DNA of 36,392 bases from a virus. The stretch is taken from IMG/VR virus record IMGVR_UViG_3300037225_001211, positions 1 to 36,392 of that record. One strand, 5' to 3'. Position 1 is the stretch's first letter. Every line of letters starts with the position of its first letter. Under the pieces are notes generated by a model, which made no database searches, was not told where the DNA came from, and worked only from the letters and a program-made list of their open reading frames with translations. The translations under genes and the position numbers were made by a program. Shown piece by piece: positions 1 to 36,392 of the stretch.

Positions 1-132
1 TTCGGGCCGGTGAATATTCAGAACGGCGCACGGAAAAGGCTCGATCTCGGAACAAAAGACAGGCTCCCATGAGAGCGGAGCCCATGCCACTTCCGGCGCT
101 CCTATTCCGCTGCATACTGTTGCAAATCTCAT
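1..132 (-). CDS. C5-cytosine DNA methyltransferase, N-terminal part (cut by window edge)
   Basis: Only the first 44 codons are inside the window. They read MRFATVCSGIGAPEVAW, then a WEPVFCSEIEPFPCAVL-like stretch. This is the N-terminal SAM-binding motif I of C5-cytosine DNA methylases (F-x-G-x-G followed by a motif II acidic residue in CSEIE). The enzyme would transfer a methyl group from S-adenosylmethionine to cytosine in DNA. Phage copies usually protect phage DNA from host restriction. The ATG at 130-132 follows a GGAAGA ribosome-binding site at a normal distance. It is the last visible gene of the leftward early operon. The catalytic PC motif and target recognition domain lie outside the window, so completeness is unknown. 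Confidence 0.85.
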   Translation of the reverse strand, partial: MRFATVCSGIGAPEVAWAPLSWEPVFCSEIEPFPCAVLNIHRPE

Positions 133-192
133 TTTTGTCTTCCCATGCCGCCCCGGCATGAATGTTTTGCCGCCGCCTCAGTATTCAGATTC

Positions 193-519
193 TCAGGCCA
201 GCATTGCATGCAACACGTCCAATGCCACTCTGATAGGCTGCTGCATTTTGTTTTTTGCTGGAAGGATATCGAATATCCGGCGCATTTCCCGTAGTTGTTC
301 CTCATCGTCGCTTCCAACGAGACCAACCAGCGTGTCGCGCAGGCGCTTATTGATCCCTGCTACATCCGCTTTGAGAGCGGCTATCGCCACCTCGTAGTCC
401 AAAACGGTTCTTCTGCTTTCCTCCTTGGTGTATGGAGTGACAAGGCCCGTTGTATCGTCAATGAATTGCTTTTGAGCTGCAATGTATGACTTCAAAAGCG
501 TGATTGACCTATCGTGCAT
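193..519 (-). CDS. hypothetical early protein, helical
   Basis: I do not recognise a family. The product is about 108 residues, mostly charged and probably helical, with heptad-like leucines in the middle (VAIAALKADVAGINKRL), which suggests a short coiled coil. I chose the ATG at 517-519 because AGGGGG lies six bases before it. An in-frame GTG at 532-534 would add five residues. It overlaps the upstream gene by about 11 bases and is followed after 60 bases by the methyltransferase, so it is part of the leftward early operon. Confidence 0.6.
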   Translation of the reverse strand: MHDRSITLLKSYIAAQKQFIDDTTGLVTPYTKEESRRTVLDYEVAIAALKADVAGINKRLRDTLVGLVGSDDEEQLREMRRIFDILPAKNKMQQPIRVALDVLHAMLA

Positions 520-1252
520 TCTTCGCCCCCTCACGATTCCACCCGCGAGCGTTTACGAAGGCTATCATGTCCTCAGCCTTTTCCTTCGAGACGGTTCCAA
601 CCGCAATGAGCATGTCGAGCACGATCGCCTTTGAAATAGACCGCACGAGCGATCCGCTAACCCTCAACGCGAGCATCTTCGTGTCGGCGTCGATCCCTGG
701 GCGGTCGTCAGGTCCCGAAGGGAAGTCTGGCTTCTTACACCCGTGTTTCAGTATTCCCTCCGGCAGCGTGTTGGGGCCCTTCTTCGAATGCCCCATCTTA
801 TATCTCGCCTGCGCCGGAGCACCCGCATCGATCTTTTCCCCACATCCGCACCTACAGATCCTTTCGACCGTCCCGGCAGAGCTTGGCTTGTGCTTCTTAT
901 GCCCTGATTTGTATTTCTGCGCTCGTCCAGTCGCCTGAAATTCTTCTCCGCAACCGCATTTACAAATACGGTTTATAGGCTTGTCGAATTCCTTCCTGCC
1001 CTTCACTGCCACAGTCCCCTCCTTTGTTAATTCCCTCGCTGGACCCGTTGTCGCGGCCGGCGCCTCAAACCGTGATGGCCTTATCATGCACTGCGTGCAT
1101 TCGTCCTGATTGGCCACCGCAGGAAAAAACTTGTTCCCGCAACCAGATCGCGAGCAGACGCGCTCCGTAAACGCCCAGCTCCCCGTCGGCTTTCCGCGTG
1201 TGTGCTGCGCAGGATCGTCGTCTGCGAACGTACTCTTTTGATGTCCGCGCAC
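509..1252 (-). CDS. early protein with tandem CxCGCG...GH zinc-binding-like repeats
   Basis: The 247-residue product has three cysteine-rich segments. The first (about residues 33-55) is CSRSGCGNKFF...CTQC, which fits a zinc ribbon. The second and third (about 95-118 and 129-155) are near copies of each other: R-I-C-(K/R)-C-G-C-G-E, a spacer, Y-K-x-G-H-x-K-K. Each ends in a His that could complete a Cys3-His site. The C-terminal third has no cysteine cluster and ends in a short helical region. Start is GTG at 1250-1252 with GAGGGGGAA upstream. I infer a nucleic-acid-binding or HNH-like role from the Cys/His clusters. No catalytic HNH core is visible. Confidence 0.6.
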   Translation of the reverse strand: MRGHQKSTFADDDPAQHTRGKPTGSWAFTERVCSRSGCGNKFFPAVANQDECTQCMIRPSRFEAPAATTGPARELTKEGTVAVKGRKEFDKPINRICKCGCGEEFQATGRAQKYKSGHKKHKPSSAGTVERICRCGCGEKIDAGAPAQARYKMGHSKKGPNTLPEGILKHGCKKPDFPSGPDDRPGIDADTKMLALRVSGSLVRSISKAIVLDMLIAVGTVSKEKAEDMIAFVNARGWNREGAKNAR

Positions 1253-1261
1253 GGTTCCCCC

Positions 1262-1918
1262 TCAGCAGTAAAAATTTTCCACATCGTCAAGACCAAACTT
1301 GTTGCCGTTACGATTATGCACATAGAGCGATTGCACAATATCGAATGGCGAAATCAACTCCGGCATGGTGCGTGGAGATCCGTCGATCTTCATAAGCGGG
1401 AATGCCGTGAACGTGTACCCGTCGCGATTGAGCTCATCCTCAATCTCGCTGGAGCAAACGAAGCGTCCGGGATCGTTGCGCAGCCCAAACGTCTTCTTGA
1501 GCCACGACGGAAAGCAGAACAGCTCTTCTATATCATAGAAGGTATTGCCGTCGGCCCAACGCTGCAGGTGCCGATCGTTTGCCCGATCACGCGTGAGGAC
1601 ATCGTCGTAGAACCGACAGCGCTTGATCGCCACGATCCGATCACCCAGCGGCCCGTTGTTGTCGTATTTGGTAACGCTGCTCATGGTGAGGCGCATCACG
1701 TTATGATCGTTCTTGTCGACGCACATCTCCAAAATCTTGAGACGGCCAAAGACCGAAACAAACTGCAACACATGCGCGGGCAGGCGGGGAGGCCAGTCGG
1801 ACGCGGCCGCCTCAAGCCCGTTGATCTCCGCCTTCTCCGCGAAAGAGAAGAGGGACACGTCGGCAGAGAATCCGTAGTCGAGCGGTCGAATCGCGTCCTG
1901 GTTGAGTCGCTTTGTCAT
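1262..1918 (-). CDS. YiiX/NlpC-P60-like permuted papain-fold hydrolase (putative)
   Basis: The 218-residue product shows the order of conserved elements typical of circularly permuted papain-like (YiiX/YebB-type) hydrolases: a His near the start (PAHVLQF, His49), an acidic strand (KILEM, Glu64), a FYDIEELF helix (127-134) and then RFVCSSEIEDEL with the candidate nucleophile Cys155. Such enzymes cleave amide or thioester bonds in peptidoglycan, lipids or proteins. No signal peptide is visible, so a cytoplasmic substrate or holin-dependent export would be needed. It overlaps its upstream neighbour by four bases (ATGA), placing it firmly in the early operon. The assignment rests on motif order only. 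A plain phage hypothetical is the alternative. Confidence 0.5.
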   Translation of the reverse strand: MTKRLNQDAIRPLDYGFSADVSLFSFAEKAEINGLEAAASDWPPRLPAHVLQFVSVFGRLKILEMCVDKNDHNVMRLTMSSVTKYDNNGPLGDRIVAIKRCRFYDDVLTRDRANDRHLQRWADGNTFYDIEELFCFPSWLKKTFGLRNDPGRFVCSSEIEDELNRDGYTFTAFPLMKIDGSPRTMPELISPFDIVQSLYVHNRNGNKFGLDDVENFYC

Positions 1919-2112
1919 CGTCGAAGCCTTTCCATCTCGTGGTATTCCATGGCAGCGGTTTCCGCCTGGTCCATGAGTTCGGTAAAGAGTCGCCTTGGAG
2001 CAACTTCATCCGTCACGATATAGGAGCGTATCTCATGCGTCAATTGCTCCGCCACGCGCGCTCTCCGCATGATGTTGAGGCGAAGCTGGGTCCTTTTTTC
2101 CGAGTCCGTCAT
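1915..2112 (-). CDS. small early protein, helical
   Basis: A 65-residue charged protein, rich in Arg and Glu and predicted by eye to be almost entirely helical. I recognise no family. Its stop overlaps the next start by four bases (ATGA), and GAGGAG precedes its own ATG. Both show it is translated as part of the early operon. Confidence 0.6.
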   Translation of the reverse strand: MTDSEKRTQLRLNIMRRARVAEQLTHEIRSYIVTDEVAPRRLFTELMDQAETAAMEYHEMERLRR

Positions 2113-2122
2113 TATCGTCTCC

Positions 2123-2281
2123 TCAGTGGTGAAACAACATCGCCGAGTAGACCATCGCCGCGATGAACGCGATCCCGCTCAGCGCCGATATCACGCTTAC
2201 GATTGCGATAAACAATTTCCCCCTCCTTCGCTTTTCCTGTTGACGCCGTAGCATGAGGCGCGTTGACAATTGTTGGTTCAT
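2123..2281 (-). CDS. 52-residue early membrane protein
   Basis: A short gene read directly from the sequence. It begins with a basic N-terminus (MNQQLSTRLMLRRQQEKRRRGK), followed by one long or two short hydrophobic segments from residue 23 to 50 (LFIAIVSVISALSGIAFIAAM) and ends in HH. Its ATG overlaps the TGA of the upstream gene, and it ends ten bases before the next start, so coupling is tight at both sides. The basic N-terminus favours N-in topology. Function is unknown. Small membrane proteins at this location in transposable phages are sometimes superinfection or lysis factors, but nothing here proves that. Confidence 0.55.
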   Translation of the reverse strand: MNQQLSTRLMLRRQQEKRRRGKLFIAIVSVISALSGIAFIAAMVYSAMLFHH

Positions 2282-2802
2282 GCCGCCTTCAACGCCTCTT
2301 CGGTGTCCTTTAAAAATGCCTTAACCATCTTGTCAACGTTGCTGGCCACGGTCCGTATCACAACCTGGTCGCCGGTTCCGGTAACCATCACGCCCAGGCT
2401 TTTGAGCTCCGCCGCGGAGAGCCCGCACAGCGCGTCCTTCACCGGGGTCTTCTCGATCTTGAGCAGCACCGCGACCTGCTCAGGCATCAACTTCTCTATG
2501 AGCCGCACCGTGTTTTCCTCGCTGGCGAATTCCACCTTGCCCTTGCCCTTTGCGAATCCAACCCTCACGCCGTGCAGTACCAGGGACCTGGGCTGCTTGA
2601 ACAGATCCGGCGCCGCTTCGATCGCGGCCGAAAGCTCCGCTTTGCGCTCGGCCTCGCCCTCGACTGCACGCTTTATTGCTTTAAGCCGCGATCGAGTTTC
2701 GGCCTCTATCGTCACATTCAGCGCTTCCACAAGGGACGCTAGATGTTCGTATGCGTCGGAATACTTCTTTGTCAAATCCTCAATTTGCGCCAGGCTGCTC
2801 AT
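2278..2802 (-). CDS. transposable-phage early protein, Gam-like host nuclease inhibitor (putative)
   Basis: The 174-residue product has an N-terminal coiled-coil region (about 1-60) followed by a compact domain with RVGFAKGKGKVEF, a PEQVAVLLKIEKTPVKDAL segment and a C-terminal GDQVVIRTVASNVDKMVKAF. This is the pattern of a conserved early protein of BcepMu-like phages that I associate with Gam-like host-nuclease inhibitors: a helical hairpin followed by an alpha/beta domain. Mu Gam binds DNA ends and blocks exonucleases during transposition, which fits the position between GemA and the membrane peptide. The similarity is structural and positional, not a clear sequence match to Mu Gam. Confidence 0.5.
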   Translation of the reverse strand: MSSLAQIEDLTKKYSDAYEHLASLVEALNVTIEAETRSRLKAIKRAVEGEAERKAELSAAIEAAPDLFKQPRSLVLHGVRVGFAKGKGKVEFASEENTVRLIEKLMPEQVAVLLKIEKTPVKDALCGLSAAELKSLGVMVTGTGDQVVIRTVASNVDKMVKAFLKDTEEALKAA

Positions 2803-3268
2803 GTTCTTTTCTCTCCTTGTTTCGCTTCATGGATTCCAATGCCCGGAGCACTTTGCTCACATGGTTGACGGGCGTAGTTTCGAGCCAGGTTATTTCCTCG
2901 ACTCCGCAGATGATCTTGAGAAACCGCCGAAGCGCCGTTGCCCGGCTCGCCGCGTCCGGTTGCCGTGACACGTCTGCCCACATCGCCTCGATCTTGCGGA
3001 GCTGCGGAGGCGATCCCATGCCCGGGCGATGCCCCAGCTCGTCGTATTTCCTTATATATATAGAAGGGGACGATGTTTCCCTGGTCGGCTTTGGGTTCGT
3101 GGCGGCCTGCAGCTTCATGGTGAGGTCGGCCGCCTGCAGGCGCGTGAGGTCCTTGGACGTTGTCACGCCGTACCCGGCGAGCATCTGCCTATAATCCGAT
3201 TCTTCCATGCGCAGCTTACTCTTGAGCACATGGATGATCCTGACCTGGGCTGGAAGGATTCCGCTCAT
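2780..3268 (-). CDS. gemA: GemA-like regulatory protein (DUF1018, Mu gp16 family)
   Basis: A 162-residue product starting MSGILPAQVRIIHVLKSKL. It carries the family's opening pattern: an N-terminal helix, then 'MEESDYRQMLAGYGVTTSKDLT' spacing, and later a 'PGMGSPPQLRKIEAMW' motif matching the second half of DUF1018 proteins. In Mu, GemA modulates host gene expression and supercoiling-related functions and is expressed early. I chose the ATG at 3266-3268 because it overlaps the upstream stop by four bases. The reading frame is open 30 codons further upstream, but this would overlap the preceding gene. The C-terminus overlaps the next gene by about 23 bases. Confidence 0.85.
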   Translation of the reverse strand: MSGILPAQVRIIHVLKSKLRMEESDYRQMLAGYGVTTSKDLTRLQAADLTMKLQAATNPKPTRETSSPSIYIRKYDELGHRPGMGSPPQLRKIEAMWADVSRQPDAASRATALRRFLKIICGVEEITWLETTPVNHVSKVLRALESMKRNKERKEHEQPGAN

Positions 3269-3477
3269 GCCGCTTTTCCTTTGGAAAATTTCGCCGTGTA
3301 TGCCAACATTGTCCCGTGCGACTTGACGATTCCTCCACACATAATAACGCGCTTGCACCGATGCGACAGCGTTCGGTCGTGGGTGACGACGCGGATGTCA
3401 CGGTCCGCAACGAGCGGGCCGACGCCGGAGATGAACATGAGCGCCTCGGGGGCGGCTTTGTTTTCTCGGACGGTCAT
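3265..3477 (-). CDS. hypothetical early protein, 70 aa
   Basis: I recognise no family. The central stretch (PLVADRDIRVVTHDRTLSHRC) looks like alternating short strands, and two cysteines (C41, C47) are present in the second half. Four-base overlaps at both the start (with the upstream gene) and the stop (with GemA) mark it as a real operon member. Confidence 0.55.
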   Translation of the reverse strand: MTVRENKAAPEALMFISGVGPLVADRDIRVVTHDRTLSHRCKRVIMCGGIVKSHGTMLAYTAKFSKGKAA

Positions 3478-3656
3478 CGGGTCCTCCTACCGCGAGAAAA
3501 CCTGGTCGCTCCCTTGGATTTGATAGTCCGCTGCGGCTTGCATTCATCAGCAGATTCATCTCCGGAACTATTCTTATCCGCAAATAGGTCGGTTTGCTGC
3601 ACCGTCGTTTTGGCCATCTTCTCATAATCCGCTGGATCGAGCGTTTCGGTTGCCAT
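3474..3656 (-). CDS. hypothetical early protein, 60 aa, hydrophilic
   Basis: A very hydrophilic product with an acidic N-terminal half and a strongly basic C-terminus (IKSKGATRFSRGRRTR), likely disordered at the end. GGGGGAAACC precedes the ATG, and the stop overlaps the following start by four bases. The basic tail could bind nucleic acid; nothing more can be said. Confidence 0.55.
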   Translation of the reverse strand: MATETLDPADYEKMAKTTVQQTDLFADKNSSGDESADECKPQRTIKSKGATRFSRGRRTR

Positions 3657-3667
3657 GGTTTCCCCCT

Positions 3668-3886
3668 TTACTTGTCGAAAAAAGTCGTAGCTTCCCCAGT
3701 GGCCGATAAGGCTCCGTATTCCTTGTCGGTCAATTCCAGCAACGTGAACCTCGTCAAGGGGCCTACTTCAGGGCCGATCTTCCGTTCGCGAAGGTACCTC
3801 TGAGCGGACGAGGCTGCGGCCGGGAGGTCTATTTTGTCTGTATAAAATTCTGCTCCATCCGGGAGACTTACTTGCAGTACTCTCAT
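3668..3886 (-). CDS. hypothetical early protein, 72 aa
   Basis: The product starts MRVLQVSLPDGAEFYTDK. I placed the start at 3884-3886 because it overlaps the stop of the upstream HTH gene (ATGA). The frame is open further upstream, but that part would be a shadow of the HTH gene. The protein appears to be a small alpha/beta domain and I recognise no family. Confidence 0.55.
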   Translation of the reverse strand: MRVLQVSLPDGAEFYTDKIDLPAAASSAQRYLRERKIGPEVGPLTRFTLLELTDKEYGALSATGEATTFFDK

Positions 3887-4125
3887 AATTCTACCTCGCA
3901 ATTGCCGCGGAGAATCCATGAGATGGTGACCTTTCCGGTGTCTGCAATTATCCGTAGCTCTCGTGCGCTTGGCAAGTTTACGTTTTTTTCCCATCGGAAT
4001 ACCGACGAGAAATGTTTCAAACCGCACAGCTTTGCATAATTGGCTTGAGAAAGTTCGAGCCTTTTGCGTAGAAACCGAATTCGTTCACCAATTCCGAGCG
4101 TAGTCATAATGATGTTCGTTCTCAT
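3883..4125 (-). CDS. XRE-family helix-turn-helix regulator
   Basis: An 80-residue protein containing one Cro/CI-type HTH at about residues 12-65: GERIRFLRKRLELSQANYAKLCG is the scaffold and recognition entry, followed by SVFRWEKNVNLPSARELRIIADTGKVTISWIL. The terminal 'WIL-x-G' is typical of phage regulators whose last helix closes the HTH bundle. The ATG overlaps the stop of the MuB-like gene. It could control the switch from early to late transcription or help set the early promoter; this is inferred from its position. Confidence 0.75.
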   Translation of the reverse strand: MRTNIIMTTLGIGERIRFLRKRLELSQANYAKLCGLKHFSSVFRWEKNVNLPSARELRIIADTGKVTISWILRGNCEVEL

Positions 4126-5012
4126 ATTATCAGCGTCTGCGCCGTGTTCCTAATCAACTTCGCCGTAATGTCCTTTTTGTTAATCCTGGAATAGCTGATA
4201 GAATTGATGAGCAGGTTTTCCAGGTTGCGTGCGTTGGCGTTCGACTCCTCGTGGAAAACCTCCCACAGATCCTTGTATTCAGGAAGCGCGCTCTCAATGA
4301 TCAGTTCGGTGTCTTGCGGCAGGAGCGCGCCCAGGTTCTTCGAAATCGATACGCGCGAAAAGAGTTGCGCGTACTCTCGCTGCTTTCCGATCAGGTTCGA
4401 GCGCAAACGTTCCATGCCCACCATCAGGACGCCAATGTGTGCCTTGTCCCAAACCCGCCGCAGCAGCTCCAGGGCCTTGTAGGGAAGGTTCTCCGCCTCG
4501 TCAACGATTATCATGCGCTTGGTTCCGGAGAGGCGCTTTACACAAGCCTCGAACATTTCGTGGATGCTGCCCTGCGGTTCGCCTCCGATGAGCGTTCGGT
4601 AAAGGGCACGGAAGAGATCCCGCTCGGAGTAAACCGGGTCCGCCTCGATGAGGATGACGCCTGGGTTCTCCTTGCAGTACTCGTGTACCGCCTTTGTTTT
4701 CCCGATGCCCGCCGGCCCGTAGGCGATGCCGATCTTTTTCGTTACGTGGCAGATGTGGGCGACGTCGAAGAGGTTCCGAAAGACGGAGGTCTTTACGACG
4801 GGGATGTCGATAAGGTCCGTCGATTTCTCTTCGAGGAAATTTGCTATGAACGCCTTGACCTTTCGGTCGATTTTCTCCGTGTCGCCGGTATAGGTCCCGT
4901 CGAGATATTGCGAAACAAGAGAAGTGGAAACGCCGAATTCCTTTGCCAGGGACGACTGTGTGAGGTTGTGGTCCCGCACCAATATTACCAGTTCTTCGCG
5001 TGGTGAAATCAT
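4122..5012 (-). CDS. B: MuB-like transposition ATPase (target DNA activator)
   Basis: A 296-residue AAA+ ATPase. The N-terminal HTH (about 12-38, LTQSSLAKEFGVSTSLVSQYL) matches the Cro-like domain of MuB. Walker A is GPAGIGKT (99-106) and Walker B is MIIVDEAE (167-174), followed by the helical C-terminal part. MuB polymerises on target DNA, stimulates the MuA transposase and steers insertion away from the phage's own ends. GGAGGGG lies just before the ATG. It follows the transposase gene by 48 bases, the canonical A-B order. Confidence 0.93.
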   Translation of the reverse strand: MISPREELVILVRDHNLTQSSLAKEFGVSTSLVSQYLDGTYTGDTEKIDRKVKAFIANFLEEKSTDLIDIPVVKTSVFRNLFDVAHICHVTKKIGIAYGPAGIGKTKAVHEYCKENPGVILIEADPVYSERDLFRALYRTLIGGEPQGSIHEMFEACVKRLSGTKRMIIVDEAENLPYKALELLRRVWDKAHIGVLMVGMERLRSNLIGKQREYAQLFSRVSISKNLGALLPQDTELIIESALPEYKDLWEVFHEESNANARNLENLLINSISYSRINKKDITAKLIRNTAQTLII

Positions 5013-5060
5013 AGGCCCCTCCGTTTGATTTTAGGTGATGCGATCCGCCGATCGCGTTGA

Positions 5061-7118
5061 TTACGCCGTCTTGATTCCGTGCTCTTCTTCCCAGATGTCC
5101 CGGTCGGTTTGCGTCTGGAAGAACGGTTCCTCTTCGCGCCGCTTGGGCGGGACAAACCCGCCCAGATCCGCCGCTCCGATTCCGTCGAGGTCCTTCTTCT
5201 GTTGAACGATCTTGTCGAATCCGCTATGTGACATCTCGTGAACTTTCGGGTGCGCCTCCTGCGCTCCGCCGGACATTTCTCGCGTTGCGGTTTGCATGCG
5301 GGAAATGTGCGCGGCAAGAGCCGGTTGTGCGCCGACACGGGCATATGCCTTTGCTATTCGTCGGTCCTTGCGCTTCGCCGCGAGCGCGAGCCGCAATTCC
5401 GATTTTTCAACTTCTGTTTTAGCAAATGCCTGGGCAGTGAGCACTCCGGCGCGGGCAATGCCCAGGAGTTCGTCGGAGACTGCGTCAAATACCCAGGCTT
5501 CTGCGTAGTTCTTGATGTCCCGGCGCATGTAGACCTTGCGGCCCTTCATACCTGAAAATTTCTCGCTCCAATAGAGCAGGCCGAATTTACTGTCGGTGAT
5601 TCCATTGCGTCCGATGGTGACCGTACCGCTTGTTCTGCAGCAGAACAATGCAAGCGCGTCGCGGGATATTTCCCGCTTGGTAACAAACTCTGATTCCCAC
5701 AACTGATTCGGCGATCTGCCGAGAAGGTTTTTGCCTTGCGATTTTCTGTTGTTGAAACTCTGTTCGATGAAGTTGCTGAAGAGCGGTTCAAATTCCTCGA
5801 AGGAAAGAATGGCGCCGGACTTGATTTCGTTGGCGAGCTTTTCCGGCCGCACCAGGATGTTGTCTCCGCGGTTGCCGACGCAGAAGTCGCAAAGCATTCC
5901 CTTGAGCGATGAAAAATCCCGTTCGATCGGCTTTGCCTGCGCGTTATAAGGCGCCGCGAACCGAACGCCAACCCCGAGCACGGAAAGCGTTCCTCGCTGG
6001 CGAGGTTCCGATTCCTCCAGGGTGCGCTTGACATATCTGGTGCGTCCGCCGGCGAAATCCTTGCAGCGATAATCTTTTCCGTTGTCGATGAGGATTTCTT
6101 TGGGGAGGCCGTACTTAACACAAGCAGCATAGAAGGTGTAGAAGATGTGGTCGCTGTTCGGATCATCGCAGTGCAGCAGCCAACTCAGCCATTTTCCGCT
6201 TTTGTAGTCCCGCCAAACTGTCAACCACGCGAACCGAGCCTTTCCCGTGTCCGGATCGACAACGGCTACGTCGAGTTGGTGATGGTCGGAAACCCAAACC
6301 TCGCCGGCCGCGACGTTGCTGTTATCCCGGTCGATGTAGCTTGCGTATTTCTTGTTCCACGCATGCACGCCGTATCGGGCCATGTATTGAGCCTGCTCAG
6401 GGATCTCCCGGTCCATTCTATTAATAAAGGCGCGGGGGGAAGGAAACTCCGCGGCCGTAATCGACTCGTCCGTTTGCATTGCGAAGCCGAGCACATCTTC
6501 CCAGCACCCCTTCGCCGTGGGACCAGCCTGCACGAGCCACAGCTTCTTGAATTCCTCATAGTAAATATCGGGAACCGTTGTGCTCCCGGCTCTTTTCCCG
6601 TATTTCGCCAGCAGCGCGCTCACGCCTTCGCTCGCGTATTTCTTGCGCGCGTCAATCAGGCACGGATAACTCGTCTTCTTGTCCGGGTTGGCGGCATTCC
6701 AGCTCGCCACGAAATCCATGAGCGCCTTGCCCCTCAACCCTTCGCTTGCCTGCAGGATCGCGAGGTATTTGTCCGCGCGCATCCTGGCCCATGCCGGCGA
6801 GTGCGCGTAGATCTCGCTGTCGATCACTTTTTCGTCAAGCGGCTCGCTTGGCTCAACTTCGAACGCCTGCAGCCCGTATCGCTTCTGAGCGTCAGGCGTG
6901 AGAGCGGAGACCGGCACTAACCATCCGATCTGCCCGTTCACGATTCCTTTGCAAGCGCCCGGGTATTTGCCATTGTCGCAGTTCAACTTTACCTGTTTGC
7001 GGGAGATTCCGAGGAGCTCTGCAGCCTCGCGGGAAGGAAGCATTTTTTCTTGCGCAGGGCTCGTTGAAGCGCTTATTGTCGAGGCATCGGCTATTGCAAG
7101 AGCGTTGGAGTTTTCCAT
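5061..7118 (-). CDS. A: MuA-like DDE transposase
   Basis: A 685-residue transposase, close to MuA in length. The N-terminus (about 27-72) is a winged HTH (LPSREAAELLGISRKQVKLNC...GWLVPVSAL), used in Mu to bind the enhancer. The catalytic RNase H-fold domain carries Asp278 (VWVSDHHQL), Asp345 (ILIDNGKDY) and Glu399 (AQAKPIERDF), spaced as in MuA. A beta-barrel domain follows, and the C-terminus (about 600-685) is the part that would contact MuB. It cuts and joins phage ends for lysogenic insertion and replicative transposition. No second integrase is present, so this enzyme alone explains integration. Confidence 0.96.
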   Translation of the reverse strand: MENSNALAIADASTISASTSPAQEKMLPSREAAELLGISRKQVKLNCDNGKYPGACKGIVNGQIGWLVPVSALTPDAQKRYGLQAFEVEPSEPLDEKVIDSEIYAHSPAWARMRADKYLAILQASEGLRGKALMDFVASWNAANPDKKTSYPCLIDARKKYASEGVSALLAKYGKRAGSTTVPDIYYEEFKKLWLVQAGPTAKGCWEDVLGFAMQTDESITAAEFPSPRAFINRMDREIPEQAQYMARYGVHAWNKKYASYIDRDNSNVAAGEVWVSDHHQLDVAVVDPDTGKARFAWLTVWRDYKSGKWLSWLLHCDDPNSDHIFYTFYAACVKYGLPKEILIDNGKDYRCKDFAGGRTRYVKRTLEESEPRQRGTLSVLGVGVRFAAPYNAQAKPIERDFSSLKGMLCDFCVGNRGDNILVRPEKLANEIKSGAILSFEEFEPLFSNFIEQSFNNRKSQGKNLLGRSPNQLWESEFVTKREISRDALALFCCRTSGTVTIGRNGITDSKFGLLYWSEKFSGMKGRKVYMRRDIKNYAEAWVFDAVSDELLGIARAGVLTAQAFAKTEVEKSELRLALAAKRKDRRIAKAYARVGAQPALAAHISRMQTATREMSGGAQEAHPKVHEMSHSGFDKIVQQKKDLDGIGAADLGGFVPPKRREEEPFFQTQTDRDIWEEEHGIKTA

Positions 7119-7126
7119 TATCTTCC

Positions 7127-7315
7127 TTATTCTGCCGCCGGTGTCGAAAGTGGTTCCTGAACTATGTGCGTATTGTCGTCGGGAGTATTAAACCAGAATT
7201 GCAGCCTGTCCCGGAATACCGTGTAGCATTCGTCAAAGGACTTTTTCCCGCAGGGCCGGATCGCGCCGAATTGCTGTTCCGCTCTTTGGCGGAGGATCTG
7301 CTTGAGTTCGTTCAT
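7127..7315 (-). CDS. hypothetical early protein, 62 aa
   Basis: A small protein upstream of the transposase, with a helical N-terminal half (MNELKQILRQRAEQQFG) and a FRDRLQFWFN segment. I recognise no family. The ATG overlaps the TGA of the preceding membrane peptide, and the stop lies nine bases before the transposase gene. Confidence 0.55.
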   Translation of the reverse strand: MNELKQILRQRAEQQFGAIRPCGKKSFDECYTVFRDRLQFWFNTPDDNTHIVQEPLSTPAAE

Positions 7316-7419
7316 CGGGAAACCACGGCGAGGATGATGAGAATAGCGTATATGATGAGGACGGCGACCAGGTCGCGGCCGGTGAAGAAGGAGGGGCTGC
7401 CGGGATCGTAGTAGGACAT
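7312..7419 (-). CDS. 35-residue early membrane peptide
   Basis: Read directly from the sequence: MSYYDPGSPSFFTGRDL followed by one hydrophobic segment (VAVLIIYAILIILAVVSR, residues 18-35). Its ATG shares bases with the stop of the Ner-like gene (TGATG), and its own stop overlaps the next ATG. This tiling argues for real translation. It would be a single-span inner-membrane peptide. Function unknown. Confidence 0.55.
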   Translation of the reverse strand: MSYYDPGSPSFFTGRDLVAVLIIYAILIILAVVSR

Positions 7420-7661
7420 CAGGCGGCCTTCCGGTTGCAGAGCTTTGACAGTTCGGTATTGATGAGGCGGTCTATCGCCGCGGATATCTTCTTGCTGGTA
7501 GACTGTCCGGAGAGAACGCGGTGCACGGCAACCTGGGAGACGCCCAGACGTTTCGCAAATGCCGCGACGTTCTTATGTCCGCTGCTCGCGATTGCGATGA
7601 GAAAAAGGCGTTTTTTGCTTTTGTCTGCGGCCACGTTTATTTTACTCCGCTGCAGTTTCAT
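7419..7661 (-). CDS. Ner-like HTH regulator, first gene of the early operon
   Basis: An 80-residue DNA-binding protein with a basic N-terminus and an HTH at about 29-55 (NVAAFAKRLGVSQVAVHRVLSG). It is the first gene transcribed from the early promoter, immediately opposite the divergent repressor. That is the position of Ner in Mu, which represses both early and repressor promoters. Sequence similarity to Mu Ner itself is not obvious, so the role is taken from fold and position. Its ATG lies only about nine bases after the inferred transcription start, so its leader is very short. Confidence 0.75.
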   Translation of the reverse strand: MKLQRSKINVAADKSKKRLFLIAIASSGHKNVAAFAKRLGVSQVAVHRVLSGQSTSKKISAAIDRLINTELSKLCNRKAA

Positions 7662-7669
7662 TTCTTAAC

Positions 7670-7685
7670 CGTTATAAATATAACG
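7670..7685. promoter_or_regulatory. operator-like palindrome in the repressor/Ner intergenic region
   Basis: CGTTATA-AA-TATAACG is a perfect inverted repeat with seven-base arms overlapping the early -10 box. A second, weaker inverted repeat GTTAC-AATC-GTAAC lies at 7715-7728, next to the repressor start. Both contain a GTTA half-site, as expected for binding by the repressor or Ner. Which protein binds is not shown by the sequence. Confidence 0.6.
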
Positions 7686-7705
7686 CCATGGCTTATTAAA
7701 GTCAA
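7677..7705 (-). promoter_or_regulatory. early operon promoter (sigma70-like)
   Basis: On the minus strand, TTGACT (7705-7700) and TATATT (7682-7677) are separated by exactly 17 bases, a near-consensus sigma70 promoter firing towards the Ner-like gene. The -10 box sits inside the palindrome at 7670-7685, so a protein bound there would block it. Confidence 0.75.
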
Positions 7706-7741
7706 CCTAAAAAAGTTACAATCGTAACCGAGGGCGGCCGC

Positions 7742-8098
7742 GTGATTAATCGACAGGAAATTCTCGAAAGAATAAAGGAGAAGGAGGGTTTTTCCGGCCA
7801 CGGTTCAGAGGCGCGCCTCGCACGGTTTCTCGGGATAATTCCACAGGCGCTTACCAAATACAGGAACGGAACGACATTTGATTTCGGAATAATCCTGCAA
7901 CGGTGCGAGCACTATGACCTCAACTGGCTTATCACGGGAGAGAACCGAGGAAACTCCGCGGGAACGGCGCAGGAAATACAAAGGTTGAGAGAAGAGGTGA
8001 CAACCCTCGTGAGGGAACGCGACAGCTACGCGGCAAAATGCGAGGCCCTACAGGAGACCATTCAGCGGATCTTCTCCGACGCAAAAAATAAAGCTTGA
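7742..8098 (+). CDS. CI-like prophage repressor, short form
   Basis: A 118-residue protein with an N-terminal HTH (about 20-65: GSEARLARFLGIIPQALTKYRNG ... NWLITGE), the layout of phage CI N-terminal domains, followed by a coiled coil (about 75-112) that probably mediates dimerisation. There is no S24 peptidase domain, so it is not expected to self-cleave after DNA damage. Start is GTG at 7742 with GAGGG upstream. It is divergent from the early operon, the position of the Mu repressor c, and so probably maintains lysogeny by binding the intergenic operators. Confidence 0.8.
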   Translation: MINRQEILERIKEKEGFSGHGSEARLARFLGIIPQALTKYRNGTTFDFGIILQRCEHYDLNWLITGENRGNSAGTAQEIQRLREEVTTLVRERDSYAAKCEALQETIQRIFSDAKNKA

Positions 8099-8124
8099 CT
8101 TTACAACCCTCTAGTTTATATACT
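8095..8124 (+). promoter_or_regulatory. sigma70-like promoter for the accessory genes
   Basis: TTGACT (8095-8100) and TATACT (8119-8124) are 18 bases apart, giving a strong sigma70-like promoter right at the end of the repressor gene, 20 bases before the next ATG. No palindrome like the early operator overlaps it, so it could be active in the lysogen. Confidence 0.65.
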
Positions 8125-8143
8125 TAACCAAAAGGGGGTCTAT

Positions 8144-9046
8144 ATGAAACCGGTTCTTCTCTCAATTCTCTTGTTGGCATCGGCGGCTTGTGCGGCAAAT
8201 CACTACCTCACCAGAATCGAACAATTGAGCGGCCAGTACGACTCTATTGCCGACACAGTCACGGGCAAGTTTGTTTCCGCTCCAACGCAATTCTACAAAT
8301 ACGACTCCATGGTCACGTATATCACGACGCACGATTTTCCTTCCTGGGAGATCCCGGAAGGGGAGAAGGTGCTGAGCCAGGGAGAAAAATTCTATCCCGG
8401 CTTTGGTCTCAGCGCTTACGACCTCGTCCTTTTCGGACCGGCTGGAACCGTACAGGATGGACGCGATCCATTCGGGCAGCCCAAAGCAACGTTCCATTAC
8501 GGATCTGATGGGGTCATCACGGCGGAGTATCTATACCAGCCGAATTCGAGCTCGTTAACGCCGAACAAAGTTCGGACATTCACGTTTTTCCCGAACGGAT
8601 ACCTCAATGAGGTCCACTGCTATTACGTCCATGATTATTCGGGCGCGACAGACTCTATTTCCTACGCGGAATGGGAAGAATACCCATACAATTCCTACGA
8701 TCAAAAAGGGCGCCTCACGCGCATGGTGAAACAAGGACAGTACCCGCAGATCTGGGGATTTCGGTATTTTGGCGACACACTTATTGTCACAACGTTCGCG
8801 CAAGCGCCTTATCGTGGTGCACTGGAATACCGCGCGCACTATTCGTCAACGCCTATCACGTCTGTCAACGTTCCTACGAACCTTGGGGCGAAGCCCCGCG
8901 CGGTACCGCGCAGGTCTTTCAGCGCGACGTTCTCGCTTTCTGGCCGGATCGTCCCTTCAGGGACCGAAGTCCGGAGGACGGGGATTTATTTGAGAGCTGG
9001 AAGCGCGGGGAAGATGGAGAAGGTGATGGTGACAAATGAAAAGTAA
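8144..9046 (+). CDS. secreted protein with YD-like repeats and T9SS-type C-terminal tail (lysogenic conversion candidate)
   Basis: A 300-residue protein with a signal peptide (MKPVLLSILLLASAACA, cleavage near 18). The body has Tyr/Gly-rich units such as FHYGSDGVITAEYLY and NSYDQKGRLTRMV, similar in style to YD/RHS-type or MORN-like repeats. The last ~43 residues contain FSLSGRIV ... RRTGIYLRAGS ... KMEKVMV. This matches the pattern of C-terminal sorting tails in Fibrobacterota and Bacteroidota (strand, Gly-Arg, variable loop, Gly-[IV]-Tyr, final Lys-Met/Val strand). I infer export beyond the outer membrane or surface anchoring. It has its own promoter and lies outside the phage's lytic operons, as a moron would. 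The exact function is unknown. Confidence 0.6.
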   Translation: MKPVLLSILLLASAACAANHYLTRIEQLSGQYDSIADTVTGKFVSAPTQFYKYDSMVTYITTHDFPSWEIPEGEKVLSQGEKFYPGFGLSAYDLVLFGPAGTVQDGRDPFGQPKATFHYGSDGVITAEYLYQPNSSSLTPNKVRTFTFFPNGYLNEVHCYYVHDYSGATDSISYAEWEEYPYNSYDQKGRLTRMVKQGQYPQIWGFRYFGDTLIVTTFAQAPYRGALEYRAHYSSTPITSVNVPTNLGAKPRAVPRRSFSATFSLSGRIVPSGTEVRRTGIYLRAGSAGKMEKVMVTNEK

Positions 9047-9452
9047 TCAGGTGGCGCAACTCGCTGTTTTTATTCTCATCGTAGGAATCCTCGCGTTCGT
9101 GTTCATGCCGAAGATTTTCCTGGACTCAGGCGCTGAACAGCCCGCGCATCCCGGTGACGCCGTAATTCTCTCCTATCCGTCAAACAAGTCAATAGTTCTT
9201 CTCACAGATCAGAAGGAAGACTATGCCGAGCTATCGAAATATTGTGAGGCAAAGGACAAAGACGGGGTAATACAAATGATGAACGCCGGAAGGTGCTTCG
9301 CCGTCGACGACAGTACTCCGGCGCTCATGATAGCCTATGGAACGGAATATGAGGTAAGGATCAAATCAGGTGATAAGTCAGGAAGGTCCGGATTCGTACT
9401 CGCGGAAGCGGTACACAAAAGATCCGCTGCACGGCCGACCAATGACCAATGA
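9036..9452 (+). CDS. membrane-anchored protein with SH3-like C-terminal domain (putative)
   Basis: A 138-residue product with one N-terminal transmembrane helix (about 8-28, LAVFILIVGILAFVFM) and a periplasmic remainder. The C-terminal part (about 85-125) contains ALMIAYGTEYEVRIKSG and GRSGFVLAEAV, which resembles bacterial SH3-like domains: strand, VRI-x-SG turn, then G-x-x-GFV. Two cysteines (C64 and C82) could form a disulfide. It overlaps the preceding gene by 11 bases and would be co-transcribed. I infer a cell-envelope accessory role, for example modifying phage superinfection; this is not shown by the sequence. Confidence 0.5.
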   Translation: MKSNQVAQLAVFILIVGILAFVFMPKIFLDSGAEQPAHPGDAVILSYPSNKSIVLLTDQKEDYAELSKYCEAKDKDGVIQMMNAGRCFAVDDSTPALMIAYGTEYEVRIKSGDKSGRSGFVLAEAVHKRSAARPTNDQ

Positions 9453-9465
9453 CTCTTTTTCTTTC

Positions 9466-9831
9466 TCAGCTCAACTGCGCCACTAAAATATCGTAGCTCG
9501 CCCCATACAAATCCGTCTGTCCATATTCCAGAAGTCTTATTTTGTCAACTCCCGAAACGGTCAGAAGTTGCATATTGATTCCCACTGAGGCTCCGGCGAC
9601 AGGCAGCGAATTCCAGACCGAGGCTCCCGCAAGTTTCACCCTCGCGGAAAGAATTATGGTGGTCGCGATGGTCCAACCTGCCGGCAGGGAGATGTCCAGA
9701 CCATATTGCGGGTCCGACCCGCCGACCGTTGCCGTCAACCGCGTCACGTTGCCCGCGTAAATCTTATTCCAGAACGCTGCGCTCGGAATGTCTCCACTTA
9801 CAAACGGTCCATTGTCTTTTGTGCTCGGCAT
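9466..9831 (-). CDS. hypothetical late protein, 121 aa, beta-rich
   Basis: The last gene of the leftward late operon. It starts MPSTKDNGPFVSGDIPSAAFWNKIYAGN, an opening like those of phage fibre-type proteins that begin with a short virion-attachment segment. The rest is Gly/Ser/Val-rich and probably all beta. AGAAAGG precedes the ATG. It follows the gpG-like gene by 15 bases. A small virion decoration or fibre-related protein is plausible, but I do not recognise the family. Confidence 0.5.
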   Translation of the reverse strand: MPSTKDNGPFVSGDIPSAAFWNKIYAGNVTRLTATVGGSDPQYGLDISLPAGWTIATTIILSARVKLAGASVWNSLPVAGASVGINMQLLTVSGVDKIRLLEYGQTDLYGASYDILVAQLS

Positions 9832-9846
9832 AAAAAAACCTTTCTG

Positions 9847-10329
9847 TTAAAACCTGACCGCCCCTTCGATTCTTCCTCTCACAATCTCCAAAATATCCGC
9901 CTTGTCATCCTCCTGCAAAACGAGAAACGGCCTCGCGGGAATCGTCACCTGCAGGCCGCGGCCGGCTTGTCCGCCGAAGTGATGAATAGCCCCGGCGCTC
10001 TTGTCGCTGTCGGGAAAAAGCTTGTTCGTTCCCACCTCGGCGCTTGTCGAGTCGGAATCCGCTTGGATGGATTGCAGCAGCCCCGCCTGCGATTTCTGTA
10101 GGATCATACCTGGCCATTTGCCTTCTTTCTCGCGCTGCTTTATGGTAGAAGGCGCAAGACCTTGCCATTTTTCCGGTCGGCCCTCGTCCCGGAAATTCTG
10201 CTGCACGCTCGACAGCATCACCGCGGATATCCGCTGCATGGGCTCAGCGAGATCCGTTCCCCTGCGCTTCAACTCCCGCAGCGCGCGGAGGATCTTCTTG
10301 TCGTCGACTTGTATGTTTATTGCGTCCAT
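9847..10329 (-). CDS. virion morphogenesis protein, Mu gpG-like
   Basis: A 160-residue product starting MDAINIQVDDKKILRALREL, with a helical N-terminus and the conserved central pattern RPEKWQGLAPSTIKQREKEGKWPG followed by LQKSQAGLLQSI and a C-terminal PARPFLVLQEDD. These are the hallmark segments of the phage virion morphogenesis family (Mu gpG), which acts in tail completion or head-tail joining. I placed the start at 10327-10329, after the palindromic repeat at 10343-10392. The open frame continues upstream through the repeat, but this is unlikely to be translated as there is no ribosome-binding site. Confidence 0.85.
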   Translation of the reverse strand: MDAINIQVDDKKILRALRELKRRGTDLAEPMQRISAVMLSSVQQNFRDEGRPEKWQGLAPSTIKQREKEGKWPGMILQKSQAGLLQSIQADSDSTSAEVGTNKLFPDSDKSAGAIHHFGGQAGRGLQVTIPARPFLVLQEDDKADILEIVRGRIEGAVRF

Positions 10330-10342
10330 AAAATCTTTACGC

Positions 10343-10392
10343 CAAATTGTCGCCCTCTCCTTGGTCAAGGAGAGGGCGGGGTGAGGTAATTC
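10343..10392. repeat. palindromic intergenic repeat, family A, copy 1
   Basis: Family A has the form AATTT-TC-CCCTCTCC-loop-GGAGAGGG-CGGGGTGAGGT-ATTCC. Here the stem CGCCCTCTCCTTG/CAAGGAGAGGGCG is a perfect 13-base inverted repeat with a tiny loop, and the tail abuts the stop codon of the gpF-like gene. It lies between the gpF- and gpG-like genes. Confidence 0.8.
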
Positions 10393-11226
10393 CTACTCCG
10401 TCGCCTTCTTGTATTCCTTCACAATGCTCGGATCATACCCCTTATAATCAGGCACATACGCCGCCTTGCCCGGATTGTAATTCCAGCCCGGCCCAGTCCA
10501 CACCGTCACGGGGCGGCCCTTGTTGTCGGTGGTTTTGTATCCCGATACGTCAACCAGTTCGTGCCCAGCCTGCGTGTTGTCGCCGATGGAAACTTCTTTG
10601 GTCTCCATGTGGCCCTGGCTCGTGGAGAGGTCCACACCGAGCTTGTCAAAAGCGCGTTTTGTGAGGGCGATCACGCTGCAGCGGCATCCCCAATCGATGG
10701 GCGGATAGTGTGTGTCCCAGAACGGATCGTCGGCCCGAAACACCTTGCCGTTGAGGGCCGCATGACTCGGCCTGGTCTTGGCATCCATCACAGCCACGTA
10801 TTGCCAATAGGGAAGCGCATCCACGCTCTCGATCTGTGTCTTGTACCTTCCAGCCATGTAGCTCGTCTGCAAATTCGTCCGGTAAATATTCTTTAACCGG
10901 TATGCGCTTCCGAGCTGGACCTCCTGCGCTCCGCCTTCCTTGTTCACGATTATCTGCTTGCCCCACCATCCCATCTTCTTGAGCATGGGAGTAAGGTTTT
11001 TTCGAAACGTCTCCATGCTCGTGCCGTTGTCCAGGGCATCCAGGATGCCGTTGCGGATCTCCTGCAGCACATCCATGCGCGCCACATGCGCAACCGTAAA
11101 AACCTTGGCATGCGCTTCCTGGAAGATCTCGTGCCAGTCCCCGGACAGCTTCATACCCTTGCTTTTCAGGTAGGCAATCGCCGCCAGCGGAGGCAATCCA
11201 AACGCATATTTTAAATCAATGGCCAT
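10393..11226 (-). CDS. phage head morphogenesis protein, Mu gpF / SPP1 gp7 family
   Basis: A 277-residue product. The central region has the family's YRTNLQTSYMAGRY motif (a helix contacting the portal), then WQYVAVMDAKTRPSHAALNGKVF, and 'YPPIDWGCRCSVIAL', the characteristic C-x-C segment of the minor head protein family. These proteins associate with the portal and help start head assembly or DNA ejection. I chose the ATG at 11224-11226 (MAIDLKYAFGLPPL). The AAGGA before it lies at the edge of the family-A repeat, and the 13 codons further upstream would be repeat-encoded. Confidence 0.9.
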   Translation of the reverse strand: MAIDLKYAFGLPPLAAIAYLKSKGMKLSGDWHEIFQEAHAKVFTVAHVARMDVLQEIRNGILDALDNGTSMETFRKNLTPMLKKMGWWGKQIIVNKEGGAQEVQLGSAYRLKNIYRTNLQTSYMAGRYKTQIESVDALPYWQYVAVMDAKTRPSHAALNGKVFRADDPFWDTHYPPIDWGCRCSVIALTKRAFDKLGVDLSTSQGHMETKEVSIGDNTQAGHELVDVSGYKTTDNKGRPVTVWTGPGWNYNPGKAAYVPDYKGYDPSIVKEYKKATE

Positions 11227-11230
11227 CCGT

Positions 11231-11277
11231 AATTCCTTCCCCTCCCGCTTTAGGGGAGGAGACAAAGGGGAGAGGTT
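11231..11277. repeat. palindromic intergenic repeat, family A, copy 2 (diverged)
   Basis: CCTCCC-GCTTTAG-GGGAGG stem followed by a degraded right half (GAGACAAAGGGGAGAGG instead of GGCGGGGTGAGG). It fills nearly all of the space between the holin and gpF-like genes. Its left edge supplies the AAGGA ribosome-binding site of the gpF-like gene. Confidence 0.6.
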
Positions 11278-11281
11278 CTCC

Positions 11282-11767
11282 CTACTTCGCCGCGCCTTTC
11301 ACCTTCTCGAAAGTCCTCATCCCGCCCAGGCCCAGAACGCCGAACAACAGCGGCATGAGCGTGGATTGGTCCAGCGGCGGAAGCTCGGGGATCTGGCCGA
11401 GCACACCGGCGTGCCCAAAGAGAAGCGCACCGGTTTTGAGCAGCCATGGGGCCATCGGACAAATGAGAAACTGGTAGAGCAGCCCGAGCACGCATACCCA
11501 GCCCACGCACGGCCGCCACAACGCCTGCACCGGATTGCGCGACGCGGCGTCGATCTTGTTGATGTCGGCCTGACCGGCGGCAATCGCCTCGTCGGCCTGG
11601 AGGGATGCGAGCTGCAAATCATCCGCCTGCTTAAGCAGCGCGGCCTGCGCTTCCGGCGTGAGCGGGGTCTTTCCCGTTATCGCCCCCACCACCGTGTCCA
11701 AAATGCCGTTGATGCCGGTGAAGATGCCCGAGGATGCTCCTGATGCGAGATCCGTGATTATCGACAT
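11282..11767 (-). CDS. holin, 3-TM phage/GTA type (putative)
   Basis: A 161-residue product with an amphipathic N-terminal half (helical, Ala/Gln-rich, about 36-75) and hydrophobic segments at about 85-112 (RPCVGWVCVLGLLYQFLICPMAPWLL) and about 135-152. The 'NPVQALWRPCVGWVC' entry into the first membrane segment is typical of the three-TM holin family found in gene transfer agents and many phages. A holin would form the inner-membrane holes that release the neighbouring lysozyme, and the gene order supports this. Confidence 0.75.
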   Translation of the reverse strand: MSIITDLASGASSGIFTGINGILDTVVGAITGKTPLTPEAQAALLKQADDLQLASLQADEAIAAGQADINKIDAASRNPVQALWRPCVGWVCVLGLLYQFLICPMAPWLLKTGALLFGHAGVLGQIPELPPLDQSTLMPLLFGVLGLGGMRTFEKVKGAAK

Positions 11768-11806
11768 GTAAAGCTCCTTTTAAGAACCGTTAAAGATTCG
11801 TTTCAA

Positions 11807-11857
11807 TTCCAAATTTTCACCCTCTCCGTGCGGGAGAGGGATGGGGTGAGGTCATTC
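11807..11857. repeat. palindromic intergenic repeat, family A, copy 3
   Basis: Stem CCCTCTCC/GGAGAGGG with loop GTGCG, preceded by CAAATTTTCA and followed by ATGGGGTGAGGTCATTCC. It lies between the lysozyme and holin genes, a few bases from the lysozyme stop codon. Confidence 0.8.
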
Positions 11858-11861
11858 CACG

Positions 11862-12314
11862 TTATGCCGGGTATTCGTCGTCCGGGCATGCCGCGATCGC
11901 GGCGATTATCCTGTCTGCGCGCGGCCCCACCTGCCGGTGCCACGGCGTGTCGTCCAGTTGCATAACCGCCGCTTTCCAATCACGCGACCGGATCGCGTTG
12001 AGGAATCGCGGAAATTTCGACAGGCCCGTCTCGCCCAGGTTGAACACCATGTTGACAATCGCCTCCTGCACCGGCTCGGGCAAGGACGAAAATTGCGGCA
12101 ACAGCCGCTGCGCGCCCGCAATTGCCTTATCGAGATCCGCCTGGAATAGCGAATCGCACCGTTCGTCGTTGATTTCCGCATCGATCGGAATGTAGTCCGC
12201 CGGCACGATGAGGTGCCCGATGCCGATGGTCGGCTTGCCGAGAGAGTCTTTGTAGGCATTCAGGCGCTTCCCCTCGTCGGCCGTCAACAGCTCCTCGATT
12301 CTCTTTCTGTCCAT
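11862..12314 (-). CDS. lysozyme/endolysin, glycoside hydrolase family 24
   Basis: A 150-residue T4-type lysozyme. The catalytic signature is complete: Glu14 in TADEGKRLNAY, Asp23 in YKDSLG and Thr29 in PTIGIGH, each offset by three from T4 lysozyme E11, D20 and T26. It hydrolyses the glycan strands of peptidoglycan. There is no signal peptide or SAR-type transmembrane segment at the N-terminus (MDRKRIEELL), so export must rely on the holin. I chose the ATG at 12312-12314, six bases after GGGAGA; six further upstream codons are in frame. Confidence 0.92.
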   Translation of the reverse strand: MDRKRIEELLTADEGKRLNAYKDSLGKPTIGIGHLIVPADYIPIDAEINDERCDSLFQADLDKAIAGAQRLLPQFSSLPEPVQEAIVNMVFNLGETGLSKFPRFLNAIRSRDWKAAVMQLDDTPWHRQVGPRADRIIAAIAACPDDEYPA

Positions 12315-12326
12315 ACACAATCTCCC

Positions 12327-12375
12327 TTCCAAATTTTCACCCTCCCACTTTAGGGGAGGGCGGGGTGAGGTAATC
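12327..12375. repeat. palindromic intergenic repeat, family A, copy 4
   Basis: CAAATTTTCA-CCCTCCC-ACTTTAG-GGGAGGG-CGGGGTGAGGTAATCC. It begins directly after the portal stop codon, read along the transcript, and ends just before the lysozyme ribosome-binding site. Confidence 0.8.
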
Positions 12376-13890
12376 CTATTCCGTCTCCGACGCCCCCAAA
12401 TACTCGCTCACAAAAACCGCCCGTTCCAGCATCTGCTGCAGGGCGTCCGAATTCATCTCGGGATACACCGACGCCAATTTCTTGAGCACGGCATTGAGGT
12501 CCTTCTCCTTATTGACAAGGTCGATCACCGGCCTCAGCATGCCCTCGGCCTGCGCCTGCAGGTCCTCGTCAGAAAGGTTCCCGATCGCCGCATCGATGGC
12601 GTCCTGGCCGGTGCGTTCCTGCGCGACGGGCGTTTCGGAAAACGTCGCTGCCGTAACGTCCGCGGGCTTCGGGTCCGGAGTCCCGACTCCGGGCTCGGGC
12701 GCGCTCACGGTAAAATGCTCGGGCTTCAGGTTGTACGCCTCGGCGTAATACTCCGGTCTGAATCGCACGCCCTGGTCGCTCAAACTCTTGTCGCGTGTAG
12801 CAAGCGTCTGGTCTACGTCCTCATTTTCCCACAGCGAATAGCTCGGCCGCTCTCCGGTGAAATTGAGGTCCCATATGTATTTGATGAGCGTGTTGAGCGT
12901 CTGTTCAACGATGAATTTGTCCGCATCCACGATGTCTTTACGAACAAGAGCGGCCTCGGTTTCACCGCCCAATTTTCCCGGCGTGGATATCACACCAGCC
13001 TCGTGCCCGAGCTGGACAACGGAGATTTCTTGCTTGCAGCAAACGAGGAGATCCTTGTACATATCAGAACTCGCGGCCTTGCCGCCGGACTCTTTGAGCT
13101 CCACGCTGCTGTCGTCCGGAATAACCGCGGCAGCGTCCTGAATCATCTCGTAAAGCGAGTCGAGCAACTTTCCGCTCTCCACCTTGTCCGTTCCCCGCGG
13201 CACCTTGCCAATTGCGAATACCTGGCCCCACTTCTCCGCGAACGATACCCAGAACTGCATGCCGCCATGCTTGAACGCCACAGGCCAGAAGCAGCAGCTC
13301 AGATCCGGGAATCCGTAGGGATTGAAATACGTGGCCTCCTGCCGCGCGCAGAGAAATTTGCGGTCCGGCAGGTCCTGGCCCATGGGAAATTCCATGGAGC
13401 GGAACTTGAGGATGTTGTTGGCGTCGTAGATGAACCATTCCACCGGCTTGCCCACGATGTCCACCGGAAGCAGCCAATCGCCCACCTTGCCCCAGATTAT
13501 TTCCAGGGGCGCATACCCGAACTGCGCAGCATCCAGGATCTCGGAGATGATCCGCTGCATCTCCAAATCCTTGAACATGTCGTCAACGATCTTCGCCTGC
13601 CGACTTTTGGTTTGCCCGCGGTCGAGCCCACGGTTCATTTGGAGCACGCCGCTTTTGCGGCCCTTGATGCACCCACGCACATATCCGTCGCTCTGCAGGT
13701 CCCGGTAGCAGTCGATCGCTTTTCCGGTCTTCTTGAGCACCGGATCAGGGTTTGGCAGCCACCACAGGTTCCTGTAGTAGAAATAGGCGTTTTGTCGGGT
13801 CGCCAATTCTCCGGTAAGCGAGACCGTCGGCGTGGGCTGCTGAAAGGCCCGAAAAGTGGTCGGATTTACGAAAAGCCCCTGTTTGTTCAT
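12376..13890 (-). CDS. portal protein, Mu gp29 family (DUF935)
   Basis: A 504-residue product. Recognisable parts are the N-terminal region leading to YVRGCIKGRKSGVLQMNRGL, the wing/crown region with DAAQFGYAPLEIIWGKVGDWLLPVDI, then FAEKWGQVFAIGKVPRGT and a C-terminal acidic tail. This is the DUF935 portal pattern: a dodecameric ring at the capsid vertex through which DNA is packaged and ejected. The start is ATG 13888-13890 with GAGGA five bases before; an in-frame TTG lies just upstream. About 147 bases between this start and the terminase stop contain no gene that I can support. Confidence 0.9.
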   Translation of the reverse strand: MNKQGLFVNPTTFRAFQQPTPTVSLTGELATRQNAYFYYRNLWWLPNPDPVLKKTGKAIDCYRDLQSDGYVRGCIKGRKSGVLQMNRGLDRGQTKSRQAKIVDDMFKDLEMQRIISEILDAAQFGYAPLEIIWGKVGDWLLPVDIVGKPVEWFIYDANNILKFRSMEFPMGQDLPDRKFLCARQEATYFNPYGFPDLSCCFWPVAFKHGGMQFWVSFAEKWGQVFAIGKVPRGTDKVESGKLLDSLYEMIQDAAAVIPDDSSVELKESGGKAASSDMYKDLLVCCKQEISVVQLGHEAGVISTPGKLGGETEAALVRKDIVDADKFIVEQTLNTLIKYIWDLNFTGERPSYSLWENEDVDQTLATRDKSLSDQGVRFRPEYYAEAYNLKPEHFTVSAPEPGVGTPDPKPADVTAATFSETPVAQERTGQDAIDAAIGNLSDEDLQAQAEGMLRPVIDLVNKEKDLNAVLKKLASVYPEMNSDALQQMLERAVFVSEYLGASETE

Positions 13891-14037
13891 CAATTCCTCA
13901 CTTTTGGTGGTTCAGAAAACCGCTAGGTTGCTCAGGAAGGCGTTTAATCGCGTTCAATTTCAACGATCTCGATTTCTGTGCCCCTTTATTGGTCCGGACC
14001 TGCGATCGTCGATTCTAGGCCTGTTTCCGTGCGTTTT

Positions 14038-15507
14038 TCAAAACCCGGCCGTGATCCGTTGCCGGCGCCGGCTTTTTTCCCTGGTTACCACGAACGTCTG
14101 ACCGCCCGGCCCTTTTGCCGCGTGCTCGGCCAATGCATATGCCCAGAAATGGTCGGCATGACCGGTTGCCTCGGTGCTGTCCGCGTCGTACCTGGTGTTG
14201 CCGGCAACCGTCACAATGCGGCGGATCGAGTGGAAGCTCTCCCGGATCACGGTCTCGCCCGGAATGCGGCTCCGGCAGTCCTCAAGCGCGTTTTTGGCGT
14301 CGGCCGCCAGGGCTTCCTTCACCGCGTTGGTGAACGTCACGCCCTCGATGCGGCTCTCGCCGTACTTCTCTCGCGCCTGCTCTTCGAGCGGAATGCCCAT
14401 GCCTGTCTTGTCCAGGCACCCGCGCCGCAGGCGGGGCAACTTCATGATGCTGTCCAAAAATTGCAACTGGATGGCGAAGCGGGTTTTTTCAAAGGCGCGC
14501 ACGAGCCTGGTGTATCGCACATCGCCCAACTTCTGCAGCAACCAGAACACGCTCATGTCGCGGCTGCGGGCAATGTCCCAACCGAAATACAAATCGCCTT
14601 CCTCGACGTTCATCAGCTCATCGAGCGTCATAATCAGGTTCGGCGCTTCGGCGCCGGAGATTATTTCGAACGCCAGGAACGCGGTGGCGCTGTCGACCGC
14701 GTTGCACATGAATTCTTCCTGCCACACGTCTTCGCTGCGGCAATTCGCGTGCAGATCCTCAAGCCACTTTTTCCGCTCCGCCTCGGTGGTCGGCCTGCCG
14801 TATATTTTGTCAACGATCCCGTCTTTGACCGCGTCCACGATCGTAACGACGTGCCTTTGCCATCCAGTCTTTCCCGCTTCGGTGTCCCGGCAGAACTGAT
14901 AAAACAGCCCTTGCCGCCCATGATGCGTACTCAGTATGCGTATCGGGTATCCCCACATGGCCGTGGGCTGCGCGGCTTTCCACATTGCGGGCTGGTCGTC
15001 GTGCCAGGCTGCCTCGTCCCAAACGACCTTGCCGCCCTTGCTGCGGAACCGTTTCGGGTTGCTCGTAAGCGCAAAAATCTTGCCGCCGTTTTTGAACTCG
15101 ATGCACAGGGCCTTGATGTCGTTCTCGCTGTCGAGCATCACCGTTCCCACGCTCTCGGCGACCGCATTGGCGATCTTCGCCCACATTGCGCAATAGTCAA
15201 TGTATTCGCGCGCCGCACTTTCGTCGGCGCTGGTGAAAAAGACTTTTGTTATCGGGCGCCCGGGAACGTATTGTCTGCGCGAAATGATGTCGCGCACATC
15301 TTCGTAACTCTGCACATAGGTGGCGCCGATTCGGCGGGATTTCTCCCAAATCTTAATCATGGAGCAGTCGGCAAGCCAGCGAAGTTGATAATCAAGAAAA
15401 TAGGCGCGGGTTGCGATCGTCTGCTCACCTAATTTTCCCCCTCTCCCTTTAGGAGAGGGCGGGGTGAGGTCGGTCGCCTTGGCCCGGGTTGAGGTCTTCT
15501 TATGCAT
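14038..15507 (-). CDS. terminase large subunit, Mu gp28 family
   Basis: A 489-residue packaging motor. The ATPase has the adenine-binding DYQLRWL, a Walker A-like EKSRRIGATYV (about 55-65) and Walker B-like KVVWDEAAWHD. The nuclease domain opens with LYFGWDIARSRDMSVFW. It cuts and pumps DNA into the prohead through the portal. The ATG at 15505-15507 overlaps the stop of the small terminase by eight bases (ATGCATAA). Residues about 12-27 (TDLTPPSPKGRGGKLG) are encoded by a family-A repeat inserted in frame before the conserved domain. I see no in-frame start after the repeat, so this stretch appears to be translated. Confidence 0.92.
   Translation of the reverse strand: MHKKTSTRAKATDLTPPSPKGRGGKLGEQTIATRAYFLDYQLRWLADCSMIKIWEKSRRIGATYVQSYEDVRDIISRRQYVPGRPITKVFFTSADESAAREYIDYCAMWAKIANAVAESVGTVMLDSENDIKALCIEFKNGGKIFALTSNPKRFRSKGGKVVWDEAAWHDDQPAMWKAAQPTAMWGYPIRILSTHHGRQGLFYQFCRDTEAGKTGWQRHVVTIVDAVKDGIVDKIYGRPTTEAERKKWLEDLHANCRSEDVWQEEFMCNAVDSATAFLAFEIISGAEAPNLIMTLDELMNVEEGDLYFGWDIARSRDMSVFWLLQKLGDVRYTRLVRAFEKTRFAIQLQFLDSIMKLPRLRRGCLDKTGMGIPLEEQAREKYGESRIEGVTFTNAVKEALAADAKNALEDCRSRIPGETVIRESFHSIRRIVTVAGNTRYDADSTEATGHADHFWAYALAEHAAKGPGGQTFVVTREKSRRRQRITAGF
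15430..15471. repeat. palindromic repeat, family A, copy 5, inside the terminase coding region
   Basis: AATTTTCC-CCCTCTCC-CTTTA-GGAGAGGG-CGGGGTGAGGT. Unlike the other copies it lies within a gene, where it adds a Pro/Gly/Lys-rich peptide near the terminase N-terminus without breaking the frame. Confidence 0.8.
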
Positions 15508-15928
15508 TCGCCGGCGTCGGTTCGATGCCGAGCAGTTGCTCCATTGTTTTGAGCACGTCGTCCGGATTTGCCTTTTTGTCGCCGTCTTTCCCTTTTTGAT
15601 TCGCCACTTCCTCGTAGTCCTTCACCTTTTTCACGTCATTGATAAGCGCGTGTGCCATGTACATGCGGCCGGGATCGACGCGGACCCCCGCGCGCAGATC
15701 GTCGCGGATGCTGCGCAGCAGCTCTTTACCGAACTCGTAGAGCTCCTCGTGAAAACTTCGGCGCGAGGAAAGATATTGCGCTCTTTTCTCCTCCCAATTT
15801 CCTTCCGCTTTCCAATTGCGAATCGTCTTTTCGCCCAGGCGCAATCGTGATGCAATTTCCAGAATGCCGCACTGTTCTATTACGTAAAGGCGCTCCGCTT
15901 CCACTCCGTATCCCTCTTTTTTAGCCAT
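15500..15928 (-). CDS. terminase small subunit-like protein (DUF1804)
   Basis: A 142-residue product. The N-terminus MAKKEGYGVEAERLYVIEQ leads into an HTH (about 22-45: GILEIASRLRLGEKTIRNWKAEGNW), typical of small terminases that recognise packaging sites. A helical oligomerisation region follows (about 50-115), ending in a lysine-rich linker and a short C-terminal segment. It is directly upstream of and overlaps the large subunit gene. In Mu-like phages the small subunit recognises the pac region near the left end. Confidence 0.8.
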   Translation of the reverse strand: MAKKEGYGVEAERLYVIEQCGILEIASRLRLGEKTIRNWKAEGNWEEKRAQYLSSRRSFHEELYEFGKELLRSIRDDLRAGVRVDPGRMYMAHALINDVKKVKDYEEVANQKGKDGDKKANPDDVLKTMEQLLGIEPTPANA

Positions 15929-16166
15929 TGAGACTTTCCTCCAAAATCTTGAGCCGTTCGGCGCTCTCGCGAATCCTGGTTACCGCCGCGCACATGCGGC
16001 CGCAGGCCAGCGCGATCTTGTCGGTCTCTATGGTTTCTATTTCCAGCCACGCGCCGAGCTTCTCACGCAGCACGGTGCGAAGAAGGTTCGCCTCCATCTT
16101 CGCCTCGCGAATAAGGTGTTCCTCAACAGCTATCTGGCTGCGCAGGGCAGCCCGCTCCATATTCAT
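15921..16166 (-). CDS. small coiled-coil late protein
   Basis: An 81-residue, almost fully helical product with heptad patterning (ERAALRSQIAVEEHLIREAKMEANLLRTVL and a C-terminal RIRESAERLKILEESL). AAAGGAA precedes the ATG. It overlaps the small terminase by eight bases. Its location matches the small gp26-like genes of Mu-like phages between the lysis/membrane genes and the terminase, but the sequence alone gives no function. Confidence 0.6.
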   Translation of the reverse strand: MNMERAALRSQIAVEEHLIREAKMEANLLRTVLREKLGAWLEIETIETDKIALACGRMCAAVTRIRESAERLKILEESLNG

Positions 16167-16178
16167 CGTGGTTCCTTT

Positions 16179-16562
16179 CTACTCGGACTTGATCTGTTTT
16201 CGCACGAGAGGACAGTTCATGTTCGTTTCGATTTTGCCGCAGAGGTTAGCAATCTGCCCTCCCATGAACTCCACGGATTCTGCGAACTTGTTGAGGGTTT
16301 GAAAATTTTCGCTCGCCCGCAAGCTTTGTTCCTTCACGATCGAGCTGAATAGTTCCTTTTGCTGTTCGAGGATCTGTTTAAGTACGGCTATATTTTCCTC
16401 GCCGCGCTGTCCCTGTTGCGAGATCACCGACTGGAACAATTCCTTCTGCTGTTTAAGAATCGTATCGAAAAACCTGAGCGTCACGAGCCAGATCACAAAA
16501 ATTATCGCGCCAAAACCGGTTAACTTGACCAACGCTGCAACCGACGTCAGGTCTATTCCCAT
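16179..16562 (-). CDS. membrane-anchored coiled-coil protein (DUF2730/Mu gp25-like, possible spanin-type)
   Basis: A 127-residue product starting MGIDLTSVAALVKL. It has one transmembrane helix (about 10-32, GFGAIIFVIWLVTLRFF) followed by a long coiled coil containing two QKELF(Q/S)S(V/I) units 38 residues apart (about 38-45 and 68-76), which suggests an internal duplication. An N-terminal anchor plus long coiled coil is the layout of DUF2730 proteins and of inner-membrane spanins. I chose the ATG at 16560-16562, six bases after AAAGGA. It is the first gene of the leftward late operon. Confidence 0.65.
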   Translation of the reverse strand: MGIDLTSVAALVKLTGFGAIIFVIWLVTLRFFDTILKQQKELFQSVISQQGQRGEENIAVLKQILEQQKELFSSIVKEQSLRASENFQTLNKFAESVEFMGGQIANLCGKIETNMNCPLVRKQIKSE

Positions 16563-16632
16563 GGCGATCCTTTCTTTGGTGCGAGCAACGAGCGAGGAGA
16601 CTGATGGGCGCAAAGCGCCCATCTGACCACAA

Positions 16633-16661
16633 ATAATACCTCAATTTTTCCCCCAAGTCTA
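16633..16661 (-). promoter_or_regulatory. candidate leftward late promoter
   Basis: On the minus strand, TAGACT (16661-16656) and TATTAT (16638-16633) are exactly 17 bases apart. The -35-like hexamer lies inside the left arm of a 10-base inverted repeat. The predicted start is about 60 bases before the first leftward late gene. Confidence 0.55.
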
Positions 16662-16693
16662 TTGCACCGCGCAATGCGTCGCTCAATAGACTT
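16655..16693. promoter_or_regulatory. inverted repeat between the divergent late operons
   Basis: AAGTCTATTG (16655-16664) and CAATAGACTT (16684-16693) form a perfect 10-base inverted repeat around a 19-base centre. Each arm contains the -35-like TAGACT of one divergent promoter. A dimeric late activator or repressor could bind both arms. Confidence 0.6.
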
Positions 16694-16715
16694 AATACAA
16701 AAATCCTCGTATCTT
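16687..16715 (+). promoter_or_regulatory. candidate rightward late promoter
   Basis: TAGACT (16687-16692) and TATCTT (16710-16715) with a 17-base spacer, the mirror image of the leftward promoter. The predicted start is about 50 bases before the protease gene. Confidence 0.5.
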
Positions 16716-16773
16716 TTCTCCATCAGTTCGAATTCCAATTTTACGAAAAGGCAAAATTCAGCAGGGGAAAACG

Positions 16774-18222
16774 ATGGGCTGGATCACGATCAACGGAACT
16801 CACGTGTTTGTCAAAGACGTCGCGTCCGGCGACGTGCAAAAGGGCGACAAGGTCACCGTCGACGAGGATCGCGAAGCGGGAATGGCCGGCTACCAGGGCG
16901 AGGTTACCGAAAGAAACGGCGACTACGTCGTTGTCAAGGACTCCCAGGGAAACGAGCAGGAGCATCACATCAGCGCAATAAAGGGAGCGACCAGGGCATC
17001 GAAAAATTTTTCAGAAGGCAATACAATCACTAATCCAATCGTCGAGGTCCTCAAAGTCGGAACGTTCACGGATTCGCAGGGGCGCGAGCAGTCGTTTACC
17101 GAGAAAGATCTCGCGGATATCGCCGCCAAATACGATCCCGCAAAACACGAGGCTCCCGTGGTTATCGGTCACCCGTCCGACAACGCCCCGGCGTTCGGCT
17201 GGGTGAGCCGTGCCTTTACAGAAGGCAAGTCTCTCTATCTCGAACTCAAGAGCCTCGTCCCGGAATTCGTTGACGCCTGCCGCAAGGGTATGTACAAGAA
17301 GCGTTCTATTTCCCTTTATCCCGATCGCTCGATCCGTCACCTGGGATATCTGGGCGCAATGCCGCCCGGCATCAAAGGTCTTGCCGATTGCGCCTTTGCC
17401 GAGGGCGACCAGATAAGCATAGACTTTGCCGGGCCTGAGTGCTCCGGCGCCTTCAATCACGTGGGCAACGTTCTGGGCAGCATCCGCGATTTCCTCGTGG
17501 AGAAATTCGGCAAAGAAAAAGCCGACTCCGTCATCCCCGCCGCGCACGTGGATCGCCTTAAACAAATGGGTCCCGAGGTAGCCGATGCGGTCACGTCGTA
17601 CGCCGAAAGCGATTCCGACAAGGCCGCCGCAAATAAAAACAACAAGGAAGAAAACGAAACTTTTTCAGAAGGAGAAAGCATGAAGACTGCAGAACAGCTT
17701 CAAGCGGAAGTCGATGTCCTTACAAAAGCGAACGCGGATTTCTCCGAGGCCGCCAAAGCCAAGGACGCGCAGATCGCAACCCTCACCACGGAGAATGCCG
17801 GACTCAAGAAGAAGTTCGGAGATGCCGAGACCGAGACCCGCAAAGCCGGGTTCGTTGCCTTCTGCGAGAAGCTCGTGGGAGAGTTCCGGCTTGCGCCCGT
17901 GATGAAGGACGTCACCGTGCAGCAGCTCGAACTTGCGCACCAGGCGTCCCAGGGTGCGGAGTTCGCCGAGAACAAGACCGAATCTCCTCTCGCCAAGATC
18001 CAGGCTGCGCTCTCGGCCGCCCCGGTGGTGGTCGAGTTCAAGGAGTTTGCCAAGCGCGAGACCGCGGGCAAACAGGGAACGGGAACGGCAGGTGAACAGC
18101 TCGACGCGATCACGGTCGCGAAAACCAAGGCCAACAAGGACCTGAGCTACGGCGCGGCATTCGCCGAGGCGCAAAAGGAAAACATCGAGCTCGCGCAGGA
18201 GTACGCAGCCAACAAACAGTAG
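16774..18222 (+). CDS. prohead protease with fused scaffold, Mu gpI-like
   Basis: A 482-residue product. The N-terminal ~80 residues (MGWITINGTHVFVKDVASGD...GYQGEVTERNGDYVVVKDS) look like a small KOW/SH3-type barrel not typical of Mu I. The protease domain follows (about 85-230) with LKVGTFTDSQGREQSFTEKDL, APVVIGHPSDNAPAFGWV and YKKRSISLYPD, motifs of the Mu I family. After a charged linker, the C-terminal half (about 303-482) is a coiled-coil scaffold. The protease matures the prohead and removes the scaffold. It is the first gene of the rightward late operon. Confidence 0.88.
   Translation: MGWITINGTHVFVKDVASGDVQKGDKVTVDEDREAGMAGYQGEVTERNGDYVVVKDSQGNEQEHHISAIKGATRASKNFSEGNTITNPIVEVLKVGTFTDSQGREQSFTEKDLADIAAKYDPAKHEAPVVIGHPSDNAPAFGWVSRAFTEGKSLYLELKSLVPEFVDACRKGMYKKRSISLYPDRSIRHLGYLGAMPPGIKGLADCAFAEGDQISIDFAGPECSGAFNHVGNVLGSIRDFLVEKFGKEKADSVIPAAHVDRLKQMGPEVADAVTSYAESDSDKAAANKNNKEENETFSEGESMKTAEQLQAEVDVLTKANADFSEAAKAKDAQIATLTTENAGLKKKFGDAETETRKAGFVAFCEKLVGEFRLAPVMKDVTVQQLELAHQASQGAEFAENKTESPLAKIQAALSAAPVVVEFKEFAKRETAGKQGTGTAGEQLDAITVAKTKANKDLSYGAAFAEAQKENIELAQEYAANKQ
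17680..18222 (+). CDS. nested scaffold protein, Mu gpZ-like (internal start)
   Basis: Within the protease gene, an in-frame ATG at 17680-17682 (codon 303) is preceded by GGAG at five bases (GGAGAAAGC-ATG). Translation from it gives a 180-residue protein starting MKTAEQLQAEVDVLTKA, a coiled coil followed by an Ala-rich C-terminus. This is the same nested arrangement as gene Z inside gene I of Mu, which provides excess free scaffold over protease-scaffold fusion. Confidence 0.75.
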   Translation: MKTAEQLQAEVDVLTKANADFSEAAKAKDAQIATLTTENAGLKKKFGDAETETRKAGFVAFCEKLVGEFRLAPVMKDVTVQQLELAHQASQGAEFAENKTESPLAKIQAALSAAPVVVEFKEFAKRETAGKQGTGTAGEQLDAITVAKTKANKDLSYGAAFAEAQKENIELAQEYAANKQ

Positions 18223-18290
18223 GAGCCGGGTCCATGGGGAACCGCCGCGGCTAAGCGTTAAGAACCGAAAACACAAAAGGAGATTTTGAT

Positions 18291-19046
18291 ATGGCAGCCG
18301 AAAACAGAATTCTCGACCTCTCGTTCGTGGCAGACGAGGACCTCTCCGCAAACCAGTTTCAGTTTGTGGTCCAGGACGCAACAAGCGGGAACGTGCGGAG
18401 ACCCAACAACGCTACCGAGCGCCCCGTCGGCATCCTGCAAAACTCGCCGGTTGCCGGCGCCGCGGCATCCGTGCGCGTCGCGGGAGTCAGCAAGCTGCAA
18501 GTGAATGCCGCGCTCGCCGCCGGCCAGATCGTCCAGCCGGAGTACGTCACGGCCACGGATGCCGGAGAGGGCCAGGCGCTCACAAACGGCATTGCAAGCG
18601 GCGTGCTCATCGACGCGTCCGGCGCCGACGAGGACCTCGCGAGCTGCCTGATCTTCCAGGTTTACCCGGCCTTCACAAGTGCGAAGGTTCGCACCGTGGT
18701 AACTGACTCCACCTCCGGCCCCCGCACTTTCACCGGTGCCGAAATCTTTGGGGGAATGATCTTGCGCGACCCGAACGGAGCGGTTCGCAGCGACGTCATG
18801 CCCACGGCCGCCGACATCGTTGCCAACATCCCCGCCTGTGTTGTGGGATCGAGCTTCGAGTTCGTCATTCGCAACTCGGGCGCCACGTACACGATCACGA
18901 TAACCACCGAAGGCGCCGACGTCACGCTCTCGGGCACCATGACGATTGCAACCGCGAACAGCAAGCGGTTCCTGGCCGTGGTGACCAATATCGGGGCGGG
19001 CACGGAGGCAGCCACGATCTACAGTCTCGGAACGTCGATCCATTGA
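18291..19046 (+). CDS. capsid decoration protein (DUF2190-like N-terminus plus extra beta domain)
   Basis: A 251-residue product. The N-terminal ~125 residues (FVADEDLSANQFQFVV, RPVGILQNSPVAGAAASVRVAG, LAAGQIVQPEYVTATDAG) fit the DUF2190 family of small capsid-associated proteins. The C-terminal ~115 residues form a second, Thr/Ile-rich beta domain (ASSFEFVIRNSG-like strands, TYTITITTEGADVTL), which probably projects from the capsid surface. Its place between protease and major capsid gene supports a decoration or stabilising role. Confidence 0.7.
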   Translation: MAAENRILDLSFVADEDLSANQFQFVVQDATSGNVRRPNNATERPVGILQNSPVAGAAASVRVAGVSKLQVNAALAAGQIVQPEYVTATDAGEGQALTNGIASGVLIDASGADEDLASCLIFQVYPAFTSAKVRTVVTDSTSGPRTFTGAEIFGGMILRDPNGAVRSDVMPTAADIVANIPACVVGSSFEFVIRNSGATYTITITTEGADVTLSGTMTIATANSKRFLAVVTNIGAGTEAATIYSLGTSIH

Positions 19047-19059
19047 TCATTGATTTTCC

Positions 19060-19088
19060 GTAGGGGCGGGTTTTAAACCTGCCCCTAC
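19060..19088. repeat. palindromic intergenic repeat, family B, copy 1
   Basis: GTAGGGGC-GGGTTT-TA-AACCT-GCCCCTAC, a near-perfect inverted repeat with one mismatch, between the decoration and major capsid genes. Confidence 0.75.
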
Positions 19089-19141
19089 CGATCGGTAATA
19101 ACGCAAACGATTTTCAACCGAATTAAACAAAGGAGAATGCG

Positions 19142-20125
19142 ATGCCGCAACCCGAAGTAAGAGGAACGATGGTAGCCGGGCCGCTGGCGCAGGTCAGCGT
19201 GTTCTACAAAGGCCCGGAGATGGTCGGCGATCAGATTTTTCCGATCATCGACAGGGTCCCGCCCAAAGCCATAATCGGGCGGTACAAAAAGGGAGCGTGG
19301 TTCCGGGACGAAGCCGGAATTCGCGCACCGGGCTCGCGCGCTGCCCGCGGCGGGTTTCCCATGGATTCGGTGGGCATCAGCACCAAGGAATACGCGTTCG
19401 CCAAGGAAGTTACGGACGAAGACAGGCGCAACGCAAAATTCGCGTTCGCGCTTCCGTCACAGCCCGATCAGGACGCTATCGAGTTCGCAACCGCCAAGGT
19501 CGATCTCAAAAAGGAACGCCGAATCCGCGACCTCATCGTCGGCACCACGTGGCTCGACGGCAACGTGGGCGGCCAGGATGCCGCAGGAAAATGGGCGGCC
19601 GGCACAGGCAACACGTTCCTCTCCGACGTCAAGGGCGCAATAAAGACCATACACAACGCCACAGGAATCGAGCCCAACAAGCTCCTCATGGACCTCGGGA
19701 CATATCTGTCCCTCACCGAGGAACCGACGCTGCTGGACAAGATCAAGTACACCGAGAAAGGCATTCTCACGGCCGACCTCATGGCCGCCGCCCTGGGTCT
19801 CGACGAGGTTATCGTCGCGAAGGCATTCGTCAATACGGCCAAGGAACGGAAAGACGGTTCGGATTTCACCGCCGGCCCGCTCTGGGAAATCCACGCCACA
19901 AAAGGCATGGGCTTCCTGTTCTATCGGCCTTCCGCTCCCGGCCTCAAGGTCCCGAGCGCAGGATACCAGGCGCGAATCGCCTACGAGAACGGCCTGCCGC
20001 GCCGAACCATGATGTGGCGTGAAGACGCGGAGCATCAGGACGTATACGAAGTCGCGGAAGAGACCGACATCGTTGCCGTGGGCACCGATCTCGGGTTCCT
20101 GTTCGCCGATACACTCCTGACCTAA
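19142..20125 (+). CDS. major capsid protein (HK97-fold, inferred)
   Basis: A 327-residue product. Segments such as VGDQIFPIIDRVPPKAIIGRYKKGAWFRDEAG, a central helix (VDLKKERRIRDLIVG) and a C-terminal YENGLPRRTMMWREDAEHQDVYEV fit the E-loop, spine-helix and P-domain order of HK97-type capsid proteins in this size class. It does not resemble Mu gpT closely, so I rely on this pattern and on position after protease/scaffold and decoration genes. AAAGGAG precedes the ATG. Family-B palindromes flank the gene on both sides. Confidence 0.82.
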   Translation: MPQPEVRGTMVAGPLAQVSVFYKGPEMVGDQIFPIIDRVPPKAIIGRYKKGAWFRDEAGIRAPGSRAARGGFPMDSVGISTKEYAFAKEVTDEDRRNAKFAFALPSQPDQDAIEFATAKVDLKKERRIRDLIVGTTWLDGNVGGQDAAGKWAAGTGNTFLSDVKGAIKTIHNATGIEPNKLLMDLGTYLSLTEEPTLLDKIKYTEKGILTADLMAAALGLDEVIVAKAFVNTAKERKDGSDFTAGPLWEIHATKGMGFLFYRPSAPGLKVPSAGYQARIAYENGLPRRTMMWREDAEHQDVYEVAEETDIVAVGTDLGFLFADTLLT

Positions 20126-20144
20126 CGAACACGTCTGTCAATTT

Positions 20145-20170
20145 GTAGGGGCACGCCATGGCGTGCCCCT
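20145..20170. repeat. palindromic intergenic repeat, family B, copy 2
   Basis: After GT, AGGGGCACGCCA/TGGCGTGCCCCT is a perfect 24-base palindrome directly downstream of the major capsid gene. As RNA it would form a strong hairpin. Confidence 0.8.
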
Positions 20171-20202
20171 TCGACAACACAATTTTAGGAATGCGTTTGT
20201 AA

Positions 20203-20634
20203 ATGTCTTATACGACCCTCGACAATCTCAAATCCACCGAGCCGGAAGCGCAGATCATCCAGCTCACCGACGACGCCAATACCGGCGCGGTCGTCACAGC
20301 TGTCGCCAACGATGCCATGACCAAGGCCGACGGCCTCATCGATTCGTATTTGCGCGGCCACATAACACTGCCGCTTCCGCAGCCGTATCCGACTATTGTC
20401 GTCCAGATCGCAACCGAGCTTGCCATTTGCAACCTCTATGTGCGCAGATTCGGCAGCAATCTGCCCGACTCAATCTTGACGCGCCAGAAATGGGCAGAGG
20501 GAAAACTCAAGGAAATTGTCGCCGGGAAAATAGTGATCTCTGACGACGAGGAAGTTCAGTCCGCATCGGGAAACGTTTCAGCCAGAACGCTAAACAGAAT
20601 TTTTACGCGCGATATCCTTGACACATTCAGGTAA
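20203..20634 (+). CDS. head-tail connector, Mu gp36 family (DUF1320)
   Basis: A 143-residue, mostly helical protein. It has the DUF1320 order: N-terminal YTTLDNLKS, then DAMTKADGLIDSYLRGHITLPLP (the conserved helix followed by a Leu/Pro turn), VVQIATELAICNLYVRR and a C-terminal basic segment. Members are adaptor proteins that assemble under the portal. It follows the capsid gene as in Mu. Confidence 0.88.
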   Translation: MSYTTLDNLKSTEPEAQIIQLTDDANTGAVVTAVANDAMTKADGLIDSYLRGHITLPLPQPYPTIVVQIATELAICNLYVRRFGSNLPDSILTRQKWAEGKLKEIVAGKIVISDDEEVQSASGNVSARTLNRIFTRDILDTFR

Positions 20635-20637
20635 CTA

Positions 20638-21198
20638 ATGCCCTCCGTCATCTTTTCCGATATCGAAACCAACGCCATCACCGCGCTCAAGACCGCGCTG
20701 GCTGCCGCCAATCTCCCGGTGCAGGAAGTGGACCTGCAGGAGAATCCTCCGGGTATTTCGCGCACGGCTGTCCATTGCCTCGTTTCCGACGTGTCGTTCC
20801 GAGAACTCACCATGACGAAGTTCAAGGCGACGGCCACGCTGTCGGTTGTCATTTTTGTCAAGGATGTAAAAAACGAGGCGACGCGCCGGCAGGGAGCGTA
20901 TCCCGTGGTCATGGGATGCCTGGGCATCCTTTGCAACGCCGACCTGGGCCTTAACATTACAAAGCTGGCCCCTTCGCGGCTTTTCAACATCACCCCGGCA
21001 AAGTGGAAAGACGCGGGGATAATCGTCTTTCAACTGGACTTTAAAACATCATTCAACGTGAGCGCGGACGAACTGGACGGCAATGCCGTGGATCTGCTCA
21101 CTGTCGCGGCGCAATACTTCCTCAATCCCGCAAACGAAACAGGAACTCCCGACGCATCCGACACTATCGTTTTACAAACGCCACCGGAGGGGGAATAA
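20638..21198 (+). CDS. tail completion/adaptor protein, Mu gp37 family (DUF1834)
   Basis: A 186-residue alpha/beta product starting three bases after the DUF1320 gene. An N-terminal helix (SDIETNAITALKTALAAANL) precedes strands such as ATATLSVVIFVKDVKNEATRRQGAYPVVMG. This matches the DUF1834 pattern (helix, strand, then an 'R-x-x-G-x-Y' segment) of Mu gp37. It probably joins head and tail. Confidence 0.8.
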   Translation: MPSVIFSDIETNAITALKTALAAANLPVQEVDLQENPPGISRTAVHCLVSDVSFRELTMTKFKATATLSVVIFVKDVKNEATRRQGAYPVVMGCLGILCNADLGLNITKLAPSRLFNITPAKWKDAGIIVFQLDFKTSFNVSADELDGNAVDLLTVAAQYFLNPANETGTPDASDTIVLQTPPEGE

Positions 21199-21200
21199 AA

Positions 21201-21419
21201 ATGCTTGTCAAGGCGCAGCCGGGCGCATTTTGCCCCAAAGAATTGTCCCGAATACGCATAACGGACGAGCAGCCGCAAGAGGTTCCAAACTCGGCATATT
21301 ACCGCCGCCTCATCCACGAGGGAAGCCTCGTTGTGGTCGAGCCGGAGCCCGCTGCACCGGAAACAGAATTGCCAAACGCAAAGGCCGCAAACAAGAAAAC
21401 CAAGGGAGGGAATAGCTGA
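21201..21419 (+). CDS. small tail protein, Mu gp38 family (DUF2635)
   Basis: A 72-residue product with the family's outline: MLVKAQPGAFCPKE at the start, then VPNSAYYRRLIHEGSLVVVEP, which matches 'Y-x-R-R-L-x-x-G-x-V'. A Lys/Asn-rich tail follows. It lies directly before the sheath gene and overlaps its ATG by one base, as in other Mu-like phages. Confidence 0.8.
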   Translation: MLVKAQPGAFCPKELSRIRITDEQPQEVPNSAYYRRLIHEGSLVVVEPEPAAPETELPNAKAANKKTKGGNS

Positions 21420-22855
21420 TGAGCTCCAAGAATATTTCTTTCGTGTCGATCCCCAGCGGCCTGCGCAAGCCGGGCGATTACATGGAATTCAACACGCGCA
21501 TGGCCGTCAATTCCCTGCCCGCAAACGTGCAGAAGGTGCTGCTCATAGGGCAGCGGCTCACATCCGGAACCGTGCCCGCACTCACGCCCACGCAGCTCTT
21601 TTCGTCGTCCGACGCCGCGGACTTTTTCGGCGCAGGCAGCACGCTGCACCTGATGGCGATGGCGGCGCTCAACGCGAATCCGTACCTAAACCTTTTCGCA
21701 ATCGCAAACGACGACGCGGGCGGCTCCGCTCCGCGTCAGGAGACCATCACGTTCACCGTGGGCACGCTCTCCGCGGGAACCGTGGTGATCTGGATCGGCG
21801 ACCAGTACGTGCAGTTTTCGTACACGTCAACCGACACGCCGACGTCGATCGCGCTGGCCATCAAGAACGCCATCAATGCGCTCACCAGTCTGCCGTTTAC
21901 CGCGGCGGTTGCCGCGGGAGTCATCACGCTCACAGCCAAGAACGCCGGCACGGTTTCCGGTCAAATCGCCTTTGAGTCGGGCGTAACCGTGGGCAGCGGC
22001 CTTACGGTTGCGTTTGCCCAGACCGTCCCCGGAACCGGAGATCCGGATATCCACGCAACCGGAAACGTGCTCGACACAATCACCCCGGAGCAGTTCGACA
22101 TCGTTGCGTCGTGCTACAATACGATCACGATCCTCGGCTACATCAAAACGTATCTGAATCTCGTGAGCGGCCCCATCGAGGAACGTCCCGGTGTTTGCTG
22201 GGCGGGCCTCATCGATACGGTGGCCAACGCCGTTTCGCTCGGTGACGGGGTCAACAGTGGCCGCATTTGCATTGCGCATCTCAAGGGTTGCCGCACGCCC
22301 GCGTTCCAGATCGCCGCGGCCGTCGCCGCCGTCGATGCGTCGCTTTCCGATCCGGCCATGCCGCGCAGCGGTATGGTTGTCTCGTCGATCGCCACGCCCC
22401 CGGTGCAGAACAGGTCGACGCGCACCGAGCAGGAAACGCTCCTGAGTAACGGCATCACGCCGCTGGAAGTTGCCGACGGCGAGCAGGTGGAGATCGTGCG
22501 CGCGGTGAGCTCCTACATCACCGATACGTCGCTGCTCGATGTCACCACCATCAAGACACTCGACTACACGCGCCTGTCCATACGATCCATGATGAAGACC
22601 AAGTACGCGCAGGCCAAACTGCGCGACGCAACGCCCACCAAAATCGGCACGGCCGACGCGGTCAAGAGTGATGTGTACAACGTGCTGCTCAAACTCGACG
22701 ATCTCGACATTCTGGAAAACGTCGAGGCCAATAAGGACGGCATTATCGTTGAGCGCGACCTGCAAACCAGCGGCCAGCTCAACGCGAAGATTCCGGCCGA
22801 CGTGGTGGAGGGCTTGAGCATATTCGCCGGAGTGATCGATCTCATTTTGCAATAG
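21419..22855 (+). CDS. contractile tail sheath protein, Mu gpL family
   Basis: A 478-residue product starting MSSKNISFVSIPSGLRKPGDYMEF, the usual opening of gpL-type sheaths. Other matching parts are VQKVLLIGQRLTSGTVP, an SDAADFFGAGSTLHLMA segment, and the C-terminal TKYAQAKLRDATPTKIGTADAVKSDV with final strands of the inner sheath domain. It polymerises around the tube and contracts to drive the tube into the host. Confidence 0.93.
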   Translation: MSSKNISFVSIPSGLRKPGDYMEFNTRMAVNSLPANVQKVLLIGQRLTSGTVPALTPTQLFSSSDAADFFGAGSTLHLMAMAALNANPYLNLFAIANDDAGGSAPRQETITFTVGTLSAGTVVIWIGDQYVQFSYTSTDTPTSIALAIKNAINALTSLPFTAAVAAGVITLTAKNAGTVSGQIAFESGVTVGSGLTVAFAQTVPGTGDPDIHATGNVLDTITPEQFDIVASCYNTITILGYIKTYLNLVSGPIEERPGVCWAGLIDTVANAVSLGDGVNSGRICIAHLKGCRTPAFQIAAAVAAVDASLSDPAMPRSGMVVSSIATPPVQNRSTRTEQETLLSNGITPLEVADGEQVEIVRAVSSYITDTSLLDVTTIKTLDYTRLSIRSMMKTKYAQAKLRDATPTKIGTADAVKSDVYNVLLKLDDLDILENVEANKDGIIVERDLQTSGQLNAKIPADVVEGLSIFAGVIDLILQ

Positions 22856-22871
22856 TGTCCGCGGGGTACTG

Positions 22872-22900
22872 GTAGGGGCGGCGTGCTGCCGCCCTTTTTA
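22872..22900. repeat. palindromic intergenic repeat, family B, copy 3, terminator-like
   Basis: GTAGGGGCGGC-GTGCT-GCCGCCC followed by TTTTT. The GC-rich stem plus T run looks like a rho-independent terminator, here placed between the sheath and tube genes, where it could attenuate transcription. Confidence 0.7.
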
Positions 22901-22936
22901 AAACGGCAATAAACGGGTTTTAACGAAGGGATACAA

Positions 22937-23290
22937 ATGGCAGGCGACTACATTGTAAAGTGCGTCCTCACGGTCGACGGAGTTGATGAGAGCGATTTCG
23001 AAAGCGTCGAAGAAAAGGAAGTCGACTATGCGAAGCGCGTCGAGCTCCAGAACAAAACCGGCTTTGCCGAGCTCACACCCCGGTACGAAATCGACGTCAG
23101 CTACGTGGTCCCGGCCGTCAATCCACGCGATTGGACAAAGGTGAAAGACGCGACGCTCATCATCACCGACGATGGCGGCAACAAGACCACCTATACAGGT
23201 GTTTGCCGCCTCAAGGTGGGCACGGCGAAACGTGACGGCAAGGAAGAGCTCAAACAGCTCATCACGCTCGGCGCAACAAAGAAAATATAG
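22937..23290 (+). CDS. tail tube protein, Mu gpM family
   Basis: A 117-residue product starting MAGDYIVKCVLTVDGVDESDFES. Such short tubes consist of one beta-barrel; strands YEIDVSYVVP, DATLIITDDGGNKTTYTGVC and a C-terminal EELKQLITLGATKKI fit the gpM family. Directly follows the sheath gene, the standard order, and has strong hairpins on both sides. Confidence 0.87.
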   Translation: MAGDYIVKCVLTVDGVDESDFESVEEKEVDYAKRVELQNKTGFAELTPRYEIDVSYVVPAVNPRDWTKVKDATLIITDDGGNKTTYTGVCRLKVGTAKRDGKEELKQLITLGATKKI

Positions 23291-23300
23291 GCATCCGCCG

Positions 23301-23364
23301 GGCCGCGTCCTTCCCCCTCCTTTTGTTTGCTTCCGCCGGGCGAACAAAGGTTCTGGACGCGGCC
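23301..23364. other. long imperfect inverted repeat after the tube gene
   Basis: GGCCGCGTCC (23301-23310) pairs perfectly with GGACGCGGCC (23355-23364). Inside, CCTTTTGTTTGC (23319-23330) pairs with GCGAACAAAGG (23340-23350) apart from one bulge and a wobble. The RNA would fold into one long hairpin with an internal loop. It contains no gene I can support. Confidence 0.6.
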
Positions 23365-23384
23365 TTTAATTCGTATCCTCATTC

Positions 23385-23427
23385 CGAATTTTCTCCCTCT
23401 CCCATGGGGAGAGGGCGGGGTGAGGGG
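23385..23427. repeat. palindromic intergenic repeat, family A, copy 6
   Basis: CGAATTTTCT-CCCTCTCCC-AT-GGGGAGAGGG-CGGGGTGAGGGG. This is the only family-A copy in the rightward operon. It has the same absolute orientation as the others, so it is reversed relative to its transcript. Confidence 0.8.
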
Positions 23428-23456
23428 CAAACTCGGCGGGCAAAAAGGGGTCTCTT

Positions 23457-23753
23457 GTGTTAACAGAAACAATCCAGCTCACCGAAGGCGTCGACGTCGA
23501 CGGCGCTCGGCACAAGTCCATCACCATGCGGCTTGCCCTGGTGCAGGACAGCATCGATGCGCAGGAAGAGAGCGAAGGGAAAAGCGCGGTGTACCTCACG
23601 TGCTGCCTGCTGGCAAAATCCATTGTCAAGTTCGGAACGCTGCCGGAGAAGTCCATCAATGCAGCGTTGGTAGCCCAACTCAACGAAGTCGATTTCGAGC
23701 GCCTCAACGAGGCGCGTGAAGTGCTCAAAAAAAAAGTAGTCTGGCAGGGGTGA
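23457..23753 (+). CDS. tail assembly chaperone, short form (Mu gp41-like)
   Basis: A 98-residue product, starting at GTG 23457 with AGGGG upstream. It begins LTETIQLTEGVDVDGARHKSITMRL, the usual beta-strand opening of the Mu gp41 family, followed by a helical domain (VYLTCCLLAKSIVKFG, AALVAQLNEVDFERL). It binds tape measure protein before tail assembly. It ends at the TGA at 23751-23753 after ...KKKVVWQG, unless the ribosome shifts frame at the A-tract. Confidence 0.82.
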   Translation: MLTETIQLTEGVDVDGARHKSITMRLALVQDSIDAQEESEGKSAVYLTCCLLAKSIVKFGTLPEKSINAALVAQLNEVDFERLNEAREVLKKKVVWQG

Positions 23754-23920
23754 CCGTGAAAAACCTTCGCACGGGAATCGCCGTACTTGTCAAGTTCGGC
23801 TTTTCCATGACGGATGTGAAGGCGATGAGTGAGGCGGAATTCGAATCGTTCCTCGACATAACGGCGCCCCCGGAAGATCCTCGTTCCCGTAAACGCATGG
23901 TACGCAGGAAGCAAAAATGA
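23457..23920 (+). CDS. tail assembly chaperone, -1 frameshift fusion (Mu gp41-gp42-like)
   Basis: A -1 shift on the A-tract near the end of the short form continues the reading as ...KKKSSLAGVTVKNLRTGI... to a TGA at 23918-23920. The extra part adds about 60 residues (VLVKFGFSMTDVKAMSEAEF, then a basic C-terminus). It ends in a four-base overlap with the tape measure gene. Producing a short and a frameshifted long form is the rule for tail chaperones in long-tailed phages, including Mu gp41/42. The second part has potential GTG starts (23750, 23756) as an alternative. Confidence 0.72.
23726..23736 (+). promoter_or_regulatory. slippery sequence for programmed -1 frameshifting
   Basis: C followed by nine A and then G (23726-23736), in zero frame C-TC-AAA-AAA-AAA-G. 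An A-AAA-AAA slip in the -1 direction joins the two chaperone reading frames. Confidence 0.7.
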
Positions 23921-25662
23921 GTGACGATAAACTCACCCTTGCGCTCAAACTCATAGCCGAAAACGGCGTTTTCAAGGCAGTCCTTGGCAATAGCGAATCA
24001 GCGGTCAATAGGTTCGTTAACGGGACCAAGGCGCAAATCGAATCCCTGCGCGGGTTCATGCATTCCGCCATGGGGAAAATAGCGGGCGTGGGCCTCGGTT
24101 TCGGCGCGTTCGAGATCGCCAAGGGCGCGGCCGCCATCGATGCGCATCTCACCAGGATTTCACTTTCCGCGGGGAAAAGCAAAGCGGACGTAAAGGAACT
24201 GCGCGAGCAGCTCCAGGGCCTCGGTGCAAAGACCGGGCAGAACGTGGGCGAGCTGGCGAACGGGTTTGAGCGGCTGTTCAATCTCGCGGGAGATTGGGAC
24301 ATTGCGCGCGCCGCAATCCAGTCCGTCAATACCGCTGTAAAGGTGACGACCGCCAATACCGATACGCTTTCCGAGGCGCTTTCAATTGCTCAGACATCGT
24401 TCGGCATGGATCTCTCTAAGAAAGGCGCGCCATCAGAAATCCTCAATAAGATGCAGTCGATCGCCCCGGGCGCCGGCGGATTGCAAAACGTCGCAAGCAT
24501 TTTCAACAGCATCGCCCCCATGGCCGCGCTTTCCGGGATGAACTTCGACAGCTCAATTAAGCTCATCGGCATGATCTCCAACGTCACCAAGAACCCCGAA
24601 CAGATGGGCGAACTCGCGAGCCAGTCCCTTCGGCTGTTCACCAATCTGCGCGCGATTACAAATAAGAAAGGCACGCTCGGCAAGGTTGTTTTCGACGAAA
24701 ACGGCGAGCGCCGCGACCCCATCGAGGTTCTCAAGGGGATCAAGACTCTCTACGATTCTCTCTCGTCAAAAAAGCAAATCGGCATGCTCACCGCGCTCAC
24801 CGGCGGCGCGGACCCGCGCTCCACGCGCATCATTCAAATGCTTTTGAAGTCCAACGCCCTCAATAAGGGCGATGCTTTTCAGAAGAAACTCGACTCGTCG
24901 ACCAATGGCCTCGAAAACAAATTGCCCGAGGCGCTCAATAACGCAAACGACCAGGCCGCGCGCCTCAAGAACGTGCTCACCGACGCAGGAGAAGATTTCG
25001 CTCGGCCGATTGACAGGGCAGTCGCCAACACAATCAAGTTCGGCATGGACAAGGCCAACCTCTCCGGCCGCGACGTCGCGGCCCTTGGCGTTGCCGCTGC
25101 CGGTACCGCGTGGCTCGGCAGCAACATGATAAAGGGGACCATCGGCAAGTTCCTGGGCGGCAAGGCGTCGCTTGCGGGCGGCATTGCCGAGGGAGCTATG
25201 GTCTCGCGGGTCGGCGTGACGAGCGTCTATGTTGTCAACTTTGGAGAAATGGGCAGCGCGCTGGGCAATTCTCCTGCAGGCAAGTTTCAGGAATATCTGC
25301 CGGGCGACAACCCGGCACAGGAAAAAGGCATCTCGAAATCGGTTCTTAGTTTTGCGCAGAGTGGCCCCATCGTAATTGCCGCTGCAGCCATCGCTGCGAG
25401 TCTCTGGGCAGGGTCGCAGGAAAAATACCGCAAAGTCGCTGATGCGCTGCGCGGCGGCAATGGTCTGCAGGGCGGTTTTGCATCCGGGTCCGGATCTGGG
25501 TCCACTTCCGGGCGCGAGCTCTCCAATTCGGAAGGATTCGGCGGCGCAATGTCCCCAAGCTCCGCCTTGCATCACGAGACCAACGTCACTGTCTATGTTG
25601 ATAACGAAAAGAAAAAGCCGTCCAAGACGATCGTTGACGGACGCGGGAGCTTTGTACAATGA
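23917..25662 (+). CDS. tail tape measure protein
   Basis: A 581-residue product. It starts MSDDKLTLALKLIAENGVFKAVL with helical N-terminal repeats, then hydrophobic segments (IAGVGLGFGAFEIAKGAAAIDAH, about 55-76; GVAAAGTAWLGSNMIKG, about 390-406; IVIAAAAIAASLWAG, about 487-501), and ends in a Gly/Ser-rich linker and short C-terminal domain. It sets tail length and occupies the tube; 581 residues imply a shorter tail than Mu's. It overlaps the chaperone frameshift product and the gpN gene. Confidence 0.9.
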   Translation: MSDDKLTLALKLIAENGVFKAVLGNSESAVNRFVNGTKAQIESLRGFMHSAMGKIAGVGLGFGAFEIAKGAAAIDAHLTRISLSAGKSKADVKELREQLQGLGAKTGQNVGELANGFERLFNLAGDWDIARAAIQSVNTAVKVTTANTDTLSEALSIAQTSFGMDLSKKGAPSEILNKMQSIAPGAGGLQNVASIFNSIAPMAALSGMNFDSSIKLIGMISNVTKNPEQMGELASQSLRLFTNLRAITNKKGTLGKVVFDENGERRDPIEVLKGIKTLYDSLSSKKQIGMLTALTGGADPRSTRIIQMLLKSNALNKGDAFQKKLDSSTNGLENKLPEALNNANDQAARLKNVLTDAGEDFARPIDRAVANTIKFGMDKANLSGRDVAALGVAAAGTAWLGSNMIKGTIGKFLGGKASLAGGIAEGAMVSRVGVTSVYVVNFGEMGSALGNSPAGKFQEYLPGDNPAQEKGISKSVLSFAQSGPIVIAAAAIAASLWAGSQEKYRKVADALRGGNGLQGGFASGSGSGSTSGRELSNSEGFGGAMSPSSALHHETNVTVYVDNEKKKPSKTIVDGRGSFVQ

Positions 25663-26966
25663 CAATCCGCGCAAAGGCCAGGCTGGACAATTTTCTCCTC
25701 GATATGGAGACGGTCGAAGACACACTCGAAAAGGCAATTGCTGAGTACGAGTTTGCCTATCGCGACGGAGCGGACCTCGACGACATGGGCGCGCATGCCA
25801 GGCGCATTACGTTCCGCTGCCATTTTCTCGGCGACAGCTACGATTCGCACGAAGATTTTATTGCGCACGTCTCCGAGACCGGCAATCAGCTTTACAAGCT
25901 CACGCACCCGGTCTACGGGCTCGTTGAGGGCAAGGTTGCTCGGGTCCACGTCGTCAAGGACAAAGACACCCTCGACGACGCACCGGTCGATATCGACTTC
26001 ATAGAGCAACTCAACTCCGAATCCGGTTTCGGCGGCGCGGTCCAGGTCTCCGTCAACGTCATTTCAAACGCCATTGAAGACACATTCCAGCTCGGGCAAT
26101 TAGAGCAGATGGCCGAGGTGGCCTCGGATTTTTTCGACGCGGTGGGCAGCGAAGCGAACGACATGATAAACGCCGTGCTCGATCCAGGCAAGACACTAGT
26201 TGATTCATTTGTGACCGCATCGCTTTCCGCGCGCGACGTGCTGCACACCATCGACAACGGCATCGCACAGGCAGGCGCCCTGCTTTCGTCCACTACGATC
26301 CCGGCCACCGAGCTTGTATCTATAATAGAATACCCGCTCACGCTTCCTGGCCGGGTTGTGTCCACGCTGGCACAGGCTACGGCGCGCCAGGCGCAGGCCC
26401 TGCAGGGGCTCGCCTCGGTACCGAGCCATTACATCAATGCCCTTGCGTCGAGCTTGGCCGCCCTCGCAGGGCCATTCACGAGCGACCTGTTTCCTATGGC
26501 AAAACACCTGGCGATTGCCTCGGCGCAAACGCTCGCCCTGCAATCCGCATATCGCTACGATGAGGACGAACAGCAGCGGCAGATCCTCAAAAGCGTAGAG
26601 ACGCTGCAATCGTTCGATATCCTGGGAAACTATCTCAATCCTCCCACCGCCGGAACCGTGATGACGATCGACGAACTGGAGTCGACGCTCGCCCTGGTGC
26701 GTGGAAACCTGCAGGCGGTAATCGAACAAGCTCGCGACAAGACCTGTCTTAAGACTCTGGCCGCTTCGCTCCTGCAGCACGTGAGCTCGGTCAAGCTGGA
26801 CCGCGAGAACATCGTCACCAGGGTTTACAAGAGCACCATGCCGCTGCACCTGATTTGCCTGCGCGAAAATCTTCCATACAACTACGCCGAGCGCATTCTG
26901 TCCATCAATCCGCAAGCGCAAAATCCATCATTCCTTTCCGGCGAGGTGAGCGTTTATGCTGGATAA
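25659..26966 (+). CDS. tail/baseplate hub protein, Mu gpN family
   Basis: A 435-residue product. The N-terminal ~120 residues contain HARRITFRCHFLGDSYDSHEDFIAHV and LTHPVYGLVEGKVARVHV, which is the 'DNA circularisation N-terminal' domain of Mu gpN: a short LysM-like beta domain after a conserved 'G-x-x-Y' turn. The remainder is helical, ending LRENLPYNYAERILSINP. It belongs to the baseplate hub at the end of the tape measure. Overlaps neighbours by 4 and 11 bases. Confidence 0.88.
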   Translation: MTIRAKARLDNFLLDMETVEDTLEKAIAEYEFAYRDGADLDDMGAHARRITFRCHFLGDSYDSHEDFIAHVSETGNQLYKLTHPVYGLVEGKVARVHVVKDKDTLDDAPVDIDFIEQLNSESGFGGAVQVSVNVISNAIEDTFQLGQLEQMAEVASDFFDAVGSEANDMINAVLDPGKTLVDSFVTASLSARDVLHTIDNGIAQAGALLSSTTIPATELVSIIEYPLTLPGRVVSTLAQATARQAQALQGLASVPSHYINALASSLAALAGPFTSDLFPMAKHLAIASAQTLALQSAYRYDEDEQQRQILKSVETLQSFDILGNYLNPPTAGTVMTIDELESTLALVRGNLQAVIEQARDKTCLKTLAASLLQHVSSVKLDRENIVTRVYKSTMPLHLICLRENLPYNYAERILSINPQAQNPSFLSGEVSVYAG

Positions 26967-28017
26967 AGTCTCCCTCGTCGTCGACGGCAAGCAGCATGAC
27001 GATTTTATCGCCTATACGGTGGACTCCGATTTGTTCCTCGCGGCCGATGCGTGGAGCTTTGACCATTACAAAGTCGACCAGGGGTTCGCCGCCGGGCAAA
27101 AGGTGCAACTCTTCGTCAACGGTCACCCGGAACTAACGGGGATCGTTGACCGCGTTGAGATGAGCTACGACAAAAAGGGCAAGAAGCTCGTGGTCTCGGG
27201 CCGCGACATGATGGGCCTCGTATGCGATCATCACTGCGAGCATTTCTCGAAAGACAAGATTCTCGACGGGAAAACGATTCTGCAAGTCGCGCAGATGCTC
27301 CTCGCCGACGTCCCGCTCATCGATCGACACATAAAGATCGTGGGCTTCGACGGAGCGACGGGCCGCTTCGACGCCAAATACACGTATGAGAAGATCGACC
27401 TGGGCGAAACGGTATTTGATGTGATTCGCCGGTTCGCCGACGGCCGCGGGCTGCTTTTCTGGTGCGAACCCGACGGCACGTTTACGTTGGGGAAACCAAA
27501 GGACAAGGGCGCCGCAATATTCTCCCTGCGTTGCAAGAAAGACGCACCGGAGCAGAATAACGTTCTCTCCGCGACGATCGCGTCTGATATCTCGCAATCG
27601 TATTCGAGCGTTACGGTGAGCGGACAATGCCAGGGCCTCGACGAATGGGATCTCCCGACAACGGTAAATGTGAAGGCAACCAAGGCACTCAGCGTGCCTG
27701 ACGAATTCCCTTTCTACAAGCCCCTGGTGCACAAAGTCAACAAAGACACTACAAGCGCGAAACGTGAAGCGTCCAGGCTCCTCGAACAAAGCAAGGCGCG
27801 GATGCTGTCATTCGAATACGTCGTCAAGGGTCATAGCCAGAACGGGAAAAACTGGACCGCAAACGAGATCTGCCACATCGAGGACGACAATTTCACGCTC
27901 AACGGGCATGCGCTCTCCGGAGATTTTCTCATCTACGGCCGCACGTTCTCGCGTGACAAATCAAAAACGACCACGACCCTTAAGCTGGGGTTGCCCGGGG
28001 TAATTCTCAGTGAATGA
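26956..28017 (+). CDS. baseplate hub protein, Mu gpP (gp44) family
   Basis: A 353-residue product. The opening MLDKVSLVVDGKQHDDFIAYTVDSDLFLAADAWSF, the QKVQLFVNGHPELTGIVDRV strands, and the FADGRGLLFWCEPDGTFTLGKPK segment fit the gpP family, which is the T4 gp27-like trimeric hub connecting tube and spike. It follows gpN as in Mu. Confidence 0.9.
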   Translation: MLDKVSLVVDGKQHDDFIAYTVDSDLFLAADAWSFDHYKVDQGFAAGQKVQLFVNGHPELTGIVDRVEMSYDKKGKKLVVSGRDMMGLVCDHHCEHFSKDKILDGKTILQVAQMLLADVPLIDRHIKIVGFDGATGRFDAKYTYEKIDLGETVFDVIRRFADGRGLLFWCEPDGTFTLGKPKDKGAAIFSLRCKKDAPEQNNVLSATIASDISQSYSSVTVSGQCQGLDEWDLPTTVNVKATKALSVPDEFPFYKPLVHKVNKDTTSAKREASRLLEQSKARMLSFEYVVKGHSQNGKNWTANEICHIEDDNFTLNGHALSGDFLIYGRTFSRDKSKTTTTLKLGLPGVILSE

Positions 28018-28363
28018 TTTCGCCATAGATTGGGCGATCGACTCGATGTCGCTGGACAGCGGAGACGCTCGGGCGAATAACGTTTACATAAGCGTCAAGC
28101 TGCGGCAGGGAGCGTATTTCCGCAATCCAAAGCTCGGAAGCCTGCTGCATACAATAAAGAAACTCGATTCCGATGGCCTCGCCAATGCGGTCGACTTTAC
28201 AAATGCAGCGCTCAAGTGGCTCGTGGACTGCGGCCGCGCCACGTCTACCAGCGTTATCGCCGAGAAAGACAACGACACGCAGGGGCAATGCAACCTGGCT
28301 ATCACAGTGAATTGGGCAACGAGCTCGCCGGTCACCTACAAGACATTTTTCAAGGTGGTATAA
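28010..28363 (+). CDS. baseplate protein, Mu gp46 family
   Basis: A 117-residue gp25-like baseplate wedge protein. It starts at GTG 28010 (MNDFAIDW) and contains VYISVKLRQGAYFRNPKLGSLL, then ALKWLVDCGRATSTSVIAE and a final set of strands. The 'L-x-x-G-x-x-x-x-x-P-x-x-G-S' pattern matches GP46 proteins. It overlaps the gpP stop and the gp47-like start. Confidence 0.87.
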   Translation: MNDFAIDWAIDSMSLDSGDARANNVYISVKLRQGAYFRNPKLGSLLHTIKKLDSDGLANAVDFTNAALKWLVDCGRATSTSVIAEKDNDTQGQCNLAITVNWATSSPVTYKTFFKVV

Positions 28364-29382
28364 TGGACTATTCAATGACGTTTGACCAGCTCCTCGCGGA
28401 CATTCTCCAGGACTACACCAACCAGTCTCCGGACACGGACATTGCCGAGGGGACGCTCGTGCATATAAAAGCGGCCTGCATCGCCTCTGCTCTCTGGGGC
28501 ATTTACAAATACCAGGACTATCTCGCCAAGTCGCGCTTTCCCGACACGTGCAGCGACGAGGATCTCCGCCATTATGCCGCCGTGTACGGGATCACGCCGA
28601 CCCCTGGCGAGTCCAGTGCTGAGCTTCTTGCAGATGTTCTCAACCGCCTGCAAAATCCTCCTGCGGGCGGCAGCAAGGCCGACTATGTGGCATGGGCGAA
28701 GAGTGTTTGCGTCGCAACCTGGGCGCCCTGGGCAGCGAGCACCACCTATGCCCCTGGCGACGTGCGCAAGCCGTCGATGTCGAATGCCTTCCTATATATA
28801 TGTATTGTAGCCGGTGAGTCGGCCGGGACGGAACCCTCGTGGCCAACGGCTGACGGCGGAACTGTTGTCGACGGAGGCGTTCACTGGAAAAAATGGAACC
28901 TCGATACCTATGTTGAGAATGTAAAAGCCGTGTTTGTGGACCCGCTTTCCCGCGGACCCGGCACGTTCGATATCATCGTCACAAGCGACAGCATTGCCGC
29001 TGGCCTGGAAGAGGAACCATCACTCCAGCTTTTAAACGCCATTTACACGTACATCAACGGCAACGACATCCGCCCTCTCGGAGACTATGATTTCGGCGTG
29101 CAGGCGCCGATAAAGAACGAGGTTGCCGTCGCGATCACGGTGCCGGACGGTACCCCGCAAGCCGTTAAAGACTCCATCACCGGCGACGTGCAAGCATACA
29201 TGCGATCGCTGGGAATCGGCGTTGCCCTATGGCCGTCGCCGCTGAGCGCCGTGTGCGTCAAGTACGGCGTGCCGCAGTCAACGCTGGTCACGCCGAGCGC
29301 GGTTGTAAACTGCTGGCCCACGGGCAACGCGGGACATTATCAGCGGATCTGGGATCTCTCAATCACCATTTCCGAGGCGTAA
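28363..29382 (+). CDS. baseplate wedge protein, Mu gp47 (J) family, with carbohydrate-binding-like insert
   Basis: A 339-residue product. The N-terminus and 'SRFPDTCSDEDLRHYAAVYGI' fit the J family, as do the C-terminal part (DPLSRGPGTFDIIVTSD; PIKNEVAVAITVPDGT) and the 'GGSKADYVAWAKSV' signature at 103-115. Between this signature and its normal continuation, residues about 118-178 are inserted: ATWAPWAASTTYAPGDVRKP, then YICIVAGESAGTEPSWP, VDGGVHWKKW. These Trp/Gly/Pro motifs resemble CBM5/12-like modules (DNA 28714-28896). ATG overlaps the previous stop (TAATG). J-type proteins form the ring linking the baseplate to the fibres. Confidence 0.88.
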   Translation: MDYSMTFDQLLADILQDYTNQSPDTDIAEGTLVHIKAACIASALWGIYKYQDYLAKSRFPDTCSDEDLRHYAAVYGITPTPGESSAELLADVLNRLQNPPAGGSKADYVAWAKSVCVATWAPWAASTTYAPGDVRKPSMSNAFLYICIVAGESAGTEPSWPTADGGTVVDGGVHWKKWNLDTYVENVKAVFVDPLSRGPGTFDIIVTSDSIAAGLEEEPSLQLLNAIYTYINGNDIRPLGDYDFGVQAPIKNEVAVAITVPDGTPQAVKDSITGDVQAYMRSLGIGVALWPSPLSAVCVKYGVPQSTLVTPSAVVNCWPTGNAGHYQRIWDLSITISEA

Positions 29383-29384
29383 AC

Positions 29385-29909
29385 GTGTTTAGAGCCATTA
29401 TTGATACATTCACAGGTGCAGTGAGCAAGATCGCGCGGTTCAGCGCGACCGTCACTCAGGACGAATACGTGAATGACCGGGAGGCGTTCCAGCACTATGG
29501 ATTCGCGTCGCGTCCGCAGAAAGGCGCAGAGGGGATTTACATAAAGGAAGGCGGCATGGTTGTCATGGTGGCCGACGATGACCGCCGGTACCGCATCGCG
29601 CTGGAAAGCGGCGAGGCCGCGATCTACACCGACCAGGGCGATAAAATCCACATCAAGCGCGACGGCAATATTTTAATTCAAGCGTCTTCTTCCGTCAAGG
29701 TGGTCTCTCCCAATGTCGAGTTTTTGTCCGCTGGCGATGCTGTAACCGAGGGCTTGGCGCAAAAAATGCTGAATGGGCAAACGTTCCAAACTTGGGCCGA
29801 CACGCATTTTCACACGGGCGGTTTCGTCGCTCCCACATCAGTCCCCGTTGAAACGAGCGCGGCGTTTCCGCTGCCGGTTTTGTCGAACACCGTCAAGGCG
29901 TCGCCATGA
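29385..29909 (+). CDS. baseplate spike, Mu gp45 (gpV-like) family
   Basis: A 174-residue product. Start is GTG 29385 with GAGG seven bases before. The N-terminal OB-like part (AFQHYGFASRPQKGAEGIYIK) precedes strands of the triangular beta-helix (YRIALESGEAAIYTDQGDKIHIKRDGNILIQAS). At the C-terminus is DTHFHTGGF, an H-x-H motif like the iron-binding apex of Mu and P2 spikes, which pierces the outer membrane. In Mu this gene precedes gp46; here it follows gp47. Confidence 0.87.
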   Translation: MFRAIIDTFTGAVSKIARFSATVTQDEYVNDREAFQHYGFASRPQKGAEGIYIKEGGMVVMVADDDRRYRIALESGEAAIYTDQGDKIHIKRDGNILIQASSSVKVVSPNVEFLSAGDAVTEGLAQKMLNGQTFQTWADTHFHTGGFVAPTSVPVETSAAFPLPVLSNTVKASP

Positions 29910-32900
29910 GCGCAGCATCCCTACGCGAGGCAATCATCGCCCAGATGGGGCATGTGCACGACGCAACCGGCCGCGCGTATCGCACCGCCTATGCCTGGGG
30001 AGACGGCGCGACTCCCACAAATCCTGCGACCTGGTCGGCGGGATACACCGACCCAAAAGCATTTGCCGAATGCATCGCTGATGCCATCGAACCCGAGATA
30101 CAGAACCGCGTCGACCTAAATGTCAAGGAGCGGTTCGACCCGACCGCCGCGCTCCCCGCCTCGCCTACGGTCGGCGACGTTTACCTCGCAACGGCCACGG
30201 CCCATGGCTGGACGGCGGGCAATTTGTATACCTGGAACGGCGCAACCTACGACGTAACCGTTCCATGCGCCGGCATGCAGATCTGGATTGTGGCCACCGG
30301 TACCGCGTCGATCTCCACGGGAATCGAATGGGTTGATCTTGAGGCTTCGAGCGGGAGCCTGAGCGGAACGGTTTCTCCGAACACCCTCGCAATGGGCGGA
30401 CCGCTGGGCAGTGGGCTTGTCGATTCCCCAATAGTATCCGATATTGCTGCGCATGGAAAACTTTGGATTGGTTACAATTTTGTAGGGGCCGGTGCTGGCC
30501 CGATCTATAACGGCGATTTGTGCCTGAATTTTTGTCCTGAAAATGGATATGGTGTTGCGTTTACATGGGCAGATGCGGAATCTTTTCGCATTCAGTCTGA
30601 TCTGTCTGTGCTAATTAATAATGGCAACTGGCTCGAATTCGGTGAACTCAACCATTATATTCGCAACAAACAAAATGGCACCACGCTCGCAAATTCCGAT
30701 TTGGAAATAGGCAGTTCCTACGGCAATACGGTTTTCCTCGCGGGAGGCGGTTGCTACACTGCGTCGGAATGTCTGCGAGTCGGGGAGCAGTTCTTTGGCT
30801 TATCAGGAGATGGATACGGCATCCAAGCACCCGGCATCTGGTCAACTGGCCTTGCGTCAAAAGTGGTTAAAACCGATGCGAATGGGAAGCTTGTCGGGTG
30901 CACAAACCTAGCCGACGTTGCGTATCTCACGACCGTCACGCCCCACAATATTCTCTCCACAACCCACGGCGACACGCTCGCGGACACCGTGGTGCGCGGC
31001 GATCTCCTCACTGGTAACGCAACACCGAAATGGGGACGCTTGGCAAAGGGCACGAGCGGGAACCTTTTAGGGTATAATGCTACAGATGTGGTTTCGAATA
31101 CCCTTGCGGGGTGGGGCATTCAGGCGACGCTCACGAATCCGGTGACAGGCACCGGGGCGCAGTATTATGTGCCTCTGTGGGGTGCGGGCGGGACGAGGCT
31201 GGGGAATTCGATTTTACAGCAGGACGCTGCCGGAACTACTATCGGTATCGGGGGTGTACCAGACGATGCGTTCACTGCAAAATTCTACGGAGACGCCCTT
31301 TACTTGGGGCACAATACCAAGTACGGATTAATTCCATTGGTACTCGGATTCTCTTATAATCAATACCCGGCAATCACCTACAACTGCCAATTTCAAGTAG
31401 GGCCCCCGGCGGGATACAAGTACTACGGAAATGATTATGCTTCTATGATAATGGCTAACTACGATTATGGGAGTTTGCAGCCTGTGGCGTGGAATTTTAG
31501 AAGTGCCCCTAACGGCACGGCTGGAAATGCGATATCATGGACAACGGTTGCAAATTTGTTTAACAACGGGAATTTTTGGATTTATGGGTCAGATGTAAAC
31601 GGAATGGGGTTTAGTGTTGTCAATGCCGCTGCAACAACGGGGGCATCACAACAGGGGCTGATTTATCAGTTGGGTTCAACTGGATATTCTATAGCCGACT
31701 GGCCCAGCGCATTTCTAATTGAGGGGCAGGCCGCTGGAGGTACTACAATTGATGCTTTCTCCGGTGCGCTGAGTTTACAAACGGCACGCGTGACTCGCCT
31801 GAAAATTTCTAACGCTGGTAGCATAACTATTCCTGGTCTATCCAGCGCAGGCATTCTCTGCAACGCCACCACTACGGGCCTCATCTCCTCTCACGCCTGC
31901 GGCAACACGCTCTTGCAAATAGGCAATTCCTCCGGCCAACTCGCCGATTGCGGCACAGTCGTCTCCAACACCTATGCCATGTATTCCGGTGGTGTTTTGA
32001 CTCTCTACAATTCGACGGCCAGCAGCGAAGGAGTCCGCGTCAATACGAACGGCACTGCCAATGGGTCCACATCTATTGATGCACGCGCAACCGGTGCAGG
32101 AACGACAAATACGGCGCTCTATGCGGATGCGGAAAACGCGGGAACAAATTGGGGACTGTATGTCAACGCCGGGAATGCGCAATTTAACGGCTTGGTAGGT
32201 ATTGGCGGTGCCCCCTCGATGTCTTCGGGTATAGACATCTACGCGAATGTGACATCTAGCAATCTACTTTACATAAAAAACAACAACACTCTTTACGGCT
32301 CTATAATTACGTTTCCTATGGGTTACATAGGGGATTGGGGTAGTGCTGCGAGCGCCTGGAGCGGAGCATACGGAAATATCGCACCAGCAAGCAAAACCGG
32401 CCTGGTAGGTAGTACCACTGGACTTTTTCTCACTACGATGGGCGGGAATATTCAGTTTGCTACGCATGGTCAAACGACCGTGGCGCTAGAAATCGCAGAT
32501 GGGTCAATTACTGTGCGACAATCGTTTTCTATTGCTAATCTTTCGGTGGCGGGCGTCGTCCAAAACTCGGTGACAACGGGAACGCTCACATCTCACGTAT
32601 GCGGCAACGGCTATGCACAAATGGGTAATTCCTCCGGCCAGCTCGCAGATATGGTCATTCGCCAGGCGGGAACCGACATAGGCATCGGCACGACGAGCCC
32701 ACAAACCACTCTCAGCGTAAACGGATCTCTATCAACCAAAACTCCTGTTGTAAGCGGGACCAACTACACAAGCGGATCGCCATACGTTATAACCACGACA
32801 GATTACACGGTGATTTTTACAAATGCCAGTGCCGACCAATATGTGACTATGCCAAGCGTAAGCACCGCTGCGGGAAGAATAATTTGTTTGCAGGCCATGG

Positions 32901-33055
32901 GACAGGGTGGGTTTAATTTGATAATGACAAATGGTAACCTTTTTATGCCACCGGGAGGGACTACTCCTACAAATATAATTTTGAATACCAACAATTACAC
33001 GACGTGCATATTGCATAGTGATGGAACATACTGGAGAACGTTGTCGAGGAGCTAA
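29906..33055 (+). CDS. tail fibre protein
   Basis: A 1049-residue fibre. Residues about 1-70 (MSAASLREAIIAQMGHVHDATGRAYRTAYAWGDG) form a probable virion-binding part, followed by a phage fibre domain (TVGDVYLATATAHGWTAGNLYTWNGATYDVTVP). From about 150 on it is a Gly/Ser/Asn-rich beta structure with two copies of a 35-residue unit (about 647-681 and 881-915; both contain SH-x-CGN and NSSGQLAD). 'DIGIGTTSPQTTLSVNG' is typical of fibre shafts. No C-terminal chaperone domain is visible. From about 30450 the DNA looks more A/T-rich than neighbouring genes, consistent with exchange. Overlaps gp45 by four bases. Confidence 0.85.
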   Translation: MSAASLREAIIAQMGHVHDATGRAYRTAYAWGDGATPTNPATWSAGYTDPKAFAECIADAIEPEIQNRVDLNVKERFDPTAALPASPTVGDVYLATATAHGWTAGNLYTWNGATYDVTVPCAGMQIWIVATGTASISTGIEWVDLEASSGSLSGTVSPNTLAMGGPLGSGLVDSPIVSDIAAHGKLWIGYNFVGAGAGPIYNGDLCLNFCPENGYGVAFTWADAESFRIQSDLSVLINNGNWLEFGELNHYIRNKQNGTTLANSDLEIGSSYGNTVFLAGGGCYTASECLRVGEQFFGLSGDGYGIQAPGIWSTGLASKVVKTDANGKLVGCTNLADVAYLTTVTPHNILSTTHGDTLADTVVRGDLLTGNATPKWGRLAKGTSGNLLGYNATDVVSNTLAGWGIQATLTNPVTGTGAQYYVPLWGAGGTRLGNSILQQDAAGTTIGIGGVPDDAFTAKFYGDALYLGHNTKYGLIPLVLGFSYNQYPAITYNCQFQVGPPAGYKYYGNDYASMIMANYDYGSLQPVAWNFRSAPNGTAGNAISWTTVANLFNNGNFWIYGSDVNGMGFSVVNAAATTGASQQGLIYQLGSTGYSIADWPSAFLIEGQAAGGTTIDAFSGALSLQTARVTRLKISNAGSITIPGLSSAGILCNATTTGLISSHACGNTLLQIGNSSGQLADCGTVVSNTYAMYSGGVLTLYNSTASSEGVRVNTNGTANGSTSIDARATGAGTTNTALYADAENAGTNWGLYVNAGNAQFNGLVGIGGAPSMSSGIDIYANVTSSNLLYIKNNNTLYGSIITFPMGYIGDWGSAASAWSGAYGNIAPASKTGLVGSTTGLFLTTMGGNIQFATHGQTTVALEIADGSITVRQSFSIANLSVAGVVQNSVTTGTLTSHVCGNGYAQMGNSSGQLADMVIRQAGTDIGIGTTSPQTTLSVNGSLSTKTPVVSGTNYTSGSPYVITTTDYTVIFTNASADQYVTMPSVSTAAGRIICLQAMGQGGFNLIMTNGNLFMPPGGTTPTNIILNTNNYTTCILHSDGTYWRTLSRS
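31844..31948 (+). repeat. fibre internal repeat, copy 1
   Basis: A 105-base segment of the fibre gene similar to 32546-32650. Both encode a unit with SH-x-CGN and GNSSGQLAD. Confidence 0.65.
32546..32650 (+). repeat. fibre internal repeat, copy 2
   Basis: Second copy of the 105-base unit; diverged at the nucleotide level but with the same length and key residues as 31844-31948. Confidence 0.65.
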
Positions 33056-33059
33056 GGTG

Positions 33060-33164
33060 ATGAGAATAATTCACATCATTCGAGATTTGGTCGTCGTCGC
33101 CCTCGGTTTCGTGGCTATGATGATCCTTATCCTTTCCGGCTGGACAGGACTCGACAATGATTAA
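33060..33164 (+). CDS. 34-residue membrane peptide downstream of the fibre
   Basis: Read directly from the sequence: MRIIHIIRDLVVVALGFVAMMILILSGW then TGLDND. One hydrophobic segment (about 10-28). The ATG is five bases after the fibre stop with AAGG just before, and the stop overlaps the next ATG by eight bases. It may be co-translated with the following gene. Function unknown. Confidence 0.45.
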   Translation: MRIIHIIRDLVVVALGFVAMMILILSGWTGLDND

Positions 33165-33687
33165 AATTTACGTTCCCCTCGCCTCTCACGGTGAACAGCG
33201 GCAATACCTGGCCGGGCAGGCACGGGACGCGCTTTATGCTCAGACCATCACGATCACTGCGGACCACATCGTGGAGTGCATCACCGAAGGCGCGATTCCG
33301 TCGCAACGTGTTTTCAACCCGGCGCGTATGTCGGGCGAGGCGGCGTCCCGCAACCTCTGCATCGAGCGAGCGATCGCAGCGGGCGAGGAGTTTTTTGTCA
33401 TGGCGGACCGTGATCGCGTCGCATTTGCAACGGATACAGTAGAGCGCCTTCTCGCGGCGATCTCCGCAGACTCGACAATCGGCATGGTGAGCGCCGTCGA
33501 CCCACGCCACTGCCGGTTTGTGGATGTCGGTTTCGTTATCTGCCGTCTCTCGGCGTTTCGGCAGATTGTTCCTATTGTAAACGTTTACGGTGAGTGCCTC
33601 TGCCGGGAGATCAACGAGGCACTGGGGAAAATAGGATTCAAAGCGGAGTATCTTTCTCAAAACATTCTTTTCACACGGGAGGTTTAG
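33157..33687 (+). CDS. glycosyltransferase-like (GT-A fold) protein, short (putative)
   Basis: A 176-residue product with the start of a nucleotide-sugar transferase: MIKIYVPLAS strand, then ARMSGEAASRNLCIERAIAAGEEFFVMADRDRV. The last part matches the GT-A 'A-R-N-x-G-x-x-x-A-x-G-x-x-(I/F)-x-x-x-D-x-D' pattern, with Asp-Arg-Asp as a candidate metal site. A shorter C-terminal half than usual leaves out most of the acceptor-binding region. It sits where Mu-like phages often have fibre chaperones. It could modify fibre or host glycans; this is inference. Confidence 0.5.
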   Translation: MIKIYVPLASHGEQRQYLAGQARDALYAQTITITADHIVECITEGAIPSQRVFNPARMSGEAASRNLCIERAIAAGEEFFVMADRDRVAFATDTVERLLAAISADSTIGMVSAVDPRHCRFVDVGFVICRLSAFRQIVPIVNVYGECLCREINEALGKIGFKAEYLSQNILFTREV

Positions 33688-33688
33688 T

Positions 33689-33970
33689 ATGGATTCAACT
33701 CAGTCAAAAGTCAACATTACCGAGAACGGACTGGGCAGCGGCGTTTCTACGTTTCTGACACAAGCAAATTTTTCCGCCGACCGAGCCACGATTTTTCCGG
33801 CGTCGGTGACGCTTCCAAGCAATGCTGTTTTTACGCCGCCCCCGCGCACCTACGTTTTCTCGCAGATGACGGCGGAGGATCAGGCGACCGTCAAGGCACA
33901 GATGGATTTCTGGGCGGCGAAATACAGCGCCGACTACGGCAAACCCGCGCAGCAGCAGGGTCCGCAGTAA
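33689..33970 (+). CDS. hypothetical tail-region protein, 93 aa
   Basis: A Thr/Ser/Pro-rich product: the N-terminal half has extended Ser/Thr/Asn stretches, and the C-terminal part (QATVKAQMDFWAAKYSADYG) is a helix followed by a Gln-rich tail. I recognise no family. It starts one base after the preceding stop and so belongs to the same transcript. About 85 bases follow without a gene. Confidence 0.5.
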   Translation: MDSTQSKVNITENGLGSGVSTFLTQANFSADRATIFPASVTLPSNAVFTPPPRTYVFSQMTAEDQATVKAQMDFWAAKYSADYGKPAQQQGPQ

Positions 33971-34055
33971 TCAAACCGGGCGGCATTCTGCGACAGCCGC
34001 TTATCACTATTAGGGTGTGCCTTCTCGCTCTTCACTTTTAAAAAGGGTTTTTTCA

Positions 34056-34544
34056 ATGAAAAAGAAAATCACAGTTTTGCAGGCGATTTCGTTCGTGAAT
34101 GCCTTTGATGGCCTCAAGGATTCGGGCGTGTCGTTCAAAGGCCTCAGCGCTGTCGATATAGCTATGAACCTCACCCGCATTGAGCCGGAGGTAATTGCTT
34201 TTCGCAAGCTCACCGAGCCGACCACAAAGTTTCAAAAATACCAGCAAGAGTTCAGCGACCTGCAGTTGGAAGAGCAGGCGCCGATCGAAGGTAAGGTCAA
34301 AGCCGGCCAGGGCGGAATCTTCGCGGATGGCAAGCGCGCTGCTGAGAAGATTAAGACGCTGCGGGAAAAATACAAAGCCGAGATCAAGACCATGGAAACC
34401 CGCGCAGAATCGCAGAAGGCATGCATGGACAAAATCGTTGATGTCGACATCGTTGAGATCGCACGCGACCAGATTGAAATCGCCGACAAATCCGATCGCG
34501 CCGCAGGCGTGCTGGCGGGGCTGTCAATCGTTATTAAGCAATAA
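34056..34544 (+). CDS. hypothetical late protein, helical
   Basis: A 162-residue product starting MKKKITVLQAISFVNAFDGL. I chose this ATG because an AAGGG lies upstream; an in-frame ATG at 34017 is less likely. The middle (about 50-65, RKLTEPTTKFQKYQQEFSDL) and the Lys/Glu-rich region (KIKTLREKYKAEIKTMET) are helical, resembling phage proteins of the DUF1617 type in outline. It precedes the gp48-like gene by nine bases. Confidence 0.5.
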   Translation: MKKKITVLQAISFVNAFDGLKDSGVSFKGLSAVDIAMNLTRIEPEVIAFRKLTEPTTKFQKYQQEFSDLQLEEQAPIEGKVKAGQGGIFADGKRAAEKIKTLREKYKAEIKTMETRAESQKACMDKIVDVDIVEIARDQIEIADKSDRAAGVLAGLSIVIKQ

Positions 34545-34553
34545 GGATCGACT

Positions 34554-36044
34554 ATGTCTTACACTCCCTTAAGCCGCCACTACAGCGTTCTGAAGCAACT
34601 GTTTCCGCTCGCTCTCGCCGGAGACCTCGACGTCGACCTAGACATCGAGGGCCTCGCGCTAGATCGCGCGGAGGATTGTGCGCGCCGGCTGCATCAGGAA
34701 TTGTTTCCGGATACGTCGAGCTCGATTGATCCAATAGTATTTCCGATCGGCGGCGTACCCTGGGTACAGAAAACGTCGGCGGTGGAAAACTGGCAAGTTG
34801 TCAAGATGTCCGCCACTGGGCAATATCAAGCTGCGGTGGCAGACACTTGTTGGGGTGTGTCGTCGGATTTTGGTGCAACGTGGTCGGTGAGAAGTTCAAG
34901 CCAACTGGAAGATATTTCAATATCAGATGATGGTTCGTTGGAATTCCTAGTTCAATACGGCGATTCCTCCTCTTATTTCTCGACGGATCATGGGGTCAAC
35001 TTTACGGCCCGAGGAAGGATTGGGTCGTTCGACAATCATATAACGTCTTGCTCAATGTCAATAGACGGAGAATATCTATTAGCGACTTCCGTGGAGGGCC
35101 CTTTCAAATCGGCTGATTTTGGCGCTTCATGGACACCCGTAACCTTGACGGGATTTACGAGCGTTCGAGGTTGTGACGTGTCTCAAGATGGCTCCATACA
35201 AGCACTCACCGACCACGGCGGATATATCTGGATTTCTAGAGACCACGGAGCGACATGGACGCAAAAAGCAACTGTACGAAACTGGCAGCTCATAAAAATG
35301 TCGCCAAGCGGACAGTATATGCTTGCCGGGAACGGGGAAATCTACTTTGTAGGCTCCGGGTCTCAGATTTTTGTTTCGTCCGATTGTGGAGATACCTGGA
35401 CACCTATTGTTTCATCCCCCACATCAAATTGGACGGGGTTTGCCGTGTCTTCTGACGGAAAAACGATGATGGCCAGTCAAGACCGCGGTTATATCTGGAT
35501 GTCAATCGATTATGGTGTAACCTGGGTGGCTGATTCTGCGTCGGGTAATACAGTGTGGCGCGGCTGCGCCATGTCCAAGGACGCAACCAAACGAACCGCC
35601 GGAGTGTATGGTGGCTATCTGTATACCTCAGTTGTAAATATGCCACCAAATTCCAATCTCGGCGCCCTTGCGTCGTGGGAGCGCACCTACGGTATCATTG
35701 GCGACCCTACAACGTCTGACCAGCAGCGCGCTGGTGTTGTTGTGGCGAAGATGCGAAACCTTGCAGGCCTCAATCGGTCAGCCTTCTACCGTATCGCCCG
35801 GGCACTCGGTTACAACACCTATCCAAGCGCTGTTGATCCCCACATTCAAATCCTCGATGGTATTTATCTTCCGTTCCGAGTTGGTATCGGGATGGTTGGC
35901 GACCCTGTTTACTTCGGCGATTCCGGCTACTCAATTTTTAGTGTGTACGTCAAGGGTACCGGCGTCGCCTCTGATTCAGTTTTACAGGCCCTTTTCAACG
36001 CCCAGAAGCGGCCGTCCTGCGAGTTTGTTTTCCAGGACATTTGA
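34554..36044 (+). CDS. baseplate protein, Mu gp48 family (DUF2313), with inserted Asp-box beta-propeller
   Basis: A 496-residue product. Residues 1-57 (HYSVLKQLFPLALAG ... LHQELFPDTS) are the N-terminal half of a gp48/YmfQ protein, and 368-496 (LGALASWERTYGI, QQRAGVVVAKMRNLAGLNRSAFYRIARALGY) are the C-terminal half, which normally follows within a few residues. Between them lie about 300 residues with six S-x-D-x-G-x-x-(W/F) Asp boxes (starting at 103, 143, 186, 228, 275, 317) alternating with seven S-x-D-G-like strands, so a six- to seven-bladed propeller. gp48 binds the gp47 ring, so the propeller would be displayed on the baseplate. AGGA precedes the ATG. It is separated from gp47 by six genes, unlike in Mu. 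Confidence 0.82.
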   Translation: MSYTPLSRHYSVLKQLFPLALAGDLDVDLDIEGLALDRAEDCARRLHQELFPDTSSSIDPIVFPIGGVPWVQKTSAVENWQVVKMSATGQYQAAVADTCWGVSSDFGATWSVRSSSQLEDISISDDGSLEFLVQYGDSSSYFSTDHGVNFTARGRIGSFDNHITSCSMSIDGEYLLATSVEGPFKSADFGASWTPVTLTGFTSVRGCDVSQDGSIQALTDHGGYIWISRDHGATWTQKATVRNWQLIKMSPSGQYMLAGNGEIYFVGSGSQIFVSSDCGDTWTPIVSSPTSNWTGFAVSSDGKTMMASQDRGYIWMSIDYGVTWVADSASGNTVWRGCAMSKDATKRTAGVYGGYLYTSVVNMPPNSNLGALASWERTYGIIGDPTTSDQQRAGVVVAKMRNLAGLNRSAFYRIARALGYNTYPSAVDPHIQILDGIYLPFRVGIGMVGDPVYFGDSGYSIFSVYVKGTGVASDSVLQALFNAQKRPSCEFVFQDI

Positions 36045-36136
36045 TCAGGCGTTTAATGTTCTTTAAATGGTCGTTTTATTCCTATTATATTGGTGGGGTA
36101 TTTGCGTCACTTACCCGCTTAAGTAGTTTTTCGTCG

Positions 36137-36177
36137 AATTCTTGAACTAAACGGCAGAAATTCTTGAACTAAACGGC
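36137..36177. repeat. right-end tandem repeats, candidate transposase binding sites
   Basis: AATTCTTGAACTAAACGGC occurs exactly twice (36137-36155 and 36159-36177) with a period of 22 bases. In Mu, MuA sites R1 and R2 at the right end are also in tandem with 22-base spacing. Read inward from the end, each copy begins CGTTTAGTT, similar to the CGTTTCAYT start of the Mu consensus. The exact terminus cannot be fixed; a CA at 36190-36191 is one possibility. Confidence 0.65.
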
Positions 36178-36181
36178 GCGT

Positions 36182-36191
36182 TATAACGCCA
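36182..36191. promoter_or_regulatory. palindrome near the right end sharing the operator sequence
   Basis: GCGTTATAACGC (36178-36189) is a perfect 12-base palindrome just outside the tandem repeats. The following TATAACGCCAT (overlapping it) also occurs at 7679-7689 in the early operator region. It could bind the same repressor near the right end. Biological meaning is unproven. Confidence 0.4.
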
Positions 36192-36207
36192 TAGGCGGCC
36201 GCAGGCA

Positions 36208-36223
36208 GGGGGATACTTCCCCC
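36208..36223. terminator. hairpin downstream of the flanking gene (terminator candidate)
   Basis: GGGGGA-TACT-TCCCCC, 13 bases beyond the stop codon of the flanking minus-strand gene, read along its transcript. No T run follows on that strand, so termination by this hairpin alone is uncertain. Confidence 0.3.
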
Positions 36224-36236
36224 ACAAAACATTTAT

Positions 36237-36392
36237 CTAGTGACTCTCATCATAGTCTTTAATCTTCCGCACCACCCTCGCCTCAGCCTCGTTGAACATC
36301 TCCTGGATAAAGGGGTCATGAAAATTGTAGGTCCTTTCCTCGAAGCTCATGGAATCCATCCTGTCGAACAGCTGCTGCTTCGCGTTTGCGAT
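36237..36392 (-). CDS. flanking gene, C-terminal 51 residues (probably host)
   Basis: The stop TAG is at 36239-36237 and the frame is open to the window edge. The visible end (RMDSMSFEERTYNF, FIQEMFNEAEARVVRKIKDYDESH) is helical and charged. I recognise no family. It lies beyond the transposase-site-like repeats and is most easily explained as a host gene beside which the prophage inserted. Confidence 0.55.
   Translation of the reverse strand: MANAKQQLFDRMDSMSFEERTYNFHDPFIQEMFNEAEARVVRKIKDYDESH

Follow-up and report, generated by a model that had tools for sequence, protein, structure and literature searches.

An Asp-box propeller predicted inside the gp48-type baseplate wedge protein of a Mu-like phage

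The last gene of a Mu-like phage raises the question of what some 310 residues of regularly repeated sequence are doing in the middle of a baseplate wedge protein. The window, that is, the whole stretch of DNA analysed, is an IMG/VR virus record of 36,392 bases, and it is Mu-like by gene content. Mu-type genes for the transposase (MuA), an AAA ATPase in the place of MuB, the Mu portal, the terminase and the tail sheath were present, and homologues of gp44, gp46 (28010-28363), gp47 (28363-29382) and gp45 followed downstream, succeeded by a fibre-like gene of 1049 aa. Judged by these genes, the carrier is a bacterial virus related to phage Mu, with a Mu-type tail gene set that otherwise looks complete. 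The features of the gene in question, in window positions, are as follows.

34554-36044, + strand: gp48/propeller ORF, one uninterrupted frame of 496 aa, 1,488 bases open, without stop or frameshift
34554-34724, + strand: gp48 N-terminal part, residues 1-57, matched by phmmer against the 180-aa gp48 proteins of relatives down to 6.7e-9 and by the relatives' profile
34725-35651, + strand: inserted module, residues 58-366
34752-34787, + strand: N-terminal strand GVPWVQKTSAVE, predicted to close blade 7; aligned with the N-terminal strands GNTWVQKGTVQS and GVTWTQRDSVRP of fibre modules; short strand at model residues 16-17
34788-34904, + strand: blade 1, Asp box SSDFGATW at residue 103, predicted strands
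34905-35036, + strand: blade 2, Asp box STDHGVNF at residue 143, predicted strands
35037-35156, + strand: blade 3, Asp box SADFGASW at residue 186, predicted strands
35157-35279, + strand: blade 4, Asp box SRDHGATW at residue 228, predicted strands
35280-35426, + strand: blade 5, predicted strands, Asp box SSDCGDTW at residue 275; one loop exceeds that of the fibre modules by 7 residues
35427-35552, + strand: blade 6, Asp box SIDYGVTW at residue 317, predicted strands
35553-35636, + strand: blade 7, three inner strands predicted, no Asp box, outer strand supplied by the N-terminal one
35652-36041, + strand: gp48 C-terminal part, residues 367-496, matched by Pfam and by the relatives' profile
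35955-35978, + strand: place of the missing docking-loop stretch (Mu residues 133-155), by alignment with Mu gp48 and relatives
36042-36044, + strand: stop codon of the final gene ahead of the presumed right end of the phage

The ORF was assigned by profile comparison to the Mu-type gp48 proteins (baseplate wedge protein 3, BW3; PF10076, DUF2313), with a propeller inserted. Pfam Phage_Mu_Gp48 matched residues 362-423 only (8e-6; 26.2 bits, below the cut-off of 37.4), and Pfam thus sees only part of the family in this protein, in which the domain is split. PHROG 203 (baseplate wedge subunit) was matched in two stretches at 4.5e-14. Relatives were obtained through gp47, eight of them with gp48 ORFs of 174-218 aa, and a profile built from these eight, leaving the window protein out, matched that protein twice, at residues 9-57 (2e-11) and 362-467 (1.1e-12). 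The same profile matched the solved Mu gp48 (PDB 9ki1) at 3.3e-14, and either flank retrieved the gp48 ORFs of the same relatives. No match was obtained by tblastn of the whole 496-aa protein against phages. A DUF2313/gp48 protein split by about 300 residues, as put forward in the preliminary description, is borne out by this two-part match. In Mu, the N-terminal helices of gp48 join a three-helix bundle with two gp47 (PMC11915804). Wedge proteins of this type assemble with two copies of gp47 and one of gp46.

The two parts are separated between ELFPDTS and ALASWER, close to the junctions previously proposed. In Mu numbering the site falls between gp48 residues 58 and 62, with FPSTS ahead of it and LGEWE after, and only a few residues stand between the two sides in Mu and the relatives. 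By alignment, the position of the insert is the loop between the N-terminal helices of gp48 and the WER helix. With 80 loci added by a second scan with the gp48 profile, about 129 gp48 ORFs were examined, a number in which some genes are counted twice; the site was interrupted in the window's gene alone and empty in about 120 other Mu-type gp48 ORFs, and the insert is known from one genome. The loop tolerates some length, since a few of these proteins (L050, L023) hold 7-10 extra residues at the site. Another gp48 (L008, 10965-11621) carries about 36 extra residues with a repeated GDGLL unit behind the WER helix. The C-side flank NMPPNSNLGALASWER was considered as a duplicate of the ELFPDTS stretch and rejected: the profile matches both (columns 43-51), and their DNA is unlike by eye (8/21 bases).

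The preliminary description placed gp48 next to gp47, which is wrong for this genome. The order in the window is gp47-gp45-fibre-three small ORFs-gp48, so that gp45, the 1049-aa fibre-like gene and three small ORFs lie in between, whereas relatives show gp47-gp48-fibre (for example, L013). No second gp48 was detected in the window with the relatives' profile, and ORF 34554-36044 is the sole one. The fibre-like protein (29906-33055, 1049 aa) gave a weak DUF2793 match, with a DUF2793-like N-terminus, and a relative was found for its first 180 residues only (L003, 6.6e-18). A 176-aa ORF between fibre and gp48 (33157-33687) had no convincing family match and resembles, by eye, a fragment of glycosyltransferase A type. 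Searches of viral contigs for close relatives, with the window protein and gp44 as queries, turned up either nothing or L003 alone, a fragment that stops within the fibre gene. Just past the last gene stand two exact direct repeats, TTCTTGAACTAAACGGC, at 36139-36155 and 36161-36177, 22 bases apart; the window holds no further copies (with up to 3 mismatches allowed, 0.11 were expected). By analogy with R1 and R2 of Mu, the pair may be bound by the transposase and mark the phage's right end. Past the presumed right end, an open frame at 36240-36392 on the - strand is cut off where the record stops; it is possibly flanking host DNA.

The insert is predicted to be a seven-bladed Asp-box propeller. 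S-x-D-x-G-x-T-W boxes recur at blade spacing, as is characteristic of such propellers: there are six, with starts 40-47 residues apart, as previously described. Seven S-x-D-G strands had also been reported, which was slightly generous; seven S-x-x-G strand motifs are present, of which four read S-x-D-G (residues 124, 169, 210 and 299) and three are variants (SATG at 86, SPSG at 250, SKDA at 341). Pfam BNR matched the protein above its cut-off (5.3e-8; 32.1 bits against 27) and Sortilin-Vps10 fell just under (9.6e-8; 31.7 bits against 33). Membership of the Sortilin/Vps10 family was rejected on that score and on the count of blades, seven as opposed to the ten of that fold.

An AlphaFold model of residues 55-369, from a 10-sequence alignment, gave the propeller that had been anticipated, with strands for seven blades (pLDDT 86, pTM 0.86). 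The blades are four-stranded by prediction, some outer strands being short or missing in the strand assignment. The model covers these residues only; MAFFT joint alignments misplaced the C-terminal halves in the propeller or in the N-terminal part, and the full chain, modelled from the single sequence, reached pLDDT 33. Foldseek retrieved seven-bladed propellers from the PDB (E about 1e-13, TM about 0.7) and many viral proteins, one of them at 4e-22. The module opens with the strand GVPWVQKTSAVE, the counterpart of the outer strand in every other blade, and stops once the third strand of blade 7 is complete. Six Asp boxes suffice for seven blades because the outer strand of blade 7 is the N-terminal one; with such a closure, the start and the end of the module are expected next to each other, an arrangement well suited to a place within a loop.

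The insert belongs to a kind of propeller already present in phages, and its nearest kin are found in fibre-like proteins. Searched alone against phages by tblastn it gave weak matches only (best E 0.3). A pattern search of viral contigs detected the module in fibre-like ORFs (L139, L140, L142, L146, L147, L151 and L152), two of which have typical fibre parts, Peptidase_S74 (L139) and collagen repeats (L152). The module of the window aligns with those of the phage fibre-like ORFs over the full length, with the same boundaries and 30-38% identity. Seven blades, six Asp boxes (in most), the N-terminal closing strand and the edges are shared; the difference lies in the setting, long fibre-like chains there and the inside of a wedge protein here. 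One large fibre-like ORF (L147, 352-3237) contains the same Asp-box module three times in tandem, and every copy has a closing strand to itself.

Base composition sets the insert apart. Positions 34725-35639 have a GC of 0.498 and a GC3 of 0.492, compared with means of 0.559 (SD 0.034) and 0.684 (SD 0.072) in the other 35 genes of the window, none of which lies below it; the insert is 1.8 SD (GC) and 2.7 SD (GC3) under those means. The lowest GC and GC3 among the window genes are as expected for an acquired module, and the insert looks like one, in line with the A/T-richness noticed earlier. The fibre-like gene is also low (GC 0.526, GC3 0.547). Low GC is usual for fast-exchanging adhesion genes.

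The wedge protein differs from Mu gp48 in a further respect. The Mu fibre docks on a gp48 loop, residues 133-155 (PMC11915804), and the stretch aligned with these residues is missing from the window protein (0/21 profile columns filled). It is missing too from two gp48 proteins without a propeller (L073 and L111), and its absence is therefore neither specific to the window protein nor strictly defining for gp48. A tie between the loss of the loop and the presence of the propeller is weakened by the same two proteins, and as a clue to function the absence is suggestive at most.

Taking fold, position and kinship together, we consider it fairly likely that the propeller is a surface-binding domain carried on the wedge. 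With both ends of the module in the closing blade, the wedge core could still fold. The Mu wedge has one gp48 each, six per particle (PMC11915804); the same stoichiometry here would put six propellers on the baseplate, where, turned outwards, they would attach to a glycan or protein on the host-cell surface, adding to the fibres or partly replacing them. Such binding would be felt directly by the wedge, which is believed to splay and to initiate contraction of the sheath. The insert would probably turn a normally structural part of the baseplate into a cell-binding one. The presence of the separate 1049-aa fibre-like gene counts against this reading. A stronger version, in which the wedge protein is the main receptor-binding protein, having lost the fibre-holding loop and gained six outward propellers with no relay through fibres, seems unlikely; if it held, contact with the receptor would bear straight on the wedge, the trigger of sheath contraction.

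Propellers often serve as protein-protein hubs, and the domain might instead be a docking platform for a virion protein, namely the 1049-aa fibre or one of its three small neighbours, that replaces the docking loop and makes no contact with the host. The missing Mu docking-loop stretch would fit, as would the different, DUF2793-like N-terminus of the fibre and the upstream position of its gene. Proteins L073 and L111, which lack the loop and have no propeller, speak against it, as does the location of the module's nearest relatives in fibre-like proteins that are likely adhesive; a docking role is accordingly judged improbable. Less probable still is a catalytic domain that breaks down sugars on the host surface, glycosidase-like in the manner of GH74 enzymes or sialidases. 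Weak matches were obtained to xyloglucanases, with the module profile (1e-15), and to the BNR glycosyl hydrolase family NF045728 (1.9e-14), yet the 53.6 bits of the latter stay far under the curated cut-off of 175 for that family (GH33/GH74), and the glycosyl hydrolase matches fall in the shared Asp-box repeats. GH74 enzymes consist of two tandem propellers, as opposed to the single one here, and by our own reading the sequence has no sialidase F/YRIP motif.

An artefact, be it a chimeric assembly or a decayed gene that yields no working protein, is a very improbable source of the insertion. The insertion occurs in one genome only, the record is metagenomic, and the base composition shifts at the edges of the insert, all of which count towards an artefact. 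The 1,488 bases, however, form a single open frame, the edges of the module are those of the fibre modules, and the gene is the sole gp48 beside an otherwise complete-looking set of tail genes. The insertion shows that, in the simplest contractile baseplates, the core wedge protein can take up an entire module, probably a binding one, in one of its loops. Should the propeller indeed attach to the host, the phage would offer a direct test of how receptor contact reaches the wedge.

Fusions of gp48 with further domains were found elsewhere. In another Mu-like phage (L057, IMGVR_UViG_3300017944_000001), ORF 14058-15545 consists of a gp48 family domain followed by a C-terminal propeller (module profile, 5.4e-12), and the neighbouring fibre-like ORF (15558-16694) also has a propeller (9.3e-13), which hints at module exchange between gp48 and the adjacent fibre-like gene. 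That phage shares with the window a gp48 and a BNR-like propeller on one chain, but there the propeller comes after gp48, is of another subtype, and the docking loop is kept (20/21 columns). In L080 (5929-7617), gp48 is followed by a C-terminal concanavalin-like (LamG-like) domain at 1.3e-4, below the cut-off, and in L022, L042 and L044 by about 390 more residues; these four extended proteins measure 562-642 aa. From the internal propeller and the independent fusions in L057 (C-terminal propeller) and L080 (lectin-like domain), gp48 is seen to be a recurrent site for adhesive domains.

The protein resembles Mu gp48 (PDB 9ki1; PF10076) in that both flanks are of the same family by profile and the setting is a Mu-like phage; it differs in the insert of about 310 residues, in lacking the fibre-docking loop and in its gene, which lies behind the fibre gene and does not adjoin gp47. 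The propellers of phiKZ gp131C (seven-bladed) and of the receptor-binding protein (RBP) of Staphylococcus aureus phage phi11 (five-bladed) are located at the baseplate periphery and are proposed receptor binders (PMC4901313), but belong to separate receptor-binding or peripheral proteins, whereas here a wedge subunit holds the insertion. In eCIS fibres, propellers are combined with collagen-like shafts (PMC12923769). The 'baseplate wedge initiator' of S-SSM7 (BFVD E3SL21) has a propeller-like region in its predicted structure (Foldseek 5.9e-10, TMq 0.70); this phage is a T4-like cyanophage, and its protein, known here from the predicted structure only, has no sequence match to the module profile. 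The gene behind that match was not found in three stretches of the S-SSM7 record. No report of a propeller inside a Mu-type wedge protein was found in the open-access literature. The preliminary description regarded a propeller on a wedge protein as a new way to display a binding domain; this is plausible, and partly anticipated by the propeller of L057, the lectin-like domain of L080, phiKZ gp131C and the phi11 RBP. Binding domains of a similar sort are frequent on the tails of phages. As far as could be searched, the combination and its place appear new, the domain and the protein that carries it being both of known kinds.
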